Shown here: positions 1-64,000 of the stretch, piece after piece
Position numbering within the stretch: position 1 is the stretch's first letter
Layout of the letters: each line of letters begins with the position of its first letter
IMG/VR virus record: IMGVR_UViG_3300032194_000381
Location: 1-64,000 of that record
DNA length: 64,000 nt
Direction: 5' to 3' (one strand)
Source of the DNA: a virus
The notes under the pieces: generated by a model
Database searches by the model: none
Seen by the model: only the letters and a program-made list of their open reading frames with translations
What the model was told of the DNA's origin: nothing
Made by a program: the position numbers and the translations under genes

Positions 1-162
1 GCCGATACCCGGGACATGCTGGCCTGGATTGAGGCATTCGCCGCCCATCACCGCACCGACACCGGGGAACAGGCCTGGACCGTCTCCAATCGGTACGAAC
101 CGGAGCCCCTGGGGGACTTCGGACCCCTCCACAAGGCAGAAATCGAGCTCACCCAGGCCTGA
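1..162 (+). CDS. 3' end of an unknown protein (partial)
   Basis: The first frame is open from the window edge to a TGA at 160-162, giving the last 53 residues (ending ELTQA) of a protein whose start lies outside. Codon use is GC-rich like the genes to the right, and a hairpin with a T-run follows at once, which supports a genuine 3' end. No family recognised. Confidence 0.6.
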   Translation, partial: ADTRDMLAWIEAFAAHHRTDTGEQAWTVSNRYEPEPLGDFGPLHKAEIELTQA

Positions 163-170
163 CACCAGCC

Positions 171-197
171 CCAGCCCCTCCGGGGGCCTTTTTTTTG
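171..197 (+). terminator. Rho-independent terminator
   Basis: GCCCC pairs with GGGGC across a short TCCG loop and is followed by eight T residues. It lies 8 bases after the stop codon of the partial gene and separates it from the early operon. Confidence 0.8.
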
Positions 198-595
198 TCC
201 ATTTTTTGCGTACCTGCACCTCACACAGGTACGCCAAAGGCCGGGGGCAGTCAGGGACAGGGATCCGGGGGCCGGCTCCAGGGGTCTGGACCGGTCCTGG
301 ACGTGAAAATCTGGACCATACCGGGGGATATTTGTCAAATACACGGAAATGTTACGAAATCGTGCCATTTTGCCCCAATTTTGCCCCTTTATTGCGAATA
401 ATTCGCAGGAAAGCAGGCCTGGCGGGCCAGGTTACGGGTCGATCTGGTGGCGAATTAAGTACACGGCCCTGTACTGGGGAAAACTTTCTGAGCCTTTATT
501 GCAACTCATTCTCAAGAAGCGATGGCCCATTTTTTACATAAGCTCCTATTGGGGAATTGATTAGTGCAGTTAATATTACGGACTGTTACTTTGGC
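198..595. other. Non-coding stretch with short repeats
   Basis: No convincing gene is seen; frames open here are GC-driven and lack a plausible start. It holds a palindrome GGACCGGTCC near 287-298, a tandem TTTTGCCCC repeat near 367-386, a CCTGG/CCAGG hairpin at 418-431, and the octamer CGAAATCG at 355-362 that recurs at the promoter to the right. Such a mix could be a control or origin region, but nothing proves it. Confidence 0.4.
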
Positions 596-625
596 TTGAC
601 CCGGTTCTGGTCTGGTAGTTATATT
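596..625 (+). promoter_or_regulatory. Sigma-70-like promoter of the left operon
   Basis: TTGACC at 596-601 and TATATT at 620-625 are separated by 18 bases, close to the bacterial consensus. It sits about 65 bases before the first start codon of the left plus-strand gene run and is the best promoter seen in the first 8 kb, so it probably serves early transcription by host polymerase. Confidence 0.65.
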
Positions 626-633
626 GAGTGCAA

Positions 634-655
634 CGAAATCGGGGAAACGATTTCG
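634..655. promoter_or_regulatory. Perfect inverted repeat, candidate operator
   Basis: CGAAATCG (634-641) and its exact reverse complement CGATTTCG (648-655) flank a six-base GGGAAA loop, just downstream of the -10 box. It could be a repressor operator at the transcription start or a hairpin at the 5' end of the mRNA. The same half-site occurs at 355-362. Confidence 0.5.
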
Positions 656-688
656 ACTCCTGCCCACCTCGCAACGGCAACCCTGACC

Positions 689-934
689 ATGACCAAGCTG
701 AACCGCAAGCAACGGGAGCACATCCGCGCCATCTTCGCCTTCAAGGCCTGCGTGGAGTGTGCCTGTGACACGATCCAGGAAGACCTGTTAGCCCTGGGCA
801 TCGACCCTGACAGCACTGATGTCTGGGAGTACGCCGCTCAGTTGGAGGACCGCATCAATGCAGCCCTGAGCTATCCAGAGTTCACTCTCAATGCTGAGAT
901 CACAGCCAAGGTCAGAGCCAGCTTCATGAGCTGA
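689..934 (+). CDS. Small protein of unknown function
   Basis: 81 residues, starting MTKLNRKQREHIRAI. The frame is open further upstream, but that start would fall before the promoter, so the ATG at 689 is preferred. It is the first gene after the promoter. It contains Cys pairs (ACVECACD) and an acidic middle. No family recognised. Confidence 0.65.
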   Translation: MTKLNRKQREHIRAIFAFKACVECACDTIQEDLLALGIDPDSTDVWEYAAQLEDRINAALSYPEFTLNAEITAKVRASFMS

Positions 935-972
935 CCCTCTCACCCTTTCAAGCCCACCTACCGGCAACCCTG

Positions 973-1365
973 ATGACAACCATCAAGCTCACTCCAGCAC
1001 AAGCTGCGTTCCTCGATGACCGGCCAGGTGAGTGTGTCGCTGAATGCGTTCACGATCGTTTCCCAGGCATCGACGCCGACGACGCCGCGACAGCAGTGGA
1101 GAACGTCGAAACACTGTTCGGCTGGAACCCACGGAGGGGCACCTACAAGCCTGAGGTGATCGACCTTCAACGGCTCAGCAACGTCGAGAAGACTGCCCTG
1201 CTGGACTTCCTCGAGGGGTCGACAGTGTGCGGTCAGTTGTGGGACTCGATGCACATGGAACGTTCTCAAGCCCTGGCATATGCCCGCGCCAAGCGGACGT
1301 GTCACGCCATCGTCGACAAGTTCCGGGCCGCTGGTCTCAATGTCACCTTCATCCCTGATGCCTGA
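973..1365 (+). CDS. Unknown protein, 130 aa
   Basis: Starts MTTIKLTPAQAAFL and has an acidic, soluble composition. The start codon overlaps a 12-base sequence (CGGCAACCCTGA, 962-973) that also precedes the previous gene, so the two starts share a leader-like element. The next gene begins 3 bases after its stop. No family recognised. Confidence 0.7.
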   Translation: MTTIKLTPAQAAFLDDRPGECVAECVHDRFPGIDADDAATAVENVETLFGWNPRRGTYKPEVIDLQRLSNVEKTALLDFLEGSTVCGQLWDSMHMERSQALAYARAKRTCHAIVDKFRAAGLNVTFIPDA

Positions 1366-1367
1366 TC

Positions 1368-1616
1368 ATGTTCCTCGTCAAACAGTTCAACCAGGTCTCC
1401 GCTTACAGCTGGACGACCGTTCACGTCGAAGAGTTCCCCACGCTCGAAGAGGCTCTGGGTTACGTCAAGCACGTCATCGATCTCGATCTCGAGGTTGAAT
1501 GCAACTGCTGTGACGAGATGCAGATCCTCGACAACAGCAACAACTGCATCAAGTCCTGGGCCTGGTGCCCGGATGACATCGACGCCCCCTGCATCTGGAA
1601 CGAGATCAAGTCATGA
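1368..1616 (+). CDS. Small unknown protein, 82 aa
   Basis: Starts MFLVKQFNQVSAYSW. It carries a Cys cluster (ECNCCDEM) and aromatic residues, and overlaps the next gene by 4 bases (ATGA), typical of translational coupling. No family recognised. Confidence 0.65.
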   Translation: MFLVKQFNQVSAYSWTTVHVEEFPTLEEALGYVKHVIDLDLEVECNCCDEMQILDNSNNCIKSWAWCPDDIDAPCIWNEIKS

Positions 1617-1831
1617 CCAAGCGCACCCTCAAAGTCGGCGACCGCATCCGCTACAGCTCCCACCACTGCCGCACCATCGGAGCCATCACTGGCTTCACGC
1701 CACAAGCCCGGGGAGTGATCACCAGGCTGTGGGGCAAGGGAGAGTTTGCCGAGATCGTATGGGACTTCCCTGATGATCAAGGCATGCGATGCGGCGGGGC
1801 ACACATCAGCGCCCTGGAGAAGCTCAAGTGA
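1613..1831 (+). CDS. Small KVGDRI-type beta-barrel-like protein
   Basis: 72 residues. The N-terminus (KVGDRIRY) followed by short beta-like segments and an acidic W-D pattern resembles small SH3-like or KOW-like barrels. Two longer genes at 6773 and 7083 share the VGDR opening and an RGV/SGT turn, so the three may be distant paralogues; this is inference from pattern only. Confidence 0.65.
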   Translation: MTKRTLKVGDRIRYSSHHCRTIGAITGFTPQARGVITRLWGKGEFAEIVWDFPDDQGMRCGGAHISALEKLK

Positions 1832-1983
1832 CTCGACCATCAGATGACCTGAAGATCCTCTTCAAGTGGTTCGTCATTCCCTGGCTGATTATTTGCACAA
1901 TCGACATCAGCATTCAGGTCATAACTAATGATTGTGCACCGAAGATTCCATTCTGTACTTCCAATGAAAACATTCAAAGTTGA
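1828..1983 (+). CDS. Small membrane protein, GTG start
   Basis: A GTG overlapping the previous stop (GTGA) gives 51 residues with one hydrophobic segment (FVIPWLIICTIDI). The overlap pattern matches the neighbouring genes and decides the start. Its 3' end overlaps the next gene by about 56 bases. Function unknown. Confidence 0.5.
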   Translation: MTRPSDDLKILFKWFVIPWLIICTIDISIQVITNDCAPKIPFCTSNENIQS

Positions 1984-2140
1984 ACTCTCTCCCAAGGTTG
2001 AAAGTATCAATCAACCGCACCACGTTTTTATGACTATTGCAGAGTGTAAAGACATGGATGACTGCATCAATCACATTCATCACAATCATCCTGCACTCCA
2101 AATTGAATCCATCAGAGAGGTGCCTAATGACACTGCATGA
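1928..2140 (+). CDS. Small His-rich unknown protein
   Basis: 70 residues from the ATG at 1928, or 58 from the in-frame ATG at 1964 (MKTFKVEL), which would reduce overlap with the previous gene. The centre is rich in His and Asp (DCINHIHHNHP). Base composition is more AT-rich than its neighbours. No family recognised. Confidence 0.5.
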   Translation: MIVHRRFHSVLPMKTFKVELSPKVESINQPHHVFMTIAECKDMDDCINHIHHNHPALQIESIREVPNDTA

Positions 2141-2222
2141 CCTGGAACTTCTGGCTTTACTTCTAAGCCCAGCCATGCTCATGAGTGTGCTGATTCTCTT
2201 TACATTTGCCGCCGGAGGGTGA
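2127..2222 (+). CDS. 31-residue membrane peptide
   Basis: Starts MTLHDLELLALLL after an AGAGAGG ribosome-binding site and is almost entirely one hydrophobic helix ending in AAGG. It overlaps the previous gene by 14 bases and is followed one base later by the next ATG. Such tiny membrane peptides are common in phage early regions; no role can be assigned. Confidence 0.5.
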   Translation: MTLHDLELLALLLSPAMLMSVLILFTFAAGG

Positions 2223-2223
2223 C

Positions 2224-2382
2224 ATGACCACTAAACAACAGCTCCAACAGCAACTGGCCTACGCACAGGAACAGTTGATGATCGCCGACTCAATGGAAGC
2301 CCAGACCCGCTGGGGCATCCGCTGTGACCAGCTCGAGGCTGGTATCGAAGACCTCTCCTACTCCCCGACCGATGACAACTGA
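2224..2382 (+). CDS. Small coiled-coil-like protein, 52 aa
   Basis: Starts MTTKQQLQQQLAYAQ and is Gln/Ala-rich, probably helical. The ATG follows a GGAGGGTGAC ribosome-binding site. It overlaps the next gene by 11 bases. Function unknown. Confidence 0.6.
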   Translation: MTTKQQLQQQLAYAQEQLMIADSMEAQTRWGIRCDQLEAGIEDLSYSPTDDN

Positions 2383-2647
2383 ATTCACCTACGCCATCCA
2401 GCCTTCCTACCTGATCGAGCTGACCGATCACTGCTACCTGTCAGCACCGAATTGGGAGTCCGCTCAGGGCATCGCAAGGAGACAAGCGCAGGACGAGGCC
2501 ACGGACATGAACATCTGGAAGCTACCCATGGGTGGTCATCCCATGCTCTGGGGTCGGATCTACTACGAAGACCCGATGAAGAAGCCCATCGAAAACCCAG
2601 GTGACGACGGCGATCTGCTCGCCTACGAAGCAGGAGACGTTATCTAA
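2372..2647 (+). CDS. Unknown protein, 91 aa
   Basis: Starts MTTEFTYAIQPSYLI within the end of the previous gene; earlier starts in frame lie inside that gene. Contains an aromatic, acidic sequence (WGRIYYEDPMKKPIE). No family recognised. Confidence 0.65.
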   Translation: MTTEFTYAIQPSYLIELTDHCYLSAPNWESAQGIARRQAQDEATDMNIWKLPMGGHPMLWGRIYYEDPMKKPIENPGDDGDLLAYEAGDVI

Positions 2648-2711
2648 TCGCAACAGGTACTTGCACCCATGGCACACCTACGGCAACGTCTGTCGGTCAT
2701 GACCCTACTCA

Positions 2712-2948
2712 ATGGCTCGACCACGCAGCACGAACAAGAAGCGGATGACTCGCTTTCGCGTCAACAACAGAGGCGCCTTCGCCAGGCATCTCGCCGCACA
2801 GATCGACGGAGACGGCAACAACCACAACCTGATCGATCCCAACGCCAGCCTCAGCTCCCCGACCTCAGACCCCGTGTCACCGCAGCTCGAACTCCAACGA
2901 AAGCTCGACGAAGCCAAGGCTATTCGCGATCGTCCAACGTTCTTCTGA
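2712..2948 (+). CDS. Small basic protein, 78 aa
   Basis: Starts MARPRSTNKKRMTRF; the N-terminal third is strongly basic and could bind nucleic acid, and the C-terminus is helical and charged. A longer frame at 2669-3052 covers the same DNA but has an Arg/Gln-rich shadow-like composition in this part. Confidence 0.6.
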   Translation: MARPRSTNKKRMTRFRVNNRGAFARHLAAQIDGDGNNHNLIDPNASLSSPTSDPVSPQLELQRKLDEAKAIRDRPTFF

Positions 2949-3052
2949 TCATCGTCGGGCTACTGCACATCCTGACCCTGCACTTCGTTCTCTCCATCCC
3001 GTCCCCGCCGCCACTACCTCAGCCCCATGACTTCACGGCACCTCAAGCTTGA
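2945..3052 (+). CDS. Possible membrane peptide with CTG start
   Basis: A CTG overlapping the previous TGA (CTGA) opens 35 residues with one hydrophobic helix (LIIVGLLHILTLHFVLSI) and a Pro-rich tail. Stop-start overlaps of this type (ATGA, GTGA) are the rule in this operon, but CTG is a rare start, so the gene is tentative. Confidence 0.3.
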   Translation: MIIVGLLHILTLHFVLSIPSPPPLPQPHDFTAPQA

Positions 3053-3191
3053 AACGGATCTCGAGATCATCGACAACCTGCTGAACAAGCGTTACCAAAA
3101 TGGTCAGGGCTTAGACAGCGGAACCAGAGACCACCTCACCCGCCGCCGGGAGGAGATCCAACAACAGCTCCAAAAGATCAAGGCCGCATGA
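3027..3191 (+). CDS. Small helical protein, 54 aa
   Basis: Starts MTSRHLKLETDLEII and has charged heptad-like helices (RRREEIQQQLQKIKAA). It overlaps the end of the tentative peptide before it. Function unknown. Confidence 0.55.
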   Translation: MTSRHLKLETDLEIIDNLLNKRYQNGQGLDSGTRDHLTRRREEIQQQLQKIKAA

Positions 3192-3194
3192 CTA

Positions 3195-3485
3195 ATGCTC
3201 AACCCCCGCAATCTGGTCGGTCATGTCTTCGACTTACTCGACCTGGCCTTCTCTCAACAGAATCGAATCAAGCGCTACACCAGGGATCATTTTTACGACA
3301 CTAGACTCACGGTCCGTTGTGAGAAAGCCCCCTGGGTCACACATTCGAGCTTCGATACAGGACGCATCATCGACATGGCATTCGACTTCTCTGAACGCTA
3401 TCCCGATGCCTATGTCGACATCGAATTCACTGACGACGGCATCACCTACTTCTCTCTCCTGAACGGCAGGATCGAACCATCATGA
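3195..3485 (+). CDS. Unknown protein, 96 aa
   Basis: Starts MLNPRNLVGHVFDLL. It has a soluble alpha/beta pattern with an acidic C-terminal half. Overlaps the next gene by 4 bases (ATGA). No family recognised. Confidence 0.65.
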   Translation: MLNPRNLVGHVFDLLDLAFSQQNRIKRYTRDHFYDTRLTVRCEKAPWVTHSSFDTGRIIDMAFDFSERYPDAYVDIEFTDDGITYFSLLNGRIEPS

Positions 3486-3685
3486 TCAGCTACAACATCA
3501 ACCACATGGATCCGGAAACGTTGATGTACTTCTTCGAGGCCCGGATGAAACGATTGCTCAAGGATCCCAAGAACTTCGAGCACTTCACCGATGAACAGAT
3601 GGACATGATTGAAAACACAATCCTTCCATTCATGCACGACATCCTTCACATCAAATCAGAGGAGGTTCCGGCAGGTCATGCCTAG
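3482..3685 (+). CDS. Small acidic helical protein, 67 aa
   Basis: Starts MISYNINHMDPETLM, rich in Met, Phe and acidic residues. Coupled to both neighbours by overlap, so it is probably translated as part of the chain leading to the HTH gene. Function unknown. Confidence 0.65.
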   Translation: MISYNINHMDPETLMYFFEARMKRLLKDPKNFEHFTDEQMDMIENTILPFMHDILHIKSEEVPAGHA

Positions 3686-4223
3686 ATCGAAACACGGCCC
3701 CTTCGAGCTTCGACCAGGTGCAGACAAGTACTACACCAGGCAAGACGTACTCGAGAAGGTCAACTTCTCCCGCCACACACTCACCCGGCGGATCAAGAAC
3801 AAGTCGATGCCAGCTCCAGTCGAATCAAATGAACTGGATTACGCCTACCTGTTGTGGCTTCGTAAGGAGTTCGATGAATGGCTCGAGCAGCATCCTGAGT
3901 TCGATAAGGAGAAGAAGACAGGCCGCACCCGATGTGATGTCCGACTTCACTTCAAGAGCAGTGAGATCCAACTTGTAAGGCTCGCCTCACAGTGTGCTCA
4001 CCAGCTCGAAGCTGACACCGAAGACTTCATGAAGAAGGCTGTTATCCACTACGCGCAACAAGTCCTAAGACTCACCTATGACGACCTCATCACTCAAGAA
4101 CAACGCAAGGACCCGGAGCTCAGCTTCTACGACACACAGGTCCTCCTCCGCAAAGTCCGGGCGTACCACGAAAAGATCAACCGTGTCGAAGCAGCAAAGC
4201 AAAAGGAACGAGCGTTCCACTGA
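3678..4223 (+). CDS. HTH DNA-binding protein (MerR/excisionase-like)
   Basis: 181 residues. Residues about 14-60 (YYTRQDVLEKVNFSRHTLTRR) look like a winged or MerR/AlpA-type helix-turn-helix, followed by a basic linker and a helical C-terminal half. The ATG at 3678 is chosen because longer starts lie inside the previous gene. Its 3' end overlaps the ArdC gene by 41 bases. It may regulate the early operon or act like an excisionase; no integrase is present here, so a regulator is more likely. Confidence 0.6.
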   Translation: MPRSKHGPFELRPGADKYYTRQDVLEKVNFSRHTLTRRIKNKSMPAPVESNELDYAYLLWLRKEFDEWLEQHPEFDKEKKTGRTRCDVRLHFKSSEIQLVRLASQCAHQLEADTEDFMKKAVIHYAQQVLRLTYDDLITQEQRKDPELSFYDTQVLLRKVRAYHEKINRVEAAKQKERAFH

Positions 4224-5151
4224 GAACCTGCAACGTGGCGACGAGGAGCTGACGCAGCACCTGATCAACCTGCTGCACCAGAACATCAACCCATGGCACA
4301 GGGACTGGACAACGTTCTTCGGCAAGGGTCCGCACCGCAACCTTGACTCCGGTCATGAGTACAGCGGCAGCAACCCGGCCATCCTCGAGCTCTGGACTGC
4401 ACTGCGCTGCTACAGCCACCCGCTGTGGATCGGCGTAGGCCAGGCCAAGAAGAACAACTGGCTCCCACGCAAAGGCTCGAAGGGCTGCGCGATCATGCTG
4501 CCCGTACAGATCACCTATCCCAAGCGTGATCAGGACGGCAACGAACTGAAGGACTCTGATGGCAACCCGATCATGGGAAGCTTCGGCACCTTCAAGTACA
4601 GCAAGATCTTCAACGTCCAGGACATCAAAGGCATCACTGAAGAAGCAGAGGCCAAGCTCCAGGAGAAGATCCGCCAGGAGTGTGAGTCCTTCACTCCACT
4701 TGAACCCACAGCACGCCTTGAAGGAGCTGAGCGGGTGCTGGGCGCATGGTCCGTACCGACGACATGGTCAGGTAACAAGGCCTTTTACAGCCCCAGCGAA
4801 GACCGGATCACGATGCCTCCTGTTGATCAGTTCAACACCAGCGAAGGCATGTATGCGACCTGGGCGCACGAACAAGTGCATTCAACTGGTCACAAGTCTC
4901 GCCTCGATCGTGAGATGGGCGGTGGGTTTGATTCCATCACCTACGCCAGGGAAGAACTTGTTGCTGAACTGGGTGCCTATTTAATTTGCAACAGGTTACA
5001 GATTCGCAGCGACGTGATCAATCATGCTGCGTATCTGAAACACTGGATTGAGGTACTGAAGGAGAGCCCTGATGCACTCCGGAAGTGCTTGTCCGACGCC
5101 AGCAGAGCAGCCAATCTGATCTGCAACTTAGAGGAGGAGCAACCTATGTAA
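4183..5151 (+). CDS. ardC: ArdC-type antirestriction protein
   Basis: 322 residues from a GTG at 4183; the earlier in-frame ATG lies deep in the previous gene and would add an Arg/Ser-rich shadow sequence. The N-terminal half has the ArdC/DUF1738 ssDNA-binding signature (NINPWHRDW, then GVGQAKKNNW and GSKGCAIM). The C-terminal half is a zincin-like metallopeptidase with HEQVHSTGH and a downstream REELVAELGAYL helix supplying the third ligand. ArdC proteins of plasmids and phages protect incoming DNA from restriction; the position in an early-type operon fits that role. Activity is not shown by sequence alone. Confidence 0.85.
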   Translation: MSKQQSKRNERSTENLQRGDEELTQHLINLLHQNINPWHRDWTTFFGKGPHRNLDSGHEYSGSNPAILELWTALRCYSHPLWIGVGQAKKNNWLPRKGSKGCAIMLPVQITYPKRDQDGNELKDSDGNPIMGSFGTFKYSKIFNVQDIKGITEEAEAKLQEKIRQECESFTPLEPTARLEGAERVLGAWSVPTTWSGNKAFYSPSEDRITMPPVDQFNTSEGMYATWAHEQVHSTGHKSRLDREMGGGFDSITYAREELVAELGAYLICNRLQIRSDVINHAAYLKHWIEVLKESPDALRKCLSDASRAANLICNLEEEQPM

Positions 5152-5202
5152 TTGACAAAGGCGCACCTCCACTACCAAAGCCCATATCTATTCATTCCAA
5201 AC

Positions 5203-5655
5203 ATGATTGTCTCTACCAAGCAAAGCACCAACACCAACCTCCCTCCCACAGGAGTACAGACAACAGTCACAAAACCAAAGCGTGGCCCAGGCCGTCCCCG
5301 CAAGAACCCAGCACCTCAGGCTGCACCTGTAGCTGATCCTGTGATGAAGATGGTCGAGGACTATCGCGACATCCAAAACAAGATCAAGGCCCTGAATGAA
5401 GAGCTCGGCCCCCTGAAGGATGCACTGACCCGGCACCTGATCGCTGGAGAAGAAGACAAGATCGAACTGGCCGATGGCAGCTACGTCATCAGCAAGGTCA
5501 TGACGGCCCAGTGGACTTACTCCGAGAAGCTGGAGGCCAAGCGCATCAAGCTCGAGGAGCAGAAACTCGACCTGAAGACAGCAGAGAAGAAGGAACAACT
5601 CAACGGCAGCGCCACAGCCACCTTCACAGCACACGTTCGCGGGAGGGCCAAGTGA
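5203..5655 (+). CDS. AT-hook and coiled-coil protein
   Basis: 150 residues from the ATG at 5203 (a TTG at 5152 is an alternative). After a low-complexity N-terminus it has an AT-hook-like KRGPGRPRKNP, then a long charged coiled coil (VEDYRDIQNKIKALNEEL) and a beta hairpin (KIELADGSYVISK). This suggests a DNA-binding architectural or nuclease-inhibitor-like protein. It overlaps the next gene by 4 bases (GTGA). Confidence 0.6.
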   Translation: MIVSTKQSTNTNLPPTGVQTTVTKPKRGPGRPRKNPAPQAAPVADPVMKMVEDYRDIQNKIKALNEELGPLKDALTRHLIAGEEDKIELADGSYVISKVMTAQWTYSEKLEAKRIKLEEQKLDLKTAEKKEQLNGSATATFTAHVRGRAK

Positions 5656-6146
5656 CACGTTCAACTAATGAACAACTCGAGGCACGCGTGGAGGAGGCGG
5701 CAAACCTTCTCTCGGAGGGCTGGCCGGGCCGACGCATCGTCAAGGAACTGGCGGACAAGTACGACGTATCGCCGCAGGCGGCACGCACCTATGTCCGTCG
5801 CGGCCGTGAGCTACTGGTTGAAGCAGTGGCTCCACAGGATCGTGCATTCATGTTTGCCCAGGTCCTGGCGGGGCTCCAGCAAGATCGTCTGGATGCAAAG
5901 GAGGCTGGCAACATCTCTGCTCAAGTCGGCGCCTCCAAGGCGATGGTGAATCACCTGAAGCAGATCGCACACATCGATCCGATGCGTGACTGGGAGCAAG
6001 CCTTTGTTGAAGCTGCGGCTTCTGCATCTACCGGCAAGATCCCGAAGATCCGTGTAAATAAACAGGGACAAGAGCTTGCGATGCAGCAAGCAATGGACAA
6101 CCTAGGCAAACGCACCGATCAATTTATCGAGGGCTTCCATGACTAA
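5652..6146 (+). CDS. HTH protein, possible small terminase-like
   Basis: 164 residues from a GTG. Residues 20-55 (GWPGRRIVKELADKYDVSP) form a helix-turn-helix of the kind found at the N-terminus of phage terminase small subunits, followed by long helices and an acidic C-terminus. A large terminase is not adjacent, so the assignment is only structural analogy; a regulator is equally possible. Confidence 0.5.
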   Translation: MTRSTNEQLEARVEEAANLLSEGWPGRRIVKELADKYDVSPQAARTYVRRGRELLVEAVAPQDRAFMFAQVLAGLQQDRLDAKEAGNISAQVGASKAMVNHLKQIAHIDPMRDWEQAFVEAAASASTGKIPKIRVNKQGQELAMQQAMDNLGKRTDQFIEGFHD

Positions 6147-6525
6147 AGAAAACTGGGAAGAGTTTCTTGCTGAAGATGTTGATCACAAGAAACTCAAAGA
6201 TCAAAGGGATGAAGCTGAAGTCTTCATCAAAACTCACGAACAAACCATTAGAGATATCGAGTGGAAACTCATCACAATCAATGAGGTCAGCACCTTTCTC
6301 CAATCAAAGCTCTTCGACATGGAGCACGAAACGGTTTCAGATGAATGTGCGTACGAACGTCTTCAAGGCTTTATTCAAGAGCTCGAGGACAGTCGTTATG
6401 CACTATTCGATGAAGCTGGTGCAGCGGCCCGCTACAGGAACGACATGAAGAATCAGTACGACAGACTCAACGACCAGTGCGGTGATCGTTGGAAGATCGT
6501 ACGCCAACTGTTCGACGGCGCATGA
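6139..6525 (+). CDS. Coiled-coil protein, 128 aa
   Basis: Starts MTKENWEEFLAEDVD and is almost wholly helical with charged heptads. It overlaps the HTH gene by 8 bases and the following frame by 4 (ATGA). Function unknown. Confidence 0.65.
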   Translation: MTKENWEEFLAEDVDHKKLKDQRDEAEVFIKTHEQTIRDIEWKLITINEVSTFLQSKLFDMEHETVSDECAYERLQGFIQELEDSRYALFDEAGAAARYRNDMKNQYDRLNDQCGDRWKIVRQLFDGA

Positions 6526-6734
6526 CCCATGGGGCGGAGCCGGATCACTCTTCTCCGACTATCACGCTGCCGGGACATGCTGTCCACTACTCGGACCATG
6601 TGGTGGGTCACGTTGAAGCGGTAACTTCAACTGCAGCCTCTATCCCGAGATCCCCAGGTTCCCATCGAGGAGTGCAGGTGGCTCCAGGGTTCGAATGTAC
6701 CCACAATGGACCTGCATTAAGCGTGTGCTCGTAA
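6522..6734 (+). CDS. Doubtful small ORF, 70 aa
   Basis: The ATGA overlap with the previous gene supports a start here (MTHGAEPDHSSP), but the His/Ser/Pro-rich composition is not typical of a folded protein. A second frame over the same DNA reads protein-like on both sides of a single TGA near 6622. The region may be a decayed gene. Confidence 0.3.
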   Translation: MTHGAEPDHSSPTITLPGHAVHYSDHVVGHVEAVTSTAASIPRSPGSHRGVQVAPGFECTHNGPALSVCS

Positions 6735-6772
6735 GTCCCCCCACCCTTTACAAATCAAATCCCCTCAAGCTC

Positions 6773-7090
6773 ATGCCTCTCATCCCAAGATCAGCCAACA
6801 AACTCCTGAAACTGAATCGAAACTTCGCTGTTGGTGATCGTGTCTGCCAGCGGCCACGGGCAGGAACAATCGCAACACCAGGCTCACCAGCTCCGATGGC
6901 ATCTCGACGCGGTGTCGTTGTAGAAAGCGTAGAGATCAAGGTCCGGAACAAGAAAGCCATCGCAGGGTATTCAGTCCGCCAGGCCAGCATGGTGCAATGG
7001 GACGGCAGCTCAGCAGCAGAACGAGTCGAGCACAACCGGCTGATCCACGAATCGGAATTCGAGCTCGTGCTGGAGAACCTCAATGACTGA
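6773..7090 (+). CDS. VGDRV-type beta-barrel-like protein, copy 1
   Basis: 105 residues from the ATG at 6773. It shares an ordered pattern with the next gene: FxVGDRVxxRP, a GTI/GVVV turn, a basic stretch, GYSxR, VxWD and a C-terminal IxESE. The two are tandem paralogues, overlapping by 8 bases. The pattern suggests an SH3-like barrel; function unknown. Confidence 0.65.
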   Translation: MPLIPRSANKLLKLNRNFAVGDRVCQRPRAGTIATPGSPAPMASRRGVVVESVEIKVRNKKAIAGYSVRQASMVQWDGSSAAERVEHNRLIHESEFELVLENLND

Positions 7091-7388
7091 GAAGAAGGTC
7101 GACTACAAATTCAATGTGGGTGACCGCGTTGCTGAACGACCCACCAGAACCTTTCGACTAACCAGCAACGCAGTGCTCAATGGAGCCAAGACCAAAAGCG
7201 GAACGATCGTAGATAAGCAAGTACGCAAACAACGCTACAGAAACTCACCGAAAGGTTATTCAATGCGTCCTTACGTAAAGGTTATGTGGGACATCAGATC
7301 GGTTGCCGAATGGGTGATCGAATCTAGAGTGATACCCGAGTCTGAACTCCAGGAGCAGATCGACATGTTGTACCACGAGATTGGCTGA
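7083..7388 (+). CDS. VGDRV-type beta-barrel-like protein, copy 2
   Basis: 101 residues. Same layout as the preceding gene (FNVGDRVAERP, KSGTIVDKQ, GYSMRPYVKVMWD, RVIPESEL). Its stop overlaps the thyX start by one base, so it is probably translated with thyX. Role unknown. Confidence 0.65.
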   Translation: MTEKKVDYKFNVGDRVAERPTRTFRLTSNAVLNGAKTKSGTIVDKQVRKQRYRNSPKGYSMRPYVKVMWDIRSVAEWVIESRVIPESELQEQIDMLYHEIG

Positions 7389-8029
7389 TGAAACTGATTG
7401 ACGCTAGCCGTCTCCTCTGGGTCACACCAGAAGCTGAACGCCTGATTGTCAAGACTGCAAGAGTCAGTGCTCCGCAGAACGAGGACAACCTAGCGACAGG
7501 GCCGCGTCTCCTGAAGTATCTGATCCGTCACAAGCACTGGTCACCATTTGAAATGGCAAACATGTGCTTAGAGATCCACACTCAACGCGATATCTCAGCC
7601 CAGATCATCCGTCACAGAAGCTTCTCGTTCCAGGAATTCTCTCAACGATATGCTGAAGCTGAGAAAGCAAAGGTCCCACAGTTCCGACGCCAAGACTCAC
7701 GCAACCGTCAGAACTCGATCGATGATCTGACTGATGAGCAACTCGATCTCCTTGAAGAGCTGACCTATAAGCACTTCAAGGAAGGGTATGAGCTGTACCA
7801 AACGATGCTCGAGATGGGTGTCGCTAAGGAAACAGCACGCCGCATTCTCCCGATGTGCAGCCCAACGAGGATCTACATGAACGGAAACCTGCGCTCATGG
7901 ATTCATTACATCGAGCTCAGGACCCACAAAGGCACGCAGTGGGAGCATCGCACCATCGCCAACCAGGCGAAGATCATCTTCGAACAACAATTCCCTGTCA
8001 TTTCTGAGGCCCTTTGGTATGAAACCTGA
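7388..8029 (+). CDS. thyX: Flavin-dependent thymidylate synthase ThyX
   Basis: 213 residues, the usual ThyX length. Converts dUMP to dTMP with methylene-tetrahydrofolate, FAD and NADPH. The signature RHRSFSFQEFSQR lies at residues 75-87 and matches the ThyX motif RHRxxSxxExSxR; the N-terminal H50/S52 region and the C-terminal RxxxxWxHyxxLR-like stretch (NLRSWIHYIELRTH) also fit. Many cyanophages carry thyX to supply dTTP during replication. A dCMP deaminase at 20881 would feed dUMP to it. It overlaps the zinc-ribbon gene by 11 bases. Confidence 0.95.
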   Translation: MKLIDASRLLWVTPEAERLIVKTARVSAPQNEDNLATGPRLLKYLIRHKHWSPFEMANMCLEIHTQRDISAQIIRHRSFSFQEFSQRYAEAEKAKVPQFRRQDSRNRQNSIDDLTDEQLDLLEELTYKHFKEGYELYQTMLEMGVAKETARRILPMCSPTRIYMNGNLRSWIHYIELRTHKGTQWEHRTIANQAKIIFEQQFPVISEALWYET

Positions 8030-8423
8030 ATACTTGCGTGACCTGGTCCCTTGTGAAAAGTGCGGACGCAGCGCAAAAGTCATCGACAGCAGAAGGGTCG
8101 ACATGTCTCAATCGAGGCGCAGGCGAATCGAATGCCAAAGCTGCGGTCATAGATCAACTCGATATGAAGTATCAGCTGCCTTCTACAATCAAGCAATACA
8201 AAATGAACGTGTGCTCCACCAGTTGAAACTATATATAGATCAGAAGTCTGGAGTTATAAACAAACACGTCAAAGACTGCAACACCTGTGAATACAATGAT
8301 GGGAAACAGTGCAACTTTGAAGTGCCCGAGTACGACACGGAAGAGGCCACCAATTGCACGTACTATCAGATTAGAAAGTGGAGAACATCCCCTGGGAAAC
8401 AAAGTTCATCGGCTTCAGCATAG
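8019..8423 (+). CDS. NrdR-like zinc-ribbon protein
   Basis: 134 residues. Residues 11-50 (CEKCGRSAKVIDSRR, then RRRRIECQSCG and RYE) closely follow the N-terminal zinc ribbon of NrdR, the repressor of ribonucleotide reductase genes. The NrdR ATP-cone is missing; instead there is a second Cys cluster (CNTCEYNDGKQCNFE...C). It is coupled to thyX, so a role in nucleotide-gene control is plausible but inferred. Confidence 0.7.
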   Translation: MKPEYLRDLVPCEKCGRSAKVIDSRRVDMSQSRRRRIECQSCGHRSTRYEVSAAFYNQAIQNERVLHQLKLYIDQKSGVINKHVKDCNTCEYNDGKQCNFEVPEYDTEEATNCTYYQIRKWRTSPGKQSSSASA

Positions 8424-8485
8424 TTCTACTGCTAGTTGTTATCTGCTGGTTCATCTACTACATCATTAAGAACGACGGAATTTAA
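8378..8485 (+). CDS. 35-residue membrane peptide
   Basis: A GTG in the end of the zinc-ribbon gene opens VENIPWETKFIGFSIVLLL with one strong transmembrane helix and a short charged tail (IIKNDGI). Overlap with the previous gene and lack of any other frame explain the start. Function unknown. Confidence 0.5.
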   Translation: MENIPWETKFIGFSIVLLLVVICWFIYYIIKNDGI

Positions 8486-8678
8486 CCAAACCCTGACATT
8501 CGTGCTAACTTAGATTATCTTTCGATCTGATCCATCGATAGATACCATGTAACCCTTATGGATTCGTGGTTCGTTACCCTGTCAATGGAAGCAGGTTAGG
8601 GAGTGTCAGCGCGTGAGCGGCTCCCATTCCAAAAATACTTTCGCTTAAGGCGATTTACTTTCGTTTTTGGCCCCCCCT
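8486..8678. other. Non-coding stretch with hairpins
   Basis: No gene is seen in 190 bases. GGGAG...CTCCC can pair near 8599-8625. Just before the next ATG there is a direct repeat of TACTTTCG enclosing CGCTTAAGGCG, bounded by CCAAAAA and TTTTTGG that can also pair. It may combine the terminator of the left operon with the leader of the next. Confidence 0.4.
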
Positions 8679-8834
8679 ATGGATAAGGAGAAGCTGAGAG
8701 AAGAGATCCTTGAAAGTATCTACGAAGACTATGCCGATCGCGAAGTGTTGCCCCACTACGGCATGATCCCTGATTGGTATCTAAGGTATAAAGACCTAAG
8801 CAAACTCGTCATCGAGTACCTGAACACACCGTGA
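8679..8834 (+). CDS. Small acidic protein, 51 aa
   Basis: Starts MDKEKLREEILESIY; charged and Tyr-rich. The end overlaps the next gene by 4 bases (GTGA). Function unknown. Confidence 0.6.
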   Translation: MDKEKLREEILESIYEDYADREVLPHYGMIPDWYLRYKDLSKLVIEYLNTP

Positions 8835-9082
8835 TCAACTCAGTCCTCTCCATCTTCTTCGCTGCGATCATGTGGACCCAGGTCCCACAGTGGAACGACG
8901 ACTGGTCAAGGTGTGCTGTCGATGTACCCGATGTCGATTGCCACTGGTACATCGTCGACCCTGACAATACTTTCGGTGTGGGGTATGACAAAGAGTCTGC
9001 GCCACTGTTTAGTGTCGAGGGTCTTTATGACATCAGTAAGTTGAAAAATACTATGGAGAAACTACAAGACAACGTTGTCTAA
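8831..9082 (+). CDS. Small, possibly secreted protein, 83 aa
   Basis: GTG start coupled to the previous gene. The first 17 residues (INSVLSIFFAAIMW) are hydrophobic like a signal peptide; the rest is acidic with two Cys (RCAVDVPDVDCHW) that could form a disulphide. Function unknown. Confidence 0.6.
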   Translation: MINSVLSIFFAAIMWTQVPQWNDDWSRCAVDVPDVDCHWYIVDPDNTFGVGYDKESAPLFSVEGLYDISKLKNTMEKLQDNVV

Positions 9083-9107
9083 AATGGATAGATTGAGAAT
9101 GTGACAA

Positions 9108-10040
9108 ATGCCAATAGGTAATTACTTCACTGCTAGACCTTTCGATGATCCAAGTGCGAGAACACTCGAGGGTGATATTGCAAATGTTATTGATGCAGGT
9201 GCCGGACTAGCAGCAAAGGCACGTCCATTCTTGAAGAATTTTGTTCAGAATCTTAGCGGCGAACAGCAAGAAAAACTTGGCTCTGCAATGAACGTATTGC
9301 CTACCTCGGTCAATCTATTGGGCCGCTACTATACAGGCCTGGGCGCAAAAAATTTAGACTTCAAAGATGAGTACAAGCAGGACTTAGGTGACAAGGTTAA
9401 AGAGGCACATAGAATGTCTGCCTTCGATCAATTCAAGTTAAGGGAAGCAGAAAAAGATGCAATGATAGGAATCAAAAGTGCTGAAGAAAATCTCAAATTA
9501 ATTGAACAAGGTGAGTCGCCAACAATGTTTGGTCGCCCCTTGACAGCACAAGATGCGCGTATGCAAAGAACCGCCGCTAATAATGCATTGGCTCAAATAC
9601 GCTCCGACCTGAGAAGAATGGAGCAGGGAGACATCGTGTTCCGAAGTGAAGCTGGAACTGATAAAAGTAACCCGCTTACGTCAACGGGAACATCATTAGG
9701 AAGTGCCTACTTCAAACCAAATCCTGACGGCAGCTACACAACTACGGACAAATATGATTTCGCATATGCGGATTCAGACCGTAAGGCTGGAACGCCTATC
9801 AAAGCGCCAAGAACAGCTGAAGCAGAATACCGCTACCCTGATCGTCCTTCTTTAGGCTATGCAAGAGAAGCAGCCGAGGCATTCTTAGGAAGACAACCAG
9901 AAATGTTTGGCATGCTTGGTCAAAAATACTCGATGAAAGACATCGCAGGAGCTGCTCCAGCAACAAACATCGGTAGGTCTCTCGTCAGCAGGTTTGAAGA
10001 CGTCCCGTTTGAGTACAGCCTGACGGTCCGTCCAAAATAA
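9108..10040 (+). CDS. Unknown protein, 310 aa, possibly virion
   Basis: Starts MPIGNYFTARPFDDP. Ala/Gly-rich helices in the first half and Tyr/Pro/Gly-rich stretches in the second (FKPNPDGSYTTTDKYDFAY). More AT-rich than the left operon. The style resembles accessory virion or ejected proteins, for example 31122-31727, but no family is recognised. Confidence 0.6.
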   Translation: MPIGNYFTARPFDDPSARTLEGDIANVIDAGAGLAAKARPFLKNFVQNLSGEQQEKLGSAMNVLPTSVNLLGRYYTGLGAKNLDFKDEYKQDLGDKVKEAHRMSAFDQFKLREAEKDAMIGIKSAEENLKLIEQGESPTMFGRPLTAQDARMQRTAANNALAQIRSDLRRMEQGDIVFRSEAGTDKSNPLTSTGTSLGSAYFKPNPDGSYTTTDKYDFAYADSDRKAGTPIKAPRTAEAEYRYPDRPSLGYAREAAEAFLGRQPEMFGMLGQKYSMKDIAGAAPATNIGRSLVSRFEDVPFEYSLTVRPK

Positions 10041-10044
10041 TTAC

Positions 10045-10272
10045 TCAGTCCTCAGGCCAGCCATCGCCACGGTAGTAAAAGAACTTGGCTTTTTCGCTCT
10101 CCTTCTCTGCGATCTCAGCTCCAGCCAACTTGGAGAGGCTCTCCATCACCTTGAGAGTCTCATCAACTGTGGCACCCTCTGGAAGGCGGCTGTGAACCTC
10201 ATTGAACAAGGGAAACCACTTGTCTGACAGTTCCTTTAGCTCTTCCAGGGTGATGGGCTTGCCACGTTTCAT
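10045..10272 (-). CDS. Small helical protein, 75 aa
   Basis: Starts MKRGKPITLEELKEL; a charged helical protein ending YRGDGWPED. It converges on the previous plus-strand gene with a 4-base gap and its start overlaps the stop of the 45-residue gene to its right. Function unknown. Confidence 0.65.
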   Translation of the reverse strand: MKRGKPITLEELKELSDKWFPLFNEVHSRLPEGATVDETLKVMESLSKLAGAEIAEKESEKAKFFYYRGDGWPED

Positions 10273-10409
10273 CAGCTGCAGTCAACTGTCTTGCAAGCCA
10301 TGATACGGCCTTCCTTGGCATCCTGCATCACAGCCATCTGGTACTTGTTCTTCTCACGGATCTGACGCTTCTTTTTTGCTGTTGCATATTGGAGAAAAGC
10401 GAGGTTCAT
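10272..10409 (-). CDS. Small basic protein, 45 aa
   Basis: Starts MNLAFLQYATAKKKR; Lys/Arg-rich with a Cys pair near the C-terminus (CKTVDCS). It forms a two-gene operon with the protein at 10045. The 80 bases between it and the next plus-strand gene must hold divergent promoters. Function unknown. Confidence 0.55.
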   Translation of the reverse strand: MNLAFLQYATAKKKRQIREKNKYQMAVMQDAKEGRIMACKTVDCS

Positions 10410-10488
10410 TTTATTTAGTAGCGGTTGTTACAACAATCATAGCGTTGGGATGTGCATAGGAGAATAGATATATAAGAAATAACTTTCG

Positions 10489-10797
10489 ATGAAGTACAAC
10501 ATCTGGAATGCCATCGCCTATGAGGTGACGGTGATGCTGATCAACTTCGATGCACGTTGGATGAACAACAAGATAGTGAACATGATCCGCTCATACAGCT
10601 TCATGGACTGGTGCGAGTGGAAGACTGAGAACACCATGGAGGAAGTCGATGCACAGATCGAGGCACTGCACGCCCTTTGGGACAGGGAAGACGACGATTG
10701 GAGGCAGGTGATTGTCGAAACTGATGACGAAACAGGCACAGAGTTTGGCTACACCATTGACTTCACTGGTTGGGATGAAGAAACTAAGGATGAATAA
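10489..10797 (+). CDS. Unknown acidic protein, 102 aa
   Basis: Starts MKYNIWNAIAYEVTV; rich in Trp and Asp/Glu with an acidic C-terminus (FTGWDEETKDE). AT-rich leader with ATATATAAG about 20 bases upstream of the ATG. Function unknown. Confidence 0.65.
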   Translation: MKYNIWNAIAYEVTVMLINFDARWMNNKIVNMIRSYSFMDWCEWKTENTMEEVDAQIEALHALWDREDDDWRQVIVETDDETGTEFGYTIDFTGWDEETKDE

Positions 10798-10812
10798 ATT
10801 AAACTATGGGTG

Positions 10813-11082
10813 ATGAACCTGCACTCATTCGCAATTAAAGCGATGAAACAAGACATGGCTGTTGAGAAACGCTATCAATCTATTGTCGAAACCCTCGAGA
10901 CGGCATACAGATGTCTCGAAGATTTGATGGATGATCCGATCTTCCTTGACACGATCCATGGAGAGCAGGAGCTTGCCCTCGATCAGGCGCTCGAGATGAT
11001 CGACAACATCAAGTACAACTTCGAGCCCGAGTTCATGGGTTTTAACACTGCCGACAGATTCGGCGACGCTGATGTATCCTGA
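10813..11082 (+). CDS. Helical protein, 89 aa
   Basis: Starts MNLHSFAIKAMKQDM (a GTG one codon earlier is possible). Two helical, acidic segments (CLEDLMDDPIFLDT). Function unknown. Confidence 0.65.
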   Translation: MNLHSFAIKAMKQDMAVEKRYQSIVETLETAYRCLEDLMDDPIFLDTIHGEQELALDQALEMIDNIKYNFEPEFMGFNTADRFGDADVS

Positions 11083-11104
11083 TAGGGTCCTCTGAATTGG
11101 TGAG

Positions 11105-11305
11105 ATGGCTCTCTTCACACCACTCGAGCAACTCCGTGACATGCAGCAATGGGCTGCAGCTCAAACCCTGATCAGCGATCCTTACCAGGAAAACCCAGGC
11201 CGCACGCTAGCCGGCAGCGTGGCCGCCAGCATCCTTCTTGGTTCCGTCGCAAGCGCTATTGACGACGACGAAGATGAGCTGATCTTCGAAGATGACTGGC
11301 TCTGA
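11105..11305 (+). CDS. Small protein with hydrophobic middle, 66 aa
   Basis: Starts MALFTPLEQLRDMQQ; an Ala/Ser-rich hydrophobic helix (SVAASILLGSVASAI) precedes a very acidic tail (DDDEDELIFEDDW). The acidic end could mimic DNA, as in some phage inhibitors, or be a peripheral membrane anchor; neither can be shown. Confidence 0.6.
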   Translation: MALFTPLEQLRDMQQWAAAQTLISDPYQENPGRTLAGSVAASILLGSVASAIDDDEDELIFEDDWL

Positions 11306-11308
11306 TTT

Positions 11309-11331
11309 TTAAGACTGTCTTCAGTACAGTC
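11309..11331. promoter_or_regulatory. TTAAGACTGT repeat with hairpin, copy 1
   Basis: TTAAGACTGT (11309-11318) opens a hairpin GACTGT/ACAGTC (11313-11331). The same decamer recurs 327 bases on, again before a gene and again followed by a hairpin. Confidence 0.45.
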
Positions 11332-11419
11332 GTCTGTCACCATTGTTACCTTGAGGAGCCCAAACTCCAGTGGTAGCAATGGTTTTTTTAATGGAAAGGT
11401 CTTTGCACTATGTAAGAGT

Positions 11420-11632
11420 ATGCCCCTCATAATGAAATACGCGAACAAGATATCTGCCATGAAAGCAGTTGATGAATCGACGCAGAGCGTCCACCTAGCA
11501 TGGGCTGTCCTCAGCCAGAACAAGACCACAGGTCGCAGCGATGTGATCAAGATCACCGGCCATGAAGAGGCCGATGCCTTCGTCCAGAACAACCCTGATC
11601 TGTACTACAAGTCCGGTCCGTTCGTGGTTTAA
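11420..11632 (+). CDS. Small unknown protein, 70 aa
   Basis: ATG codons at 11420, 11432 and 11459 are all possible; the best-folded part starts at 11459 (MKAVDESTQSVHLAW). The pattern (VLSQNKTTGRSDVIK, then EEADAFVQNNP) resembles the next gene (WVVLVYHVDQDAHAAHF, FDKAEDFAND): both look like a small beta-beta-alpha fold, perhaps paralogues. Confidence 0.6.
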   Translation: MPLIMKYANKISAMKAVDESTQSVHLAWAVLSQNKTTGRSDVIKITGHEEADAFVQNNPDLYYKSGPFVV

Positions 11633-11635
11633 CAC

Positions 11636-11663
11636 TTAAGACTGTTTACCGGATTGAGTAAAC
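11636..11663. promoter_or_regulatory. TTAAGACTGT repeat with hairpin, copy 2
   Basis: TTAAGACTGT (11636-11645) overlaps a hairpin GTTTAC/GTAAAC (11644-11663). It lies 36 bases before the next start codon. Copy 1 sits before the previous gene, so this may be a shared control site. Confidence 0.45.
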
Positions 11664-11698
11664 CTAGATTGCTAAGTTACAGGTGCTCGAGAGACCTG

Positions 11699-11887
11699 AT
11701 GAATTCCTCTGCAATCTCATCCTGGGTGGTGCTGGTGTACCACGTGGACCAAGACGCACACGCAGCGCACTTCCCTAGCTTCGATAAAGCTGAAGACTTC
11801 GCTAATGATGTACGCGTCGCCAGCAATCTTTGCGTCAGTGAACCGCTGCCGATCACGGCTACGAATGATCTTAGGCTAGCGATCTAA
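11699..11887 (+). CDS. Small unknown protein, 62 aa
   Basis: The ATG at 11699 after CGAGAGACC is preferred over a TTG at 11654. It carries WVVLVYHVDQDAHAAHF followed by FDKAEDFANDV, a layout like that of the preceding gene. Function unknown. Confidence 0.55.
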   Translation: MNSSAISSWVVLVYHVDQDAHAAHFPSFDKAEDFANDVRVASNLCVSEPLPITATNDLRLAI

Positions 11888-11911
11888 GCGCAACTTTAAT
11901 ATCAAGAAGAG

Positions 11912-11941
11912 CATGCTATCTTATGGATAGCATGTTTTTTT
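11912..11941 (+). terminator. Terminator-like hairpin overlapping a start codon
   Basis: CATGCTATC (11912-11920) pairs perfectly with GATAGCATG (11926-11934) and is followed by seven T. It is a strong intrinsic terminator 25 bases after the previous stop. The next gene's candidate ATG codons (11923, 11932) lie inside it. Confidence 0.7.
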
Positions 11942-12198
11942 ATGTCGTGGCAGTAGTTCTAAGCGTTTCAGTTCCCGAGGCTCTGCACACAAAATGGAAA
12001 GAGTCGGAGCTCAGCATCAGTCCTTCTGCTCTTTTCCAAACTGCTCTTGAGACTGAGCTCGATAAGACTAATCGTCACTTGGTGTACTGGAGCAGCCGTG
12101 CATTGAATGCAGAAAAGAAACTCAAGATGATCGCTAATTTAATTGAAGCCAAGGACAAAGATGTGAAAAAATTCTTACTCTTTGAAAGCGATTCCTGA
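11932..12198 (+). CDS. Secreted or membrane-anchored helical protein
   Basis: 88 residues from the ATG at 11932, or 91 from 11923; a GTG at 11944 lies just past the T-run. The N-terminus is a signal-like helix (MFFYVVAVVLSVSVPEA), followed by charged helices. The start overlaps a terminator-like hairpin, so expression may need readthrough or a later start. Function unknown. Confidence 0.55.
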   Translation: MFFYVVAVVLSVSVPEALHTKWKESELSISPSALFQTALETELDKTNRHLVYWSSRALNAEKKLKMIANLIEAKDKDVKKFLLFESDS

Positions 12199-12244
12199 CT
12201 TTGAGGATAAGAGCTTAGAATTAAAAATAATCTGGATTTAAGCA

Positions 12245-12442
12245 ATGCCTGAGGCTGACACAATCCAACGGTACTTTCCGCTGATTAAGAGCAACGCTGA
12301 GAAGCTCATGCTTGCATCGACACTCGATGCACTGAGAGACAAAGGTTATCTACCCCAAGGAACGACACAAGCTGCATTTATCAGTCTATGCTTCTCCAGA
12401 GGACTGAATGATTACCTCAAGGAGCTGGCTGTAGATGAGTGA
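12245..12442 (+). CDS. Small helical protein, 65 aa
   Basis: Starts MPEADTIQRYFPLIK; resembles small ribbon-helix or helical regulators in length but has no clear motif. Overlaps the next gene by 8 bases. Confidence 0.6.
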   Translation: MPEADTIQRYFPLIKSNAEKLMLASTLDALRDKGYLPQGTTQAAFISLCFSRGLNDYLKELAVDE

Positions 12443-12605
12443 ACTTTTGACCCACTTCACAACACAAGAACTGGAGATGATCTTCCACGTCTCCGAAGCT
12501 AAACAGTTGCAGCTGGGATTGAATAACTGTTATGGCAAAGACTACGATCGACTAGGATCAATTATGAAGAAGATCCAAGTTCACATTAAATTAAATGATG
12601 GATGA
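12435..12605 (+). CDS. Small helical protein, 56 aa
   Basis: Starts MSELLTHFTTQELEM; two helices, the second with QLQLGLNNCYGKDYDRL. Overlaps the following gene by 11 bases. Function unknown. Confidence 0.6.
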   Translation: MSELLTHFTTQELEMIFHVSEAKQLQLGLNNCYGKDYDRLGSIMKKIQVHIKLNDG

Positions 12606-13029
12606 TAATCCGAAGCTAACTATTCTCCTGGGTAAAACTGTCAGCGCTGTCGGTGAGTCTTGCCCCACAGCTACGACTGACATCAAAGAGAATATCAAGA
12701 ACCGGGACTGGACTATCAAAAACTTTGGGTACGGTCCACTCAACCCGGACGCACCCGACCCTGGTTTCTGGGAGAAGAAAGCGGAGCTCTGGAAAAGCGA
12801 CGTCGACACAGTTAAAACTGCTCGCTGTGGCAACTGTGCAGCATTCGATCAGACGTCAAAGATCCTCGATTGCATGATCGAGGGCATCAATGAAACCAAG
12901 GCAGCTGATCCCTACGATGTTCAGGACCTGGCTAACCTTGGCTACTGCCAGCTCTTCAAGTTCAAATGTGCAGCAGCACGGACCTGCGATGCATGGTTGC
13001 ACGGCGGCCCGATCACTGACTGCGACTAA
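12595..13029 (+). CDS. Cys-rich putative metal or Fe-S protein
   Basis: 144 residues. After a variable N-terminus come CGNCAAFD, a further Cys (LDCMI), GYCQLFKF and KCAAARTCDAW...GGPI. The spaced Cys pattern ending C-x-x-W resembles high-potential iron-sulphur-like proteins and matches a cyanophage protein family I recall but cannot name. ATG at 12595 or 12598. A cluster or structural zinc site is inferred from the cysteines only. Confidence 0.6.
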   Translation: MMDDNPKLTILLGKTVSAVGESCPTATTDIKENIKNRDWTIKNFGYGPLNPDAPDPGFWEKKAELWKSDVDTVKTARCGNCAAFDQTSKILDCMIEGINETKAADPYDVQDLANLGYCQLFKFKCAAARTCDAWLHGGPITDCD

Positions 13030-13343
13030 TCACGTTGGCGCCAGTCTGCAGGCTTATCGTCCCGGAACCAATCAACAATTTGCTCAGGACTATCAAAGCC
13101 GGTGCTGTGACGCTGGGGATCGGGATCGCCAAGATCCATTTGATTCAGGAAATGATCAAGAGATCCTTCTTGCATATCAGGATTGTTGGCGATGCGACGA
13201 GCCTTGCGTAACATCTCTCCAGCGGACCGATTAGCTTTAGCCAACTTGTCGGCCCAGATCATGTCGTCAAGTTGAACTTCTTCTCGGTCTGCGATTCGCT
13301 TGCAAATAAACTCGAGACGCAAGCGATATTTCGAAGAGAGCAT
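13026..13343 (-). CDS. Conserved cyanophage-type protein, 105 aa
   Basis: Starts MLSSKYRLRLEFICK; helical and charged, with MIWADKLAKANRSA and an acidic C-terminus. Ends convergent with the Cys-rich protein (4-base overlap). No domain recognised. Confidence 0.6.
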   Translation of the reverse strand: MLSSKYRLRLEFICKRIADREEVQLDDMIWADKLAKANRSAGEMLRKARRIANNPDMQEGSLDHFLNQMDLGDPDPQRHSTGFDSPEQIVDWFRDDKPADWRQRD

Positions 13344-13381
13344 ATGTTTATCTATAACCTCTTTACTTTAGCTGTGTCTCA

Positions 13382-14038
13382 TCAAGAATCAGAATCCATA
13401 AAACCTTCTTCCATCAACCACTCACGGGTCAGGGGTGTGGGTTCATAAACATCCCACATCTTCTTATTGCTAGCACATACTCCTAAAGCATCTTTAGTTT
13501 TAGTTTCTGAATACATTGCCCACATTGCTTCAGCTTCAAAGGGCAAAACATTCTTGGAATAAGTACGTTCAGCGCCACGACGAATCCAGTCAGGGACAGC
13601 CTCTTCAGCATGGATAAGTGCAGTGAAGGTATTGTCCATGGTCCCGGCCATACAATCCTGGGCTGCGTGCCAACCTTCATGACGAATCACCTGAATCAAG
13701 CGAGTCGGCTGATTCAGATAGTAGTCATTTAAAAAGAGATTGTTCCTACGAACGTCATAGACGCCCCTCATGTTGAATGCAAAGTGCTTGCTTTCAGCCA
13801 GATACAAGGACGCACCAACAGCATTCAAGGAGCTGATAATCGAGTCGAGCTCCTCTCCAAAATCCTCAAACGCAGGGCCTAGGTCTTCCCAAGAGCTCAC
13901 CTTAAGGACACCCTCTGTGCACTCACGGAGCATCAGGCATCCAAGTGAGTCAAAGCTTCTCCACTTGATCTTCTGCTCTGCTACTGCAGGGATACAGAAA
14001 GTAGCTGCTGCTAGTGCAGAAAGAAGGAGTCTTTTCAT
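13382..14038 (-). CDS. Secreted zincin-like metalloprotease
   Basis: 218 residues. A clear signal peptide (MKRLLLSALAAATFCIPAVA) is cleaved near residue 20. HEGWH at 120-124 is a HExxH zinc motif; E168 in PFEAEAMWA about 44 residues later is a candidate third ligand. Three or four Cys could form disulphides. The protein should act in the periplasm, perhaps on cell-wall or envelope proteins at lysis. Family not identified, so the substrate is unknown. Confidence 0.7.
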   Translation of the reverse strand: MKRLLLSALAAATFCIPAVAEQKIKWRSFDSLGCLMLRECTEGVLKVSSWEDLGPAFEDFGEELDSIISSLNAVGASLYLAESKHFAFNMRGVYDVRRNNLFLNDYYLNQPTRLIQVIRHEGWHAAQDCMAGTMDNTFTALIHAEEAVPDWIRRGAERTYSKNVLPFEAEAMWAMYSETKTKDALGVCASNKKMWDVYEPTPLTREWLMEEGFMDSDS

Positions 14039-14104
14039 AAGGGCGCCAGCAAAGTCTTGCTTACGCTCTTATTTTGATAGGCAATTTTTAATCGCGCAAC
14101 AATC

Positions 14105-14242
14105 TCAAACCTTTAGCTTTTCCACGTAAGCATTCAAGAACTCACGAGGAGTAAGCGTACCTTTCGAGACATCTACATCTCTCTTGAGAACCTGATCTAC
14201 TTCAGGCTTCACTAACTCAGTATTAGGTCTTAAATCGTTCAT
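14105..14242 (-). CDS. Small protein, 45 aa
   Basis: Starts MNDLRPNTELVKPEV and ends REFLNAYVEKLKV; too short for the usual size cut-off. The start overlaps the stop of the basic protein to its right (TGATGA), which supports it. Function unknown. Confidence 0.5.
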   Translation of the reverse strand: MNDLRPNTELVKPEVDQVLKRDVDVSKGTLTPREFLNAYVEKLKV

Positions 14243-14460
14243 CATTTCTGACCCATCTTTCTTTTCTCTGCCTTGCTGACAGCCTTTCGTGCCTTCTTTG
14301 CACGCTCAGTGTTCTCCACGAACTGTTTGCCTTTACGGCTCTCACGCTTCTTCTTGTCGTCTGTCTTCTTACGCTCAGACTTAGACATTGCAGCCCACGC
14401 CTTCTCAGGCAGATAGCGCTCTGTTGATTTCTTACCGGGTTCGATCGCTTTATCGGCCAT
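14242..14460 (-). CDS. Small very basic protein, 72 aa
   Basis: Starts MADKAIEPGKKSTER; Lys/Arg make up over a third of it (KKTDDKKKRESRKGK). Similar small basic proteins occur through this genome (14802, 40217-40887, 60959). It could bind DNA or be packaged with the virion; not shown. Confidence 0.6.
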   Translation of the reverse strand: MADKAIEPGKKSTERYLPEKAWAAMSKSERKKTDDKKKRESRKGKQFVENTERAKKARKAVSKAEKRKMGQK

Positions 14461-14474
14461 AAAAATATTCTAAA

Positions 14475-14681
14475 CTAAACATATTGTTCGTAACAATACT
14501 CAGGCGTCCTGGCCCTATACAAGCGCAAGACATACCAGCGTGCGGAAGCGTTCTCCTTCTTTTGATAGAAGGGATCTTCATTCAGGCGCTCTACAGCCGC
14601 CCAATAATGATCACATGTCATCTCCCAAGTAGAAATAGGCCCTGACTGAAGCGCAAGATAAATTGCGACCAGAAGGCTCAT
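14475..14681 (-). CDS. Small, possibly secreted protein, 68 aa
   Basis: Starts MSLLVAIYLALQSGP, a short hydrophobic stretch that may be a signal peptide, then two Cys (MTCDHYW, EYCYEQ) and aromatic residues. Its ATG overlaps the stop of the 43-residue gene on the right. Function unknown. Confidence 0.6.
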   Translation of the reverse strand: MSLLVAIYLALQSGPISTWEMTCDHYWAAVERLNEDPFYQKKENASARWYVLRLYRARTPEYCYEQYV

Positions 14682-14809
14682 TTATTTTCTTTTGCTTTCT
14701 TAAGCGTGTTGAGGATCACGCCAAGCTTCTTGGCTTGATTAGCATGCGTTCTCGAAGCCTTCTCAAGCTCACCGATGATCGCGTCAATCTTTGAGTGGAC
14801 TTCAGTCAT
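14678..14809 (-). CDS. Small coiled-coil protein, 43 aa
   Basis: Starts MTEVHSKIDAIIGEL and is one amphipathic helix ending in Lys residues. Overlaps the genes on both sides by 4 and 8 bases. Function unknown. Confidence 0.55.
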   Translation of the reverse strand: MTEVHSKIDAIIGELEKASRTHANQAKKLGVILNTLKKAKENK

Positions 14810-15053
14810 CCTTCTTTTTCTCATACTCTTTTCGAGTCATCCACTTCTCTTTCCCCCAGCGTTTGAGGTCCTTCTGCTTTTCACTTTTGCCGCCTTTATA
14901 TCCTCCGCCCTTCTCCTTATAAGCTTTGGCTAACATTTGAGCCTTACGTGCAGACCACTGACCAGGCTTGCCACCCTTGGAGCCAGCCATGATGCGATCT
15001 TTAATACGCTCACGAAGGCCGGGCTTCGTGTATTTGGAATCATCTTGTGCCAT
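14802..15053 (-). CDS. DUF5872-like basic protein
   Basis: 83 residues. The order KYTxPxLRERIKDRI, GGKPGQWSARKAQ, AxxYKxKGGGYKG, KSEKQKDLKRW matches from memory the DUF5872 family shared by phages and nucleocytoplasmic large DNA viruses. Function of that family is unknown; strong basic charge suggests nucleic-acid contact. Confidence 0.75.
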   Translation of the reverse strand: MAQDDSKYTKPGLRERIKDRIMAGSKGGKPGQWSARKAQMLAKAYKEKGGGYKGGKSEKQKDLKRWGKEKWMTRKEYEKKKDD

Positions 15054-15079
15054 TCATTAATAATAAGTTAGGCACACAC

Positions 15080-15109
15080 AAAAAAGCCCGGGCCATAAAG
15101 ACCCAGGCT
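15080..15109 (-). terminator. Strong terminator, minus strand
   Basis: Reading leftwards, AGCCTGGGTC pairs with GGCCCGGGCT around a TTTAT loop and is followed by six T. It lies 19 bases after the stop of the secreted barrel-like gene. A similar hairpin with the same loop context (CCATAAAGA on the plus strand) is found at 63769. Confidence 0.85.
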
Positions 15110-15127
15110 GATTGATTCCTGTGTGAG

Positions 15128-15514
15128 TCAGAAGGAGTACTTGACGCCTCCCTTTGCACCATAGCCATTCTCTGCTGCGGTGACCAGGGACAGCTCTCCG
15201 TAAACGCTGACAGATTCTGAAACAGCAACAGCACCACCGGCCTTACCGGAGAACTCGATGGCATCAGAGTCACCTGCATCCACAGCGGAATAAGCAGGGC
15301 CGCCCTGGATGTAGTAGGAAGCGGGGCCGTTGGAACCTTCCCAACCCACGTGCAGCTCGTGCAGAGCAGAGTTGTAATCAGAACCGGTGTAGGAAAGGTT
15401 GGTTTCCCAGTTCAGATAGGGGCCAGCGAAGGCGGCGGGGGCAGAAGCCGCGAGGGCTGCAGCGGCTGCAAATAATTTCTTAAGCACAGTCTTTATAAAG
15501 AAATAAGACATCAA
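15128..15514 (-). CDS. Secreted beta-barrel-like cyanophage protein
   Basis: 128 residues with a signal peptide (KKLFAAAAALAASAPAAFA, cleavage before GPYLNWE). The mature part is made of short alternating strands with aromatic ends and finishes GYGAKGGVKYSF, an outer-membrane-barrel-like C-terminus. Similar small proteins are common in T4-like cyanophages, where function is unknown. Its own strong terminator suggests high expression as a single unit. Confidence 0.75.
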   Translation of the reverse strand: MMSYFFIKTVLKKLFAAAAALAASAPAAFAGPYLNWETNLSYTGSDYNSALHELHVGWEGSNGPASYYIQGGPAYSAVDAGDSDAIEFSGKAGGAVAVSESVSVYGELSLVTAAENGYGAKGGVKYSF

Positions 15515-15627
15515 AAAATGTAGCGTCGCTTAATCAAAAATTCAGCTATAGACACTCAAAAAAGTGACATTTGTGTGAGTATTCCTACTTAGTTTTAAGG
15601 GGGTTTAGAGTTTTAAGAAGGAGGAAC

Positions 15628-15858
15628 ATGAAAATGAACCGATTTATTCCACCATTTATTGCATCTTTCCTTACACTCGGTGTCGTTACACACGCACGAC
15701 CTGCCGTGTCAGCAAGATTCATCTGCGACGCCAAGGACGAACTGATCGCGACTGTCTACAACGATCCTTTCTTCTCAGAACCACGCAATCACAAAAAGAG
15801 AGACCAGCTAATCATGAGGATCCTTCGCGCAGAAAACGTCTGCTCGAAAAGAGATTAG
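15628..15858 (+). CDS. Small secreted protein, 76 aa
   Basis: The ATG at 15628 follows a near-perfect AAGGAGGAAC ribosome-binding site, which decides the start. Signal peptide (FIPPFIASFLTLGVVTHA), then a short mature domain with two Cys that may pair. Function unknown. Confidence 0.65.
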   Translation: MKMNRFIPPFIASFLTLGVVTHARPAVSARFICDAKDELIATVYNDPFFSEPRNHKKRDQLIMRILRAENVCSKRD

Positions 15859-15894
15859 CTGGCCTTATATTAAACAAACGGATGAAGAATCAAA

Positions 15895-16056
15895 ATGGCG
15901 AAGGAATCTGACCACCAGTCTGATACGGACGATAAGAAAGAGTCCTGTAGCGTAAAACCAGTTGAGGGCGGTGGCGATTGTTCCAATCAAGGCGATCAAC
16001 CTCAGCCTGCTCCTCTTTGTAATAACGGTTGCCCCTGTAAGTTAGCTGAGTCATGA
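15895..16056 (+). CDS. Small Cys-rich peptide, 53 aa
   Basis: Starts MAKESDHQSDTDDKK; a disordered acidic N-terminus and a Cys-rich end (CNNGCPCKLAES). It could be a small metal-binding or disulphide-bonded peptide. Function unknown. Confidence 0.5.
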   Translation: MAKESDHQSDTDDKKESCSVKPVEGGGDCSNQGDQPQPAPLCNNGCPCKLAES

Positions 16057-16155
16057 GAGTTCCTCTGAACTAACTTAATCCTACAAATTCAGTAACAATT
16101 AATACCGTTTACGTGGCAACACTTAACATTAAAAGAAGCTAAAGGTTTAGGGGTG

Positions 16156-16259
16156 CAACCTCACCGACGCTTTTCGGCAAGGTTGGTCAGTTTCCAGGTG
16201 TGAGAAACAGCAAAAATCACACCTCCCCGGGGCCTGCCGCTGTTCTTCTTCGGCCCTGG
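16156..16259 (+). ncRNA. Three-hairpin structured element
   Basis: Three hairpins stand in a row in a 240-base gap: 16156-16185 (CAACCT/AGGTTG, a CA/CA internal loop, CCGA/TCGG), 16196-16224 (AGGTGTGA/TCACACCT, perfect 8 bp) and 16227-16259 (CCGGGGCC/GGCCCTGG). No T-run follows; instead a -10-like TATAAT begins at 16263. This could be a small RNA, a 5' leader or a processing site. No known riboswitch class was recognised. Confidence 0.45.
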
Positions 16260-16296
16260 ATGTATAATAGTGTTATTAATCCTCAGCGCATGAACG

Positions 16297-16527
16297 GTGT
16301 TGTCGCTACCTCAGCCAAAACTTATAGGCTCTGTGTGCAGTGATTCCGGTTCACTCTCTGTTGTTGACCCGTGTCATATCAAGACTTCCAGGGCTGGCAA
16401 AATTAGATTCCCTAATTACAACCTTTACACATCGTTTGAAACTGAGATCGGAGACGGTGAGTTCCCGGTCTACGAAATGAGAGATCGCAACGGTAGACTT
16501 AAGTGCATCGTTATTAATATCGAATGA
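16297..16527 (+). CDS. Small DUF4241-like or gate-type protein, 76 aa
   Basis: GTG start after the structured element. The order SVxSDSGSLSVVDPCHI, YTSFETEIGDGEFPVYE, GRLKCIVI resembles a small all-beta family I associate with DUF4241-type proteins; the match is loose. Overlaps the next gene by 4 bases. Function unknown. Confidence 0.6.
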   Translation: MLSLPQPKLIGSVCSDSGSLSVVDPCHIKTSRAGKIRFPNYNLYTSFETEIGDGEFPVYEMRDRNGRLKCIVINIE

Positions 16528-16781
16528 AGTACGTTGATCCGGTCAAGAATCCGAACCTCTGGCTGGAAAAAACACTCCAAAAGATGATCGAGGACGGTAA
16601 GCCTGAAGACGTTCCGATCCTTAAAGACGCCATCCGAGTTATTGTTCACTGGCTTGAGCCAGGTCTAGTAGATCAGCTATTCGGTGAGTGGATCCAAAGC
16701 TACCTAAACGCTGTAAACGAACTAGAAAGCAGTCATAGTAACGTAGACCCCCCGTGTTCTCTAGAGGCTTCGGAGGAGTAA
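16524..16781 (+). CDS. Helical protein, 85 aa
   Basis: Starts MKYVDPVKNPNLWLE. The pattern PxLWxxxxQ, followed by helices of the sort LVDQLFGEW, is similar to the gene at 17246 (PELWNLMEQL, LNDKLDALFGG), suggesting paralogues. Its last 143 bases overlap the 3' end of a minus-strand gene. Confidence 0.6.
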   Translation: MKYVDPVKNPNLWLEKTLQKMIEDGKPEDVPILKDAIRVIVHWLEPGLVDQLFGEWIQSYLNAVNELESSHSNVDPPCSLEASEE

Positions 16782-17244
16782 CTCCGACAACATTTAGATA
16801 CTTCCAAACGTGATCCGTCACGAATGGTGGTCGATGCCAATAGAACTCTTTAGCTTCAGGATCAGCAGCAAAGTCAAGGTGATTGCGACGCAACCAGTCG
16901 AACACTTTGTACTGTTTGGCTGGTGCTCCTGATGTGCAATCGATCACAAGGCAGTCTCCAGGGGCAAGGTTCCAACGGAGTCGGCGTACTTCAGCGAAAC
17001 CTTTGTTCAATGCTTTGATGCCGGAGCGACCGTGAAACTTACGATCAACTGAACGACGACGCTTGTTCTTTCTTCTGTGATACCAATCGTTCAGCTGACG
17101 TGGTGACTTACCGATAGCGAATCCAACATTCCATAACCAGTGACCGGGCGCAAATTCATGTAAGGGTTCTAAGAAAACCTTACAAAGTTGTCCATCGACA
17201 AAAAATTTAGAGCTTGTAAACTTGCGGCGTACTCGATAGGACAT
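16639..17244 (-). CDS. Unknown protein, 201 aa
   Basis: Started at the ATG at 17244 (MSYRVRRKFTSSKFF); the frame extends further but would enter the divergent gene. Basic N-terminal half (RRKNKRRRSVDRK), then GDCLVIDCTSGAPAKQYK and TDHVWKYLNVVGVTPPKP. The sequence is well ordered and looks real, yet the C-terminal 47 residues overlap the plus-strand gene. The true end may lie nearer PPKPLENTGG. Family unknown. Confidence 0.6.
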   Translation of the reverse strand: MSYRVRRKFTSSKFFVDGQLCKVFLEPLHEFAPGHWLWNVGFAIGKSPRQLNDWYHRRKNKRRRSVDRKFHGRSGIKALNKGFAEVRRLRWNLAPGDCLVIDCTSGAPAKQYKVFDWLRRNHLDFAADPEAKEFYWHRPPFVTDHVWKYLNVVGVTPPKPLENTGGLRYYDCFLVRLQRLGSFGSTHRIADLLDLAQASEQ

Positions 17245-17245
17245 C

Positions 17246-17527
17246 GTGGAAGAACTTCTAAATATGATCCAAAGGGATCCAGAGTTGTGGAACCTGATGG
17301 AACAGCTCAAGCATCAAGATGAAGAGCCTACCGATTTCATTCTGAATGTAGCTCAAATGTTAGCGATTGAGTTTGAAGATCTCCACCGCACGGATCTTAA
17401 TGACAAGCTCGATGCCCTGTTCGGTGGCCTGCCTCCTAAAGCTTTCGAAATGGTTCCCCTGTTTCTTCACATTGCACTTGACATCTTCATGATGCGGGCG
17501 GTGCCCAACAAGAATGCAGAGGGCTGA
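17246..17527 (+). CDS. Helical protein, 93 aa
   Basis: GTG start one base from the divergent ATG of its neighbour, so promoters for both must lie within genes. Acidic helices; similar in layout to the protein at 16524. Function unknown. Confidence 0.6.
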   Translation: MEELLNMIQRDPELWNLMEQLKHQDEEPTDFILNVAQMLAIEFEDLHRTDLNDKLDALFGGLPPKAFEMVPLFLHIALDIFMMRAVPNKNAEG

Positions 17528-17530
17528 TCC

Positions 17531-17758
17531 ATGAGAGCTGGATTTGTCTTCGCCGATTTCGACAACAGACACGTGCTCTGTTTCGAAGGCAACGGTGTTG
17601 AGCTCGTACCTGCTGATAGCTCAGGCGCACTGAACCGAGCAATCTGCCTGAGCAGTAGAACCGAGATGAAAAACATTCAGGAAAAGCTTAAGGAGAAGGG
17701 ATTGATCGACGATCTCTACATCATTAACATTGGTGCGCTGTATAAGCGAGTCTTCTGA
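17531..17758 (+). CDS. Small protein, 75 aa
   Basis: Starts MRAGFVFADFDNRHV; an alpha/beta pattern with FADFDNRHVLCFEGNG. Three bases after the previous gene and nine before the polymerase, so probably co-transcribed with it. Function unknown. Confidence 0.65.
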   Translation: MRAGFVFADFDNRHVLCFEGNGVELVPADSSGALNRAICLSSRTEMKNIQEKLKEKGLIDDLYIINIGALYKRVF

Positions 17759-17767
17759 TCAAGTCTT

Positions 17768-19609
17768 ATGGCGAGATATGTATGCGACGTGGAGACGAAC
17801 GGACTGCTACCCGTACTGAATCGCGTACACTCTCTCGTGCTGCGAGATATTGATACTGGAGAGGCGATAAGTTGCTCGGAACATGGTAAGTATTTCCCGA
17901 TACAATATGGCCTTGATTTGTTATCAAAAGCCGACTTACTTGTAGGACATAATTTTATTAATTTTGATTTACGAGCGATATCTAAGGTCTACCCTACATT
18001 TAAAATTAAAGAAAATTGTGATGTTCATGACACGCTAATTATCAGTCGTGTGTGGGCTCCAGAGATTGAAACAATTGATGAACAAAAGTACCCACACATT
18101 GAGCCTAAGTACAAAGGAAAGCACTCTTTAGCGTCTTGGGGTGAACGTCTCGGCGTTGAGAAGATTAAGTTCATCCAAGAATCTGGTCTCGCTGCTGAAG
18201 AAGTATGGGATCAGTGGTCTGAGTCAATGCAGGTTTATTGCGAACAAGATACTCTGGTCACGCTCCGACTGTGGGAATACTTTCAAACGCAAGAAATCGA
18301 TCCACGATGTTTCGAACTCGAACATGAGTTCGCTACCATCATGACAATGCAGGAGCAACATGGGTTCCACTTTAATAGCCGAGCTGCTTTCGCGTTGGTC
18401 AACACACTTAAAACCAAGCGATCGGAAATTTACGATCAACTTCAAGAGGTGTTTCCGCCGATCGTCGAAGAGAGGTACTCCACCAAAACAGGCAACCGAC
18501 TCAAAGACAAAGTCATTCTATTTAATCCCGGTTCGCGTCAACAAACGGCACAGCGTTTACAGGAGCGTTACCCTGAAATTAGTTTCGACAGAACGGAGAA
18601 AGGGAATGAAAAAGTTGATGATGAAGTCCTTGAGAAACTTGGCGAAAAATACCCAGAAGCTAAACTACTGGGTGAGTACCAAATGCTCAACAAGCGCCTT
18701 GGGCAGATTGCTGAAGGTAAAGAAGCGTGGCTGAAACACAGCCAAGTTTATGAAGACGATCGTATCCACGGGACTGTAATCACCAACGCCTGTATCAGCG
18801 GGCGCTGCTCCCACCGACGTCCCAACATGGCGCAGATTCCGAGTGTAGGACATGCTTATGGAGCCGAATGTAGATCACTATTTATTGCTCCTGTGGGGTG
18901 GATTCTTTGCGGTTGTGACGCTAGCGGCTTGGAGTTGCGTGGACTTGGCGCTATGTTGGCTCACTTTGACGACGGTGAGTACGCCAAGCTTGTGAGCACA
19001 GACGGATTCGACATCCACACTTACAACGCACAACTATTTGGTATCTTTGACGGAGAAGGTGAGATCTCTAAAAAGACAAGAGATCTGTCGAAAAGATTAA
19101 TTTATGCCCTACTTTATGGGGCAGGTTCAAAGAAAGTTGGCAGTGTGATTGACCCATCATTAGGTGAGTGGGCACAGGCTGATTTGGGTAAGAAAACGAT
19201 CAACACCTTCTACAAAAACCTTCCGGCTATCAAGATGCTGAAGGACAAGATCGATGAAAGGATTACTCAGCGTGGTTACCTGACTGGGATCGATGGACGT
19301 CGTCTACAGATTCGCTCACGCCACTCCGCGCTTAATCAACTTCTTCAGTCGACTGGTGCGATCACCGTTAAGAAAGCAACCACTATTCTGTACGACGACC
19401 TGAAGGCAAAAGGGATGAAGTGGGGTGAGCACTTCGTATTTGTTGCTCACGTTCACGATGAAATTCAAGCTCTTGTAAGGCCCCAGTACAAAGAGATCTA
19501 CAAAGAGCTTGCTATCGATTCCTTTCGGAAGTCAGGAGAGTACTTCAACCTTAAGTGTCCGATGACTGGAGAAGCCAAGTTCGGACGCAACTGGATGGAG
19601 ACTCACTGA
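17768..19609 (+). CDS. polA: Family A DNA polymerase (T7-like)
   Basis: 613 residues. Replicates the phage genome. The N-terminal 3'-5' exonuclease has CDVETNG (D7, E9) and HNFINFDLRA. In the polymerase domain, motif A is GCDASGLELR near residue 381, motif B is SKRLIYALLYGAG near 441, and motif C is HVHDEIQ near 563. Motif B aligns with T7 gp5, placing Tyr at the position of E. coli Phe762, the variant associated with virulent phages. No 5'-3' exonuclease domain is present, as usual for phage enzymes. The gene is far more AT-rich than the SSB gene downstream. Confidence 0.97.
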   Translation: MARYVCDVETNGLLPVLNRVHSLVLRDIDTGEAISCSEHGKYFPIQYGLDLLSKADLLVGHNFINFDLRAISKVYPTFKIKENCDVHDTLIISRVWAPEIETIDEQKYPHIEPKYKGKHSLASWGERLGVEKIKFIQESGLAAEEVWDQWSESMQVYCEQDTLVTLRLWEYFQTQEIDPRCFELEHEFATIMTMQEQHGFHFNSRAAFALVNTLKTKRSEIYDQLQEVFPPIVEERYSTKTGNRLKDKVILFNPGSRQQTAQRLQERYPEISFDRTEKGNEKVDDEVLEKLGEKYPEAKLLGEYQMLNKRLGQIAEGKEAWLKHSQVYEDDRIHGTVITNACISGRCSHRRPNMAQIPSVGHAYGAECRSLFIAPVGWILCGCDASGLELRGLGAMLAHFDDGEYAKLVSTDGFDIHTYNAQLFGIFDGEGEISKKTRDLSKRLIYALLYGAGSKKVGSVIDPSLGEWAQADLGKKTINTFYKNLPAIKMLKDKIDERITQRGYLTGIDGRRLQIRSRHSALNQLLQSTGAITVKKATTILYDDLKAKGMKWGEHFVFVAHVHDEIQALVRPQYKEIYKELAIDSFRKSGEYFNLKCPMTGEAKFGRNWMETH

Positions 19610-19857
19610 AGTTCGGGATGTAAAGCGGACACTGATGCCTCGTAAGCAGCAATCACTGCAGGTGTCCACAGAGCTGCAGCAATTGCCTGAACTTCATCTG
19701 CTTCTCCAGTCACATCCTGACCAGGAACAACAAGGTGGCGGTGGTGGTTGCGTGCCAGCTCGACACCATCCTCTTCGACCACGGTAGTGGTGCGGATTTG
19801 GATGACTTGATTAGGCAGGATCTCTTCTTTAAGTTCAGTGCGCTTGGTGATAGCCAT
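19603..19857 (-). CDS. Tail-fibre-associated small protein
   Basis: 84 residues, starting MAITKRTELKEEILP, with VIQIRTTTVVEEDGVELARN and a helical end. This layout (short beta hairpins, EDGxEL, then EVQAIAAALWTPAVIAAYE) is a small family found next to cyanophage fibre genes, probably a fibre assembly or structural partner. It follows the fibre gene on the same strand. It overlaps the polymerase 3' end by 7 bases. Confidence 0.6.
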   Translation of the reverse strand: MAITKRTELKEEILPNQVIQIRTTTVVEEDGVELARNHHRHLVVPGQDVTGEADEVQAIAAALWTPAVIAAYEASVSALHPELQ

Positions 19858-19918
19858 TAGGAACGTCCTCCAGACGAAACAGGTTTAGGCGTAGTTTTGA
19901 GCCGTTGCGGGCAAGATT

Positions 19919-20623
19919 TCAAATCCTATATGTAAGAGTACTTTGAAAACTAACCCCATTAGCAACTGTTCCGCTATTGTCATAATTGAGAAGGACCATA
20001 GTTGTATTGCCTGCTGATAGCTGACACGTTGATAAATCTCCGGTAACGTTCTGCTCACGGGCAGCCCCACATTGCGTACCAAGGGCACTGCTCGCAGGGA
20101 AAGGAGCACCTGTTATATATAAGTAAGCACCAGCAGCGGTGCCCGCCGTTGTAACACCTGCTGTAAATTGAAGATGAACAACATTCCCAATCTTGGTGTA
20201 TCTGCCACCAACAGTTCCGACCGTGGTAATCGTACCAGAAGATGACGAGACTCCAGGAGTCCAAGTGCCCTCCTCATAATCGTCGAGAGCGTTTGTAGTA
20301 GCCGTGTCGCCGTTAAAAGAAATACCGCCGCCTGATTGGACTCTTAACTGCTCAGAAACACCGCTACTTGTAACAATAAAAGAGGCGGTTGATGAGGCTC
20401 CAAAGTAACCTCGGACTGTACCCGCATCACTTAATTGAACTTTATTTGAATTGCTATTTGCGCTGTTAATTTCGACAGGAACACCATTCCCTTCTACGTC
20501 TAACCTGGTGCTAGCAGTTGTCGTTCCGATGGCAACGTTACCAGAACTAGTGACAGTGATTGCATCGTCAGGTGCAGACGTGTTGCTAAAACCTTTCAGA
20601 AGTTGGGCGCGTGTTTGACTCAT
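19919..20623 (-). CDS. Tail fibre protein with YEEGTWTP domain
   Basis: 234 residues. The N-terminal part has fibre-like repeats (ITVTSSGNVAIGTTTASTRL, then LRVQSGGGISFNG). It leads to LDDYEEGTWTPG, the start of a C-terminal beta-domain common in cyanophage fibres and receptor-binding proteins. Its location inside the replication block, far from the main fibre cluster, suggests a mobile accessory fibre. Confidence 0.8.
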   Translation of the reverse strand: MSQTRAQLLKGFSNTSAPDDAITVTSSGNVAIGTTTASTRLDVEGNGVPVEINSANSNSNKVQLSDAGTVRGYFGASSTASFIVTSSGVSEQLRVQSGGGISFNGDTATTNALDDYEEGTWTPGVSSSSGTITTVGTVGGRYTKIGNVVHLQFTAGVTTAGTAAGAYLYITGAPFPASSALGTQCGAAREQNVTGDLSTCQLSAGNTTMVLLNYDNSGTVANGVSFQSTLTYRI

Positions 20624-20710
20624 TTCTCTATTGCGGAATGTTTCTTAACACTTTTATATATGGCAATTCTATGCGGTCCAACTACAGTTTGTTGGCTCCT
20701 CTGAAGCACC

Positions 20711-20884
20711 ATGAACTCAGACAAGCCCACCATCACACAGGGCGCTCTCGACAAATTCAGCTATCTCGATCTTGTCGAGATGCACGATGACCTCGAGGAA
20801 TGGATGGAGGTCTGGCAAAACAGGCTGACCCAAATCCAAGAAGAAATCAAAAAACGTATCGAGGATAACCTTCTGAAGAAATGA
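20711..20884 (+). CDS. Small coiled-coil protein, 57 aa
   Basis: Starts MNSDKPTITQGALDK; ends in a charged coiled coil (RLTQIQEEIKKRIED). Overlaps the deaminase by 4 bases (ATGA). Function unknown. Confidence 0.6.
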   Translation: MNSDKPTITQGALDKFSYLDLVEMHDDLEEWMEVWQNRLTQIQEEIKKRIEDNLLKK

Positions 20885-21339
20885 ACATACTCACACAGGG
20901 CAAATGGGACGTCCGTTTCCTGAAGCTGGCCCACGAAGTCGCCAGCTGGAGTAAGGATCCCAGCACAAAAGTCGGATGCGTACTTGTCAAGGACAAGAAA
21001 GTCGTCAGCCTTGGCTACAACGGTTTACCTGCAGGTGTCGAGGATTCTCTCGAGCGCCTCGGTAACCGTGAGATTAAGTACGAAATCACGGTTCATGCAG
21101 AAGTCAACGCTGTTACAACTGCTGCACTCCACGGGGTCAGTACTAATGGCGCTACTGCGTACGTCACTTTCCATCCATGCAGTCGCTGTGCTGCTGTACT
21201 TATCAACGCTGGCATTTCGACCGTCGTTGTTTCAGCCCACACCATTAATGCTGACAGGTGGCTCGACAGTTTCCGCCTCGCCGCATCACTACTCAATGAG
21301 GCCGGAATCGGTCACGAGATTGTAGATCCTCAAATCTAA
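20881..21339 (+). CDS. dCMP deaminase
   Basis: 152 residues. Deaminates dCMP to dUMP, the substrate of ThyX. Zinc-binding and catalytic residues are visible: H72-A-E74 (HAEVNA) and C100-x-x-C103 (PCSRC). The N-terminal SKDPSTKVGCVLV and GYNGLPAG are typical of phage and bacterial dCMP deaminases. Adjacent to and coupled with the SSB gene. Confidence 0.92.
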   Translation: MNILTQGKWDVRFLKLAHEVASWSKDPSTKVGCVLVKDKKVVSLGYNGLPAGVEDSLERLGNREIKYEITVHAEVNAVTTAALHGVSTNGATAYVTFHPCSRCAAVLINAGISTVVVSAHTINADRWLDSFRLAASLLNEAGIGHEIVDPQI

Positions 21340-22031
21340 TGAACATCCTCTCCGCAACAGCCAAGTTCGTCGGCACCGCTCAAACCGAAAACGGTGTCCG
21401 ATGCATGCACGTCGAGATCCAAACCATGGGCTCGAAAGCACTCCCCATCCCTGTCTATCTGATCCCAACCAGGGCAGCCGGTGACAGCTTCTGTCCTGAT
21501 GCTTACGAGGCAGGCACAACCCTGATCTTCACTGGGCGAATGTACCCCAGCAAAAGCGATTACAAGATGTACATCGCTCCGACTACACCAATCCAGACTG
21601 TCCCTGGCGGCATCATGCTGAACCAAGTACAGGCCGCCGGTGGCGTTGGTTTCATCGCCGAAGAACGCCGGGAAGATCTGTTCGGTTGCGGAATGCTGTG
21701 TAAAGCACCAGCGCAAAAGCTTCTGAACTTCAGCTGGGAAGATGATGTTCCTCTCCGCCTCGATGCATGGGGTGATGACGCTACCCGCTTCAAAAAGTTC
21801 ATCTACAAGGGTCGGCAGATCGCCATCGGGGGCAAGCTCCGCTACGAGTCATGGCAAGGGAAGGACGGCCCCCGAAGCGCTTACAAGGTGCAGATCCGGG
21901 GCGGTCAATACACTTTCTTCGGAAAGAACAACCCCGACAAAGCAGCTCCCAAGAAGGAGGAAGTGACTGCGAGTGCACTCAAAACTGTGATCCCCCAACC
22001 CGTCCCTGGAGGGGATGAAATTCCGTTTTGA
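21339..22031 (+). CDS. ssb: Single-stranded DNA-binding protein
   Basis: 230 residues. It binds ssDNA at the replication fork. The beta-rich body could hold two OB-folds (about residues 1-85 and 105-195), which is inference from strand pattern. The C-terminus ends PVPGGDEIPF, the acidic hydrophobic tail by which SSBs recruit partners. The start overlaps the deaminase stop by one base. A terminator hairpin follows about 50 bases after the stop. Confidence 0.8.
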   Translation: MNILSATAKFVGTAQTENGVRCMHVEIQTMGSKALPIPVYLIPTRAAGDSFCPDAYEAGTTLIFTGRMYPSKSDYKMYIAPTTPIQTVPGGIMLNQVQAAGGVGFIAEERREDLFGCGMLCKAPAQKLLNFSWEDDVPLRLDAWGDDATRFKKFIYKGRQIAIGGKLRYESWQGKDGPRSAYKVQIRGGQYTFFGKNNPDKAAPKKEEVTASALKTVIPQPVPGGDEIPF

Positions 22032-22079
22032 TTTTATGGCGCCGTTTTGGTACCGTCGCTAGCTTCATATCGAGAGGGA

Positions 22080-22105
22080 AGGCTCTGGGGAACCAGGGCT
22101 TTTTC
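22080..22105 (+). terminator. Terminator after ssb
   Basis: GGCTCTGG pairs with CCAGGGCT around GGAA and is followed by five T. It sits between ssb and the next gene, and so may act as an attenuator for the latter. Confidence 0.75.
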
Positions 22106-22127
22106 TCTGTCCATACCGTTGAAACTT

Positions 22128-23066
22128 ATGTCAGTTCTTGACCGTTACCTGAACACTGAGAAGTACCAGGGTGTGATGCGTGAACTCGCAATCGCACAGA
22201 TCCTCAATGAAAAGACCAAGCCCGGTCTGTTCATCAAACAAAACGCTCTCGATCGTTGCGGTTTCACCGGCGACGCTGACGACTTCCCCAATGCGGAGGC
22301 CGACTACGAGCACGTCTTCAACACTGGAGACACCGAGAAGGGCATGTTCTTTAAGACCCCACGGATGCTGATCATCCACGGTGGCAACCCGAAGGACACC
22401 ACCTTCATCGAGAACTCCAAAAACAAGGGTGAGATCGTCGGTATCTACCCGCAAGACAACTATCTCTACGACGACTGGGAAGAGAAGAACCCCGGTCAAC
22501 CTTGTCCTTACAAGCGTCGCCGCCTGATCCTTATGTATCTGGTGGATGAGGACGGTGCGGCTGCACACAAAAAGCCGCTGATCCTGTCACTCCACGGTGG
22601 TGCATCACGCGAGTTCGTGTCTGCCTATGGGCGCTTCCTCGAGCAACTCGAAGGCGCATTCAGCGACAAGTACGAGCTCAAGAGCGCCACGGGCTTTGAC
22701 CCCAAACAGGCTGCAGCTGCGATCTTCACCCCCACCTTCGGGACCGTGATGTACGGCGAGAAGCAGAAGTCTGCAATCGCAGTGCCCAAGACCTGGAAGG
22801 AACCGACCGCCAAGAACCTCGAGGAGTTCTTCCCGAAGAAAGGCGAAGACATTGATTACATCGAGGATGTGCACGAAAGTGTGACCATGGAGGTCTACTG
22901 CGCCAAGTTCTTCAAGCAATGCGAAAAGGAGATTGGCATCAATGCTCTGGCACCAGGTGTCGACCTGACCAACCTGACCCTGCCTGTGCCTGAGGGTTCA
23001 GGTGGCATCCGCGCCATGCTCGCCTCAAAAGACGAGACCGGGGCTATCGAAGGTGGACTGAAGTAA
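22128..23066 (+). CDS. Conserved cyanobacterial/cyanophage protein (DUF5895-like)
   Basis: 312 residues from the ATG at 22128; the longer frame would start before the terminator hairpin. Contains LIIHGGNPKDTTF, PYKRRRLILMYLVD, PLILSLHGGASREF and TPTFGTVMYGEKQKS. I associate this layout with a cyanobacterial family, probably DUF5895, but could not check. GC-rich and close to ssb in codon use. A role in DNA replication or repair is suggested only by position. Confidence 0.6.
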   Translation: MSVLDRYLNTEKYQGVMRELAIAQILNEKTKPGLFIKQNALDRCGFTGDADDFPNAEADYEHVFNTGDTEKGMFFKTPRMLIIHGGNPKDTTFIENSKNKGEIVGIYPQDNYLYDDWEEKNPGQPCPYKRRRLILMYLVDEDGAAAHKKPLILSLHGGASREFVSAYGRFLEQLEGAFSDKYELKSATGFDPKQAAAAIFTPTFGTVMYGEKQKSAIAVPKTWKEPTAKNLEEFFPKKGEDIDYIEDVHESVTMEVYCAKFFKQCEKEIGINALAPGVDLTNLTLPVPEGSGGIRAMLASKDETGAIEGGLK

Positions 23067-23106
23067 CCTTTTTCTGGAATCCTTAACAGATTCTCTTACA
23101 TACTGT

Positions 23107-23214
23107 GCGGGGGCTGAGGAGAGTCCCCGCTTACAAATGTGGTCCAGAACTAAGGCGCTCAGGCCGCCTTAAGTTCCATCAATCGTAGACGGGGGTGAGA
23201 GCCCTCGTTTTTTT
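23107..23214 (+). terminator. Three hairpins ending in a terminator
   Basis: GCGGGG/CCCCGC (23107-23130), GAACTAAGGCG/CGCCTTAAGTTC (23147-23176) and ACGGGGGT/GCCCTCGT (23189-23208) follow the stop of the previous gene; the last is followed by seven T and is a proper terminator. The first two have no T-run and may be a 3' stabiliser or small RNA. The terminator lies inside the 3' end of a minus-strand gene. Confidence 0.65.
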
Positions 23215-23325
23215 CTGCAGTTTTTCAGCCTTGTTCAAGATCTCAAGCGCCTCCTCACGACTCGTGCAGAGCTCTGCCTTGGTTTGAATCTTGGCGTACT
23301 TCTTGGAATACTTAGCTGGTTTCAT
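23179..23325 (-). CDS. Small basic protein, 48 aa
   Basis: Starts MKPAKYSKKYAKIQT; basic and helical. Its start overlaps the stop of the gene on its right by 14 bases. The C-terminal codons also encode the plus-strand terminator. Function unknown. Confidence 0.5.
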   Translation of the reverse strand: MKPAKYSKKYAKIQTKAELCTSREEALEILNKAEKLQKKTRALTPVYD

Positions 23326-23569
23326 CGTTAAGAAAATTTTGTAGGGCTAATGTTTCGTATTGAACGAGACGCTTACACAACCCGCGAATGGCAGCCTGTC
23401 TTGCGGTAGCTACTTGGACAAGTTTCTTTGCAGCCTCACGCAACTCTTTCAAATCTGTCGCTGCGTCAATCTCTTGATTTATTCGCGCCTCTAAAAACTC
23501 ATCTTCAATAGTCTTCGACATATCCAACCCCTCAAACGGGATTTCAATGATCTCGAACTCGTCAGACAT
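23312..23569 (-). CDS. Conserved cyanophage-type helical protein
   Basis: 85 residues. Acidic N-terminus (MSDEFEIIEIPFEGL), then helices with LREAAKKLVQVATARQAAIRGL. A similar helix pattern is known from cyanophage small proteins. Function unknown. Confidence 0.6.
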   Translation of the reverse strand: MSDEFEIIEIPFEGLDMSKTIEDEFLEARINQEIDAATDLKELREAAKKLVQVATARQAAIRGLCKRLVQYETLALQNFLNDETS

Positions 23570-23654
23570 TGAGTTTTCACATAATCATCATTCTAACAAT
23601 GAGTGCAATATGTAACACTCAGGTAGCGAAATAATCTTTATAAAATTTTCTCTA

Positions 23655-23682
23655 TTGACAGAACCCTGATGCTGTCTATCAT
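23655..23682 (+). promoter_or_regulatory. Sigma-70-like promoter
   Basis: TTGACA (23655-23660) and TATCAT (23677-23682) are 16 bases apart. It is 22 bases before the ATG of the next plus-strand gene and would drive the 23704-30569 run, including nuclease and primase-helicase. Confidence 0.65.
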
Positions 23683-23703
23683 CTGAATACCTTACTTAGC
23701 TCC

Positions 23704-23841
23704 ATGGCAGCTCGGAAGTCGTTCAACAACGCCCAGACCGTCGAATCGACTCCTAAAAAAACGTCCATTGGGAACGGTCGACGCAAGCGCGGATCGTTCA
23801 AAGTCAAGGGACAAAAGCCCTATCGCGGCCAAGGAAAGTGA
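23704..23841 (+). CDS. Small basic cyanophage peptide, 45 aa
   Basis: Starts MAARKSFNNAQTVES; the C-terminal half TSIGNGRRKRG...YRGQGK resembles a short basic peptide found in many cyanophages. Overlaps the next gene by 4 bases (GTGA). Function unknown. Confidence 0.6.
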   Translation: MAARKSFNNAQTVESTPKKTSIGNGRRKRGSFKVKGQKPYRGQGK

Positions 23842-24329
23842 ATCCGGAAGACTGCTTCACGCCCCTGCGGCAGAAAGCGGTAGAGATCACTGATTACATC
23901 CAGTGGCTGCTAGGTCAAAACCCCAGCTGGGAAGAGCACTTCAGCTTTCAAGCTGTCCCACTTCCCTCTGAATTCATCAAGGTTGAGCCGGCACTTAGGG
24001 AGCTGGATCATATCTGGAAGATCGGCCGCCTCGGACTTCTCCGTGTCGAGGAAAACTCGGTCTATGACTGGCATATTGACCAGTTCCGGCAATCCTGTGT
24101 GAACCTTCTGTTCAGCACAGAGAACAACAGTCACACACTTTTTGGGCGCCAACGCGACAGCCTGAACAAAGATGTGATCGAGCTGGAGTATGAGCCCGAG
24201 ACCTTCTACTTGTTCAACAACCAGGTGCCACACACGGTCATCAACCTCGACGGCCCTCGTTATCTCTTCTCCCTCTACTTCGATCAGGAGAAGGATTATC
24301 TCTCCTTGCGAAACCTTTACAATGGCTGA
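23838..24329 (+). CDS. 2OG/Fe(II) oxygenase-like, aspartyl hydroxylase type
   Basis: 163 residues from GTG. H79-x-D81 (WHIDQFRQSCVNLLF) and H132 (VPHTVINLDGPRYLFSLYF) with R141 form the iron- and oxoglutarate-binding set of the aspartyl/asparaginyl hydroxylase-like double-stranded beta-helix. Target unknown; phage members may modify host or virion proteins. It is one of three oxygenases in the window. Confidence 0.7.
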   Translation: MNPEDCFTPLRQKAVEITDYIQWLLGQNPSWEEHFSFQAVPLPSEFIKVEPALRELDHIWKIGRLGLLRVEENSVYDWHIDQFRQSCVNLLFSTENNSHTLFGRQRDSLNKDVIELEYEPETFYLFNNQVPHTVINLDGPRYLFSLYFDQEKDYLSLRNLYNG

Positions 24330-24924
24330 CCGCAAAACCTACAAAGAAATCCTTGAAGATCAGAAGATGATCGAGGATCTCATTGACCTGCCGCACATCG
24401 ATGAGGAGGAACGGCAGGAGCTTGCAGCGCTTTGGAAGGATCTGAAGAGCCGTGAAGCCTACAAGTTTGACGCGATCATCAGCGTAATCAAAGAGTGTGA
24501 TAACTGCATTGATCAGTTTACAAAAGAGCTCGATGATTTGCGAGATAATGTTGACTACTGGAAGACCAAACGCAAGAGGGTTATTAACATTATTAAGGCA
24601 GCATATCAAAGTCAATTGATAAGCTCGAAGCCGACTGGACTTAAGTATCAAGCCACGATCAAAAACGTCCTGCCTAAAGTAGAAGAAAATTTTGAGGACT
24701 GGACTGAAGCTGAAAAGCGTAAGTTTGGCATCAAGAAGACAGTAACCGTGGAGACGGTTCGTGATGGTGAGGTGATCAAAAAACGTGAAGACGTGTATGC
24801 CGACAAGGAAGAATTGCGTCAGACTCTAATGCAAACTCCCTCTGAGGCCCCAGATGCCGCAAGGCTTGTCAGGAGAGTCTCACTTTCCTACGGTCTTCGT
24901 AAACGTTTGCAAAAAGGTGTCTGA
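24322..24924 (+). CDS. Gp157-like protein
   Basis: 200 residues from the ATG at 24322, which overlaps the oxygenase end by 8 bases. A long N-terminal coiled coil (DNCIDQFTKELDDLRDNVDY, then KTKRKRVINIIKAAY) is followed by KPTGLKYQATIKN and a C-terminal beta-alpha part. This is the layout of the Siphovirus Gp157 family, often next to recombination or nuclease genes. Function of Gp157 is not settled. Confidence 0.65.
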   Translation: MADRKTYKEILEDQKMIEDLIDLPHIDEEERQELAALWKDLKSREAYKFDAIISVIKECDNCIDQFTKELDDLRDNVDYWKTKRKRVINIIKAAYQSQLISSKPTGLKYQATIKNVLPKVEENFEDWTEAEKRKFGIKKTVTVETVRDGEVIKKREDVYADKEELRQTLMQTPSEAPDAARLVRRVSLSYGLRKRLQKGV

Positions 24925-24930
24925 CCACAC

Positions 24931-25218
24931 TTGACCTTACTTGGGCGGTCGATAATCTTAGGTCGTCCAAGCAATCCCCTCTTGCCCTTCCTTCGCTGCA
25001 CAAAGCTCTCAGGCAACAAGTACGAAGCCGAACTCAAGTGTGAGTATGACTTTGACAAAGACATCAAAAAAAGATGGTGCATCACTCTCGACAGAGAAAG
25101 CATCCTCGAAATCCCAACCGACCTTATGGAACGACTTGGTTGGAAGGATGATGATGTCCTGGAGTTTTTCGATACTGGGGTTGAGGAATTTCTTCTAGTT
25201 AAAATTGTAAAGTCATGA
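24931..25218 (+). CDS. AbrB/MazE-like small protein
   Basis: 95 residues from TTG at 24931; a later TTG near 24982 is possible. The C-terminal part (LEIPTDLMERLGWKDDDVLEF, here read in pieces) resembles the swapped-hairpin AbrB/SpoVT fold. It could be a DNA-binding regulator; no toxin partner is beside it. Confidence 0.45.
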   Translation: MTLLGRSIILGRPSNPLLPFLRCTKLSGNKYEAELKCEYDFDKDIKKRWCITLDRESILEIPTDLMERLGWKDDDVLEFFDTGVEEFLLVKIVKS

Positions 25219-25385
25219 AACCAGAACAACGTCAGTCTTACCGCGACATGATTGAAGCGGCAGCCAACGCTCAGAAGTCAGAGCTCTCCTGGGTCAGTAA
25301 CTTGTACCAGAAAAGGCTGAATCAATTACAAGAGCAAAGTCAAAACTATGAGCAATGGTTACAATCTCGAAATGAGCACGCTTGA
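25215..25385 (+). CDS. Small coiled-coil protein, 56 aa
   Basis: Starts MKPEQRQSYRDMIEA; one long Gln-rich helix. ATGA overlap with the previous gene, 14-base overlap with the next. Function unknown. Confidence 0.55.
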   Translation: MKPEQRQSYRDMIEAAANAQKSELSWVSNLYQKRLNQLQEQSQNYEQWLQSRNEHA

Positions 25386-25527
25386 TGACGGATGCGTGCA
25401 TGTCTGTTTGACAGAGGACGGATTCACTGCGTGCGCCATAGTCAGTTCAATGCATCTGGCCGCCGATAAAGAAAGGCAGCTGCGTGCATCGATTCAGAAG
25501 CAAGCGCTCAATGCGATGTTTGAGTGA
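25372..25527 (+). CDS. Small protein, 51 aa
   Basis: Starts MSTLDDGCVHVCLTE; a short beta hairpin with Cys residues then a helix (RQLRASIQKQALNAM). Supported only by its overlap and by the lack of another frame. Function unknown. Confidence 0.45.
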   Translation: MSTLDDGCVHVCLTEDGFTACAIVSSMHLAADKERQLRASIQKQALNAMFE

Positions 25528-25574
25528 TTCAGGATTAGGGTAATTAAGCTTGTCCCGTTGTTGCATCCTCAAGA

Positions 25575-25841
25575 ATGAGGCAAGCTAAAAAGTTTAAGTA
25601 TCGCGGCGAAAAGTCTGAGATCCTTGATTCAATCATCTACGAAGACTACGAGATCAAAAGTCTGAAGCACGGGAACACTGGACACATTTTATATAAGTTT
25701 CCTAGTAAGGCACATGACTGGGAACTTTGTTGGACCATGGACCTGCAGACAGCTAAATCAGGCGTGCAAAAGTACTTGGCACGACAAGAAAAGAGTGCGG
25801 GTCCTGAGAGTAAGAACCCCGTAGAATCTAAACTTAGTTAG
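25575..25841 (+). CDS. Small basic protein, 88 aa
   Basis: Starts MRQAKKFKYRGEKSE; an alpha/beta pattern with LCWTMDLQTAKSGVQ. Function unknown. Confidence 0.6.
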   Translation: MRQAKKFKYRGEKSEILDSIIYEDYEIKSLKHGNTGHILYKFPSKAHDWELCWTMDLQTAKSGVQKYLARQEKSAGPESKNPVESKLS

Positions 25842-25855
25842 GTTTAGGCGAGAAA

Positions 25856-26116
25856 GTGGTACGTCCGGTGATGACAGATCTCATGGATGACCTAGCAATG
25901 GGCATTCATGAATATCTCTTAGAAATCTCGACGGAGTACGCCGAGAGCAATTTCGTGCTGATCCCCATTACCGAGGTTGTCAAAAAATTCGGACGTAATC
26001 ATCGAACCATTCAGCGACGCATTCAAGCGTTAAAAGATGAGGGAATCCTTGTCCCTGTGATTAAACGCCAGACCATCACCCTTTATGAAGTCAAAGATCT
26101 GGAGGATCAGGCATGA
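25856..26116 (+). CDS. Winged-helix DNA-binding protein
   Basis: 86 residues from GTG (ATG at 25871 also possible). A helix-turn-helix is clear: ITEVVKKFGRNHRTIQRRIQ followed by LKDEGILVPV and a short wing. A likely transcription regulator of the replication operon. Coupled to the next gene by ATGA. Confidence 0.65.
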   Translation: MVRPVMTDLMDDLAMGIHEYLLEISTEYAESNFVLIPITEVVKKFGRNHRTIQRRIQALKDEGILVPVIKRQTITLYEVKDLEDQA

Positions 26117-26418
26117 GCGATCAATCCAATAGTGAAAGAAATCTGGAGATCATCAACTTTTTGCTCTCCTCTTTCACCGACAACGGGAAGTCTCTGCGTG
26201 CATTCACGCCGAACCCACAAGAACTGACGATAACCATTCTGACAGCTGGGTTGTTGGCGAACAGCAAGCTAATGATCAGCCCTGAAGATGCCATCAAATC
26301 GGCTTTTAATATCCATTCTAGGATTCAAAAGCACGTTTCTGAATACCAATCTTTGCAGTTCCAAGCTAACATCGAAGATTGCTTCCAAGAAAAGCCACCC
26401 GAAACCGAGCACTATTGA
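26113..26418 (+). CDS. Helical protein, 101 aa
   Basis: Starts MSDQSNSERNLEIIN; soluble and helical with a C-terminal acidic stretch. Co-translated with the winged-helix protein, so it may partner it. Function unknown. Confidence 0.6.
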   Translation: MSDQSNSERNLEIINFLLSSFTDNGKSLRAFTPNPQELTITILTAGLLANSKLMISPEDAIKSAFNIHSRIQKHVSEYQSLQFQANIEDCFQEKPPETEHY

Positions 26419-26470
26419 GGTCGGTTCGTAGATTTAGGACCCGTATTCTCCTGAGATCTGCAATAGTCGA

Positions 26471-27289
26471 TTGTTCGATTATCGATCTGAGGGTGATACA
26501 CGACTCACTATCAATGGGTCACGTCACTACAAAACACCGTATGGTGCCCTGCCTTCAGTAACGACAATCCTGTCTGCGACTGGAGGAAATAAGGCTGCGC
26601 TTGAACGTTGGGCCAAGAAAAATCCGGGTGGACGAGAAGCTGCAGCTGCCCGGGGAACGAAAGTTCACTCATTGATGGAGGAGTTTTTGCTCGGAATTGA
26701 GCGTAATCCTGTCATCGATGACCCTGAGATCGCCTCTTTCTGGGAGGGTCTGCCCCAAAATCTTGAGAAGCTAGAGAACGTAATTTGGGCTGAAAATCCA
26801 GCCAAGGCAGGCGATTTTGGCTGGACGATGGGCGGCGACGGCATCTCGAGGGTATGGCATCCCGGCGTGAACGAAGAGGAAAACTGGGGCTGGGCCGGTG
26901 CACCCGACATCGTTGCTGAGTACAAGGGCAAAATCGTATTAGGTGACCTAAAAACAAGCAACGGTCCCTACTATTCAAAGTGGCCTGGACCTGAAACTCC
27001 GAAAAATCAGTACGGCATGCGCCGTGCAGGATTTATGAAGTATCAAAAGTGCCAACTCCAGCTGGCTGCGTATGCCCTGGGCCTCGAGCACACGGTCAAC
27101 ATCAAGCCTGAGCTCTGTATGACATTCGTCGCAACTCGGGAGACCGTTCAGGTGTTTGCCATTCAGGCAGGAACCATCGAGAAGTACAAGCAGAAGTGGT
27201 TGAGCACAGTAGAGAAGTACTACTCAGAGATTCTTCCGGCTCAAAAAGCAGCTGAGCTTGAAATGGAAGCAGTTTCTGAAGACGGATAA
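26471..27289 (+). CDS. PD-(D/E)XK nuclease (RecB/Cas4-like exonuclease)
   Basis: 272 residues from a TTG; no ATG start is near. The fold is recognised by LPSVTTILSA, RGTKVHSLMEEFL, GAPDIVAEYKGKIVLGDLKT (the PD...DxK core) and QLQLAAYALG (the motif QxxxY). Phage members are recombination or DNA-processing exonucleases. It lies just before the primase-helicase and after the Gp157-like gene, a usual recombination and replication setting. Confidence 0.85.
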   Translation: MFDYRSEGDTRLTINGSRHYKTPYGALPSVTTILSATGGNKAALERWAKKNPGGREAAAARGTKVHSLMEEFLLGIERNPVIDDPEIASFWEGLPQNLEKLENVIWAENPAKAGDFGWTMGGDGISRVWHPGVNEEENWGWAGAPDIVAEYKGKIVLGDLKTSNGPYYSKWPGPETPKNQYGMRRAGFMKYQKCQLQLAAYALGLEHTVNIKPELCMTFVATRETVQVFAIQAGTIEKYKQKWLSTVEKYYSEILPAQKAAELEMEAVSEDG

Positions 27290-27299
27290 CGCACAAAAA

Positions 27300-27326
27300 C
27301 GGGATGTCAAGTACAAATGCATCCCG
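27300..27326. other. Hairpin before the primase gene
   Basis: CGGGATG and CATCCCG (7 bp) flank a 13-base loop 11 bases after the nuclease stop. The T-run expected of a terminator is missing. It could stabilise the 3' end of the upstream mRNA. The remaining 110 bases up to the GTG start hold nothing recognisable. Confidence 0.45.
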
Positions 27327-27438
27327 CGTAAATTAATGTAAACCTATACAGAAATCGGAAAATAAACGGACGAGAGGTTTTCACACCAGTCCTGCGTGAC
27401 TACCCTTTGCCCGGAGCAAAAACCGCACAATATAGCAA

Positions 27439-30075
27439 GTGACCAACGCCGCTCCTGAACCCAAGAAACCGCACCTTCACATCGCTCCGGGTGAAATAAA
27501 CCTGGAATTGATACCCCAAGACTGGGCACTTACGCCGCTTCGTGGTAAGCGGGCGTACACCCCTGGTTGGACGTCAACGCCCTTCAGCCTTGACGAAATC
27601 AAAAAAGAATTTGAAGAAGGTAGGGCGACTGGCGTTGGGCTCATGTCCGGCCAATGGTCGAACGAAGGCGGCCTGATTTGGGTTGATATTGATGGTCCAG
27701 ATGCAATCCCTGCCCTCGAAGAACGTGCAGGTGGACCGCTCGACTCTATCTTCCCCAGCACGCTGACAATTTCTTCTGGTAAGGAAGGACGTCAACGGAT
27801 GCTTTTCAGCGTCCCAAGTTCCAAGATCTCACTGCTGCCCGACAAGGCAACAATTAAGATCGGGGTCCCTTCATTCGAGATCCTTTTCCGTTCTCGTCAG
27901 GGCGCAATCATGGGCGTCCACCCTGACACTGACGGCTACTACACAACCACTCACGGCGGCTTCGAACACGCCAAGAACCCCCCTGAGCTGCCTCAGTGGC
28001 TGTACGACGAGATCCAGAAGGCATTCCCTACAAACAAGTACCGGAAGCCTGTCACAAACGGCGTAGTCACCCAGAACATTAATCTCAACTACGAGGAAGG
28101 TTCTGTATTTCAGCAAGAGCAATCGATTGCTGAAGCAAAGATCTACCTCGAGTATCTGAGCCTCGACCGAGCAACAGATTACGAGGAGTGGGTTGCAGTC
28201 GGAATGTGTCTACACCAAGTCGACGACTCACTTCTCGAGGACTGGGTCGTGTGGTCTGAGAAGGCTCCTAATTTTGAAGAAGGTGTCTGCGAAGAGAAGT
28301 GGCGTTCCTTCGAGCGGCTACCGGGTGGACCGAGTCCCGAAGGTTCACGTGGATTGCATTCGCTCAGGGCTAAGGCGAAGGAAGATGGATATATAGAACT
28401 TGGGAATTATGTCGTCGAGTCTCCTGAGGCTCTCGTCAAAAAAGCTCAAGAATATTTCACCGATAAACAAGACGATATGTCAGAGCAGGAAACGGTAGAA
28501 GCCGTGTTCGAAAGCCTCATGGGCTTGCCGGATAACAGTATGCGTGCCGAAATTCAGGAACGGAAGAAGCGGGAACGGCGACCCAAAAACCCCCCTAGCT
28601 CTGAACTTGCGGAATTCGCTACCGAAATGGTCATCCAATGCGGGTGGCGCTTCGATCCGAAGTACGAAGTCTTCATGTTCTACCAGCAGAGCAAAGGTGT
28701 CTGGCGGCGTGAGGAGTACAAGCACGAGTACAAACACTTCATCCAAGACTTGTTCGTTCGTGAGCGCATCCCCCTCCCCGGCGGATTCAATAACACCCTA
28801 CTGAATGATGTTGTCAGCCTGACCCAGGCCTACATTGCCCACACTTACTGGGATGACGACGATGATCGTCTGGCCTTCACGAATGGTGTGCTTGAGATCT
28901 CTACAGGTGAATTCCTAGAGCACAGCCCTGAGCATTACATAACCTGGGGTCTGGACTTCGATTACGACCCTCATGCTGATCCCGGACCCATCATCGAGTG
29001 GCTGACTCGTACTCAGTACGGTGACACCGACCGTGTGCAAGTACTGCGTGCATGGCTGAAAGCATGTCTGGTTGGCCAGGGTCACGAAATCCAGCGATTC
29101 CTGGAAGTGATCGGACCCGGCGGACGCGGCAAATCAACCTTCGCAAACCTGTGTTGTGCCCTTGTCGGTGCAAGAAACTACGCCAGCACCACGTTGAACC
29201 AGCTCGAGCAATCCCGTTTTGAGGTGGCATCAATCAAGGGCAAGCGTCTGACTCTGATCAATGACTCCGAGCGATACGGCGGATCAGCTCAGATCTTCAA
29301 GGCCCTGACAGGCGGTGACAACCTCCGTTTTGAGGAGAAGAATAAAAACGTGGGCGAACCCTTCGTCTACACCGGGATGGTCATGGTTTGCGCCAACGAA
29401 CCAATCCAGACCACCGACAACACCTCCGGACTGACGCGTCGTCGTCTGACGATTGAATTCAACCGGCCTCTCTACAACAAGAACTCTGAGGCCAAAGAGA
29501 TGATCAAGGTCGACAACGGAGTCATAAAAGGCTTATGGAAGCATTGTTTACCCGGCTTAGTGAACTGGGTTCTGCAGATGACTGATGCTGAGATGCGTCG
29601 ATATCTCCTCGACACGTACGAGATGGTTCCTTCGCTGAAGCGTGTCAGAAACGAGATCATGCTCAACAGCAACAACCTCGTCGAATGGCTTCAGTCAGAA
29701 GTGATTCTCTGTGAAAAAGCTGTCACACCCGTCGGCAAAAAGATCCCCGCCGCGAAGGATGCACAAGAGCGGTATTGTAACAGCAACTTCCACCTTTATG
29801 CGAGTTACGCGTCCTATTGTGAAGATACGGGATCGAAGCCCGTCGGACAGAAACGTTTCATCGCGCTTCTTCTTGACTGCTGCAAGAACCAGCTCGGAAA
29901 TGACACTGTCACAGGTTTCTCAAAGCTTGGAAAGCCCTACCTGAAAGGGATTGCACTCCGCAATTCTGATCAGAAGTTTAAGGACACTCCAACAATTCTC
30001 CCGGAAAACCGCAAACAGGAGTCTCATGGACAGCCATCAGAAGGAGAACTGGGCGAAGATCTACAAGCATCTTGA
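27439..30075 (+). CDS. Primase-polymerase/SF3 helicase fusion
   Basis: 878 residues from GTG. It should unwind DNA and make primers. The N-terminal prim-pol-like domain has WVDIDGP (D83, D85). A PriCT-like helical domain follows at about 230-295 (DYEEWVAVGMCLHQ). The D5_N-like region (LAFTNGVLEISTGEF) lies near 470-500. The SF3 helicase has Walker A GPGGRGKST near 556, a Walker B-like LTLINDSE, motif C MVMVCANEP, and arginine residues (LTRRRLTIEF). The C-terminus is a D5-type winged region. This is the usual layout of phage and plasmid D5-like proteins. Confidence 0.92.
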   Translation: MTNAAPEPKKPHLHIAPGEINLELIPQDWALTPLRGKRAYTPGWTSTPFSLDEIKKEFEEGRATGVGLMSGQWSNEGGLIWVDIDGPDAIPALEERAGGPLDSIFPSTLTISSGKEGRQRMLFSVPSSKISLLPDKATIKIGVPSFEILFRSRQGAIMGVHPDTDGYYTTTHGGFEHAKNPPELPQWLYDEIQKAFPTNKYRKPVTNGVVTQNINLNYEEGSVFQQEQSIAEAKIYLEYLSLDRATDYEEWVAVGMCLHQVDDSLLEDWVVWSEKAPNFEEGVCEEKWRSFERLPGGPSPEGSRGLHSLRAKAKEDGYIELGNYVVESPEALVKKAQEYFTDKQDDMSEQETVEAVFESLMGLPDNSMRAEIQERKKRERRPKNPPSSELAEFATEMVIQCGWRFDPKYEVFMFYQQSKGVWRREEYKHEYKHFIQDLFVRERIPLPGGFNNTLLNDVVSLTQAYIAHTYWDDDDDRLAFTNGVLEISTGEFLEHSPEHYITWGLDFDYDPHADPGPIIEWLTRTQYGDTDRVQVLRAWLKACLVGQGHEIQRFLEVIGPGGRGKSTFANLCCALVGARNYASTTLNQLEQSRFEVASIKGKRLTLINDSERYGGSAQIFKALTGGDNLRFEEKNKNVGEPFVYTGMVMVCANEPIQTTDNTSGLTRRRLTIEFNRPLYNKNSEAKEMIKVDNGVIKGLWKHCLPGLVNWVLQMTDAEMRRYLLDTYEMVPSLKRVRNEIMLNSNNLVEWLQSEVILCEKAVTPVGKKIPAAKDAQERYCNSNFHLYASYASYCEDTGSKPVGQKRFIALLLDCCKNQLGNDTVTGFSKLGKPYLKGIALRNSDQKFKDTPTILPENRKQESHGQPSEGELGEDLQAS

Positions 30076-30190
30076 GGAGGTCGGGGCGACCAATAACGAC
30101 TTCTACATCAGAGCGAAAGCGATCACAGAAGGGAAAAAAGACCCGATTCAGGTGATCGCTCCGCTGACCAAGATTGAAAACCCTGAGTGA
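30026..30190 (+). CDS. Small protein, 54 aa
   Basis: Starts MDSHQKENWAKIYKH inside the end of the helicase gene (50-base overlap). Helical, then IQVIAPLTKIENPE. Coupled to the next gene by overlap. Function unknown. Confidence 0.55.
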   Translation: MDSHQKENWAKIYKHLEEVGATNNDFYIRAKAITEGKKDPIQVIAPLTKIENPE

Positions 30191-30387
30191 TGAACCTCGA
30201 ACAATGCGAGGTAACCATGAAACTCAACGGCCGGGCAGTCAAAATGATTTTTGACCTGCTGGTAGAGGAATGTAAAAACTGGCCAGGTGGGCGCCCGGTT
30301 GAACAGGAAAACCTGCAGATACTAAAAAATGCCTTCTATCGGGCATACATGGACTGTGTCTTCTCCACGGGAGACAGTGAGTCATGA
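30187..30387 (+). CDS. Small protein, 66 aa
   Basis: GTG at 30187 or ATG at 30190 give nearly the same product; ATG at 30217 (MKLNGRAVKMIFDLL) is another option. Helical with a C-terminal acidic end. Function unknown. Confidence 0.6.
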   Translation: MMNLEQCEVTMKLNGRAVKMIFDLLVEECKNWPGGRPVEQENLQILKNAFYRAYMDCVFSTGDSES

Positions 30388-30569
30388 GCTGGCATCCTCA
30401 CGACGACGAAGAAGACGCTACAGCTAACGACTGTAATTACAACTTTCCTCAGGTCCTCTTCGCTTTCATACTCGGCTTCACCTGCATGTTTGTCTTAGCA
30501 GTCGACGAGATCCAAGACTTCAAGGGCTGCCCGTTGAACGAGAAACCCTTGAAATGGCGGGGTGACTAG
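30384..30569 (+). CDS. Small membrane protein, 61 aa
   Basis: An acidic N-terminus (MSWHPHDDEEDATAN) precedes one transmembrane helix (VLFAFILGFTCMFVLAV) and a short charged tail. It ends the replication operon and converges with a minus-strand gene (4-base overlap). Function unknown. Confidence 0.6.
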   Translation: MSWHPHDDEEDATANDCNYNFPQVLFAFILGFTCMFVLAVDEIQDFKGCPLNEKPLKWRGD

Positions 30570-30865
30570 ACCTTTTTAAGGCGTCCCAAGCGACGCAATA
30601 ACTCGTCTCTTCTCTGCAAATAACCAGGGAACATGCTCTCTGTCGCAGGGCCAACCATGCCTTGAGGAATCTCAGGTCCCATTGCAGGCATATCGGTTGA
30701 CTGCACTTGTGCAATCTCAGGACCACCAAGCACTTGCTGTGATTCGTAAGACAGAGCGCGAGGCGGTTGACCCGTCACTTGCTCCGAAATCATACCTTTT
30801 TTCTTCATGAAGCCCTGAAGAAAAGCGCCGTTAGCCATCACGGTTGGAAAATCGTTGTCACCCAT
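30566..30865 (-). CDS. Unknown protein, 99 aa
   Basis: Starts MGDNDFPTVMANGAF; Met/Pro/Gly-rich middle and a basic C-terminal helix (RRDELLRRLGRLKKV). Last gene of a three-gene minus-strand unit. Style like accessory virion proteins; no family recognised. Confidence 0.6.
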   Translation of the reverse strand: MGDNDFPTVMANGAFLQGFMKKKGMISEQVTGQPPRALSYESQQVLGGPEIAQVQSTDMPAMGPEIPQGMVGPATESMFPGYLQRRDELLRRLGRLKKV

Positions 30866-30867
30866 AA

Positions 30868-31125
30868 TTAAAGACCTAATTGCTTCTTAATTTCCATGCC
30901 ACTCTTCAGATAGGCTGCCAAGAAATCTTTACCGGGCTCTTGTGAAACGGCGTTCATGGGGTTGGTTTTCTCAGCCGCTTTCATATTGGCCTCAGCGTAA
31001 GGAGCGCTGACAGCCTGTCCCTGTGTGGCATAACCACCGGGAAGCTTCTCCTGGCGACGGGGATCACCAAGATCACTATTCATATCGAGCCCTTGGGCAT
31101 CGAACCCTGCTGGGTTGTACATCAT
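30868..31125 (-). CDS. Unknown protein, 85 aa
   Basis: Starts MMYNPAGFDAQGLDM; Gly/Ala/Gln-rich and probably flexible, with a C-terminal helix. Overlaps the gene to its right by 4 bases. Function unknown. Confidence 0.6.
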   Translation of the reverse strand: MMYNPAGFDAQGLDMNSDLGDPRRQEKLPGGYATQGQAVSAPYAEANMKAAEKTNPMNAVSQEPGKDFLAAYLKSGMEIKKQLGL

Positions 31126-31727
31126 CGGAATCCTCCTTGAATAAATTTGATGCGCTCCATGGGAGACATTTCAACAGTGGCTTCTTCCTCGAGAGGCACC
31201 GCTTTGCCCCCGACGGTGGCCATACCTTTGGCCTCACGTTTTTGTAGCAAGCGAAGAGCTAAATCAGGATTTGCCTGAGCCCATTGTCCCATCGCTGAAC
31301 CCTCGCCTCCAAAAGCCGCAGTCAAACCTTCTTTCTCTAGCGCACCGACTGCTTTTTGTGCTGAATAGTAATCTTTAAGAGATTGAGGTGTAGTTCCGGG
31401 AGCCTTTTTTTCGAAAGCTAATTTTCGCGTCTCATCAGAAACTTGAATAGGTGAAGGCTCAACGCTCGAAGCTTCAGGTTCAATCATCTCTCTATCTCTG
31501 TCTCCCGGACGCATTCCCGTTTCGAAATTCGTACCACCAGGAAGCGCCGTGAAATCAGTTCCACCGAATAAACTCATGCCTGATTCACCTTTTGTTCGCC
31601 CTCTCTTTGCATAATTTTTAGCGAAATCAATCGCCGGGGGCAGAACAGTTGCACCGAGACCTAGTGCCGCAAGTCCCGTAGAAATTGCCTTTGCTCCGTA
31701 TAAAGCAGGTAGAACAAAAGGTAGCAT
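31122..31727 (-). CDS. Unknown protein with hydrophobic N-terminus
   Basis: 201 residues from the ATG at 31727; the longer frame to 31793 would run into the divergent gene. The N-terminal 35 residues are hydrophobic (LPFVLPALYGAKAIS, then GLAALGLGATVLPPA), followed by disordered Gly/Pro stretches and helices. This suits a membrane-active virion or ejected protein. No family recognised. Confidence 0.6.
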   Translation of the reverse strand: MLPFVLPALYGAKAISTGLAALGLGATVLPPAIDFAKNYAKRGRTKGESGMSLFGGTDFTALPGGTNFETGMRPGDRDREMIEPEASSVEPSPIQVSDETRKLAFEKKAPGTTPQSLKDYYSAQKAVGALEKEGLTAAFGGEGSAMGQWAQANPDLALRLLQKREAKGMATVGGKAVPLEEEATVEMSPMERIKFIQGGFR

Positions 31728-31784
31728 TTTAGCTAACTGTACAAAAATATCCTTTCTACAATAGTAACACCGACCAGCAAATCG

Positions 31785-31994
31785 ATGGAACACATCAAAA
31801 CTTTCCCGAAAGGTTCCACTGTTGTGTTACTCAATCGAGGGTTCAATCGCAAGGAATACAGAACATGTTCTCCAGGAGGAGGTTTGTGTACCTACAACGC
31901 ATGTATTGACCGAGCTATGAACTTTGCTCAGGTATATGAAGACTATTACAACCACAAGCCCAGCAAAACGTTCGATTTTGATATCAATTTATAG
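31785..31994 (+). CDS. Small Cys-containing protein, 69 aa
   Basis: Starts MEHIKTFPKGSTVVL; three Cys (TCSPGGGLCTYNACID) in a short turn may bind metal or pair. Function unknown. Confidence 0.6.
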   Translation: MEHIKTFPKGSTVVLLNRGFNRKEYRTCSPGGGLCTYNACIDRAMNFAQVYEDYYNHKPSKTFDFDINL

Positions 31995-32112
31995 AGAGGG
32001 GAGGCGCGAGAGAGTCCGAAGAGCGCTCGAAACCCACTGCGGCACAATGGTTTTGGTCGGTGGTCTACCAAACACTATTTTAGAGCCGGCTTTTCATTTA
32101 GACGTATAGGAA

Positions 32113-32166
32113 GGGGGTCTAGGTGAGTGTGAGATAAAAAATGAACGCACAATGACCTAGGCCCCC
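32113..32166. promoter_or_regulatory. Long hairpin before the double-HNH gene
   Basis: GGGGGTCTAGGT (32113-32124) pairs over all 12 bases with ACCTAGGCCCCC (32155-32166), one pair being G-U; an inner GTGTG/CGCAC stem is possible. No T-run follows on the plus strand. It lies in a 216-base gap without genes. It may be a leader structure or small RNA. Confidence 0.55.
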
Positions 32167-32210
32167 TCTCTATAGAAAGAAGTAAAAAGGACGTTCTAAA
32201 ATCATGTCTG

Positions 32211-33425
32211 GTGTTCCACGGCAAACTCGTTGACGCAATGGGGGTTTCACCTTACCGTTCTGGTCAAACCCTGACTCCCCTAATGAAAACCCTCGAATTC
32301 TTCCGCGACAACGGCCTGATCGCTCCTGATGCAGTCGTCTTCGCGAAGGCATTTCAAGTTTTCATGCGGTTCGCTGGTAAGGGCGCCTGTTGGGACCTGA
32401 AGAAGTCAAGGCACCGAATCTTCTCTGGCTTCATCAACAGCAAACGCAACCATCTGTTTTACAAAACGATGGACGCCAGGCCTTTCTTGTTGGCGATGAT
32501 TGGTCAGTTTCCTGAAGCAGGTAAATCTGTGATCGTCAGGAGGCATACTTGTGTCTGTAAATACTGCTTGAATCCGACGCACTACTACTACGGGACGAAA
32601 GCTGACGTTCGCATGGAAACAAACCAAAGAAACGGAGATGTGCTTACGCCGGAACTCGTCGATCTAATTAGAGGAGCTGACGAAGGTCTCTCGAGTAAGG
32701 CAGTATCAAAGCGTTTTAATGTTTCCTACCAAAGGGTGCGGAAAATCCGTTTAGGGCAAACTTTTGAGGCCGTGCAGGACCAGACGGATGCACCTACCCT
32801 TCGGGAGGGTTGGAACACGCTCGAAAAGGTTCTCCATCACCTTGCTTCGAGTCATCCCCAAGAAGTCCGTCGTTATGAGCTCGACTTCCACATGACAAGC
32901 GAAATGGAGTGCCCCTGGCACCGCAACGGGACCAAGGAACACAAAGGCCGGTTCGGGCACATGGGTGAGTGCCTGGACTGCCTCGAGGAGCTCAAGCAGG
33001 GCAAGTGCACTGTCGACGTCACTCAGTTCGACTATCGCTGGTACTGGACCGTAAAGCGCTTCTGGGACCAGGTTGATGTTCGTGGGGAAGACGAGTGTTG
33101 GCCCTGGCTAGGGGCCACGAAGAAAGGAGCGTCTGAGTCAGTCGCTTACTGTCCATCACCGGTCCACTCTGGCGCCACTCAATCAGCGATGCGGGTTGCG
33201 TTCTGGCTGAGTCGAGGTTTTGTAGGCAAGTACAGGATTCACACCAGGAAAACATGTGAAAAGTTCTGCTGTAATCCACTGCACTTAGAAGCACGTGGAC
33301 TTGACGATGTACCTGTGCCTTCTAAAATTGAGAACATTCAGTTGAACTATGTCAACATCTTCGAGCACTTCAAAAAAGCCGGCATCCAAGACGGCGATGA
33401 TAGTCCCGAGTCACTACCATCTTGA
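32211..33425 (+). CDS. Double HNH-like/HTH protein
   Basis: 404 residues from GTG; the ATG at 32238 is in frame as an alternative. Residues about 58-130 end in RHTCVCKYCLNPTHYYYGT, and about 290-390 end in IHTRKTCEKFCCNPLHLE: both follow the HNH_3 pattern H-x-C...C-x-NPxHL of phage homing-type nucleases. Between them lie an HTH (GLSSKAVSKRFNVSYQRVRK, residues 159-178) and a Cys/His cluster (CPWHRNG...CLDCLEEL). The HNH catalytic His positions look altered, so it may be a DNA-binding regulator rather than an active nuclease. Confidence 0.65.
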   Translation: MFHGKLVDAMGVSPYRSGQTLTPLMKTLEFFRDNGLIAPDAVVFAKAFQVFMRFAGKGACWDLKKSRHRIFSGFINSKRNHLFYKTMDARPFLLAMIGQFPEAGKSVIVRRHTCVCKYCLNPTHYYYGTKADVRMETNQRNGDVLTPELVDLIRGADEGLSSKAVSKRFNVSYQRVRKIRLGQTFEAVQDQTDAPTLREGWNTLEKVLHHLASSHPQEVRRYELDFHMTSEMECPWHRNGTKEHKGRFGHMGECLDCLEELKQGKCTVDVTQFDYRWYWTVKRFWDQVDVRGEDECWPWLGATKKGASESVAYCPSPVHSGATQSAMRVAFWLSRGFVGKYRIHTRKTCEKFCCNPLHLEARGLDDVPVPSKIENIQLNYVNIFEHFKKAGIQDGDDSPESLPS

Positions 33426-33702
33426 TCCTTCGACGCGCAAATACTGCGCGATGATTGAGATTGGTGGTGTAGTCCACTGGGGTGTCAAGTGGCAGGAGGA
33501 TTTCGAAGAGGCTGAGTCTGATCTGCGGTGCATGATTAATAATTTAGCCTTTGACCTCGAGGAGACTCTTTCTGACGAAGGGTTTTATCCTGAGCGGGCT
33601 ATAATTATTGAAGAAAAATATCAAGAATCCGGAAGGACTAATGGTCTGTTTACCGGATTAATGTCAAAAGATGGCGAGATTTCTAACGACGATACCATCT
33701 AA
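33397..33702 (+). CDS. Unknown protein, 101 aa
   Basis: The ATG at 33397 (MIVPSHYHLDPSTRK) lies inside the end of the HNH gene; earlier starts only add Ser/Lys shadow sequence. Alpha/beta pattern with VVHWGVKWQEDFEEAESDL. Overlaps the following gene by 32 bases. Function unknown. Confidence 0.6.
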   Translation: MIVPSHYHLDPSTRKYCAMIEIGGVVHWGVKWQEDFEEAESDLRCMINNLAFDLEETLSDEGFYPERAIIIEEKYQESGRTNGLFTGLMSKDGEISNDDTI

Positions 33703-34336
33703 TTCCGGGTTCGCGAACTTTGGAACTGTTCAGGCATATCCTACTGGAGGTTCAGGGCCAACCGCCTACGGTCCTACCTCCTACTTCGGTTCTGATCCAC
33801 GCCCTGCGGAGCCTGGAGATAGCCTTTATAACCCTATTGATCTGGGCGATTTCTCTTCTGTATTTAGAGCGGTCACGCTGAACAATAAGCATGGTGGCCT
33901 CACAAGGCGTGTCACCACGTTCTACAAAATCAAGCTAAACCGAAACCGTTCCATCCAGTTCACTCAGAACTTCAGTCAGTTTGCCTATACCAGAGAGACC
34001 AACAGGAACACCCTCGTCGCTTTTTACAAGATTCTGCCGGACGGCCGGCGTGAGGAGCTGCCGATCAACGACGAAGGCTATGTCAGCCCTGAGAGCTCGA
34101 TTGATTACAACGAAGAGAACCTCAAGCTCGAGGATTATCCGTCCACCAGACTGGATCCTGGCGATTATTTATTCCTGATTACTAATGATATTCGGTTTAT
34201 GGAAACCGTTTACTCAATTAGTGTCAACGTGTCGGTTGTGGACTGGCGCTTCGTTTATGAGAACGTTGAAGAATCCTTGGATTTTGCATCGGTTGCTGAT
34301 GGCGCTGTCGATTCGTTAGACTTTGGTTCTGTATAG
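33671..34336 (+). CDS. Probable virion protein, 221 aa
   Basis: Starts MARFLTTIPSNSGFA; a Gly/Pro/Tyr-rich N-terminus, then beta-rich sequence with TTFYKIKLNRNRSIQFTQNF and LDPGDYLFLI. The layout is like the pre-peptidase or jelly-roll domains of secreted and structural proteins. It stands apart from the late block on the opposite strand. Function inferred from composition only. Confidence 0.55.
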   Translation: MARFLTTIPSNSGFANFGTVQAYPTGGSGPTAYGPTSYFGSDPRPAEPGDSLYNPIDLGDFSSVFRAVTLNNKHGGLTRRVTTFYKIKLNRNRSIQFTQNFSQFAYTRETNRNTLVAFYKILPDGRREELPINDEGYVSPESSIDYNEENLKLEDYPSTRLDPGDYLFLITNDIRFMETVYSISVNVSVVDWRFVYENVEESLDFASVADGAVDSLDFGSV

Positions 34337-34383
34337 GCAATCTTAAAAATTGCTGTTAAAGTCTAGGAATAGTGCAATAAATC

Positions 34384-34563
34384 ATGGCGGATCTCTGTGT
34401 CATTCAAAAACATGAAGCAGACATTGAGCTAATCATGGACGCAGTATGCCTCGATAACGTGCACTATTGCATAGAAAATGAGGATGAAGCTGTAGCTGTC
34501 ATCCCCTTTCATGTCTATGAGTTTTTAATGGATACCTATAAGGAGTGGCTCCAGGAAAGCTGA
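34384..34563 (+). CDS. Small acidic protein, 59 aa
   Basis: Starts MADLCVIQKHEADIE; alpha/beta with three Cys. Five bases separate its stop from a convergent gene. Function unknown. Confidence 0.6.
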   Translation: MADLCVIQKHEADIELIMDAVCLDNVHYCIENEDEAVAVIPFHVYEFLMDTYKEWLQES

Positions 34564-34568
34564 CTGGG

Positions 34569-35072
34569 TCAGACGTCCATAAACTTCTTCCAATCCCTCT
34601 TTGCGTAGGAAGGATCGTACTTGCTGGGGTCAACCGTTGACTCAGGCTTAGCGGCTTTAGCTGCCTCTGCTTTTTTGAGGGCTTCTGCCTGCTTCACAAG
34701 ATTACTGGAACCGACAGCGACGGCGGCCTGCTGCGTATTGGTGGGAGCTGCAAGACCAGGGCTGGCGATGGGTTTACCAGAGGCATCTTCTTTAACCTCT
34801 AAGAGACCAGGATCCTTAAAGCTGCCAGGCAAAGAAGCTAAATAAGATGCGGCTTCCATAGTGCGACGTCGCTCATCGCGTGCACGGATCTCTGCAGGGG
34901 TGCCTACCTCTGTGTAGCGATCCTTCTGCAAGGCTGCGGTGTCTGCATCGATCCGCTTGACGTAATCACGTACGTCTTCATAGCTCTCTTTAGGAATGAA
35001 TTTCCTGTAGAGAATCGGCTGGGCAGGTTTCTGCCTATAAACAGTTGTAGTTTCGCTGCTACCACCGCCCAT
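34569..35072 (-). CDS. Probable virion protein, 167 aa
   Basis: Starts MGGGSSETTTVYRQK, ends SYAKRDWKKFMDV. A charged helical first half (YVKRIDADTAALQKDRYTE) and an Ala/Lys/Pro-rich second half. The MGGGSS start and low complexity are typical of phage virion or connector accessory proteins. Family not identified. Confidence 0.55.
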   Translation of the reverse strand: MGGGSSETTTVYRQKPAQPILYRKFIPKESYEDVRDYVKRIDADTAALQKDRYTEVGTPAEIRARDERRRTMEAASYLASLPGSFKDPGLLEVKEDASGKPIASPGLAAPTNTQQAAVAVGSSNLVKQAEALKKAEAAKAAKPESTVDPSKYDPSYAKRDWKKFMDV

Positions 35073-35127
35073 TGTCTTACTTCACTTTTATTTCTATACT
35101 AATTCTATCTGTCACAAACTCGTATAA

Positions 35128-35517
35128 ATGCGGGGCACCAGTGACTCCCACAATGATGATGACTGTCGCCAGCAGCAGCTCAGCGTAAGTGATAGGCCGA
35201 CGCATGGTGAAAAATATCCTTTCATAGAAGAGTTTAGCGAACTCATACAAGAGCTGTCCACAAAGGAGATCCTCACGCTTCTGACAAATCAGCAGAGAAA
35301 CCTCGCCAAAGCCTTATGGGAAGCTGAAAATTACGGAGGCGACATCGAAAAGTGTAAGAAGAGGCTGGTGGAAACACATGGACGGGACTGGATGAAGACA
35401 ATAAAATTCAAAGAGCATTTCGCTCCGATCCGTTCTTATTACGAGCTGGTTCTAATTCTTGAGCATCAACGCCAATGGGACGAATACAGAAAAACAGCTA
35501 AGATTTGTCAAGACTAA
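35128..35517 (+). CDS. Unknown protein, 129 aa
   Basis: Starts MRGTSDSHNDDDCRQ; the first 25 residues look disordered and the true start may be later. The rest is helical (LSTKEILTLLTNQQRNLAKAL). Overlaps the next frame slightly. Function unknown. Confidence 0.55.
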   Translation: MRGTSDSHNDDDCRQQQLSVSDRPTHGEKYPFIEEFSELIQELSTKEILTLLTNQQRNLAKALWEAENYGGDIEKCKKRLVETHGRDWMKTIKFKEHFAPIRSYYELVLILEHQRQWDEYRKTAKICQD

Positions 35518-35525
35518 GTTCTCTA

Positions 35526-36128
35526 ATGGAAGAAACCACCGGAGAGGACTGGCTTGATGTCTTATCGCGTACGGAGTTCGAACCGGATGAAGCTTCAACT
35601 AATTCCTACCAGAGCTACCGTTTCGTCGATTTAGATATAAGTCAGGTAACGGTAGAGAATTACAAAGACACCCTCGTAACGTCACTGGCTGAACAGGTGG
35701 AGATGTTCATTCCACCCTCAGGAAGCTTTGAAACTCCTGACCTGAGAAGGTATCTGGAGCTTGTGTGCGGCTACGAAACGAGCACATCTGACCTGGTCTT
35801 GGGTCTATCCCTGGCTGATCAAATCAGGATCACGTTCAGTGATATGAAAATCAGCACCATCTGCGATCGGTATCCAGACATCAATCTGGCAGAGAAGCGT
35901 CGATACCGCTGCGTGGCAGAGTACTTGATCCGTCAAGGGGAATTGACCAAACTACGGGATGAAAACGGTAAACTGATCAAGAAGATTGGCAACATGCAGA
36001 AAGCTGTTGTGTTGTACAAACCGCTCCCCAAATTACTGGAAACCCTAAAACGCTCCGGGCTTACTCATTTTATAAAGCTTAAGGAGCAGCCCAAAACTGA
36101 AGAGGCAAAGGCCTCTAATATTAATTGA
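35526..36128 (+). CDS. Unknown protein, 200 aa
   Basis: The ATG at 35526 (MEETTGEDWLDVLSR) is chosen over a TTG at 35505. Acidic N-terminus, middle with LADQIRITFSDMKISTI and a C-terminal helical part with KLRDENGKLIKKIGN. The neighbour at 36141 also begins with a GETEE-type acidic helix. No family recognised. Confidence 0.6.
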   Translation: MEETTGEDWLDVLSRTEFEPDEASTNSYQSYRFVDLDISQVTVENYKDTLVTSLAEQVEMFIPPSGSFETPDLRRYLELVCGYETSTSDLVLGLSLADQIRITFSDMKISTICDRYPDINLAEKRRYRCVAEYLIRQGELTKLRDENGKLIKKIGNMQKAVVLYKPLPKLLETLKRSGLTHFIKLKEQPKTEEAKASNIN

Positions 36129-36140
36129 ATCTGAACAGCC

Positions 36141-36539
36141 ATGACAAGCCGTAGAAACAAACTCCTGACCCGTCTTCTTCAGAACACCACTGGCGAAACC
36201 GAAGAGACGCTCATGAAACTCAGCATCGAGCGTATCTGCGCTGACATGTGCGAGTTTTATACCAAGTTCTACGCCTTAGAAGGCCCTGGTGTACTTGTAT
36301 TCAAGCCTCAGGCAGAGGATAAAGATAGTATGTTCTATCTCTGCGTCGACGCGTTGATCAACGCCTTGGATGATTACCGCGATCAGGAGAGTGTCGCAGA
36401 GGTGTTCCAATCAGCCATCCGTCGTTCGGAACAGATCGACCCGACCAAAGAGTCCTTGTTTCTCATCCAAGATGAGAATGAGCTTGCCTTGGTTCACTAC
36501 AAGCATGACGAAGAGAACTCCAGCTTTTTGATGCTTTGA
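36141..36539 (+). CDS. Unknown protein, 132 aa
   Basis: Starts MTSRRNKLLTRLLQN; helical, acidic, ends HDEENSSFLML. Overlaps the methyltransferase-like gene by 4 bases. Function unknown. Confidence 0.6.
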   Translation: MTSRRNKLLTRLLQNTTGETEETLMKLSIERICADMCEFYTKFYALEGPGVLVFKPQAEDKDSMFYLCVDALINALDDYRDQESVAEVFQSAIRRSEQIDPTKESLFLIQDENELALVHYKHDEENSSFLML

Positions 36540-37162
36540 AACGCGGAGCCAACAACTGGTTAAGCCTGCGGAACATCTATGGCAAGATCGAACATATTGA
36601 GGAGGACTGGCTGACGCCAGCTGAATATCTTCCTTTCATCGACGCACTGCTTGGAGAGATTGACTTAGACCCGTGTTCAAACCACGACGCTAATCTTCAA
36701 GGTCTCCAAGCGAAAAAAATCTATACCCTTAAAGAAGACGGGCTCAACATTGAGACACCCTGGACGGGAGTGACTTACCTGTTCCCGCCTACTTACGGAC
36801 GATGCACTTGGAGCATTAAGAGAGGGACCTGGCGTTGGAGCAAGCGTGGAGGAAAAGTCTCAAAAGCCCCCTCTGTAATCTGGTTTAGACGTCTTGTAAA
36901 AGAATGGAAGCTCAGGAACATACCTGAAGCTTTGTTTTACACCACGTATCCAGAGATGTTGAGGATCTGTCCGGAGGTCTGGGACTTCCCGATGTGCTTC
37001 CCCACGGATAGGCCAAACTTGATTCACGGTAAAAAATATTTCACTAATAAAAACCCTATGCACTGGGGTTATTTCGTTTACCTGCCCAGGTTATCTCTCG
37101 GTTTCAAGCAGACCGAACGCTTCGAAGAGGTGTTCTCGGAGCTTGGACGAGTTATATGTTAG
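36536..37162 (+). CDS. Dam-like (PF05869-type) methyltransferase, degenerate motif
   Basis: 208 residues from TTG. It follows the phage N6-adenine methyltransferase layout: DWLTPAEYLPFIDALLG, IDLDPCSNHDAN, KEDGLNIETPW, then the catalytic position. Where active enzymes have (N/D)PP(Y/W), this protein has LFPPT (residues 82-86), so the first residue is Phe rather than Asn or Asp. It may be inactive or use a changed site. Such proteins would modify phage DNA against restriction. Confidence 0.65.
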   Translation: MKRGANNWLSLRNIYGKIEHIEEDWLTPAEYLPFIDALLGEIDLDPCSNHDANLQGLQAKKIYTLKEDGLNIETPWTGVTYLFPPTYGRCTWSIKRGTWRWSKRGGKVSKAPSVIWFRRLVKEWKLRNIPEALFYTTYPEMLRICPEVWDFPMCFPTDRPNLIHGKKYFTNKNPMHWGYFVYLPRLSLGFKQTERFEEVFSELGRVIC

Positions 37163-37406
37163 CTCGGAATCCGTTGCGGAGACTGTACTTTGCCTCTCCA
37201 GGTCCTGCCACGATGAAACGATCCTCCGTGCGGAGTTCCTGTTCCATGTTTGGTTCTGCTTTCTCTCGACGGGCGTCTACAAATTTATCTAAAAAGAACT
37301 TAGCTGTATCGTTATCAGTGGCGGAGATATCTTGTCCGGGTTTGACAGTATAACTGCCTGCACGGCGGTTATCGATATCGTATGCTTGGCTTAATTGGTC
37401 GTTCAT
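37152..37406 (-). CDS. Unknown protein, 84 aa
   Basis: Starts MNDQLSQAYDIDNRR; charged and probably partly disordered, with KFFLDKFVDARREKAEP. Converges with the methyltransferase-like gene (11-base overlap). Function unknown. Confidence 0.6.
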   Translation of the reverse strand: MNDQLSQAYDIDNRRAGSYTVKPGQDISATDNDTAKFFLDKFVDARREKAEPNMEQELRTEDRFIVAGPGEAKYSLRNGFRANI

Positions 37407-37418
37407 TTATTCATTCTA

Positions 37419-37706
37419 ATGACCCTCACTGAAACCCAAGCTCAAATTAGCTTGATCTGTGATGACATTAAGGAGCTCTTGCTTTACAAGAATAGAAAGT
37501 ACGGGAACTCAGCACTCGAGCCGATTCGAGTCTTCAGCAAGGCAGACGATGTAGAACAAATTCTGGTACGTATTGACGATAAACTTAATCGTATCCAGCA
37601 AGGAGCAGGCCTTATCGGTGATGACGAGGATGTGATTACTGATTTAATTGGCTATCTCGTACTACTGAAACTTTCACTGAAGAAAAGAGCTGACAATGGA
37701 GTATGA
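37419..37706 (+). CDS. DUF1599/Nmad1-like protein
   Basis: 95 residues from the ATG at 37419. The pattern KNRKYGNSALEPIRVF, QILVRIDDKLNRI and EDVITDLIGYLVLL matches from memory the DUF1599 family (nucleotide modification associated domain 1), a MazG-like all-helical fold common in phages. It may act on nucleotides; the exact reaction is unknown. Coupled to the next gene by an 11-base overlap. Confidence 0.65.
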   Translation: MTLTETQAQISLICDDIKELLLYKNRKYGNSALEPIRVFSKADDVEQILVRIDDKLNRIQQGAGLIGDDEDVITDLIGYLVLLKLSLKKRADNGV

Positions 37707-37869
37707 AGAATTCATCAAAGCTTACACACCTCAGCTGGCCATCATCGACGCTATAGATCTTCTAAAGCATTTCTCTCCGGACGCTCTGGAGACCCTAGAC
37801 CAGTTGGATGCTGACGCCACATCTGATAAAAACGACGAATCGAACGACCAGTCGGATCCCACTCTTTGA
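37696..37869 (+). CDS. Small acidic protein, 57 aa
   Basis: Starts MEYEEFIKAYTPQLA; helical then Asp/Ser-rich (DADATSDKNDESND). Its last 119 bases overlap the 3' end of the convergent lysozyme-like gene. Function unknown. Confidence 0.5.
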   Translation: MEYEEFIKAYTPQLAIIDAIDLLKHFSPDALETLDQLDADATSDKNDESNDQSDPTL

Positions 37870-38500
37870 TCTTGCGCTCTAAATATTCAACAGCCTTGAT
37901 CTGAGTCGGGGACCCATTGTAGGTCTCCGCCAAATTCAGCAGACAGACTGCTGTAGCGCATTTGTGACGAGTAAAGGTAGGGATCTTCTTGTCTCCGGAG
38001 ACGAACGTGTTCAACTCCACACGTCTTCGATCACGCATCCTGTCACCGCCTGAGAGCCAGTACGTGTTGATGTAGGGGCTCCACTCACGAATTATTTTTT
38101 CTTTGGAGGCATGGGTGTTGATCAGCTCCAGAAGACGCGAGTTCTTAAAACCGACTAGACCTACGCTGTGAGCAAAACTCAGTAGCGCCGCTTTCCTGTT
38201 CTTGTTGAGTGGCACAAAAACATAATTCGAAACTTCATCAGAGAATCTCTTGAGGTCCTCAGTGAAAAGTGAATTGACTTCTTTCTCGCTCATTTTCTCG
38301 TTATGAGCTACCGGTCTCTCTCCAATAAATTTCGTCCCGTAGCCAATGCGCCAAATGGATTCGCCGTAATCTTTGTAGGAAGCAAAACGCCCCATACCGA
38401 TGTAGGTACGAGGCGTTGTGTATTTCTTTATAATTTGAATCCCAAGCTCCGTAAGCAGTGGATGCTCTTTGAAAGGATCTTTTTGTTTACGGGACGACAC
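37751..38500 (-). CDS. T4-lysozyme-like (GH24) protein, atypical active site
   Basis: 249 residues. Residues about 40-190 resemble GH24 lysozymes: SIWRIGYGTKF, MSEKEVNSLFTEDLKRF, KNRKAALLSFAHSVG, and RDRRRVELNTF. In active enzymes Glu, Asp and Thr lie before and within WTIGYG; here the Thr is Arg (WRIGYG) and no Glu is at the expected place. It may be a structural or regulatory derivative, or use other residues. The last 23 residues are Pro/Arg-rich and overlap the convergent gene. Confidence 0.65.
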   Translation of the reverse strand: MSSRKQKDPFKEHPLLTELGIQIIKKYTTPRTYIGMGRFASYKDYGESIWRIGYGTKFIGERPVAHNEKMSEKEVNSLFTEDLKRFSDEVSNYVFVPLNKNRKAALLSFAHSVGLVGFKNSRLLELINTHASKEKIIREWSPYINTYWLSGGDRMRDRRRVELNTFVSGDKKIPTFTRHKCATAVCLLNLAETYNGSPTQIKAVEYLERKIKEWDPTGRSIRRFYQMWRQHPTGLGSPERPERNALEDL

Positions 38501-38870
38501 AAAGGCCGGTGAAGCTGACTTCAGAATAACCGTCGAGCTTCAACAGCACAATGTAGTTCTTGGTTGCATCAGTGACCGTGACGCCCACAGCACCTTTACC
38601 TTTACCGGCCTGGGCGACATTGAACGCTTTCTGGTATCCGGAGGGAGCAGAACCAGCAGAATGATCGTCGTCTTGGAATATCTCTAAGCTGACAACACCT
38701 GCAGAGCGGTCGAGAGTAAAGGTAATATCGCCCGTGGTACCGGGATTTACCTCGAAAGCACGCTGGCTAAGGCCAGTATCGTTGCCTACGCCAGCACCCT
38801 TGTAAGTGACGTCACTACCGGAGTCAACCGAGAACGTATCCAGGGTTCCGGTGATAATGCGATCAGCCAT
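38487..38870 (-). CDS. Probable virion decoration protein, 127 aa
   Basis: Starts MADRIITGTLDTFSV; all-beta, Gly/Thr-rich (ITFTLDRSAGVVSLEIF, then KNYIVLLKLDGYSEV). Small beta-sandwich proteins of this style decorate capsids or tails. Overlaps the lysozyme-like start by 14 bases. Family not identified. Confidence 0.55.
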   Translation of the reverse strand: MADRIITGTLDTFSVDSGSDVTYKGAGVGNDTGLSQRAFEVNPGTTGDITFTLDRSAGVVSLEIFQDDDHSAGSAPSGYQKAFNVAQAGKGKGAVGVTVTDATKNYIVLLKLDGYSEVSFTGLCVVP

Positions 38871-38875
38871 GATGA

Positions 38876-39091
38876 TTAAGAAATTTGTCCGATAGTGGAG
38901 AAATTAAAAGTGATATCGGCATCGATACCATGGTCTTTGAGAACACCTAAGAACATTTGCTTATCAAGTGCTTTCTGGTGAAGCATTTCAATGAACGCTT
39001 CTTCTAACTCATCTCGATCCATGTTCTGAATCGCTAAGGACGCTGCGTGGATTTGGAATTCCACGTCCACTGGAAGCCCTAATGCATCCAT
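38876..39091 (-). CDS. nblA: NblA-like phycobilisome degradation adaptor
   Basis: 71 residues from the ATG at 39091; NblA proteins are about 55-65 long. NblA links phycobiliproteins to the Clp protease so that phycobilisomes are degraded. The central part (LPVDVEFQIHAA, then DRDELEEAFIEMLHQKAL and FLGVLKDHGI) lines up with Synechococcus NblA (SVEQQFDL, SREDLEDLFIEVVRQK, IFKGMIRQG) along its whole two-helix length. A 15-residue C-terminal tail is extra. Phage nblA genes are known from freshwater and marine cyanophages. Function is inferred from the family. Confidence 0.8.
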   Translation of the reverse strand: MDALGLPVDVEFQIHAASLAIQNMDRDELEEAFIEMLHQKALDKQMFLGVLKDHGIDADITFNFSTIGQIS

Positions 39092-39141
39092 GGTAATTCT
39101 CAACCTTCTAAGTATCCTACCAGCGCTGAACTATTAATCAA

Positions 39142-39297
39142 TCAGAGGCCATACGGAGGCTGCTTCAAGACAACTTCCCGCTCGTCCACTGTGAACTGAG
39201 GGACGTCAGTCTTCATATCGACGTCGTCTGGGTCCATAGATCTTTCGACCCTGTCGATGTACCCTTTCAGAAACTGCTCTCCCGTAGGCTGATTCAT
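39142..39297 (-). CDS. Small protein, 51 aa
   Basis: Starts MNQPTGEQFLKGYID; acidic, with a short helix and a beta end (FTVDEREVVLKQPPY). Just upstream of nblA and probably co-transcribed. Function unknown. Confidence 0.6.
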   Translation of the reverse strand: MNQPTGEQFLKGYIDRVERSMDPDDVDMKTDVPQFTVDEREVVLKQPPYGL

Positions 39298-39385
39298 TGT
39301 CCTCTGTGTGGTTCCTGGTGCAAAGCAGCCCTGCTACATAAGAGCAGCCGAACAAGCATAAAAATGTTGCTGCTCCTAGTGCCAC
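39206..39385 (-). CDS. Possible lipoprotein-like peptide overlapping a gene
   Basis: A GTG opens MALGAATFLCLFGCSYVAG, a hydrophobic helix with a lipobox-like LFGC. The frame then runs 90 bases into the next gene in another frame, where its sequence becomes Arg-rich. Only the first 35 residues look real. It may be a short membrane peptide; confidence is low. Confidence 0.3.
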   Translation of the reverse strand: MALGAATFLCLFGCSYVAGLLCTRNHTEDNESAYGRAVSERVHRQGRKIYGPRRRRYED

Positions 39386-39427
39386 TGCAGTAAATTGGCT
39401 TACATCCGTATTGTAAGAGAGGTTTAT

Positions 39428-40225
39428 ATGGTGTTAGCTGATGATCTAAAACGAGAGTTCCTCTATTCAGCTGTAGGGGGCGTCAGCAAAACACAGACGG
39501 TCCGTACGTATATGGAAGAATACGGGTTAACGGATTACGAGATTGAAGAACTCATTGCTAGCAATGCTTTCAAGGATGCTCCAGCAAAAATTGATTACAA
39601 GGCACTTGCACGCTGCGCTGTCGCACGTAATGGTCGGCGCATTTTTTACCCTTTCACACAAGTTTATATAAAAGAAAACTTTATTGACCTTGAAATTTGC
39701 GAGCAATTTAGAGAAAGAATTGACAAAAACCTCCGACCTTCGACAGTTTCTGACGACAAAGACACCTGCAAGGTGAGTGATTACAGGACCAGCAAAACTG
39801 CAGACCTGCACTACTTTGATGACGCTCTGTACTTAAGCTTGGATCAAAAGCTTGCCTTCTTCATGGGGCTTGATCAGTTTCTTGGAGAGTGCATGCAAGC
39901 ACAAAAATATGAACCTGGGCAGTATTTTAAGGAGCACTGGGACTATTTTGATCCAGACACGAAAGAGTATGACGTCTATTGCGAGTGGATGGGGCAGAGG
40001 TCTTGGACCACAATGCTTTACCTAAACGATGTTGAACAAGGGGGTGAAACCTATTTCAAACACCTGAACCTAAAAATCAAGCCTAAGGCTGGTCTGCTGC
40101 TTGCCTGGAACAATCTTCACCCCGACGGCAGACCAAACATTAAAACGATGCACGAAGCTTTGCCTCCAGTCAGTGGAGACAAATACATCATCACCAAATG
40201 GTGGAGATCCTGGACGTTAATTTGA
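39428..40225 (+). CDS. Prolyl 4-hydroxylase-like 2OG/Fe(II) oxygenase
   Basis: 265 residues from the ATG at 39428, which has AAGAGAGG upstream (TTG at 39395 is an alternative). Hydroxylates a peptide residue with iron, oxygen and 2-oxoglutarate. The iron ligands are H170-x-D172 (FKEHWDYFD) and H242 (TMHEALP), and K252 (GDKYIITKWWR) binds oxoglutarate. SDYRTS near 117-122 and WTTMLYLNDV are typical of P4H. Such genes are frequent in cyanomyoviruses; the target is unknown. The first 65 residues are an extra helical region. Confidence 0.88.
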   Translation: MVLADDLKREFLYSAVGGVSKTQTVRTYMEEYGLTDYEIEELIASNAFKDAPAKIDYKALARCAVARNGRRIFYPFTQVYIKENFIDLEICEQFRERIDKNLRPSTVSDDKDTCKVSDYRTSKTADLHYFDDALYLSLDQKLAFFMGLDQFLGECMQAQKYEPGQYFKEHWDYFDPDTKEYDVYCEWMGQRSWTTMLYLNDVEQGGETYFKHLNLKIKPKAGLLLAWNNLHPDGRPNIKTMHEALPPVSGDKYIITKWWRSWTLI

Positions 40226-40354
40226 ACGTCCTTTTTGTTTCATAGCAAGTGCAATTGCCAAAGCTTGCTTGCGGCTGGTAACCTTTTTACCACTGCTAGA
40301 TTTCAACTCGCCAGCCTTGAATTCAGACATGACTTTTTTGACTTTATCTTCCAT
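40217..40354 (-). CDS. DUF6496-like small basic protein
   Basis: 45 residues. EDKVKKVMSEFKAGELK, then SSSGKKVTSRKQALAIALA, closely follows the DUF6496 pattern known from bacteria and phages. Function of the family is unknown. Overlaps the oxygenase 3' end by 9 bases. Confidence 0.7.
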   Translation of the reverse strand: MEDKVKKVMSEFKAGELKSSSGKKVTSRKQALAIALAMKQKGRSN

Positions 40355-40366
40355 AGCGGACTGAGA

Positions 40367-40594
40367 TCAACCCAATTCAGGGCCTTCTGTCACATCCTTT
40401 TCTCTGGTGCGCTTACGCAGCTTGCTTAGAGTTTTTGCGAGGTTAGCTTGACGGACAGTTCGCTCATCGAAAGCACTGGGGTTGGAAGTCACCGTGCGGG
40501 TGTATTCCTCGGTAGTCATGCCCATATCCTCTGCTTTCTTCCGGAAAGCACCCTCAGTCTTAATTGCGTCGTCAATAAAGTTCTTTTCAGCCAT
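40367..40594 (-). CDS. Small helical protein (phage/giant-virus type)
   Basis: 75 residues. The order FIDDAIKTEGAFRKKAEDMG, then RQANLAKTLSKLRKR resembles short basic proteins shared by phages and large DNA viruses (IKHPGALRKKA... RQAxLAxTLxKM). Together with its neighbours it forms a set of small basic proteins. Function unknown. Confidence 0.6.
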   Translation of the reverse strand: MAEKNFIDDAIKTEGAFRKKAEDMGMTTEEYTRTVTSNPSAFDERTVRQANLAKTLSKLRKRTREKDVTEGPELG

Positions 40595-40599
40595 TTAAA

Positions 40600-40887
40600 T
40601 TACCATTTGACTTTGTGGCTCCAGTAACGAGCAGACATCTTGTCGGGCTTGGCGTCCTGAGCATTATGTCTAGCATAATATGATGCCTTCCTAGCCTTTT
40701 CCTTAGCTGTCTTAGGGTTCTTACCTGCACCCTTGACGCCTTGCTGACCGAAGCGAATAATCTTCTCTTCACCGTCCTTACATGCCTTGACGACATGTGA
40801 TTTGGTGTCGTGATCAGGAGTGCGTCGAGGCTTATTGCACTTCATCTGCTCTTTGGCAAGACGCTTGGCTTTGGCTCTATCTGCCAT
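40600..40887 (-). CDS. Basic protein of a phage/giant-virus family, 95 aa
   Basis: The pattern KSHVVKACKDGEEKIIRFGQ, QGVKGAGKNPKTAKEKAR, YYARHNAQ, KMSARYWSHKVKW is a recurring small protein in cyanophages and large DNA viruses. Strong basic charge fits packaged or DNA-bound protein; function unknown. Confidence 0.7.
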   Translation of the reverse strand: MADRAKAKRLAKEQMKCNKPRRTPDHDTKSHVVKACKDGEEKIIRFGQQGVKGAGKNPKTAKEKARKASYYARHNAQDAKPDKMSARYWSHKVKW

Positions 40888-40888
40888 C

Positions 40889-41065
40889 TCAGATCCTCAG
40901 AACGCCACGCTCAAACTTAGCGGTCAGATCATTACGCACCTGGCCAGAAGGGCTCACGAAGTTCTCATCAGTGTTTTCAGGAACACGTTCCTCAAGAAGA
41001 GGCTCGATATAAGAGCCCAGAAAATCCTTCTCTTTAGACTGCGATCCAGCTGATTTGGAGGTCAT
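40889..41065 (-). CDS. Small protein, 58 aa
   Basis: Starts MTSKSAGSQSKEKDF; charged and probably disordered, ending LTAKFERGVLRI. Start set at 41065 although it still overlaps the end of the HNH gene by 32 bases. Function unknown. Confidence 0.5.
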   Translation of the reverse strand: MTSKSAGSQSKEKDFLGSYIEPLLEERVPENTDENFVSPSGQVRNDLTAKFERGVLRI

Positions 41066-41486
41066 CGTCGATATAAGGCGAGGCGGAGTCACTGCTCGGC
41101 AGTTTTATGGAGTAGGGCTTCTGCTCTGTCCACTCTATGATTTTATCAAACCTTTCTTTTGTGTAGTTGGCATTGGTTTCTGTAAACCAATCCTTCAACA
41201 AAGTAGATCCTTTAGAGCGATTACAACTGCTGCAGCAGCAGCTCATGTTGGATCGAACGTTGTGACCACCCTTGTGCTTTGGAAGAATGTGGTCAATCGT
41301 TGCAGTATCAGGTGTTAATTGTTTATCGCAGTAACAGCATTTATATTCCCAGGCTTCAAAAATGTGGTGTCTAAATTTTCGACGAGCATGTTTAGGACTT
41401 AGAACAATGAGGTTGACTAATAGATCTTGCTCGCAATGAAACACTTTTGGTATTCCAGCCTTGTCAAAACTGTAGGGTGCACACAC
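41034..41486 (-). CDS. HNH endonuclease
   Basis: 150 residues from GTG. Classical HNH with zinc ribbon: CCYCDKQL, then TIDHILPKHKGGHN and CCSSCNRSKGS. The DH (His) and later N/H residues of the catalytic site are present. Likely a free-standing homing-type or packaging-related nuclease. It lies 28 bases from tRNA-Leu on the other strand. Confidence 0.85.
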   Translation of the reverse strand: MCAPYSFDKAGIPKVFHCEQDLLVNLIVLSPKHARRKFRHHIFEAWEYKCCYCDKQLTPDTATIDHILPKHKGGHNVRSNMSCCCSSCNRSKGSTLLKDWFTETNANYTKERFDKIIEWTEQKPYSIKLPSSDSASPYIDDDLQISWIAV

Positions 41487-41514
41487 TTGCCTTTTTAGCT
41501 ATGCTCAGCTCGTC

Positions 41515-41599
41515 GGGAGCGTGGCGGAATCGGTAGACGCACCAGACTTAAAATCTGTTGGCCATTACGGTCGTGAGGGTTCAAGTCCCTCTGCTCCTA
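41515..41599 (+). tRNA. tRNA-Leu (anticodon TAA)
   Basis: A type II tRNA with a long variable arm. Acceptor GGGAGCG pairs with TGCTCCT; D-arm GGCGGAATCGGTAGACGC is typical of tRNA-Leu; the anticodon loop CTTAAAA gives TAA; T-arm GAGGGTTCAAGTCCCTC is perfect. The outer anticodon-stem pair (C with T) is mismatched. No CCA is encoded. Confidence 0.93.
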
Positions 41600-41614
41600 T
41601 AAAAACAAAATCAA

Positions 41615-42277
41615 ATGGCAGTAGTCACCGCTTTTCCGATCCCTATTTGCATCAAAGATCTGGAACCTGAGCAAGATATTGCTGCAGGAATGGAAGATTA
41701 TGTGCAGCGTTTTTATAAGAAAAACTTAGGCGAATATAACGACTCATCAGCAAACCTTACTGGCGATGTGCGTGATGATTATCTCGTACATCTCCAGCCT
41801 GAATTTAATTGGTTGAACGAACAGATCGGCGAAGCTGCAGAGGAATATCTGTACGAGATGGGAGTTGATCTTGAGAAGGTCAATATCTACGCACAGAAAT
41901 CCTGGCCGGTCGTGTGCGAAAACTCAGGTTCAATACCTTCGCACGTCCACAAAAATGCCATCATCAGCTGCGTTTTTTATCTCAATGAACCGGACAACGA
42001 CTCTGGTGCCTTGAAGTTTGAGGCCGAAAACTGCATGAGTTACCTACCTTTGGTGCACAACGACACCGATCTGCACTACGACGAAGTGCGTTTGGCGCCT
42101 ATTAAACACCGTTTAGTAATGTTCCCAGCGAGCATGCAGCACTCGGTCGAGGATTATATCGGTGAGACGCCACGTTTTTCGATCTCCTACGACCTGATCG
42201 TCGTCGGTTCCGAGCCGCCTGGAAGTGGCGACATCGAGAACTACATTATGGATCCCTGCTACTGGGAAAAGCTCTAG
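41615..42277 (+). CDS. 2OG/Fe(II) oxygenase (2OG-FeII_Oxy_5-like)
   Basis: 220 residues. H110-x-H112 (SHVHKNAIISCVFYL) and H176 (MQHSVEDY) with R187 (PRFSISYD) fit the PF13759-type oxygenases in which the second ligand is His rather than Asp. W/N positions around KSWPVV and FPASMQHSV agree. Common in cyanophages; substrate unknown. It starts 16 bases after the tRNA. Confidence 0.8.
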   Translation: MAVVTAFPIPICIKDLEPEQDIAAGMEDYVQRFYKKNLGEYNDSSANLTGDVRDDYLVHLQPEFNWLNEQIGEAAEEYLYEMGVDLEKVNIYAQKSWPVVCENSGSIPSHVHKNAIISCVFYLNEPDNDSGALKFEAENCMSYLPLVHNDTDLHYDEVRLAPIKHRLVMFPASMQHSVEDYIGETPRFSISYDLIVVGSEPPGSGDIENYIMDPCYWEKL

Positions 42278-42507
42278 TCAGTCAAACCTAGAGCTTCAAA
42301 ATCACACTCCTCTTCAGCTGGATCATACTCAGCATCCTCCAGGATTTTGAGGAGGAAGTAGTGGAGCTTATCCAGAACCCATCGCAGATCTTCATCAGGG
42401 ATATCACGAACAATCGCGTTCAACCGAAGATCTTTGGAGGGGATTCGAACTTCTTCAGCGACCAGTTCTATGGCTTTATAACGCTGTTTATTAATGTCAC
42501 CAAGCAT
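42274..42507 (-). CDS. Acidic helical protein, 77 aa
   Basis: The ATG at 42507 (MLGDINKQRYKAIEL) is preferred to a frame extension inside the neighbouring gene. Helical, with DIPDEDLRWVLDKLHYFLLK and an acidic end. Function unknown. Confidence 0.6.
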   Translation of the reverse strand: MLGDINKQRYKAIELVAEEVRIPSKDLRLNAIVRDIPDEDLRWVLDKLHYFLLKILEDAEYDPAEEECDFEALGLTD

Positions 42508-42508
42508 A

Positions 42509-42724
42509 TTAATCAGCCATAGTAAGGTCAACCGAGCCGTCGCTTTCGTGGCGCTGGTCGTCAACACGCTGCTTAACGATAGCCAGGACCTCGAGGGCAC
42601 CTGTCACTTTCAGGTACACTTCCTTGCTTCGCATCAAACCCTCTTCAGCTGATCTGATTTTCTCACTCAGCTCCTCAAGCTGCGTTTGCAATTGCTCAGC
42701 TGTGTCCTTAAAAATCTCTTCCAT
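42509..42724 (-). CDS. Conserved cyanophage coiled-coil protein
   Basis: 71 residues. LQTQLEELSEKIRSAEEGLM forms a coiled coil, then KEVYLKVTGALEVLAIV, a pattern I recall from small cyanophage proteins. It follows the lysis pair on the same strand. Function unknown. Confidence 0.6.
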   Translation of the reverse strand: MEEIFKDTAEQLQTQLEELSEKIRSAEEGLMRSKEVYLKVTGALEVLAIVKQRVDDQRHESDGSVDLTMAD

Positions 42725-42752
42725 TTGGCTCTCGATTTGATGTCAATATAGC

Positions 42753-43532
42753 TCAACATTCTCTGAAATTCAGCCAACCCATAGCGCCAGAACCTCCTCC
42801 CTGGAACAGTCGACGGTCAAGTAGTTCCATATCGTATCGGATTTCTTGACCTGCACCCTCCGTCAGATCATCCCAGAAACCATTGAGTAAGTTCAGCTTC
42901 CCCAAAGGATCTTGAATTAACCAATCCTTGCTGTCGTAGCCGTAGATAGCCACGAAGTAAGTCAAGCCCCTGGGCTTCAAATACGGTCCTTTGCTCCAAA
43001 GCCCAGCAATCACTGGCTTGCCTTCGTCGATTTCATCTTTGATCTCGTCGTAACCAAGGGTGTGGCTAAATGTCGCAGTCACACCGATGTCTTCCATTGC
43101 GGCTCTGTGATGCCGTCGGTAAGCGCCATGCCCATATCTGTGGACGACATCGGCATAGTCTGAGCACTTTTCAATGCCACCTAATCCCAAATATATCAAA
43201 GCAGAGGCAATCGACTTCGTTTGACATATACGGCGTTCCTTTACACCTTCAGTGTCCTGATGAAGATATGGGTAATCTTTCAAGAAACGAACGCCATCCA
43301 CCTCTTCACAGAGAATCTTTTCTGAGGTGTCTTCCTCTTCCCAATCAGCGTTCCGTATCCACCACTCGCCAAACGGCGTCGAGAAAAGAGTGTGATCATC
43401 CCTTTCATCGATTACTTCACACCTTGGCAAACGACGCGTCTGGACGACCTTTGCCTTCTCTTCATTCTTTAACTTTTTTCTAGGTATTGGCCTTTTCTTC
43501 AGGTGGCAGTGCGTTTTAAAAACTATGTTCAC
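42753..43532 (-). CDS. C39-like peptidase, possible endolysin
   Basis: 259 residues. A basic N-terminal tail, an SH3-like stretch (TLFSTPFGEWWIRNADW), then a papain-like domain: C103 in RRICQTKSIASALIYLG is the candidate nucleophile, and VAIYGYDSKDWLIQDPLGK is the C-terminal beta part. In active C39-like enzymes a His precedes VxIxGYD; here the position is LTYF (T191), so the dyad is incomplete. It sits next to a holin-like gene, which suggests cell-wall cleavage at lysis, but activity is doubtful. Confidence 0.65.
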   Translation of the reverse strand: MNIVFKTHCHLKKRPIPRKKLKNEEKAKVVQTRRLPRCEVIDERDDHTLFSTPFGEWWIRNADWEEEDTSEKILCEEVDGVRFLKDYPYLHQDTEGVKERRICQTKSIASALIYLGLGGIEKCSDYADVVHRYGHGAYRRHHRAAMEDIGVTATFSHTLGYDEIKDEIDEGKPVIAGLWSKGPYLKPRGLTYFVAIYGYDSKDWLIQDPLGKLNLLNGFWDDLTEGAGQEIRYDMELLDRRLFQGGGSGAMGWLNFREC

Positions 43533-43780
43533 TTAGTCGGGGGTTGAGAGTCCTTATCAGGCACTGTAAACTTTTTCTCAGTCTTTTTACCATCATCCTT
43601 TCTGCTGATTCCATATACAGCCAGGACCGATGTAACCAGTGATGAGATGAAAGCCGCGTCGATCTTCGCGTAGCCCATATAGCTGGCCGTCAACATAGCC
43701 AGTGCCCACGAAAGGACGCCTGCAGGAACAAGCGTAGATAATAACTCTCTAAAAGAGAATTGGGATTCTTCATCTTTCAT
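43529..43780 (-). CDS. Holin-like membrane protein
   Basis: 83 residues with two hydrophobic helices (LLSTLVPAGVLSWALAML and AAFISSLVTSVLAVYGI) and a charged C-terminus. Size and shape fit a holin, and it overlaps the C39-like gene by 4 bases. Holins make the hole that releases endolysin. Confidence 0.65.
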   Translation of the reverse strand: MKDEESQFSFRELLSTLVPAGVLSWALAMLTASYMGYAKIDAAFISSLVTSVLAVYGISRKDDGKKTEKKFTVPDKDSQPPTK

Positions 43781-43839
43781 GGGTATATTTTAGACTAAAT
43801 GTGTTTCTACTAATATCAGAATACGGACGAGGATCTATT

Positions 43840-44322
43840 ATGTGGCGTGCACTTTTTATTCTCGCATTTGCGGGGGCGCCTGCATATGCTGACATCACAA
43901 GCCGGCTCCAGAGTTCGGTTCAACTGACCGTTGATGCTGCGGCAACGAATGTAAGCCGTGTAGGTAATTCGTATAGCGTTTCTGGGACGGGAGTAAGCAC
44001 AACAGATGGCACGAATACAGGTGCTGTCGGTTCCTTGAACATGACCACTGGCGTCTCAGCCGGGCCGTCAATCACTGCGACACAGGCCACCAGCGGAAAC
44101 GCTTTCAGCTTCTCTCAGTCCTATACACAAGGTGATGCCATCCCAACGAGTGCAGTGACTACTGGGGAGGTGGCTAACTTCTCAGACATCACTTCAACTT
44201 CCGCAGGCACCGCAGGAACCCTCGCTGGCACAATCACGTCGGCTGGTGCTGTATCTGTGACAGCAGGCGGCGCGGGAACAAGTGCGACAGGACAATACGT
44301 TTCGGAAATTACCGTGCGATAG
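43840..44322 (+). CDS. Secreted Ser/Thr-rich cyanophage protein
   Basis: 160 residues from the ATG at 43840, which follows GAGGATCT. Signal peptide (MWRALFILAFAGAPAYA), then long Ser/Thr/Gly-rich beta sequence (NSYSVSGTGVSTTDGTNTG). First of three consecutive genes found together in cyanophages. It may be exported, or be a virion protein, but function is unknown. Confidence 0.7.
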   Translation: MWRALFILAFAGAPAYADITSRLQSSVQLTVDAAATNVSRVGNSYSVSGTGVSTTDGTNTGAVGSLNMTTGVSAGPSITATQATSGNAFSFSQSYTQGDAIPTSAVTTGEVANFSDITSTSAGTAGTLAGTITSAGAVSVTAGGAGTSATGQYVSEITVR

Positions 44323-44778
44323 ATGGACCGCTTACATGAAGGCATAGCCCTGGGATTTGTCCTTGGAATCCTTCATGGGTTGATGCAACCTGGGTATTCA
44401 GTGCCGGTGGTCCCGAACTTTACTCAGGGAAGCTTGACGTCAAAGACAGAAACAACCTCTGTTGTGACTGAGACAATAAACTCGATGGACTACAACACTG
44501 GCTACCAATATTCCGTAACAGGCACTAATATACAGAACACAGGCAACAGTATTGCTCCCTCCACAACTTCAGGCAATAGCAATACTATTAACGGCGTCAC
44601 CAGTACATGGACAACACTGGATTCCGCAAACAAGCCCAGCTGGTCGATCGTCGACAATACGAAAGGCTTTCAGTTTACGGAGACGCTGCAAGCTCCGGGG
44701 CTTGCGAATCACACGATTATAAACAGAACTACGGAGATAAGAAGCGTCACGGAAAGTACTTCCATCTTCTCACAGTAG
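44323..44778 (+). CDS. Secreted or anchored cyanophage protein
   Basis: 151 residues. An N-terminal hydrophobic helix (GIALGFVLGILHGLMQ) precedes a Ser/Thr/Asn-rich beta region. It starts at the base after the previous stop. Same gene run as its neighbours. Function unknown. Confidence 0.65.
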   Translation: MDRLHEGIALGFVLGILHGLMQPGYSVPVVPNFTQGSLTSKTETTSVVTETINSMDYNTGYQYSVTGTNIQNTGNSIAPSTTSGNSNTINGVTSTWTTLDSANKPSWSIVDNTKGFQFTETLQAPGLANHTIINRTTEIRSVTESTSIFSQ

Positions 44779-45608
44779 GTGTACTTTCTCTATTTGCTAA
44801 TTCTTCGTTGGCTGGCGATGTCGGTGGCGTTAGTGCTACTGCTAACCCTATTGCAAATAGTAGTGGGAGCGTGACAAATCAGGCGATCCAGGTACTTCAG
44901 GGTCCTTATATCACTAACACCTACGGGAATGGCATTCAATGTCAAGGTCCAACCTTGAATGTGACGCCGTTTATGACAAGAACCGGCTCGTTCCAGCTCC
45001 CTTACGAAGATTACTATAACGATCCTGTTTATGATACAAGCGACCTAAATGATGACGGAGTTATTGATAATCCAGGCAAGATTTTATACCACCGTCCAAT
45101 TAGAACTGGACAAAAAAGTAACTATAGTTGGAACGGAGGATTATCTGCAACCTTATCAATACCTTTAGATGGAGGTTTGCAAGCTCGATGTAAACGTGCA
45201 GCAGAAGCACAGATAGCATTGCAAGAGCAGATGCTTGCTAATCGAAGATTGGATTTTGAGATCGCTAGATTAAAAAATTGTGGAGAATTAGCTAAGGCCG
45301 GAATTACTTTTAGGCCAGGTAGTCAATTCGCAAAAGTCTGTGCTGACATCGTCGTGAAGATGCCAAATGAAACAGTGGCACCACACGTTCACCCTATTTC
45401 TTTAACGCCCGCCGCAACTCACGAAGAGCACGATTCCGATCACGCTGGGCAAGACGTCTCTCTTGAAGTGATTCCATTTTCTGGGGCTTCCCACGCAACG
45501 CAGAAATCTTCTTCATTGCCTTCTTCACAGCAGGTTTCACCAGCTTTAGAAGCAAGTCGGCAAGCGGCTTTGCTAGGAGGGCCGCTGAGGTCGCGACAAC
45601 AGCAATAG
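44607..45608 (+). CDS. Secreted cyanophage protein with problematic start
   Basis: The recognisable part begins with a signal peptide near 44750 (FHLLTVGVLSLFANSSLA), then GDVGGVSATANPIANSSG, NGIQCQGPTLNVTP, DYYNDPVYDT, GGLSATLSIPLDGGL and IARLKNCGELAKAG. This matches a cyanophage protein well. No ATG, GTG or TTG lies near the signal peptide; the only in-frame ATG (44607) would add 48 residues overlapping the previous gene. A shift from that gene or a non-standard start is possible. The last 215 bases overlap a minus-strand gene. Confidence 0.65.
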   Translation: MDNTGFRKQAQLVDRRQYERLSVYGDAASSGACESHDYKQNYGDKKRHGKYFHLLTVGVLSLFANSSLAGDVGGVSATANPIANSSGSVTNQAIQVLQGPYITNTYGNGIQCQGPTLNVTPFMTRTGSFQLPYEDYYNDPVYDTSDLNDDGVIDNPGKILYHRPIRTGQKSNYSWNGGLSATLSIPLDGGLQARCKRAAEAQIALQEQMLANRRLDFEIARLKNCGELAKAGITFRPGSQFAKVCADIVVKMPNETVAPHVHPISLTPAATHEEHDSDHAGQDVSLEVIPFSGASHATQKSSSLPSSQQVSPALEASRQAALLGGPLRSRQQQ

Positions 45609-46116
45609 ATGCAGTCGTTGTCACCTGCTGAGGGGATGGCAGATAATCTGTGATCGTGACAGTGGGTTCAGAAACTTCTGTTTTTACTGGCTTTTCTTCG
45701 ACTTTCTCTGGAGGTTGTTTCGTTTCTGTTTTTGATTGTTCCGACTTTGTACCAGGGACTGGTGCGGGTCCAGGGATTTCCGGAGCATCTGGTAGTGCCG
45801 GTGGTTCAGGCTTGTACGAAGGAACTGGTGCCTCTGTGGTGTAAACCAAATCCTCTGGGGTGTAATCCAAAGGTGTAAAAGAAGGAGCCCCTGCGTCGCA
45901 GTGAGTCACAACCCCATTGGGGTCGTCCTCCATGATGGAATTAGATTTACCAGACTGAGTATGTGCTTTGACACAGCCTGGTAGTTGAATTATTGGTGTA
46001 CCGAGATTCACTGTGACAGGAACCTCGATGGTGCTTACCACTGGAGGTTTGACCATCCAGCTGTGAATCCTGACAGGCGGGAGGCTGTTGATACCTATGT
46101 CAGGTATATCAGGCAT
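45394..46116 (-). CDS. Conserved cyanophage membrane protein
   Basis: 240 residues. Starts MPDIPDIGINSLPPV, matching a cyanophage family. A long Pro/Glu/Lys-rich linker (EIPGPAPVPGTKSEQ) leads to a transmembrane helix (ASIAVVATSAALLAKPLADLL) and a very basic C-terminus (ERRLAQRDRNRALRE). It may bridge virion parts or the envelope; function unknown. Confidence 0.75.
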   Translation of the reverse strand: MPDIPDIGINSLPPVRIHSWMVKPPVVSTIEVPVTVNLGTPIIQLPGCVKAHTQSGKSNSIMEDDPNGVVTHCDAGAPSFTPLDYTPEDLVYTTEAPVPSYKPEPPALPDAPEIPGPAPVPGTKSEQSKTETKQPPEKVEEKPVKTEVSEPTVTITDYLPSPQQVTTTASIAVVATSAALLAKPLADLLLKLVKPAVKKAMKKISALRGKPQKMESLQERRLAQRDRNRALRELRRALKK

Positions 46117-46407
46117 TTATCCCAAAGGGATAGCAGGTCCGGTTTGTTTCGGAAGTGCTTTCAACTGATTGTTGTGTTGAAGCTGCATCTCTGGCTTCAC
46201 CTTATCGGTGAACATCGAATCCATATTCCCGGTCAGAGCTTCGGTCTGCTTACCAAGTTGATTCGTCAGCTGACCACTGATGCTTTTAATCAGAGCTTCT
46301 TTTTGCTGTTCGATAATCTTATCTTTGTTCAGGTAAAGATAACCGATCAGCAGGTTTGGAGCCAAAGCAAGAAGGGCCGTGACTGAAACGAGGATTTTCA
46401 GAATCAT
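46117..46407 (-). CDS. Membrane-anchored coiled-coil protein
   Basis: 96 residues. N-terminal transmembrane helix (LVSVTALLALAPNLLIGYLYL region), then a helical part (IIEQQKEALIKSISGQL) and a flexible end. Same operon as the previous protein. Known in cyanophages without function. Confidence 0.65.
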   Translation of the reverse strand: MILKILVSVTALLALAPNLLIGYLYLNKDKIIEQQKEALIKSISGQLTNQLGKQTEALTGNMDSMFTDKVKPEMQLQHNNQLKALPKQTGPAIPLG

Positions 46408-46601
46408 TCTTCAGAATCAGCAGGGTCAGGCGTGTTGCCTTCAGCAACCCACTCAAGGTACTCTTGGTAATCGCAATTAGCAGGATCTTTTGGAACGTAA
46501 GTGATCACGTTGTTTCGAATTTTTAAAATAAAAGGTGCGACAACAACGGAGCCATCTAGTGGACTGGTGGAGTCAGCAACGAGTTGATAAGAAAAATCCA
46601 T
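46404..46601 (-). CDS. Tail-fibre companion protein, copy 3
   Basis: 65 residues. The C-terminus YQEYLEWVAEGNTPDPA recurs in two other small genes (50519, 52346), each just downstream of a paralogous fibre gene. Probably a fibre chaperone or cap. It begins 3 bases after the fibre stop. Confidence 0.7.
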   Translation of the reverse strand: MDFSYQLVADSTSPLDGSVVVAPFILKIRNNVITYVPKDPANCDYQEYLEWVAEGNTPDPADSEE

Positions 46602-46604
46602 GGT

Positions 46605-47687
46605 TCAAAGTTCGGCGGCAAATTCGCCTTGATTCATGAAAATAACAAAAGAATCAGAGGTGGCCGCCCCCGTAGCATCCATCACAAAATTAATGCCATT
46701 TTTGTTCAATGTGGCGTTGCTTGAAAGGGTGCTACTACCAAAGCTTCCAGTGTTTTCCCTATAGCTAAGAGAGCCATAAGTGGGCGAAGGCGTAGCTCTC
46801 ATTTCAGGAATAAATGGTACAAATTGACTGCAAATTTCGTTACTAATTAGAAATTGTGCAGCCATATATCTTGGACTGCTTATGTGATAATACCTTTTAC
46901 ATCTAAAAAGCTCATCGGCGTAGCTTCTGTGCTCAAACGCTGTGGCGACGTTGCCTACTTCTAGTTGTGCTCCGGTCAAGTAAAATTCGTTAGAGGTGCT
47001 GTCGGCGATATTTATAGTCCCCACAGCACGATTTGCATTAGTCACAGCTGCAAACCCACTTGTGTTTAGTGTTCCACTTGTAAAGTCAGAGCCGCCACCT
47101 AACCAGTGATAGACAGCTAATTCAGAGGACTCGTCGTTGGCGAGAGCAGAAGCAGTATCCCCATCAATAGTGACTTCTTTATGCTCCCAGGTGTTAACAG
47201 TATTGACTGTATAAGTAGCGGAGACTTGCCTAGAATTACCGTCTTGAAAAAATTCCAAGATGTGAGTACCTGTCTTCGGTGATCTGACCCAAAACGAATA
47301 CGTTAATTGTTTAGCAGAAGATGAACCGAAGTCTAAGTGCTGAAGATTTTGTCCTTCAATTTTTTGTCCTAATAAAATAAAATCACCCGCTGCTGGAGAT
47401 GCATCCGCAGTCGTGCAATCAACCTTTATGGAATTTGAAAAACCGGCGGGAGCTTCAGTGCTTCGGCTAATACTGAAGCTGCCCATTGTATTGATAATAA
47501 ATTGGAACCTATCGAGCACATATTGAGTTACTGTGGCCCCCGTTACATCCGAGCGTTGCCGGACTTGCATCGCACCATTGATTAACAGGTTGCGATTACT
47601 CAGCTGACCACCGTTAATATCCGTAATCTTGGCATTAACACCGCCGCCACTCGGTGATTCGATATTCGTTACCTTGAGCGTCGACAT
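46605..47687 (-). CDS. Tail fibre/receptor-binding protein, copy 3
   Basis: 360 residues. An N-terminal ITDINGGQLSNRNLLINGAM leads to QVRQR, then a carbohydrate-binding-like beta domain and TAFEHRSYADELFRCKRYY, ending FAAEL. Two other proteins (50695, 52726) share the RNLxINGD, EHRSxxDELxRCxRYY and AEL pieces; the C-terminal tip differs in each. It should form part of the host-recognition apparatus. Confidence 0.85.
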   Translation of the reverse strand: MSTLKVTNIESPSGGGVNAKITDINGGQLSNRNLLINGAMQVRQRSDVTGATVTQYVLDRFQFIINTMGSFSISRSTEAPAGFSNSIKVDCTTADASPAAGDFILLGQKIEGQNLQHLDFGSSSAKQLTYSFWVRSPKTGTHILEFFQDGNSRQVSATYTVNTVNTWEHKEVTIDGDTASALANDESSELAVYHWLGGGSDFTSGTLNTSGFAAVTNANRAVGTINIADSTSNEFYLTGAQLEVGNVATAFEHRSYADELFRCKRYYHISSPRYMAAQFLISNEICSQFVPFIPEMRATPSPTYGSLSYRENTGSFGSSTLSSNATLNKNGINFVMDATGAATSDSFVIFMNQGEFAAEL

Positions 47688-47729
47688 CGCTTACCTCTAG
47701 TTAGATCTATTATAAGTTGTTTTATTTAT

Positions 47730-48062
47730 TCAGCTAGGCCTCACAGGCCAGGTGGGGTTTGCTGGATCGCTGGTGTTAGCGGGTAGATCCCGCAGTGCCT
47801 GCCTGTATTCTGCCATCTCTGTAGAAAGCGTCACGTCAGACAACGCCAGATAGTCAGTCTCTGCAAGACGACGGTTGCGCTCTTCACGCAGTTCCTTCAT
47901 TGGAATCAACGATTGAAGACGGCTCATTTCCGCTTCAATTTCAGCAACTGAGGGTTGATCAATTTCAGTAGAGTGCCAAATCAGATTGGCAAGATCTCCA
48001 CCAATGATTCCGAAATCGGCCCCAGGGGCGAGGCTTTTGATTGCGTCAGATCTCAAGGACAT
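47730..48062 (-). CDS. Tail assembly chaperone-like companion
   Basis: 110 residues. ERNRRLAETDYLALSDVTL followed by YRQALRDLPANT and WPVRPS is the pattern of small fibre-associated chaperones (also seen in the C-terminal half of 52346). It overlaps the adjacent fibre gene by one base. It probably assists folding of the 48062-49962 fibre. Confidence 0.75.
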   Translation of the reverse strand: MSLRSDAIKSLAPGADFGIIGGDLANLIWHSTEIDQPSVAEIEAEMSRLQSLIPMKELREERNRRLAETDYLALSDVTLSTEMAEYRQALRDLPANTSDPANPTWPVRPS

Positions 48063-48676
48063 CAGCCTAGCTCCACAAGTGTGATTGTTGACGTTCCATT
48101 GACCGTGCCACCGTCATATTGAAAAAACGCTGTACTAGAACTGGCATAATTTCTAGCCTGTGTTTTATATGTCAGCTGAGAAGTACCTGCCGACCTGCTG
48201 TCGTCATTGTAAATCAAGGCTTTATGTTCGTAAAGGTTTACCCCTGTTGAACCTGCTGATTGTGCAAACACATCAAACGGACCAGTTGCATCGCCAACAG
48301 GATCGTAGATAGTGGTTGAGCCTCTTAAAATCCTGATGCCAAGACCCGTAAAAAAGGTGGACGAAGTTAGTGAGAGGTATTGCTGGTTAACAATCACTAA
48401 AATATCACTGTCAGACTTTAACGGCGTTATGTTTGCCGTCAAATTTGTATCCGTATAAGTAGTCCCTGTGATTTCTGCTTCTGTTGTTGTTTCTGCATAG
48501 ACGACCTGAAGAATTGCTGTATCTCCAAAAACTAAAGATCCTGCAGTTGATCCGTTTCTTAAGGACTGAAAAGCACTGCCGTTGCTGGTTGGCAACGTAA
48601 GGGTGTTACTACCAGCTGCAGCTGGTGCATCGATCTCAGTAAAGCCTGAGCTGCTTCCGTTGAGTCTTAAGGTCAT
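48062..48676 (-). CDS. Tail fibre protein, 204 aa
   Basis: Starts MTLRLNGSSSGFTEI, with APAAAGSNTLTLPTSNG typical of fibre N-termini, then an all-beta C-terminal domain (VVYAETTTEAEITGTTYTD). A short fibre tip between the S74 fibre and its companion. Confidence 0.75.
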   Translation of the reverse strand: MTLRLNGSSSGFTEIDAPAAAGSNTLTLPTSNGSAFQSLRNGSTAGSLVFGDTAILQVVYAETTTEAEITGTTYTDTNLTANITPLKSDSDILVIVNQQYLSLTSSTFFTGLGIRILRGSTTIYDPVGDATGPFDVFAQSAGSTGVNLYEHKALIYNDDSRSAGTSQLTYKTQARNYASSSTAFFQYDGGTVNGTSTITLVELG

Positions 48677-49962
48677 TCTGTTGCCTCCAATGCTGCAACT
48701 TTAGTCTCTAATGTTTCAATTCGCTCTTTTGCTTCTTTTAATGCCGCCACAAGAACTGGAACCATGTGGCTATATTCCAAAGTTTTATATGTGCCAAGCT
48801 CCTCATTCAGTGAGTTATGCGAATCGAAATCACCTTCGCTTAATTTATCTGACTCAACTGGACATGCGTGCTCAATTTCTTTAACAACTTCTGGGAAATG
48901 CTGCTCAACTTCTTGCGCAATCAAGCCTAAAAACACACCATCACCAACAGTCGCGCGTTGATCTGTATTTTCTTTCCACCGATATTTAATCGGTTGTATA
49001 TCGTCTAATTTGCTGAGAACATCGGTCGAAATAGGTTCGACAACATCCTTCAATCGAGAATCAGAACCTTGATAGGTTCCAGAAATGAAGGTACTACCGG
49101 CGCCGTAAAGAGCCCAAGAGTTAGTCCCGTCGAAGTAACCTAAAATTCCATAAACACCAGCAACTTGACCAATAGCGCCGCCGCCTGGGGAGCCTGTAGC
49201 TGCTATATAATTTCCGTAAAGGGCATAACGTGTTCCTGTGGCACTAGCTGTTGCGGAACTAACAGCGTATATGGTTTGGTGGGCTGTGCCTATAGAAGAT
49301 GACTCGGCATAAATGCCAGTGTCGGCAATTCTATTACTGCCTGTATAGCGTAAATCTACTTCTGCGAAACTCGTAACTGCCTGCTTTATAGCCACCCCAC
49401 CGTTATTTCCAATCCTCATCCGCTCTGTCGGGCTTGACGCACCATCTGCAGTAGTGGAAACCACTAAGCGGGTTGGCATGTCGTTTGAGCCAGGAGTGGT
49501 GTCTACAAATGCAGATATTCTGGCCCCTTCAACAAACTCAGCTCCATCATTCCCTTGAAAACCAATAAATCCCAATTCACTCCCATCGATAACAGCCGTA
49601 TTCCCGCCTATAGATCCACTCGCTTGGTGGCCCAAAATTAAATAGCCACCCTCTCCACTATTGCTGCTAGATGAAAAAATTGCAGCTCCTCTAGCGCTGC
49701 TGGTAGTACCTTCAATTTGAAACGCCTGACTGAGACTGGTTTGATTAAACGTATTACTACGCGCAGTAGACGTACCAACTAACAGCTGCCCCGAGCTATC
49801 AACCGTTGCCGCAGTGCTGCCGTTTGTTGAAATATTTACTTCGTTCGCACCAAAGAAAATACCGCTATCGGTATCATCACCTGTCAACGCAGGAGCCGCA
49901 GCTGTTCCATTTGTGACTTTAAGTGGCGTGATGCCGTCTGTTCCGCTGATAGTAATTGCCAT
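48673..49962 (-). CDS. Tail fibre with S74 auto-cleaving chaperone domain
   Basis: 429 residues. A fibre stem with repeats (SGIFFGANEVNISTNGSTAA and GGAIGQVAGVYGILGYF) is followed, from about residue 300, by the Peptidase_S74 intramolecular chaperone: SDSRLKDVVEPIS, IQPIKYRW, GLIAQEVEQHFPEVV, and a C-terminal coiled coil (RIETLETKVAALEATE). The S-D after the stem is where S74 domains cut themselves off after trimerisation. Overlaps the next gene by 4 bases. Confidence 0.88.
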   Translation of the reverse strand: MAITISGTDGITPLKVTNGTAAAPALTGDDTDSGIFFGANEVNISTNGSTAATVDSSGQLLVGTSTARSNTFNQTSLSQAFQIEGTTSSARGAAIFSSSSNSGEGGYLILGHQASGSIGGNTAVIDGSELGFIGFQGNDGAEFVEGARISAFVDTTPGSNDMPTRLVVSTTADGASSPTERMRIGNNGGVAIKQAVTSFAEVDLRYTGSNRIADTGIYAESSSIGTAHQTIYAVSSATASATGTRYALYGNYIAATGSPGGGAIGQVAGVYGILGYFDGTNSWALYGAGSTFISGTYQGSDSRLKDVVEPISTDVLSKLDDIQPIKYRWKENTDQRATVGDGVFLGLIAQEVEQHFPEVVKEIEHACPVESDKLSEGDFDSHNSLNEELGTYKTLEYSHMVPVLVAALKEAKERIETLETKVAALEATE

Positions 49963-49970
49963 AATTTACC

Positions 49971-50468
49971 TCAAATCACCACCCAACTTGAAGAGGACGG
50001 AATAGTAACCGTGACCCCTGAATTAATTGTAATCGGCCCCGCACTATGGGCGTTCCGGTTCGTAGGAATAGTGTAACTCGTATCTACCGTTTGCTCATTC
50101 AAGAAAAAGACGTGGTTACCTGCACCACCTGTGGCGCCCGTAAAGTTTGACGCCAGCTTTGCTTCAGTGACCGTTCCGTCAGCCGGGGTGTTGATGTCGA
50201 CCGAGTCCCCTTGCATGACTGCAAAGAAGTCAAGACCTGACCCCGGGGGCGTCGTAAATGTGATCTGACTATTGGCTACGGTGTAGTCGACACTCGGATT
50301 CTGAATTACACCACCGACTGACACCGTGAGCTGCGAGGAACTAGCAGGAGCAACCGCAATCCCACTTACCTCGAGGTCAAATGTTGCTAGCGTTCCGTTG
50401 AAAGAACCGGAGATGTCATCGATCTCACGGTTCTGACCACGTGCTACGCCTCTACCGATGTATGGCAC
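49971..50468 (-). CDS. Fibre attachment/adaptor protein, 165 aa
   Basis: Starts MPYIGRGVARGQNRE. Its first 110 residues (DDISGSFNGTLATFDLEVSG, LTVSVGGVIQNPSVDY, FFAVMQGDS) match the N-terminus of the 545-residue fibre at 50695 (DDISSSFDGSTTSFALQVGG, LISVGGVIQEPDG, FFGVILAGA). This module probably docks fibres to the tail. Confidence 0.75.
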   Translation of the reverse strand: MPYIGRGVARGQNREIDDISGSFNGTLATFDLEVSGIAVAPASSSQLTVSVGGVIQNPSVDYTVANSQITFTTPPGSGLDFFAVMQGDSVDINTPADGTVTEAKLASNFTGATGGAGNHVFFLNEQTVDTSYTIPTNRNAHSAGPITINSGVTVTIPSSSSWVVI

Positions 50469-50518
50469 AGTGAACTACCTCTTGATCACTCTATTCTAAA
50501 GGAGTAAGTCTTTTGTCC

Positions 50519-50698
50519 TTACTCCTCTCCAGAGTCGGCAGGTTCCGGGGTGTTGCCTTCAGCGACCCACTCAAGGTACTCCTGATAGTCGGTATTGTCG
50601 GGCGCCATAGGAATTAGCGCACCATCCTCTTTACGAAGAATGCAAGGTGCTTCTTGGTTGAGCATGGAATCCCAGCACTTTTTATAGGTGTAAGTCAT
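50519..50698 (-). CDS. Tail-fibre companion protein, copy 2
   Basis: 59 residues. Ends YQEYLEWVAEGNTPEPADS, as copies 1 and 3. Overlaps the fibre stop by 4 bases. Probably assembles with the 50695 fibre. Confidence 0.7.
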   Translation of the reverse strand: MTYTYKKCWDSMLNQEAPCILRKEDGALIPMAPDNTDYQEYLEWVAEGNTPEPADSGEE

Positions 50699-52332
50699 AA
50701 TTCTGCTGCAGCTTTTAAAATACCTGTTTGAGTGCCATTGTACACAGCTATCGCGCGGCCTATGGTAGTACTACCTGTAGCAACAGAAGCGTCAACTTCC
50801 ACGCTGTCTATCGTCGGATATAAGACACTAAAACCAGTAAAAGTTCCTACACCATCCCCGTCATACCAATCGAATGAATTACTAGAAGTAATTGTAGGGG
50901 CTGCCCGCATTGTTACTGGTAAAGTTAAACCTAGCCTGTTAAGAGCAGTGGTGCTACCTCCAACTCCACGCAATCTTGGCTTGCTAAATTGTTGATAATA
51001 CCTTTGACACCTAGCAAGCTCATCGCTAATGCTTCTGTGCTCAAACGGTGTCGCCTTTTCACCAAGTTCATACTGAAAGCCAGTAAATTGAATGTAGTTA
51101 CTGGTAGAACCCATGAGATTTATTTGATTTGTACTATTGACGCGGGATGCTCCATCAGTATTCCAAGAGGTAGTGTTTTGCCCTGAACTGCTAAAGTTTG
51201 ATCCAGCGTCCAGCCAGATCTGAAATTCAATACCAGTAGTATTGTCGTCGTCAATAGCTGTAGCAGTATTGCCAATGAAGGTAATTGTTTTGTATTCCCA
51301 AGTATTGACAGACTGGATCTCTACACTTCCTGCAAGATAAGGTGGTCCTGTGTTTACTTCTGAAGTTACTGATAAATTACCAGTCATATTTGATTTGACA
51401 TAAAAAGACAAAGTTGTAGTCTTTGCGTCAGATGTACCGTAATTTAGATGCTGAAGGTCTTGCCCCTCAATGTTGTATTGAAGAATGTTGAAATTACCGG
51501 CGGAAGTCGGGGTACTAGCAGTTGTAGTTGCAACTTTAATTGATTTATTAAAACCAGCTGGTCCGTCTGATTCTTGCGTAACAGTAAACGCTCCACCCGA
51601 ATCTTTGCTAAGTCTGAATCTGTCTACAGTGTAGACTGCGACAGCACCTGTGCCAATAGCAAAAGTTGTACCTCTTTGACTGATTCGACAGTCTCCGTTA
51701 ATAATAAGATTTCTGCTACTCAACGCACCAGCAGTTGGGAAAGTTTCCCCGTGAATCGTCGTAGGCTCTAGATCACCATCAAGAGTAATCTTGTCATTAC
51801 CTGCATCGACGACAAATAAGTTTGCTTTTGTATCACCCTCTACACGGAAATCAACATTATCGCCATCTTCATTGAAGACAATTGCAGTAGGTCCAAAATC
51901 AGCGATCTTATTGTTGTTCGAGCTGACAGATGTGATCCCAGTACCGCCTCGGAATAGGCCAGTATCAAGGTCCTGGTTGAAGGTAATCGAGGGCGTGCCG
52001 GCATCCCCATCAGGGAATGCATGGCCTGCTGTCACATAGTCGGCGCCAGCAAGAATGACACCGAAGAAGGACTGACCGGATGCTGGTGCCGCACTGAAGA
52101 CGATGTTCGTACCAGTCAACTGGAAACCGTTAGTGCCTGTTCCATCCGGTTCCTGGATGACACCACCAACAGAAATCAGGCAGTTCTCCGAAGCAATCGG
52201 GAAGGGAACTGGTGAGACACCACCAACTTGAAGGGCGAACGAAGTCGTAGATCCATCAAAGCTTGAGCTAATATCATCAATGCTTTGATACGTACTCTGA
52301 GCGATCTGCGGGCTCTGGCCGATATATCCCAT
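50695..52332 (-). CDS. Long tail fibre/receptor-binding protein, copy 2
   Basis: 545 residues. A docking N-terminus (DDISSSFDGSTTSFALQVGG), a stem (GTPSITFNQDLDTGLFRGGT), then the shared module SRNLIINGDCRISQR, a beta-sandwich domain, and ATPFEHRSISDELARCQRYY, ending GILKAAAEL. The extra N-terminal stem sets it apart from the 360-residue copies, suggesting that docking parts and binding parts are swapped between fibres. Confidence 0.85.
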   Translation of the reverse strand: MGYIGQSPQIAQSTYQSIDDISSSFDGSTTSFALQVGGVSPVPFPIASENCLISVGGVIQEPDGTGTNGFQLTGTNIVFSAAPASGQSFFGVILAGADYVTAGHAFPDGDAGTPSITFNQDLDTGLFRGGTGITSVSSNNNKIADFGPTAIVFNEDGDNVDFRVEGDTKANLFVVDAGNDKITLDGDLEPTTIHGETFPTAGALSSRNLIINGDCRISQRGTTFAIGTGAVAVYTVDRFRLSKDSGGAFTVTQESDGPAGFNKSIKVATTTASTPTSAGNFNILQYNIEGQDLQHLNYGTSDAKTTTLSFYVKSNMTGNLSVTSEVNTGPPYLAGSVEIQSVNTWEYKTITFIGNTATAIDDDNTTGIEFQIWLDAGSNFSSSGQNTTSWNTDGASRVNSTNQINLMGSTSNYIQFTGFQYELGEKATPFEHRSISDELARCQRYYQQFSKPRLRGVGGSTTALNRLGLTLPVTMRAAPTITSSNSFDWYDGDGVGTFTGFSVLYPTIDSVEVDASVATGSTTIGRAIAVYNGTQTGILKAAAEL

Positions 52333-52345
52333 GATGTAGATCTAT

Positions 52346-52729
52346 TTATTCATCTATTGTATTAGGGCCTGACGTAGAAGGCTTACGCGGCCAGACGACT
52401 GATTCCGGACCGGTCTCTGCATAGGTGGTCGGAATGTCGCGAAGGGTCTGACGATAAGCAGCCCATTGAGCCTGATCAACAGTGCAGCCAGGGATCATTG
52501 TCCAGTCTGAATCACGGAGGAGTTCATCACGTTTTAGACGTACATGCTCCCAAGTGTTAGTATCTTCAGCAGGTTCCGGGGTGTTGCCTTCAGCGACCCA
52601 CTCAAGGTATTCCTGATAGTCGCGATTACCCACATCGTATGGAAGCCAAATGATGCTCCCATCATCATTGATTTTTTTGATGACGACAGGATCGCCGCCA
52701 TAAGGAGGGTTCGCAAGTTGATAGTTCAT
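52346..52729 (-). CDS. Fused tail-fibre companion protein, copy 1
   Basis: 127 residues. The first half carries YQEYLEWVAEGNTPEPA like the other companions, and the second half (HVRLKRDELLRDSDWTMIPG, YRQTLRDIPT, WPRKPS) is the chaperone-like part seen at 47730. So this gene fuses two domains that are separate elsewhere. Confidence 0.75.
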   Translation of the reverse strand: MNYQLANPPYGGDPVVIKKINDDGSIIWLPYDVGNRDYQEYLEWVAEGNTPEPAEDTNTWEHVRLKRDELLRDSDWTMIPGCTVDQAQWAAYRQTLRDIPTTYAETGPESVVWPRKPSTSGPNTIDE

Positions 52730-53808
52730 AGTTCAGCGCTAGCTTCAAGAATAGGTGCACCTGAAATTGAGGCTGCAAATAGTCCACCTGTCATGCCGGT
52801 GTCAGCGGTTGTGAGATTTGCACCAATTTGGGTTGAAGAAACACTAAATACAGAATTTAACCCAGTTACGTTAACTGCAGCACGGCCAAATTGAGCAACG
52901 GTTCCAGGTGAAGATCTCAGACTACTAGGAGTCGTTGCCGTAGCCCGCTTCTCTACTTTAAAGAAAAAGACAACATCAACATCAGAGGTGTTGACCGTGC
53001 GTCCTGTGCAGTTACCCAATAGCTCGTAATACCTTAGGCACCTAGCAAGCTCATCGCCATAGCTCCTGTGCTCAAACGGTGTCGCGGTGTTACCGACTTC
53101 GATTTGGACGCCCGTGATTTGCCAAGAAGCGTTTAGGGTTTCATTCAAATTAACGGTAGCTGATGTACCTCTTTTGTAGGTAGAGCCCCACGTCGTTCCT
53201 GCAGTGCCGTGATCATTGGATCCAGTTCCAAGAGCCATTTGAACACCGAGCCCGATCCCATTAGTTGTGTTCCACGTTCCAGAAGTGTCACCAGGGACAG
53301 TGATCGTTTTACGCACCCAAGTGCTTACTTCACTGGCTGCAATGGTGTAGGTTGTTAAAAAAGCTCGGTCAACGCCTGCGTTGAAAAAACTAATTGGATA
53401 AGTTCCGGTTACGCTTGACTTTACGTAAAAAGACATAGTAAAGGCTTTAGCGTCTGCCGTCCCAAACCCCATTTGAGCCCAGTTGTAACCCTCAATGCGA
53501 TGGTCAGCTCCTACGAACCGGTCATCACCAGATGATGTTTCAGTAGTTGTGACAGTTGTTTTGAGAGAGTGCTTAAAACCTGCAGGACTATCTGAAACTT
53601 GTTGGATAGTCGCAGCAAGCGTAGACATGTCATGCTTTTCATGAAGGAATCTGTCCACGCTATAAGCGGTTCCAGCTGAGTAAGAAATACTTGATCCACT
53701 ATTTCTCTGATCTATACACATATCACCATTGATAACCAGATTCCGATTACCAAGCTTGTCAGCAACGCTATCACCAAGCCGCTGACCATCGATATCAGTT
53801 AATGGCAT
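52726..53808 (-). CDS. Tail fibre/receptor-binding protein, copy 1
   Basis: 360 residues. NRNLVINGDMCIDQRNSGSS, then a beta-sandwich domain and TPFEHRSYGDELARCLRYY, ending ILEASAEL. The N-terminus (MPLTDIDGQRLGDSV) is short. Overlaps its companion by 4 bases. Paralogue of 46605 and 50695. Confidence 0.85.
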   Translation of the reverse strand: MPLTDIDGQRLGDSVADKLGNRNLVINGDMCIDQRNSGSSISYSAGTAYSVDRFLHEKHDMSTLAATIQQVSDSPAGFKHSLKTTVTTTETSSGDDRFVGADHRIEGYNWAQMGFGTADAKAFTMSFYVKSSVTGTYPISFFNAGVDRAFLTTYTIAASEVSTWVRKTITVPGDTSGTWNTTNGIGLGVQMALGTGSNDHGTAGTTWGSTYKRGTSATVNLNETLNASWQITGVQIEVGNTATPFEHRSYGDELARCLRYYELLGNCTGRTVNTSDVDVVFFFKVEKRATATTPSSLRSSPGTVAQFGRAAVNVTGLNSVFSVSSTQIGANLTTADTGMTGGLFAASISGAPILEASAEL

Positions 53809-53822
53809 TATCGATTACCTCC

Positions 53823-54164
53823 TTAGGTTTGCTCAAGGTAGCTAACAGAAAGATCCAACGCAGTGGCCGTGTCAGCACGTGCCCTCAACACATCACTGGA
53901 TTCCATGATGATCTTAGAACCTGAGATGATCTCCAAAGATCCACCTCCAGGAACAGGAGCGTTCCTAATAATATAGATGTCATCACCCGTATTTGTCACA
54001 AGATAAATATCAACGTCAGCGCTGGTGCCGGTCTTGTTCGAGACCAAGATACTCAGAAGAACGTGAGTCGCACTAGCACCCGCAGTCAAGATATTAGTGG
54101 CGGTGTCAGTGATAGCCGTGGTTACCAGGCTTGACTTAGTAGCGATCTTAAAAGTGTTTGCCAT
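53823..54164 (-). CDS. Small virion beta protein, 113 aa
   Basis: Starts MANTFKIATKSSLVT; LLSILVSNKTGTSADVDIYL and PGGGSLEIISGSKIIM are all-beta. A similar protein family is known in cyanophage structural blocks, probably a tail or baseplate part. Confidence 0.65.
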   Translation of the reverse strand: MANTFKIATKSSLVTTAITDTATNILTAGASATHVLLSILVSNKTGTSADVDIYLVTNTGDDIYIIRNAPVPGGGSLEIISGSKIIMESSDVLRARADTATALDLSVSYLEQT

Positions 54165-54165
54165 A

Positions 54166-54570
54166 TCAGCCTAGAGCCACAATTAATGCAAGGTTTGATG
54201 TGTTTTCAAAGTTCCCAGTGACCGTAAGATCACCTGTAATTGAAACGTTACCTGGGATAGTTACAGCGCCTGCTGCGTCTATTGTAAGTCTAGCAACTCC
54301 ACCGGTCACGAGACTAATTTGATCCGGGCCACCACTGATAATTCCAGTGTTGGAATCAGTAGCAAACTTAAGAGCACAACTTGTTAATGAACCAAGTGAA
54401 AGTGCTGAGTTCGTTCCATCTTCTCTAAGAAGCGGGAAGCCTCCAGCCTGTACTCCATCGTGGACGACTGTACTGTTCTTATCAGTATCTACAGTGACTT
54501 CACCCGAAGCACCAGTGAAGCCTGAGTGCTGGGCTGTTGAGCCTCTGCGAAATTGTACTTGGGTTGCCAT
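54166..54570 (-). CDS. Short fibre with MTD-type N-terminus
   Basis: 134 residues. VQFRRGSTAQHSGFTGASGE followed by VTVDTDKNSTVVHDG is the 'major tropism determinant' / hyaluronidase-like N-terminal module found on many phage fibres. The C-terminal part (VTIPGNVSITGDLTVTGNF) is a beta-helix stem. Probably mounts other fibres. Confidence 0.75.
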   Translation of the reverse strand: MATQVQFRRGSTAQHSGFTGASGEVTVDTDKNSTVVHDGVQAGGFPLLREDGTNSALSLGSLTSCALKFATDSNTGIISGGPDQISLVTGGVARLTIDAAGAVTIPGNVSITGDLTVTGNFENTSNLALIVALG

Positions 54571-54574
54571 AACT

Positions 54575-56575
54575 CTATCCTAATGCAACTGCAATTGCGG
54601 TAGCAAAACTTTCGGTGGAGATTGTTCCATCGGTATCAGGAACAGTCATAGTTCGGGTATTACTTGTAGTAATGCCTGAACATTCGAAAGCAAGCTTTTT
54701 AGAACTGTCGCCGTTATCGCTAATTCTGAAACTATCATCAACAAAAGTCCCGCCGGGAATCGTCGAAGCTGAAGTCAATAATGTGCCAGTTTCATCCGGC
54801 ACTGTGATAGTTCGGTCGGCTCCTAGTGCTGCTGGTGTGAGCGTAACTGCGCGAGAGCTGGATCCACCCCCACGTCCGTTGATCAGGATTGCGTCTTGCG
54901 TTGAAGCCTGCTCAAAGCGTTGTCCAGTTGTATTTTGAAATGTATTTGACGCCGTGAATGTTTTAGCCCCCGAGATTGTTTCATTAACATCCGTAAGAGA
55001 GACTGTTCCTCCAGCATTCGGTAATACAATTGTGCGGTTGGCACTCAAAGCTTCAGGTGTAAGGGTCACCGCATAAGAATTACTACCACCACCACGACCA
55101 TTGATGACAACACCATCGTTCGTCGCGGCCTGTTCAAACCTTTGACCGGATGAATTCCTGAATGTATTGTTGCCTGTAAATGTTTGGTCAGTGCCCAGGA
55201 CAACGATTGTATCGTTGGCATCCTGAACGGTCAAAGTCCGAGTCGTTGATGTAGTGATTCCACTTAAAGCGAACGCCAACTGCTTCGTGTTGTCCGTGGT
55301 ATTGCGGACTCTGAAGCCGCCATCATTCGTGACCACTGCGGTCGACGTCACTGATGTCAAACCAGCAAGGGTCAGTGTGGAAGAACCTAGAGATACAGCA
55401 CTCGTGCCGATCGTGATGGAGCTGTTGCTCAATGACGAGTTCGGAATACTCCCGAGGGCGAATACACCTGTGCTCGAGTTGTAACTGATTCCAGTGGAGC
55501 TGGTGACACTGAAATGAGCACGAACCTCAGCTGCGCTTGGGCCTGTATATGTGATTACACCCGTGCTGCTGTTGTAGCCAAGAGATCCATCGCCCCCAGA
55601 ATCCGTAACACTGATTGCACCACGTGCTCTTGCGTCCGTGAAATAAAGATTTCCGCTCTCAGGAACAATGCCGGTATCAAGGGTGTCAGTGGTCGACTGG
55701 TTACTGGCATTGCCAATGAAGATCTTGCCGTTGTCTAAGTTCGGTGTTGCGTTCGAGCGGCCTGGACCAAGTACAAGAATGCGTCCGTTGCTGTCTACCT
55801 TGGTGACCTTGCCGATGTTTTGAATCTGGCTGGCCTCACCCGTCGGAGGCGTGGTCGTTAAGTCACCCGCTGTGGTGCTGATATAAACGGTATCACCAGC
55901 CGTAAAAGAGCTCGTGTCATAACCCTGAGCAACACCTGTAGCGATGACAGCACCATTGGCGTTATTGGTGATTTGCTCAGCGACAAGACCAATACAAGGC
56001 ATTTTGGTCGCATCATTGGCGTCTGCAGGAGCCACCAGAGGTCGATTACTGCCTGACGCGTACCCAACGATTGCAACTGGAGTGCCCTTGGCGAGAGTTG
56101 ACCCCGTTTCATTACGTACAAGTTCAACTACATTCTCTGCTTCTTTAACTTGATAGGTGTCCCCAAGTGAAACAGTGGTCGTCACACCACGAGCATCTTC
56201 GAAATCAATGCTGCTGTTCGTTAAAGAAGAATTTGGAATACTTGCAAGGGCAAATACACCTGTAGAAGACGTATAAGTGATGCCTGTGGCGCTCGTAGCC
56301 GACAGCAAGCCTCTGACCACGGCATCTGTGACCTGAGTAAACTCAAATGCACCTGTGGTGGAGTTATAAGTTAAGCTTCCTAATCCAGTTGCAGGACTGG
56401 GGCTGACAGTCGAAAGAGAAATCGAACCGCGAGCCCTTGCTTGAGTAAAGTATTGATTACTAGAACCTTCACTCAGATCATCCGTATCATTTCCGGCAAA
56501 ATCTAATCCATCAGTCGGAGTATTGACCTCTTGAAAGAGACCAGATACTAATGCAATTGCCTTTCTAGTTGCCAT
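54575..56575 (-). CDS. Long tail fibre with internal repeats, 666 aa
   Basis: Stem with several tandem units: (a) STGVFALxSIPNSSLxNSSI, twice; (b) the block SGQRFEQAATNDGVVINGRG and its near copy TGQRFEQASTQDAILINGRG; (c) RTxTVxDxxGT beta turns, four times. The C-terminus is short (AIAVALG). This is a long fibre shaft grown by duplication. Ends 5 bases from the next gene start. Confidence 0.8.
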   Translation of the reverse strand: MATRKAIALVSGLFQEVNTPTDGLDFAGNDTDDLSEGSSNQYFTQARARGSISLSTVSPSPATGLGSLTYNSTTGAFEFTQVTDAVVRGLLSATSATGITYTSSTGVFALASIPNSSLTNSSIDFEDARGVTTTVSLGDTYQVKEAENVVELVRNETGSTLAKGTPVAIVGYASGSNRPLVAPADANDATKMPCIGLVAEQITNNANGAVIATGVAQGYDTSSFTAGDTVYISTTAGDLTTTPPTGEASQIQNIGKVTKVDSNGRILVLGPGRSNATPNLDNGKIFIGNASNQSTTDTLDTGIVPESGNLYFTDARARGAISVTDSGGDGSLGYNSSTGVITYTGPSAAEVRAHFSVTSSTGISYNSSTGVFALGSIPNSSLSNSSITIGTSAVSLGSSTLTLAGLTSVTSTAVVTNDGGFRVRNTTDNTKQLAFALSGITTSTTRTLTVQDANDTIVVLGTDQTFTGNNTFRNSSGQRFEQAATNDGVVINGRGGGSNSYAVTLTPEALSANRTIVLPNAGGTVSLTDVNETISGAKTFTASNTFQNTTGQRFEQASTQDAILINGRGGGSSSRAVTLTPAALGADRTITVPDETGTLLTSASTIPGGTFVDDSFRISDNGDSSKKLAFECSGITTSNTRTMTVPDTDGTISTESFATAIAVALG

Positions 56576-56579
56576 AATA

Positions 56580-57107
56580 TTAACTTAATAAGATCGGTGG
56601 TTCCAATTGAATGGCAAACTCTGTAGTTGAAGTGGCTTCACCGACTCTGACTACATAATTACCTGCACCAGTAGGTGCAGTCGTGGTGATCGCTCCTGCG
56701 CTTGCGGCAGAGAGGAAGTAGTGATCACCAGCATCAAGACCCGTCATCGCCTCCACGCCAGTCACCAGGACTTTCACTTCCTCACCTAAAGCTTTGGTTG
56801 TGTCTGCAATCCCAACTACATAGGCCTTATCAAGAGTGTCGTTTGCAATAGCTTTACCTACCTGTCCGTCGCTCTGACGCATGTACAGAGCGTCACCCTG
56901 ATCGACTGCTTCAAAAGTTGTAGCATTAAAGCCGACCCTGAAAGGAATAAAAGTTGGGAAACCGTCTTTAAGATCAATCAGCGCGTCGACGAGGCCACGG
57001 TAGTTCGGCGCATAAGGTGCTCGAGTCATCGTGAAACCATGTCCAGTCATCAGGTCAACAAGTACCTGTAGAGCTCCTTCTATGTTGGGCTCGTAGGCAA
57101 CTGCCAT
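56580..57107 (-). CDS. Virion protein beside the long fibre, 175 aa
   Basis: Starts MAVAYEPNIEGALQV; the C-terminal 110 residues are an all-beta domain (GEEVKVLVTGVEAMTGLDAG, YVVRVGEATSTTEFAIQLEP) resembling capsid- or fibre-associated DUF2190-like domains. Likely tail or head decoration. Confidence 0.65.
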   Translation of the reverse strand: MAVAYEPNIEGALQVLVDLMTGHGFTMTRAPYAPNYRGLVDALIDLKDGFPTFIPFRVGFNATTFEAVDQGDALYMRQSDGQVGKAIANDTLDKAYVVGIADTTKALGEEVKVLVTGVEAMTGLDAGDHYFLSAASAGAITTTAPTGAGNYVVRVGEATSTTEFAIQLEPPILLS

Positions 57108-57175
57108 ATGACCGTATACTTTTTCATTATTCTAAATTGTTGAACCCTTTAGAATAAAGAGAGGGGATTTATACC

Positions 57176-57418
57176 GTGACTCCAGAAATAATTACAGCTG
57201 CAATTACTGGAGGTATCGGTGCATTTACCGGTCTCTCGCGTGCTCTTAATGGGTTCAGCAAAAAACTAGATCGTCGCTTCGAGAGAATAGAAGACGACAT
57301 TGATATGCTCCACGATCGGCTCGCACGAGAGTACGTATTGAAAGAAGACTTTCTACGCGAGATGGAAGCCGTTCACAATAAACTCGATCGAATTCTCGAT
57401 CACCTTTTGAAGTCTTAG
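57176..57418 (+). CDS. Small membrane/coiled-coil protein on opposite strand
   Basis: 80 residues from GTG. A hydrophobic N-terminus (EIITAAITGGIGAFTGLS) precedes a coiled coil (LDRRFERIEDDIDMLHDRL) ending VHNKLDRILDHLLKS. It matches small cyanophage proteins and is the only plus-strand gene in the late block; it could be a holin-like or regulatory protein. Confidence 0.7.
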   Translation: MTPEIITAAITGGIGAFTGLSRALNGFSKKLDRRFERIEDDIDMLHDRLAREYVLKEDFLREMEAVHNKLDRILDHLLKS

Positions 57419-57834
57419 ATTGCTACCCAGGCAGAACCGTTCCAAATAAACAGGCCGGGAATCGCAGTGTCATAGTGGAGCTGACCACTCACGGGACTCG
57501 TTGGCTTACCTGAGCTGACAGAGGCCACTGCTTTGGGTGTCTGGAAAGCACTACCGTCGTGGATCTTAAGGATATGGGTGCTCGAGGTGTCGAGCCAGTT
57601 CTCTCCTTTACAGAACGAACCAAAGCCTGCCGAAGGAGTGTTGGGCTGACTGGAGCCTACAAAGGTCGGGCCTGCTTTGATGAGGCCGGTAGAAGGTGAA
57701 GCCGTATCATCCTTGAAATAGAGCCCAGGATCGCCCGCATTGAAGTTGATGCAGAGCTCCGCTTCACCGATTCGTGCTGGTGTGGGACGATCATGTAAAA
57801 CTTTTGATCGACGGCTCAAAATCTGGATCGTCAT
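57415..57834 (-). CDS. Virion adaptor protein, 139 aa
   Basis: Starts MTIQILSRRSKVLHD. GEAELCINFNAGDPGLYFKDD, then WLDTSSTHILKIHDGSAFQ and a final LFIWNGSAWVAI are small beta modules repeated in phage fibre and baseplate adaptors. Sits directly after the 765-residue protein. Confidence 0.7.
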   Translation of the reverse strand: MTIQILSRRSKVLHDRPTPARIGEAELCINFNAGDPGLYFKDDTASPSTGLIKAGPTFVGSSQPNTPSAGFGSFCKGENWLDTSSTHILKIHDGSAFQTPKAVASVSSGKPTSPVSGQLHYDTAIPGLFIWNGSAWVAI

Positions 57835-57836
57835 GA

Positions 57837-60134
57837 TTAATTATTGATATAGAGGCCAGAATCAACCAAGATTGGCTGAGGTAAGAAGGGAGAATATGTT
57901 CGACAGTCTAGTTCACTTGAAGTACCAACTGAAACAGGCGTGCCGTTGACATAAGTGCCTCCATCGATCTCACCAAACTGGAAATCACTGGTGTAATCAG
58001 TCAGAGGCTGATCCAGCATGCCGATTTTGGTGTCCTGAATAATATCTGGATCAATATTGAACAATTTATTCATCATTTGCAGCATATTCATCGTCGAATT
58101 GACCGTTCTGCCGCTTCTATCCAGTTGACCTGCTTCATTTCGACGAATAGAGTCGGTCATCATCATGCTGACCAAGTTATCGTCAAAATTACCCACCTGA
58201 GTAGGCTGATTTCGGTCGCCGCTAATTTCTTTTGCACCTGACCAGGGCATTCCGTAGCTCATCATTGACATTCTTTCAGCCTGCATACGGATTCGGTCGT
58301 TTTCTTTCTCAAGCTTGTCGTAAAAACGCTCTAAAGCCACACCTAGAGGCTGATCGTTAGGCTCGAGCAGCCAACTGCCTACATATTCATGGTTTTTAAG
58401 GTTCCTCACCACGCAATAGCCGAGAGTTGTGTTGCTGAAGGGGTAAACAATCTTGAAATTATCTTTATCTACAACTTCTGAGACCGTATATTCACCGTCA
58501 ATCGCACTTCCGCTCGTAAAATCAAGTCGAATCCTTGTATTAACACCGAGACGATGGTCCGTGGCGGTCACTGTGATATTCGGGCCACCATCTTGGCTGT
58601 ACAGAGCCGATAAATTGATGGGTTCGTTTCCCTCATCGTGGACAATCGACCACATCGCAGCATAAATATGCTTGCACCACCGCGTTTGGTAGTACATGAG
58701 GTTCGGATATGAGAACTCACTGCCGTCCTCATAGGTCGGAAGGTTGTAGAAGTTATTTACAGCTACATATCCAAAGTCACTGTAAACGCCGACATCATCA
58801 CGGGTGTCAATTAGATCACCTTCGCGGTCGATTCGCTGTCCTGGCTTAACACTGTTCAGTTGAGTGACAGGGAACTTACGTTTCTGCGCCTCCGAATAGA
58901 GATTAAAGTTGTCACGACGCATAAAATCTTGACAACTGCACTGGTAACGAACCTCAGTGGTCAGATATCTGTCAACTTTGAAGCCCCGATGCGCTGGAGT
59001 GACTGTTGTGGGTTTATTATCAATGACCTTTTCGCCATAGCTGTCATCACGCTGAAATAAGATCTCATTTGTATCTTTGTCAGTGCCTGTAACTGTGTAA
59101 CCCACGTAGTCTTCATAGTCATAACCACGGATTCTTCGGTTAACGATGGCGGTACCAAACGTAGTGCCTGAGGCAACTGAAGTCACAGTGAATTGAGTGG
59201 CGCTAGTAACAGTCACATCGTATAGACCCGGTATCGCAGTCCCTGATGTAAACACCATAAGAACTTCATTACCTGTTGCTAGACCGTGTGCAGCAGTACA
59301 GTTGACCGTAATTGTGGTTAGTGACTGAGAATAAGTTGCAAAAATGCCAGGATCACGTTCAATTACACGGTCAGCAAGACGTTCGCCGGCAAAAAAGTTG
59401 ACGGGTGTAGGGATAAAACGTATTTGAACACGCATTTGCTCCCAATTAAGGTCACTAAAAGTAGTTTCTTTGCGGTAAACAACGTTTCCACTTGTCGTAA
59501 CAGATGCCGCAGCAGTACAGGTGAATGTATTTTGCGTAGTTCCAGTAATTGCAAGCGTCGCGTCAACACCAGAACCGGTTGTAAAATCTAAAAAAACATC
59601 ATCGCCCGTTTCTAGACCGTGGTCACTCGAAGTAATCGTTACAGTAGTTCCTGATTGTGAGTACGTACCAGAAACTTCACCCGTCAAATACCGTACGGCA
59701 GTAATCGGAAGACCGAAGTTGTAGAAACTGAAGCTATTGGCGTCACGGATCCCCACCATCTGCGTTCCCATCTCAGGTGTGGAGCTTGGAAAGGTGAAAA
59801 CACGGGCAGGAATAAACACTCCAGGGAACTGCTGGAATGCTACATACATTCTGAAGTCGCCACGAGTATTACGATCCTTAGAACTTGTACCCATGTATGT
59901 CTGGGTAATGCTGTAAAGATCGTATCCACGTCGCCAACGTGACCAAAGCGAGTCCCTGTTGTAGAACTTGGTCTCGCTATCGTAGTCTTCATTATCAGGC
60001 TGAAAATCGTACAGCCTTGATTTAAATTTTATATCTGTGTTCGGCTTAAAGTTTGTCTGTTTTTCAAACTTCTTTGCGTACTTGCCATCAAAGCTCTGGC
60101 TTGAAGAACCAAACCCCCCGACTTCGAATGGCAT
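57837..60134 (-). CDS. Large virion protein with three inserted beta modules
   Basis: 765 residues. A conserved framework (FVAFQQFPGVFIPAR-like, RNTRGDFRMYVAFQQF, WCKHIYAAMWSIV) matches a cyanophage structural protein. Three copies of a module of about 65 residues interrupt it: GTYSQSGTTVTITSSDHGLE, ATYSQSLTTITVNCTAAHGL and ALYSQDGGPNITVTATDHRL, each followed by DFTSG/VFTSG and TxFTVT-like strands. The C-terminal part has CxC-type motifs. Probably a tail or baseplate protein. Confidence 0.75.
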   Translation of the reverse strand: MPFEVGGFGSSSQSFDGKYAKKFEKQTNFKPNTDIKFKSRLYDFQPDNEDYDSETKFYNRDSLWSRWRRGYDLYSITQTYMGTSSKDRNTRGDFRMYVAFQQFPGVFIPARVFTFPSSTPEMGTQMVGIRDANSFSFYNFGLPITAVRYLTGEVSGTYSQSGTTVTITSSDHGLETGDDVFLDFTTGSGVDATLAITGTTQNTFTCTAAASVTTSGNVVYRKETTFSDLNWEQMRVQIRFIPTPVNFFAGERLADRVIERDPGIFATYSQSLTTITVNCTAAHGLATGNEVLMVFTSGTAIPGLYDVTVTSATQFTVTSVASGTTFGTAIVNRRIRGYDYEDYVGYTVTGTDKDTNEILFQRDDSYGEKVIDNKPTTVTPAHRGFKVDRYLTTEVRYQCSCQDFMRRDNFNLYSEAQKRKFPVTQLNSVKPGQRIDREGDLIDTRDDVGVYSDFGYVAVNNFYNLPTYEDGSEFSYPNLMYYQTRWCKHIYAAMWSIVHDEGNEPINLSALYSQDGGPNITVTATDHRLGVNTRIRLDFTSGSAIDGEYTVSEVVDKDNFKIVYPFSNTTLGYCVVRNLKNHEYVGSWLLEPNDQPLGVALERFYDKLEKENDRIRMQAERMSMMSYGMPWSGAKEISGDRNQPTQVGNFDDNLVSMMMTDSIRRNEAGQLDRSGRTVNSTMNMLQMMNKLFNIDPDIIQDTKIGMLDQPLTDYTSDFQFGEIDGGTYVNGTPVSVGTSSELDCRTYSPFLPQPILVDSGLYINN

Positions 60135-60143
60135 AACCTTAAA

Positions 60144-60914
60144 TCAATAGAAGCCGCCTTGGACGCCCACGTAGAAACCGTTGGTCAAAGCCGTAGAACC
60201 ACTTACAGCAGCGTACAAAGCTTGGCCACGTTTGAGCATCAGTCCGCGTTGTTTTGGTGCGATCTGGCTATTCGCAGCATCAAAGTTGGCGCCAGCCTGA
60301 ACCACGGGATGGTTAATTAAAGGGAGATCGCGATTAAGAGTCAGGCTGTAGCTGAGATTTTCGTAGGTCGAATCAACGCTTGCAGTAAAGACAGGGAAAA
60401 ACTGATTCGTATTACTAACTGTGCCAACATTAACAAGATAAAAACAAATGTCGGTCGGAAGGTAGACACTGACATCACCACTTGTAGTTGTGCTTGGAAT
60501 GGTGGCTTCAAAAGTGGTAGAAGTAACCGCTGTGACTGTAAATTCGTCATCCGTTAAAGTTCCGGATGTAAAATCGCAGTACACTTTTTGTCCAACCTGC
60601 AAATTGTGTCCTGCAGAGATCGTTACAGTGAGTGTAGTACCCGACGCACTATAGGTTCCTGATGTTGCAGATTTAGCGTCAATAAATTGATTCGTTCGCT
60701 TGGTATATGTCAACCAAATCTCATCAATGTAAGCGCCTGAGATCGAGGTATCCGTGCTGGCAGAGTCAACATCGAATACTTGTGTGGCGTTACCGACAGC
60801 GGTGGGGACTAGACTCGTACGAAACTCTTGTCCAGAGGCGACGGTCAACAACGTAGAAGTCGTTGCTGGACGGTCCACCATAAGTGGCTGTTTATTTGAA
60901 CTACTACTTGACAC
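60144..60914 (-). CDS. Virion protein with one inserted beta module
   Basis: 256 residues. The framework (SGAYIDEIWLTYTKRTNQF ... QRGLMLKRGQALYAAVSG) is interrupted by a copy of the module seen in the next protein: GTYSASGTTLTVTISAGHNL, CDFTSGTLTDDEFTVTAVT. Likely a tail or baseplate protein. Starts the run towards the fibres. Confidence 0.7.
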   Translation of the reverse strand: MSSSSSNKQPLMVDRPATTSTLLTVASGQEFRTSLVPTAVGNATQVFDVDSASTDTSISGAYIDEIWLTYTKRTNQFIDAKSATSGTYSASGTTLTVTISAGHNLQVGQKVYCDFTSGTLTDDEFTVTAVTSTTFEATIPSTTTSGDVSVYLPTDICFYLVNVGTVSNTNQFFPVFTASVDSTYENLSYSLTLNRDLPLINHPVVQAGANFDAANSQIAPKQRGLMLKRGQALYAAVSGSTALTNGFYVGVQGGFY

Positions 60915-60958
60915 GTCTGACTAGCGAGTTGCGTTAAAAATATTATAGCCGAGTTGGT

Positions 60959-61120
60959 TTAATCTTTTTTCTTCTTCTCTTCCATGCGCTTACGTGCCTT
61001 GGTGACAGCGTCTTTACGCTTCTCCTTGTCAGTCTGTTTAGGATCCTTATCAGAACCTTCTTTCTCTTCTTGCTTTTTCTTGAAATGAGCTAACAGCTCA
61101 GGCGGCATTTTCTTACCCAT
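60959..61120 (-). CDS. Small basic protein, 53 aa
   Basis: Starts MGKKMPPELLAHFKK; the rest is Lys/Glu-rich (RKDAVTKARKRMEEK). KMPPxLLAHF is a recurring start in cyanophage small proteins. Function unknown. Confidence 0.65.
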   Translation of the reverse strand: MGKKMPPELLAHFKKKQEEKEGSDKDPKQTDKEKRKDAVTKARKRMEEKKKKD

Positions 61121-61122
61121 GG

Positions 61123-61275
61123 TCACTCCTCCTCTTCTTCGTTTTTATCGACACCAAGTGCCTGTCCAGCCATGCGGGGCTTGGGCTCATCTCTTATTGG
61201 AGTCTGGGGTGCAGCAGCTCTTGCGCGAGCTGACCGCATCTCATCTGTCTGACTATCAGATCGGGTTTTACCCAT
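61123..61275 (-). CDS. Small protein, 50 aa
   Basis: Starts MGKTRSDSQTDEMRS; charged and Ala-rich, with KPRMAGQALGV and an acidic end. The KPRMAG piece recurs in the next gene (61288), and both may be head or tail linkers. Function unknown. Confidence 0.55.
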   Translation of the reverse strand: MGKTRSDSQTDEMRSARARAAAPQTPIRDEPKPRMAGQALGVDKNEEEEE

Positions 61276-61287
61276 TTTGACGGTAAG

Positions 61288-61515
61288 TTAAAGGTCTAAA
61301 TCGCGGATACCCGCACGCAGCTCATTGCGTAGATCTGCTCCAGGGGCGTACGGTTCTGGCGCAACACCTGGTTGTAATAAGTTTAAATCTAAAACATCTC
61401 CCGCCATGCGCGGCTTTCTTGCCGCAACCTTACCGGACTTAGGTTTAGGTCCGGCTGGAATATCGCGACGTCGAAGGCCAAACATGTAGCCAATATTAGT
61501 CCGAGGTTTGACCAC
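61288..61515 (-). CDS. Small protein with KPRMAG motif, 75 aa
   Basis: Starts MVKPRTNIGYMFGLR; basic N-terminal half, then KPRMAGDVLDLNLLQPG and an acidic end. Similar short piece in the gene to its left. Function unknown. Confidence 0.6.
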   Translation of the reverse strand: MVKPRTNIGYMFGLRRRDIPAGPKPKSGKVAARKPRMAGDVLDLNLLQPGVAPEPYAPGADLRNELRAGIRDLDL

Positions 61516-61516
61516 A

Positions 61517-61864
61517 TCAAAGAGCTGCTACTGTAAAGTCAATCGTCGCAGCCGTTCCACCAGTCTCACTGACAAAGACAGGCCGGATATATTTGACAGG
61601 ACGCCCAGTCACACTATAAAAATAGTTGCCGTTTGCAGTGATCGTCTGATCTGCAATGATGTCGGCCCAGTCGCTGTTGTTGAGGCTGCCCTGCAGAGCT
61701 ACAACGACATTAGTATTAATAGCAGCAACTTTCACAAACAGCGTATAGCTTGAAGTGGCGAAATAGTTGTTGACTGCAACCTGCACTTCGCTCCCATTCC
61801 CAGGGGCAGTCAGCTGTGTGCTGGTATCAAAGATAGTATCCTGAAAATAATTTACGCCTGCCAT
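61517..61864 (-). CDS. Probable virion beta protein, 115 aa
   Basis: Starts MAGVNYFQDTIFDTS; all-beta (TLFVKVAAINTNVVVALQG, RPVKYIRPVFVSETGGT). Style of a small tail or capsid-associated protein. Overlaps the next gene by 13 bases. Confidence 0.65.
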   Translation of the reverse strand: MAGVNYFQDTIFDTSTQLTAPGNGSEVQVAVNNYFATSSYTLFVKVAAINTNVVVALQGSLNNSDWADIIADQTITANGNYFYSVTGRPVKYIRPVFVSETGGTAATIDFTVAAL

Positions 61865-62142
61865 TGCGCCTGCACGGGTCTTTTATTAAGAATAACAGGG
61901 GGAATGCTATCGCTATATGAGCGTGAAACTTCCCTCATGTAAGCAGGATTGTTGAGCTGATACCTAGGATCTTCCTCACCTGTGTATGACACCACGAACT
62001 GACATCTATCGTGGTTCTCCTGTTTTGCAGTATTGAAAGGATCGCTGAATCCTGCCGTGCTCATCTGATAGTCGTTGTACATATTCCTGTACAAGACCGG
62101 AAATGACTGACTATATCCAGGAACCTGCGCGAATCGCATCAC
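61852..62142 (-). CDS. Probable virion protein, 96 aa
   Basis: Starts MMRFAQVPGYSQSFP; Tyr/Pro-rich and poorly helical. Overlaps the transglycosylase gene by 4 bases. A connector or tail part by position; family unknown. Confidence 0.6.
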   Translation of the reverse strand: MMRFAQVPGYSQSFPVLYRNMYNDYQMSTAGFSDPFNTAKQENHDRCQFVVSYTGEEDPRYQLNNPAYMREVSRSYSDSIPPVILNKRPVQAQWQA

Positions 62143-62864
62143 TCAAAAAACTGAGGAGGGCTCATGGCCTCTGTCAGTGCACTCTGGACATCAACTTTTG
62201 AACCACCTAAACCGGGACGCAAAGATCTAAACATCTTTAAAAAGTCAAATGCTTTAGGTTCTGTCTTCTTCTCGGTTTTAGCCTCTTCAACTGGAGGTGG
62301 TGCCGTAGGTGGAGTTGTCGCTGGGAGCGGCGCAGCACCACCAGCCAATGCACGTTTAGCAGCTTCTTGTGCTTCCGGGAGATACTGTTTGTATGCGCCA
62401 GAGGTATAAACCGACCAAGCTCCGAGACCTTGCCTTTTGCGGATATCTAATGCTGCTTTGGCGTTCACCGTGGGATTCTTGAGCTCTTCGTTGCTTCTCA
62501 ATCCGTAACGCTGGCGCCTCTCCTCGCCGAGCTTGTATCCAGGCTCATCAAGCATGTTGATCTGAAACAGGCCATATGAATCGTCTGGGTATCTTGGATT
62601 ATGTGCTTTGGGGTTTAATCCTGATTCTGCAGTAGAGATCGCAATCATTGTCGGGATCTCGGACTGCTTGAAACCAGCCTGATTAAGGATTACTGCTAAT
62701 TGACCTGGAGTTACTCTTGACACGGTTTCAGCGGTGATTGGTTTCGAGAATGAGGCGGGTGCCAACAGCAACATCAGCGGGGCCAGGAAGAGCTTGGATA
62801 AACTCGGCACCTTCACGGTTGAACCTATACCTAGCCTGCTCAGGATTCCTGTAGTTTGGTACAT
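62139..62864 (-). CDS. Lytic transglycosylase with signal-like N-terminus
   Basis: 241 residues; an in-frame ATG at 62774 would give 211. Signal-like LFLAPLMLLLAPASFS is followed by the SLT fold: E80 in AISTAESGLNPKAHN is the catalytic Glu, then DSYGLFQINML and GAWSVYTSGAYKQYL. It cuts peptidoglycan. The Pro/Thr-rich linker and C-terminal helix suggest a virion-associated or exported enzyme that opens the wall during entry or release. The start overlaps the next gene by 137 bases. Confidence 0.85.
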   Translation of the reverse strand: MYQTTGILSRLGIGSTVKVPSLSKLFLAPLMLLLAPASFSKPITAETVSRVTPGQLAVILNQAGFKQSEIPTMIAISTAESGLNPKAHNPRYPDDSYGLFQINMLDEPGYKLGEERRQRYGLRSNEELKNPTVNAKAALDIRKRQGLGAWSVYTSGAYKQYLPEAQEAAKRALAGGAAPLPATTPPTAPPPVEEAKTEKKTEPKAFDFLKMFRSLRPGLGGSKVDVQSALTEAMSPPQFFE

Positions 62865-63207
62865 ATAAATGCAGGGCCAAACGATCAGTCTCGTATAGAT
62901 AAATCTGAGTCCAAGTCTTCAACGTATCTTTGAAGTCCGTGGTGGCGATCGTACGGTCGACGTCACCAGCAATGGACTCCACTCGACCACGAGGGACAGT
63001 GTTGTTATTGATTGTCCCGGTCATGTCGGTACGCTTCTCAGCTTCGTCGCACCGCTCGACCTGCTCAACGATCTTGCTATACCAATAGGAGTCCTGAACG
63101 TTATCCAGAGCTTCTTCTAATCGTGCAATGTCACCGGCAGGCACTGAGGTGAGGTTATAACCTAAATGCCACCGTACCTTTGACTTAATGAAAGTATCAA
63201 GCTGCAT
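62728..63207 (-). CDS. Structural protein, head-tail connector-like
   Basis: 159 residues, MQLDTFIKSKVRWHLGYNL. Helical first half (DIARLEEALDNVQDSYWYSK), then TRDKTLKTW-type region and LHLYVPNYRNPEQARYRFNR. Fits small connector or adaptor proteins by position and composition. Its 3' end overlaps the transglycosylase start on the same strand. Confidence 0.6.
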   Translation of the reverse strand: MQLDTFIKSKVRWHLGYNLTSVPAGDIARLEEALDNVQDSYWYSKIVEQVERCDEAEKRTDMTGTINNNTVPRGRVESIAGDVDRTIATTDFKDTLKTWTQIYLYETDRLALHLYVPNYRNPEQARYRFNREGAEFIQALPGPADVAVGTRLILETNHR

Positions 63208-63276
63208 TAATCAACACCGATGCATTATTGGTACAGCTTTTAGATGCACCAATAACACATTAACACGCGCCAATAA

Positions 63277-63717
63277 TTACTCGACACGCACAAGGTTCTC
63301 GCCGAAAATTTGATCCCAATCAACACGCTTAATTGACTTGAGCTGCTCCAATCGCTGGAAACGCTCACCAGGGAGCGACAGCTGAAGATCTTTGATGTCG
63401 CGAGCAGTCTTCAGGCCAACACCAGGAAGAGCATCCGCGATCTGCCGCGCAGATGCGAGATTCAGATTCACACGAGTGTCAATCGGAAAAGTTTCTTTCT
63501 TGGTCGGCTTCGCTGGCTTCACACCTTCTGCAGCCAGAGACTCTGTCAGACGCTCCTCATTGCGTTCCTGCTCCATGGTTGCATCCAGATGCGGAGTCAG
63601 ATCATCTTCGTCAATATAAAGAACTTCTTCGTTGGCATCGAGACACATCAGAATGCCTTCCCCGTGCTGAGAAACAACCTCAACTAGACCTCCTGTGACA
63701 CGGTTCTGGTAAAGCAT
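63277..63717 (-). CDS. Helix-hairpin-helix protein
   Basis: 146 residues. An N-terminal beta part (VTGGLVEVVSQHGEGILMCL) and an acidic linker lead to a classical HhH pair: NLNLASARQIADALPGVGLKTARDI (read in parts), with the hairpin PGVGLKTA. HhH motifs bind DNA without sequence specificity. It lies next to structural genes, so it may be a packaging or capsid-associated DNA-binding protein. Confidence 0.7.
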   Translation of the reverse strand: MLYQNRVTGGLVEVVSQHGEGILMCLDANEEVLYIDEDDLTPHLDATMEQERNEERLTESLAAEGVKPAKPTKKETFPIDTRVNLNLASARQIADALPGVGLKTARDIKDLQLSLPGERFQRLEQLKSIKRVDWDQIFGENLVRVE

Positions 63718-63768
63718 GATTACAATCGATTACTGATATAGCATATCAAAATAAATTCTTGTAGACAA

Positions 63769-63795
63769 TAAAAAAGCGGGCCATAAAGACCCGCT
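63769..63795 (-). terminator. Terminator after the right-edge gene
   Basis: Reading leftwards, AGCGGG pairs with CCCGCT around a TCTTTATGG loop and is followed by six or seven T. It is 23 bases beyond the stop of the partial gene. The loop matches the terminator at 15080. Confidence 0.85.
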
Positions 63796-63817
63796 GTGTT
63801 GATATTGTGAGTAACGA

Positions 63818-64000
63818 TCAGGAATCGCTACCGCCCACTTGAGAGGCGAAGTCCAGGCTGCCAACAATATCCATGAAGGAAGTAGCAGCAGCAGGACGCA
63901 GGTAGTTGACGCGGCAGATGATGTAAGCGGCCTTACCAGCATCCTTATCATCAGAGCTGATGAAGACACCGTCGCCGTCCACGGTGGTGGAGGTCACGCC
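63818..64000 (-). CDS. C-terminus of an abundant virion protein (partial)
   Basis: The last 60 residues of a gene cut by the window edge: VTSTTVDGDGVFISSDDKDA, AYIICRVNYLRPAAATSF, MDIVGSLDFASQVGGSDS. GC-rich, strongly biased codons, and a strong terminator of its own suggest high expression, as for the major capsid or tail-tube protein; this is inference. Confidence 0.6.
   Translation of the reverse strand, partial: GVTSTTVDGDGVFISSDDKDAGKAAYIICRVNYLRPAAATSFMDIVGSLDFASQVGGSDS

Follow-up and report, generated by a model that had tools for sequence, protein, structure and literature searches.

The 64-kb window of viral DNA analyzed here, taken from an IMG/VR virus record of 67,676 bases, encodes a protein in which two HNH-like domains flank a helix-turn-helix and then a putative CxxH/CxxC zinc cluster, and whose gene is preceded by a large interrupted palindrome (Table 1). 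We lean towards the view that this protein is a non-cutting DNA-binding regulator which derives from a nuclease and acts on its own palindrome. The original prediction had proposed a homing nuclease that became a transcription factor. Its first half, a nuclease that stopped cutting, is well supported by matches to HNH nucleases in PHROG and Foldseek searches, by the retention of zinc-ligand positions and loss of the catalytic His and Asn, and by strong purifying selection and a fixed syntenic position. The second half is plausible rather than established, and becomes likelier because palindrome and promoter are both conserved at the gene itself.

The reading frame predicted at 32211-33425 (+) exists, but the GTG at 32211 is ruled out as its start. 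We take the ATG at 32283 instead, because homologues align from there and because the 72 bases of 32211-32282 carry the promoter. All residue numbers refer to the protein that begins at this ATG. As for the source of the DNA, the gene at 44607-45608 of the window finds its matches almost exclusively in records of cyanophages (443 records). Roseophages and S-EIV1 are among those with the nearest relatives of the family A DNA polymerase, and in S-EIV1 the PDDEXK-like gene, the primase and the double-HNH gene all have counterparts, in the same order as in the window. Because of these matches, we assign the window, on its gene sequences and their order, to an S-EIV1-like cyanophage lineage. The window also contains a tRNA-Leu (TAA) at 41515-41599 (+) that adjoins a 2OG-Fe(II) oxygenase gene, and three tail-fibre-like genes on the minus strand between 46605 and 53808 (46605-47687, 50695-52332 and 52726-53808), all of which match the same C-terminal part of phrog_4492.

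Table 1 Features of the double HNH-like gene and of the DNA upstream of it
Feature	Position in window	Strand	Remarks
Whole interrupted palindrome, ~160 bp	32060-32220	.	Axis 32139.5; 52/76 complementary positions
Left outer half-site TCTAAAATAGTGTTTGGT	32067-32084	-	Inverted copy of 32195-32212, axis 32139.5
Hairpin, palindrome core	32105-32174	.	Arms of 20 nt, 32105-32124 / 32155-32174; folding z -6.6
Right outer half-site TCTAAAATCATGTCTGGT	32195-32212	+	Just upstream of the -35
Sigma70-like promoter (predicted)	32230-32258	+	TTGACG-N17-TACCGT; 24 nt before the ATG
Double HNH-like protein gene	32283-33425	+	380 aa, ATG start; frame and start kept in 80 homologues
N-terminal HNH-like domain	32364-32636	+	Residues 28-118; phrog_1872 E 0.006 (weak alone)
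Helix-turn-helix	32637-32762	+	Residues about 119-160; HTH_23/HTH_28; helices 123-130, 138-145, 149-156 (AlphaFold)
CPWH...H...CLDC probable zinc cluster	32889-33032	+	C210, H213, H220, C230, C233
C-terminal HNH-like domain	33033-33320	+	Residues 251-346; phrog_1872 E 2.5e-9 alone

Both HNH-type motifs proved to be real. The whole protein matched phrog_1872 with an E-value of 2e-13 over residues 257-336, the C-terminal motif matched HNH endonucleases of PHROG 1872, 826, 3593 and 4842 (E 2e-13 to 3e-7), and phrog_1872 was matched by 18 of 18 diverse family members searched as whole proteins. The N- and C-terminal motifs also align with each other in register, with an hhalign score of 21.9 vs 19.9 for the best of 60 column-shuffled controls. 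Their earlier assignment to the HNH_3 type fell away, as Pfam HNH_3 gave no match even at E<=10, and the half-sites are separated by about 235 residues (H100 to H334) instead of the 270 first estimated. The predicted helix-turn-helix between the HNH parts was recovered through Pfam HTH_23/HTH_28 matches down to 1.5e-4 in relatives. In the CxxH/CxxC cluster, also predicted, C210, H220, C230 and C233 are invariant and H213 occurs in 78 of 81 proteins.

Structure prediction agreed with this assignment in part. From 13 sequences, AlphaFold gave a poor model (pLDDT 53), and the one used here was built from an alignment of 43 sequences (pLDDT 78). At a pTM of 0.52, this model places strands at 83-86 and 101-104 and a helix at 106-116 in the N domain, and only two strands in the C domain, where the beta-hairpin is not followed by a helix; hairpin and helix together are clear in the N domain only. 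Foldseek searches against viral models returned HNH nucleases (E 9e-6 to 1e-3), which supports the fold family, but nothing significant was found against the PDB. Sequence searches of the PDB with whole-protein and separate domain profiles gave chance matches only.

The conservation of individual residues was counted over 81 aligned family proteins. C36, C90, C95, N97, P98 and H100 of the N domain are invariant, as are C272, C325, C329, C330, N331, P332 and H334 of the C domain. Among them are the candidate zinc ligands, C36/C90/C95/H100 and C272/C325/C329 or C330/H334, at which zinc would be bound if these domains resemble His-Me-finger enzymes. Compared with the pattern of five HNH proteins of other phages (HxC-x4-C-x-NPxHL-xx-G-xxx-DN), the catalytic residues are altered in both copies, as had been suspected. 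The general-base His of the N domain is present in 20 of the 81 sequences, including that of the window (H88), and is mostly replaced by Ser, Gly or Ala in the others, while that of the C domain is absent at the aligned position, where the window has K. The metal-binding Asn has become Val (V109) in 80 of 81 N domains, and the equivalent position 343 of the C domain is variable, with Asn in a single sequence.

By analogy with His-Me-finger enzymes, the loss of the general-base His and the metal-binding Asn would abolish DNA cleavage in this family. It is distinctly unlikely that the protein instead still acts as a nuclease or nickase, with an active site rebuilt from other residues (e.g., the invariant H220, H295, E285 and D245), and cuts the palindrome as a cruciform. 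Such an activity would fit with several polar residues that are invariant but lie outside the zinc sites, with H88 in the window, and with the fact that His-Me enzymes include cruciform resolvases such as endonuclease VII, but it conflicts with the loss of His and Asn from both domains of most members and with the missing helix in the model of the C domain.

The family is conserved and syntenic, and the search for homologues that the original prediction had proposed provided the alignment of 81 proteins. At least 135 homologues were found in IMG/VR. None was found in GTDB genomes, and therefore no host-gene or prophage origin is seen; the phage-isolate collection held no close homologue, only weak HNH matches with S-EIV1 among them, and literature searches found no paper on the family. 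The dN/dS values lie mostly at 0.02-0.13 across the gene and are lowest in the C-terminal HNH (mostly 0.006-0.05). Among the IMG/VR loci listed, the order of downstream neighbors is identical. When loci were anchored on the neighbor at 35505-36128, the gene was present at the same site in 48 of the 48 loci with enough upstream sequence, and no empty site was seen. Furthermore, its pairwise distances follow those of three neighbors (r 0.80-0.85). Collectively, these observations describe a fixed core gene under strong purifying selection, not a mobile homing gene, and support vertical inheritance.

A position beside replication genes is the usual setting of homing endonuclease genes, and intact homologous phage HNH genes do adjoin replication genes. 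Yet the strength of purifying selection, the lack of losses in the 48 loci, the fixed position and the co-divergence with neighbors make it very improbable that an ordinary homing endonuclease gene of the free-standing type happens to be degenerating here. In the same neighborhood, a relative of Dam-like DNA methyltransferases is conserved at 36536-37162 (+; Pfam E 0.005, PHROG 111 E 5e-8). One contig of the same lineage (L197, 3039-4123) carries a copy of the double-HNH gene whose frame is broken within the N domain.

A hairpin had been predicted upstream of the gene and is indeed present. What is new is that it forms the core of a palindrome that is conserved at the same place throughout the family and, less strongly, in S-EIV1. 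No other long palindrome of the window is as strong (the runner-up in 64 kb scores 38), and it also ranks first in all eleven relatives that were scanned, with a single tie; the palindrome of S-EIV1 only ties for the top score. In IMG/VR relatives, it always lies 139-148 bp before the ATG, and the hairpin folds with z < -2 at the equivalent place in 32 of 35 relatives despite differing sequences. The axis was picked on offsets 4-40 only, in 29 representatives. At offsets 65-80, outside the choice of axis, 66% of positions are complementary vs 26.4% (sd of mean 2.1) at random axes. The arms match better within species than between species (0/5000 permutations), a concerted evolution that is also explicable by quasi-palindrome correction.

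Of the 64 occurrences of the arm motif TTTGG[GC]TGTT in 1.23 Mb, 55 fall at this locus, and hardly any copies of the half-site or hairpin were found at other genes or promoters in the loci. As the half-site motif is nearly absent elsewhere, there is no sign of a wider regulon. In many relatives, the hairpin (TAGGTA..GTGTATA..ACAGTC..CCTA) is present a second time about 220 bp further upstream, with 16 matches near -400 (for example at -376 in L075 and at -390 in L040 and L045, relative to the gene start). Also upstream of the palindrome is a 69-aa ORF at 31785-31994 (+), which has no family match in Pfam or PHROG and is conserved in part of the family and undetected in others.

The very stable and conserved RNA fold (z -6.6) could point to an RNA element, namely a terminator or RNase III site in the transcript that arrives from upstream, unrelated to the protein. 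We find this improbable. Some compensatory changes are present, although RNA covariation alone is weak because stems change mostly between subgroups; meanwhile, no U-run follows the hairpin, the symmetry extends to the half-site beside the -35, and the palindrome also occurs in S-EIV1, where the upstream gene differs.

The predicted promoter is likewise conserved. Over 78 relatives, the best-match score has a mean of 9.19 vs 7.81 (sd 0.77) in shuffled sequences, and the spacer measures 17 nt in 61 of them. Their element, TTGACA/TTGCCA-N17-TAnnnT, is mostly located 21-27 nt before the ATG. The right half-site is centered some 61 bp upstream of where transcription is predicted to start, and a position near -61 is typical of class I activators and usable for repression too. 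A nine-codon ATG frame at 32203-32232 (+) ends in the -35 region and is probably due to chance.

The features expected of a transcription factor are present, namely the matches to helix-turn-helix profiles and an operator-like symmetric site at the gene's own promoter. A promoter, a palindrome and a DNA-binding protein, one of each, are always found together, and therefore the simplest model is self-regulation. That the gene lies beside the palindrome is not in itself proof that the protein binds it.

The main rival to this model is that the protein is a replication initiator or origin-binding protein, and that the palindrome, whose loop is A/T-rich, serves as an origin or forms a cruciform beside the initiator gene. 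We regard this as unlikely. The primase-helicase gene is located about 2.2 kb upstream, each genome has a single strong palindrome, the gene is present in all anchored loci, and a DNA-level structure is kept while the sequence diverges, all of which would suit an initiator. On the other hand, there is no GC-skew turning point at 32 kb and no iterons were seen, and the conserved promoter at the palindrome arm suggests transcription.

The phage HNH endonucleases of PHROG 1872/826, such as Corynebacterium phage phi674 gp43 and StAB gp46, display the same CW...R...HxC-x4-C-x-NPxHL...DN module, and phi674-type proteins have a C-terminal segment resembling a helix-turn-helix, as in the N-terminal half of the double-HNH protein. 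These enzymes have a single HNH module that retains both His and Asn, whereas the protein described here has two that lack the full catalytic pair, with a putative zinc cluster between them. The C...CxxxxC...H pattern of both HNH domains presumably corresponds to the zinc site of I-PpoI, and we take the lost residues to be the equivalents of its catalytic His98 and Asn119. The likeness to such His-Cys box enzymes stops short of a significant sequence match to any PDB chain; Pfam PF05551 was matched weakly in three members (best E 0.018).

Homing-nuclease parts have been turned to DNA binding elsewhere. The passage of PMC4999995 that cites Grishin 2001 describes the Smad MH1 domain as a degraded homing endonuclease. 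The MH1 domain is alike in keeping the His-Me nuclease fold for DNA binding after catalysis was lost, but is eukaryotic and a single domain. In phage biology, homing-nuclease parts repress transcription in CapR of PLE satellites and in the autorepression of I-TevI, and CapR corresponds to the part of T5orf172 homing genes that binds DNA through zinc (PMC10448857). Unlike in CapR, the HNH domains themselves are kept in the double-HNH protein, though decayed.

The homologue in Synechococcus phage S-EIV1 (AHV82135, KJ410740), at about 23-24% identity, has the zinc cluster and a C-terminal HNH without catalytic His, and lies downstream of the primase, but it has neither the N-terminal HNH nor the helix-turn-helix. 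Because of this, an HNH-HTH unit seems to have been fused with a zinc-HNH unit in the marine form, unless the first half disappeared from S-EIV1. Between a glycosyltransferase gene and the S-EIV1 homologue lie two inverted repeats, nested one in the other (29 nt at 79% and 13 nt at 100%). The annotated CDS of this homologue in KJ410740 (6082-6522) probably starts too late, since the open frame extends to an ATG at 5845 and takes in the zinc cluster.

Based on these findings, we propose that the protein consists of two decayed homing-endonuclease domains of the zinc-containing, His-Me-finger HNH type, between which lie a helix-turn-helix and an additional zinc cluster. The zinc-ligand positions would have been retained to hold a DNA-binding scaffold from which the general-base His and metal-binding Asn are gone. 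The gene would be expressed from its own promoter, of the host sigma70 type, and the protein most likely binds the palindrome, probably as a two-fold-symmetric complex in which a dimer may read the arms. A half-site abuts the -35, and such binding would control expression of the gene itself, by activation or repression, and perhaps that of divergent neighbors too. A broader possibility, which we put forward tentatively, is a class of two-headed, catalytically dead HNH regulators or initiators that read a genome-unique giant palindrome, perhaps as a cruciform, set an early transcription or replication switch, and became fixed in S-EIV1-like cyanophages.

If true, this would be a clear case from a prokaryotic virus of HNH domains turned into a sequence reader, in parallel to the animal Smad MH1, and one for which numerous natural variants and a defined candidate target are available. 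S-EIV1-like cyanophages made up about 3% of the cyanophage signal in one ocean survey (PMC5332604), and the protein and its palindrome would offer a first handle on gene control in these viruses.
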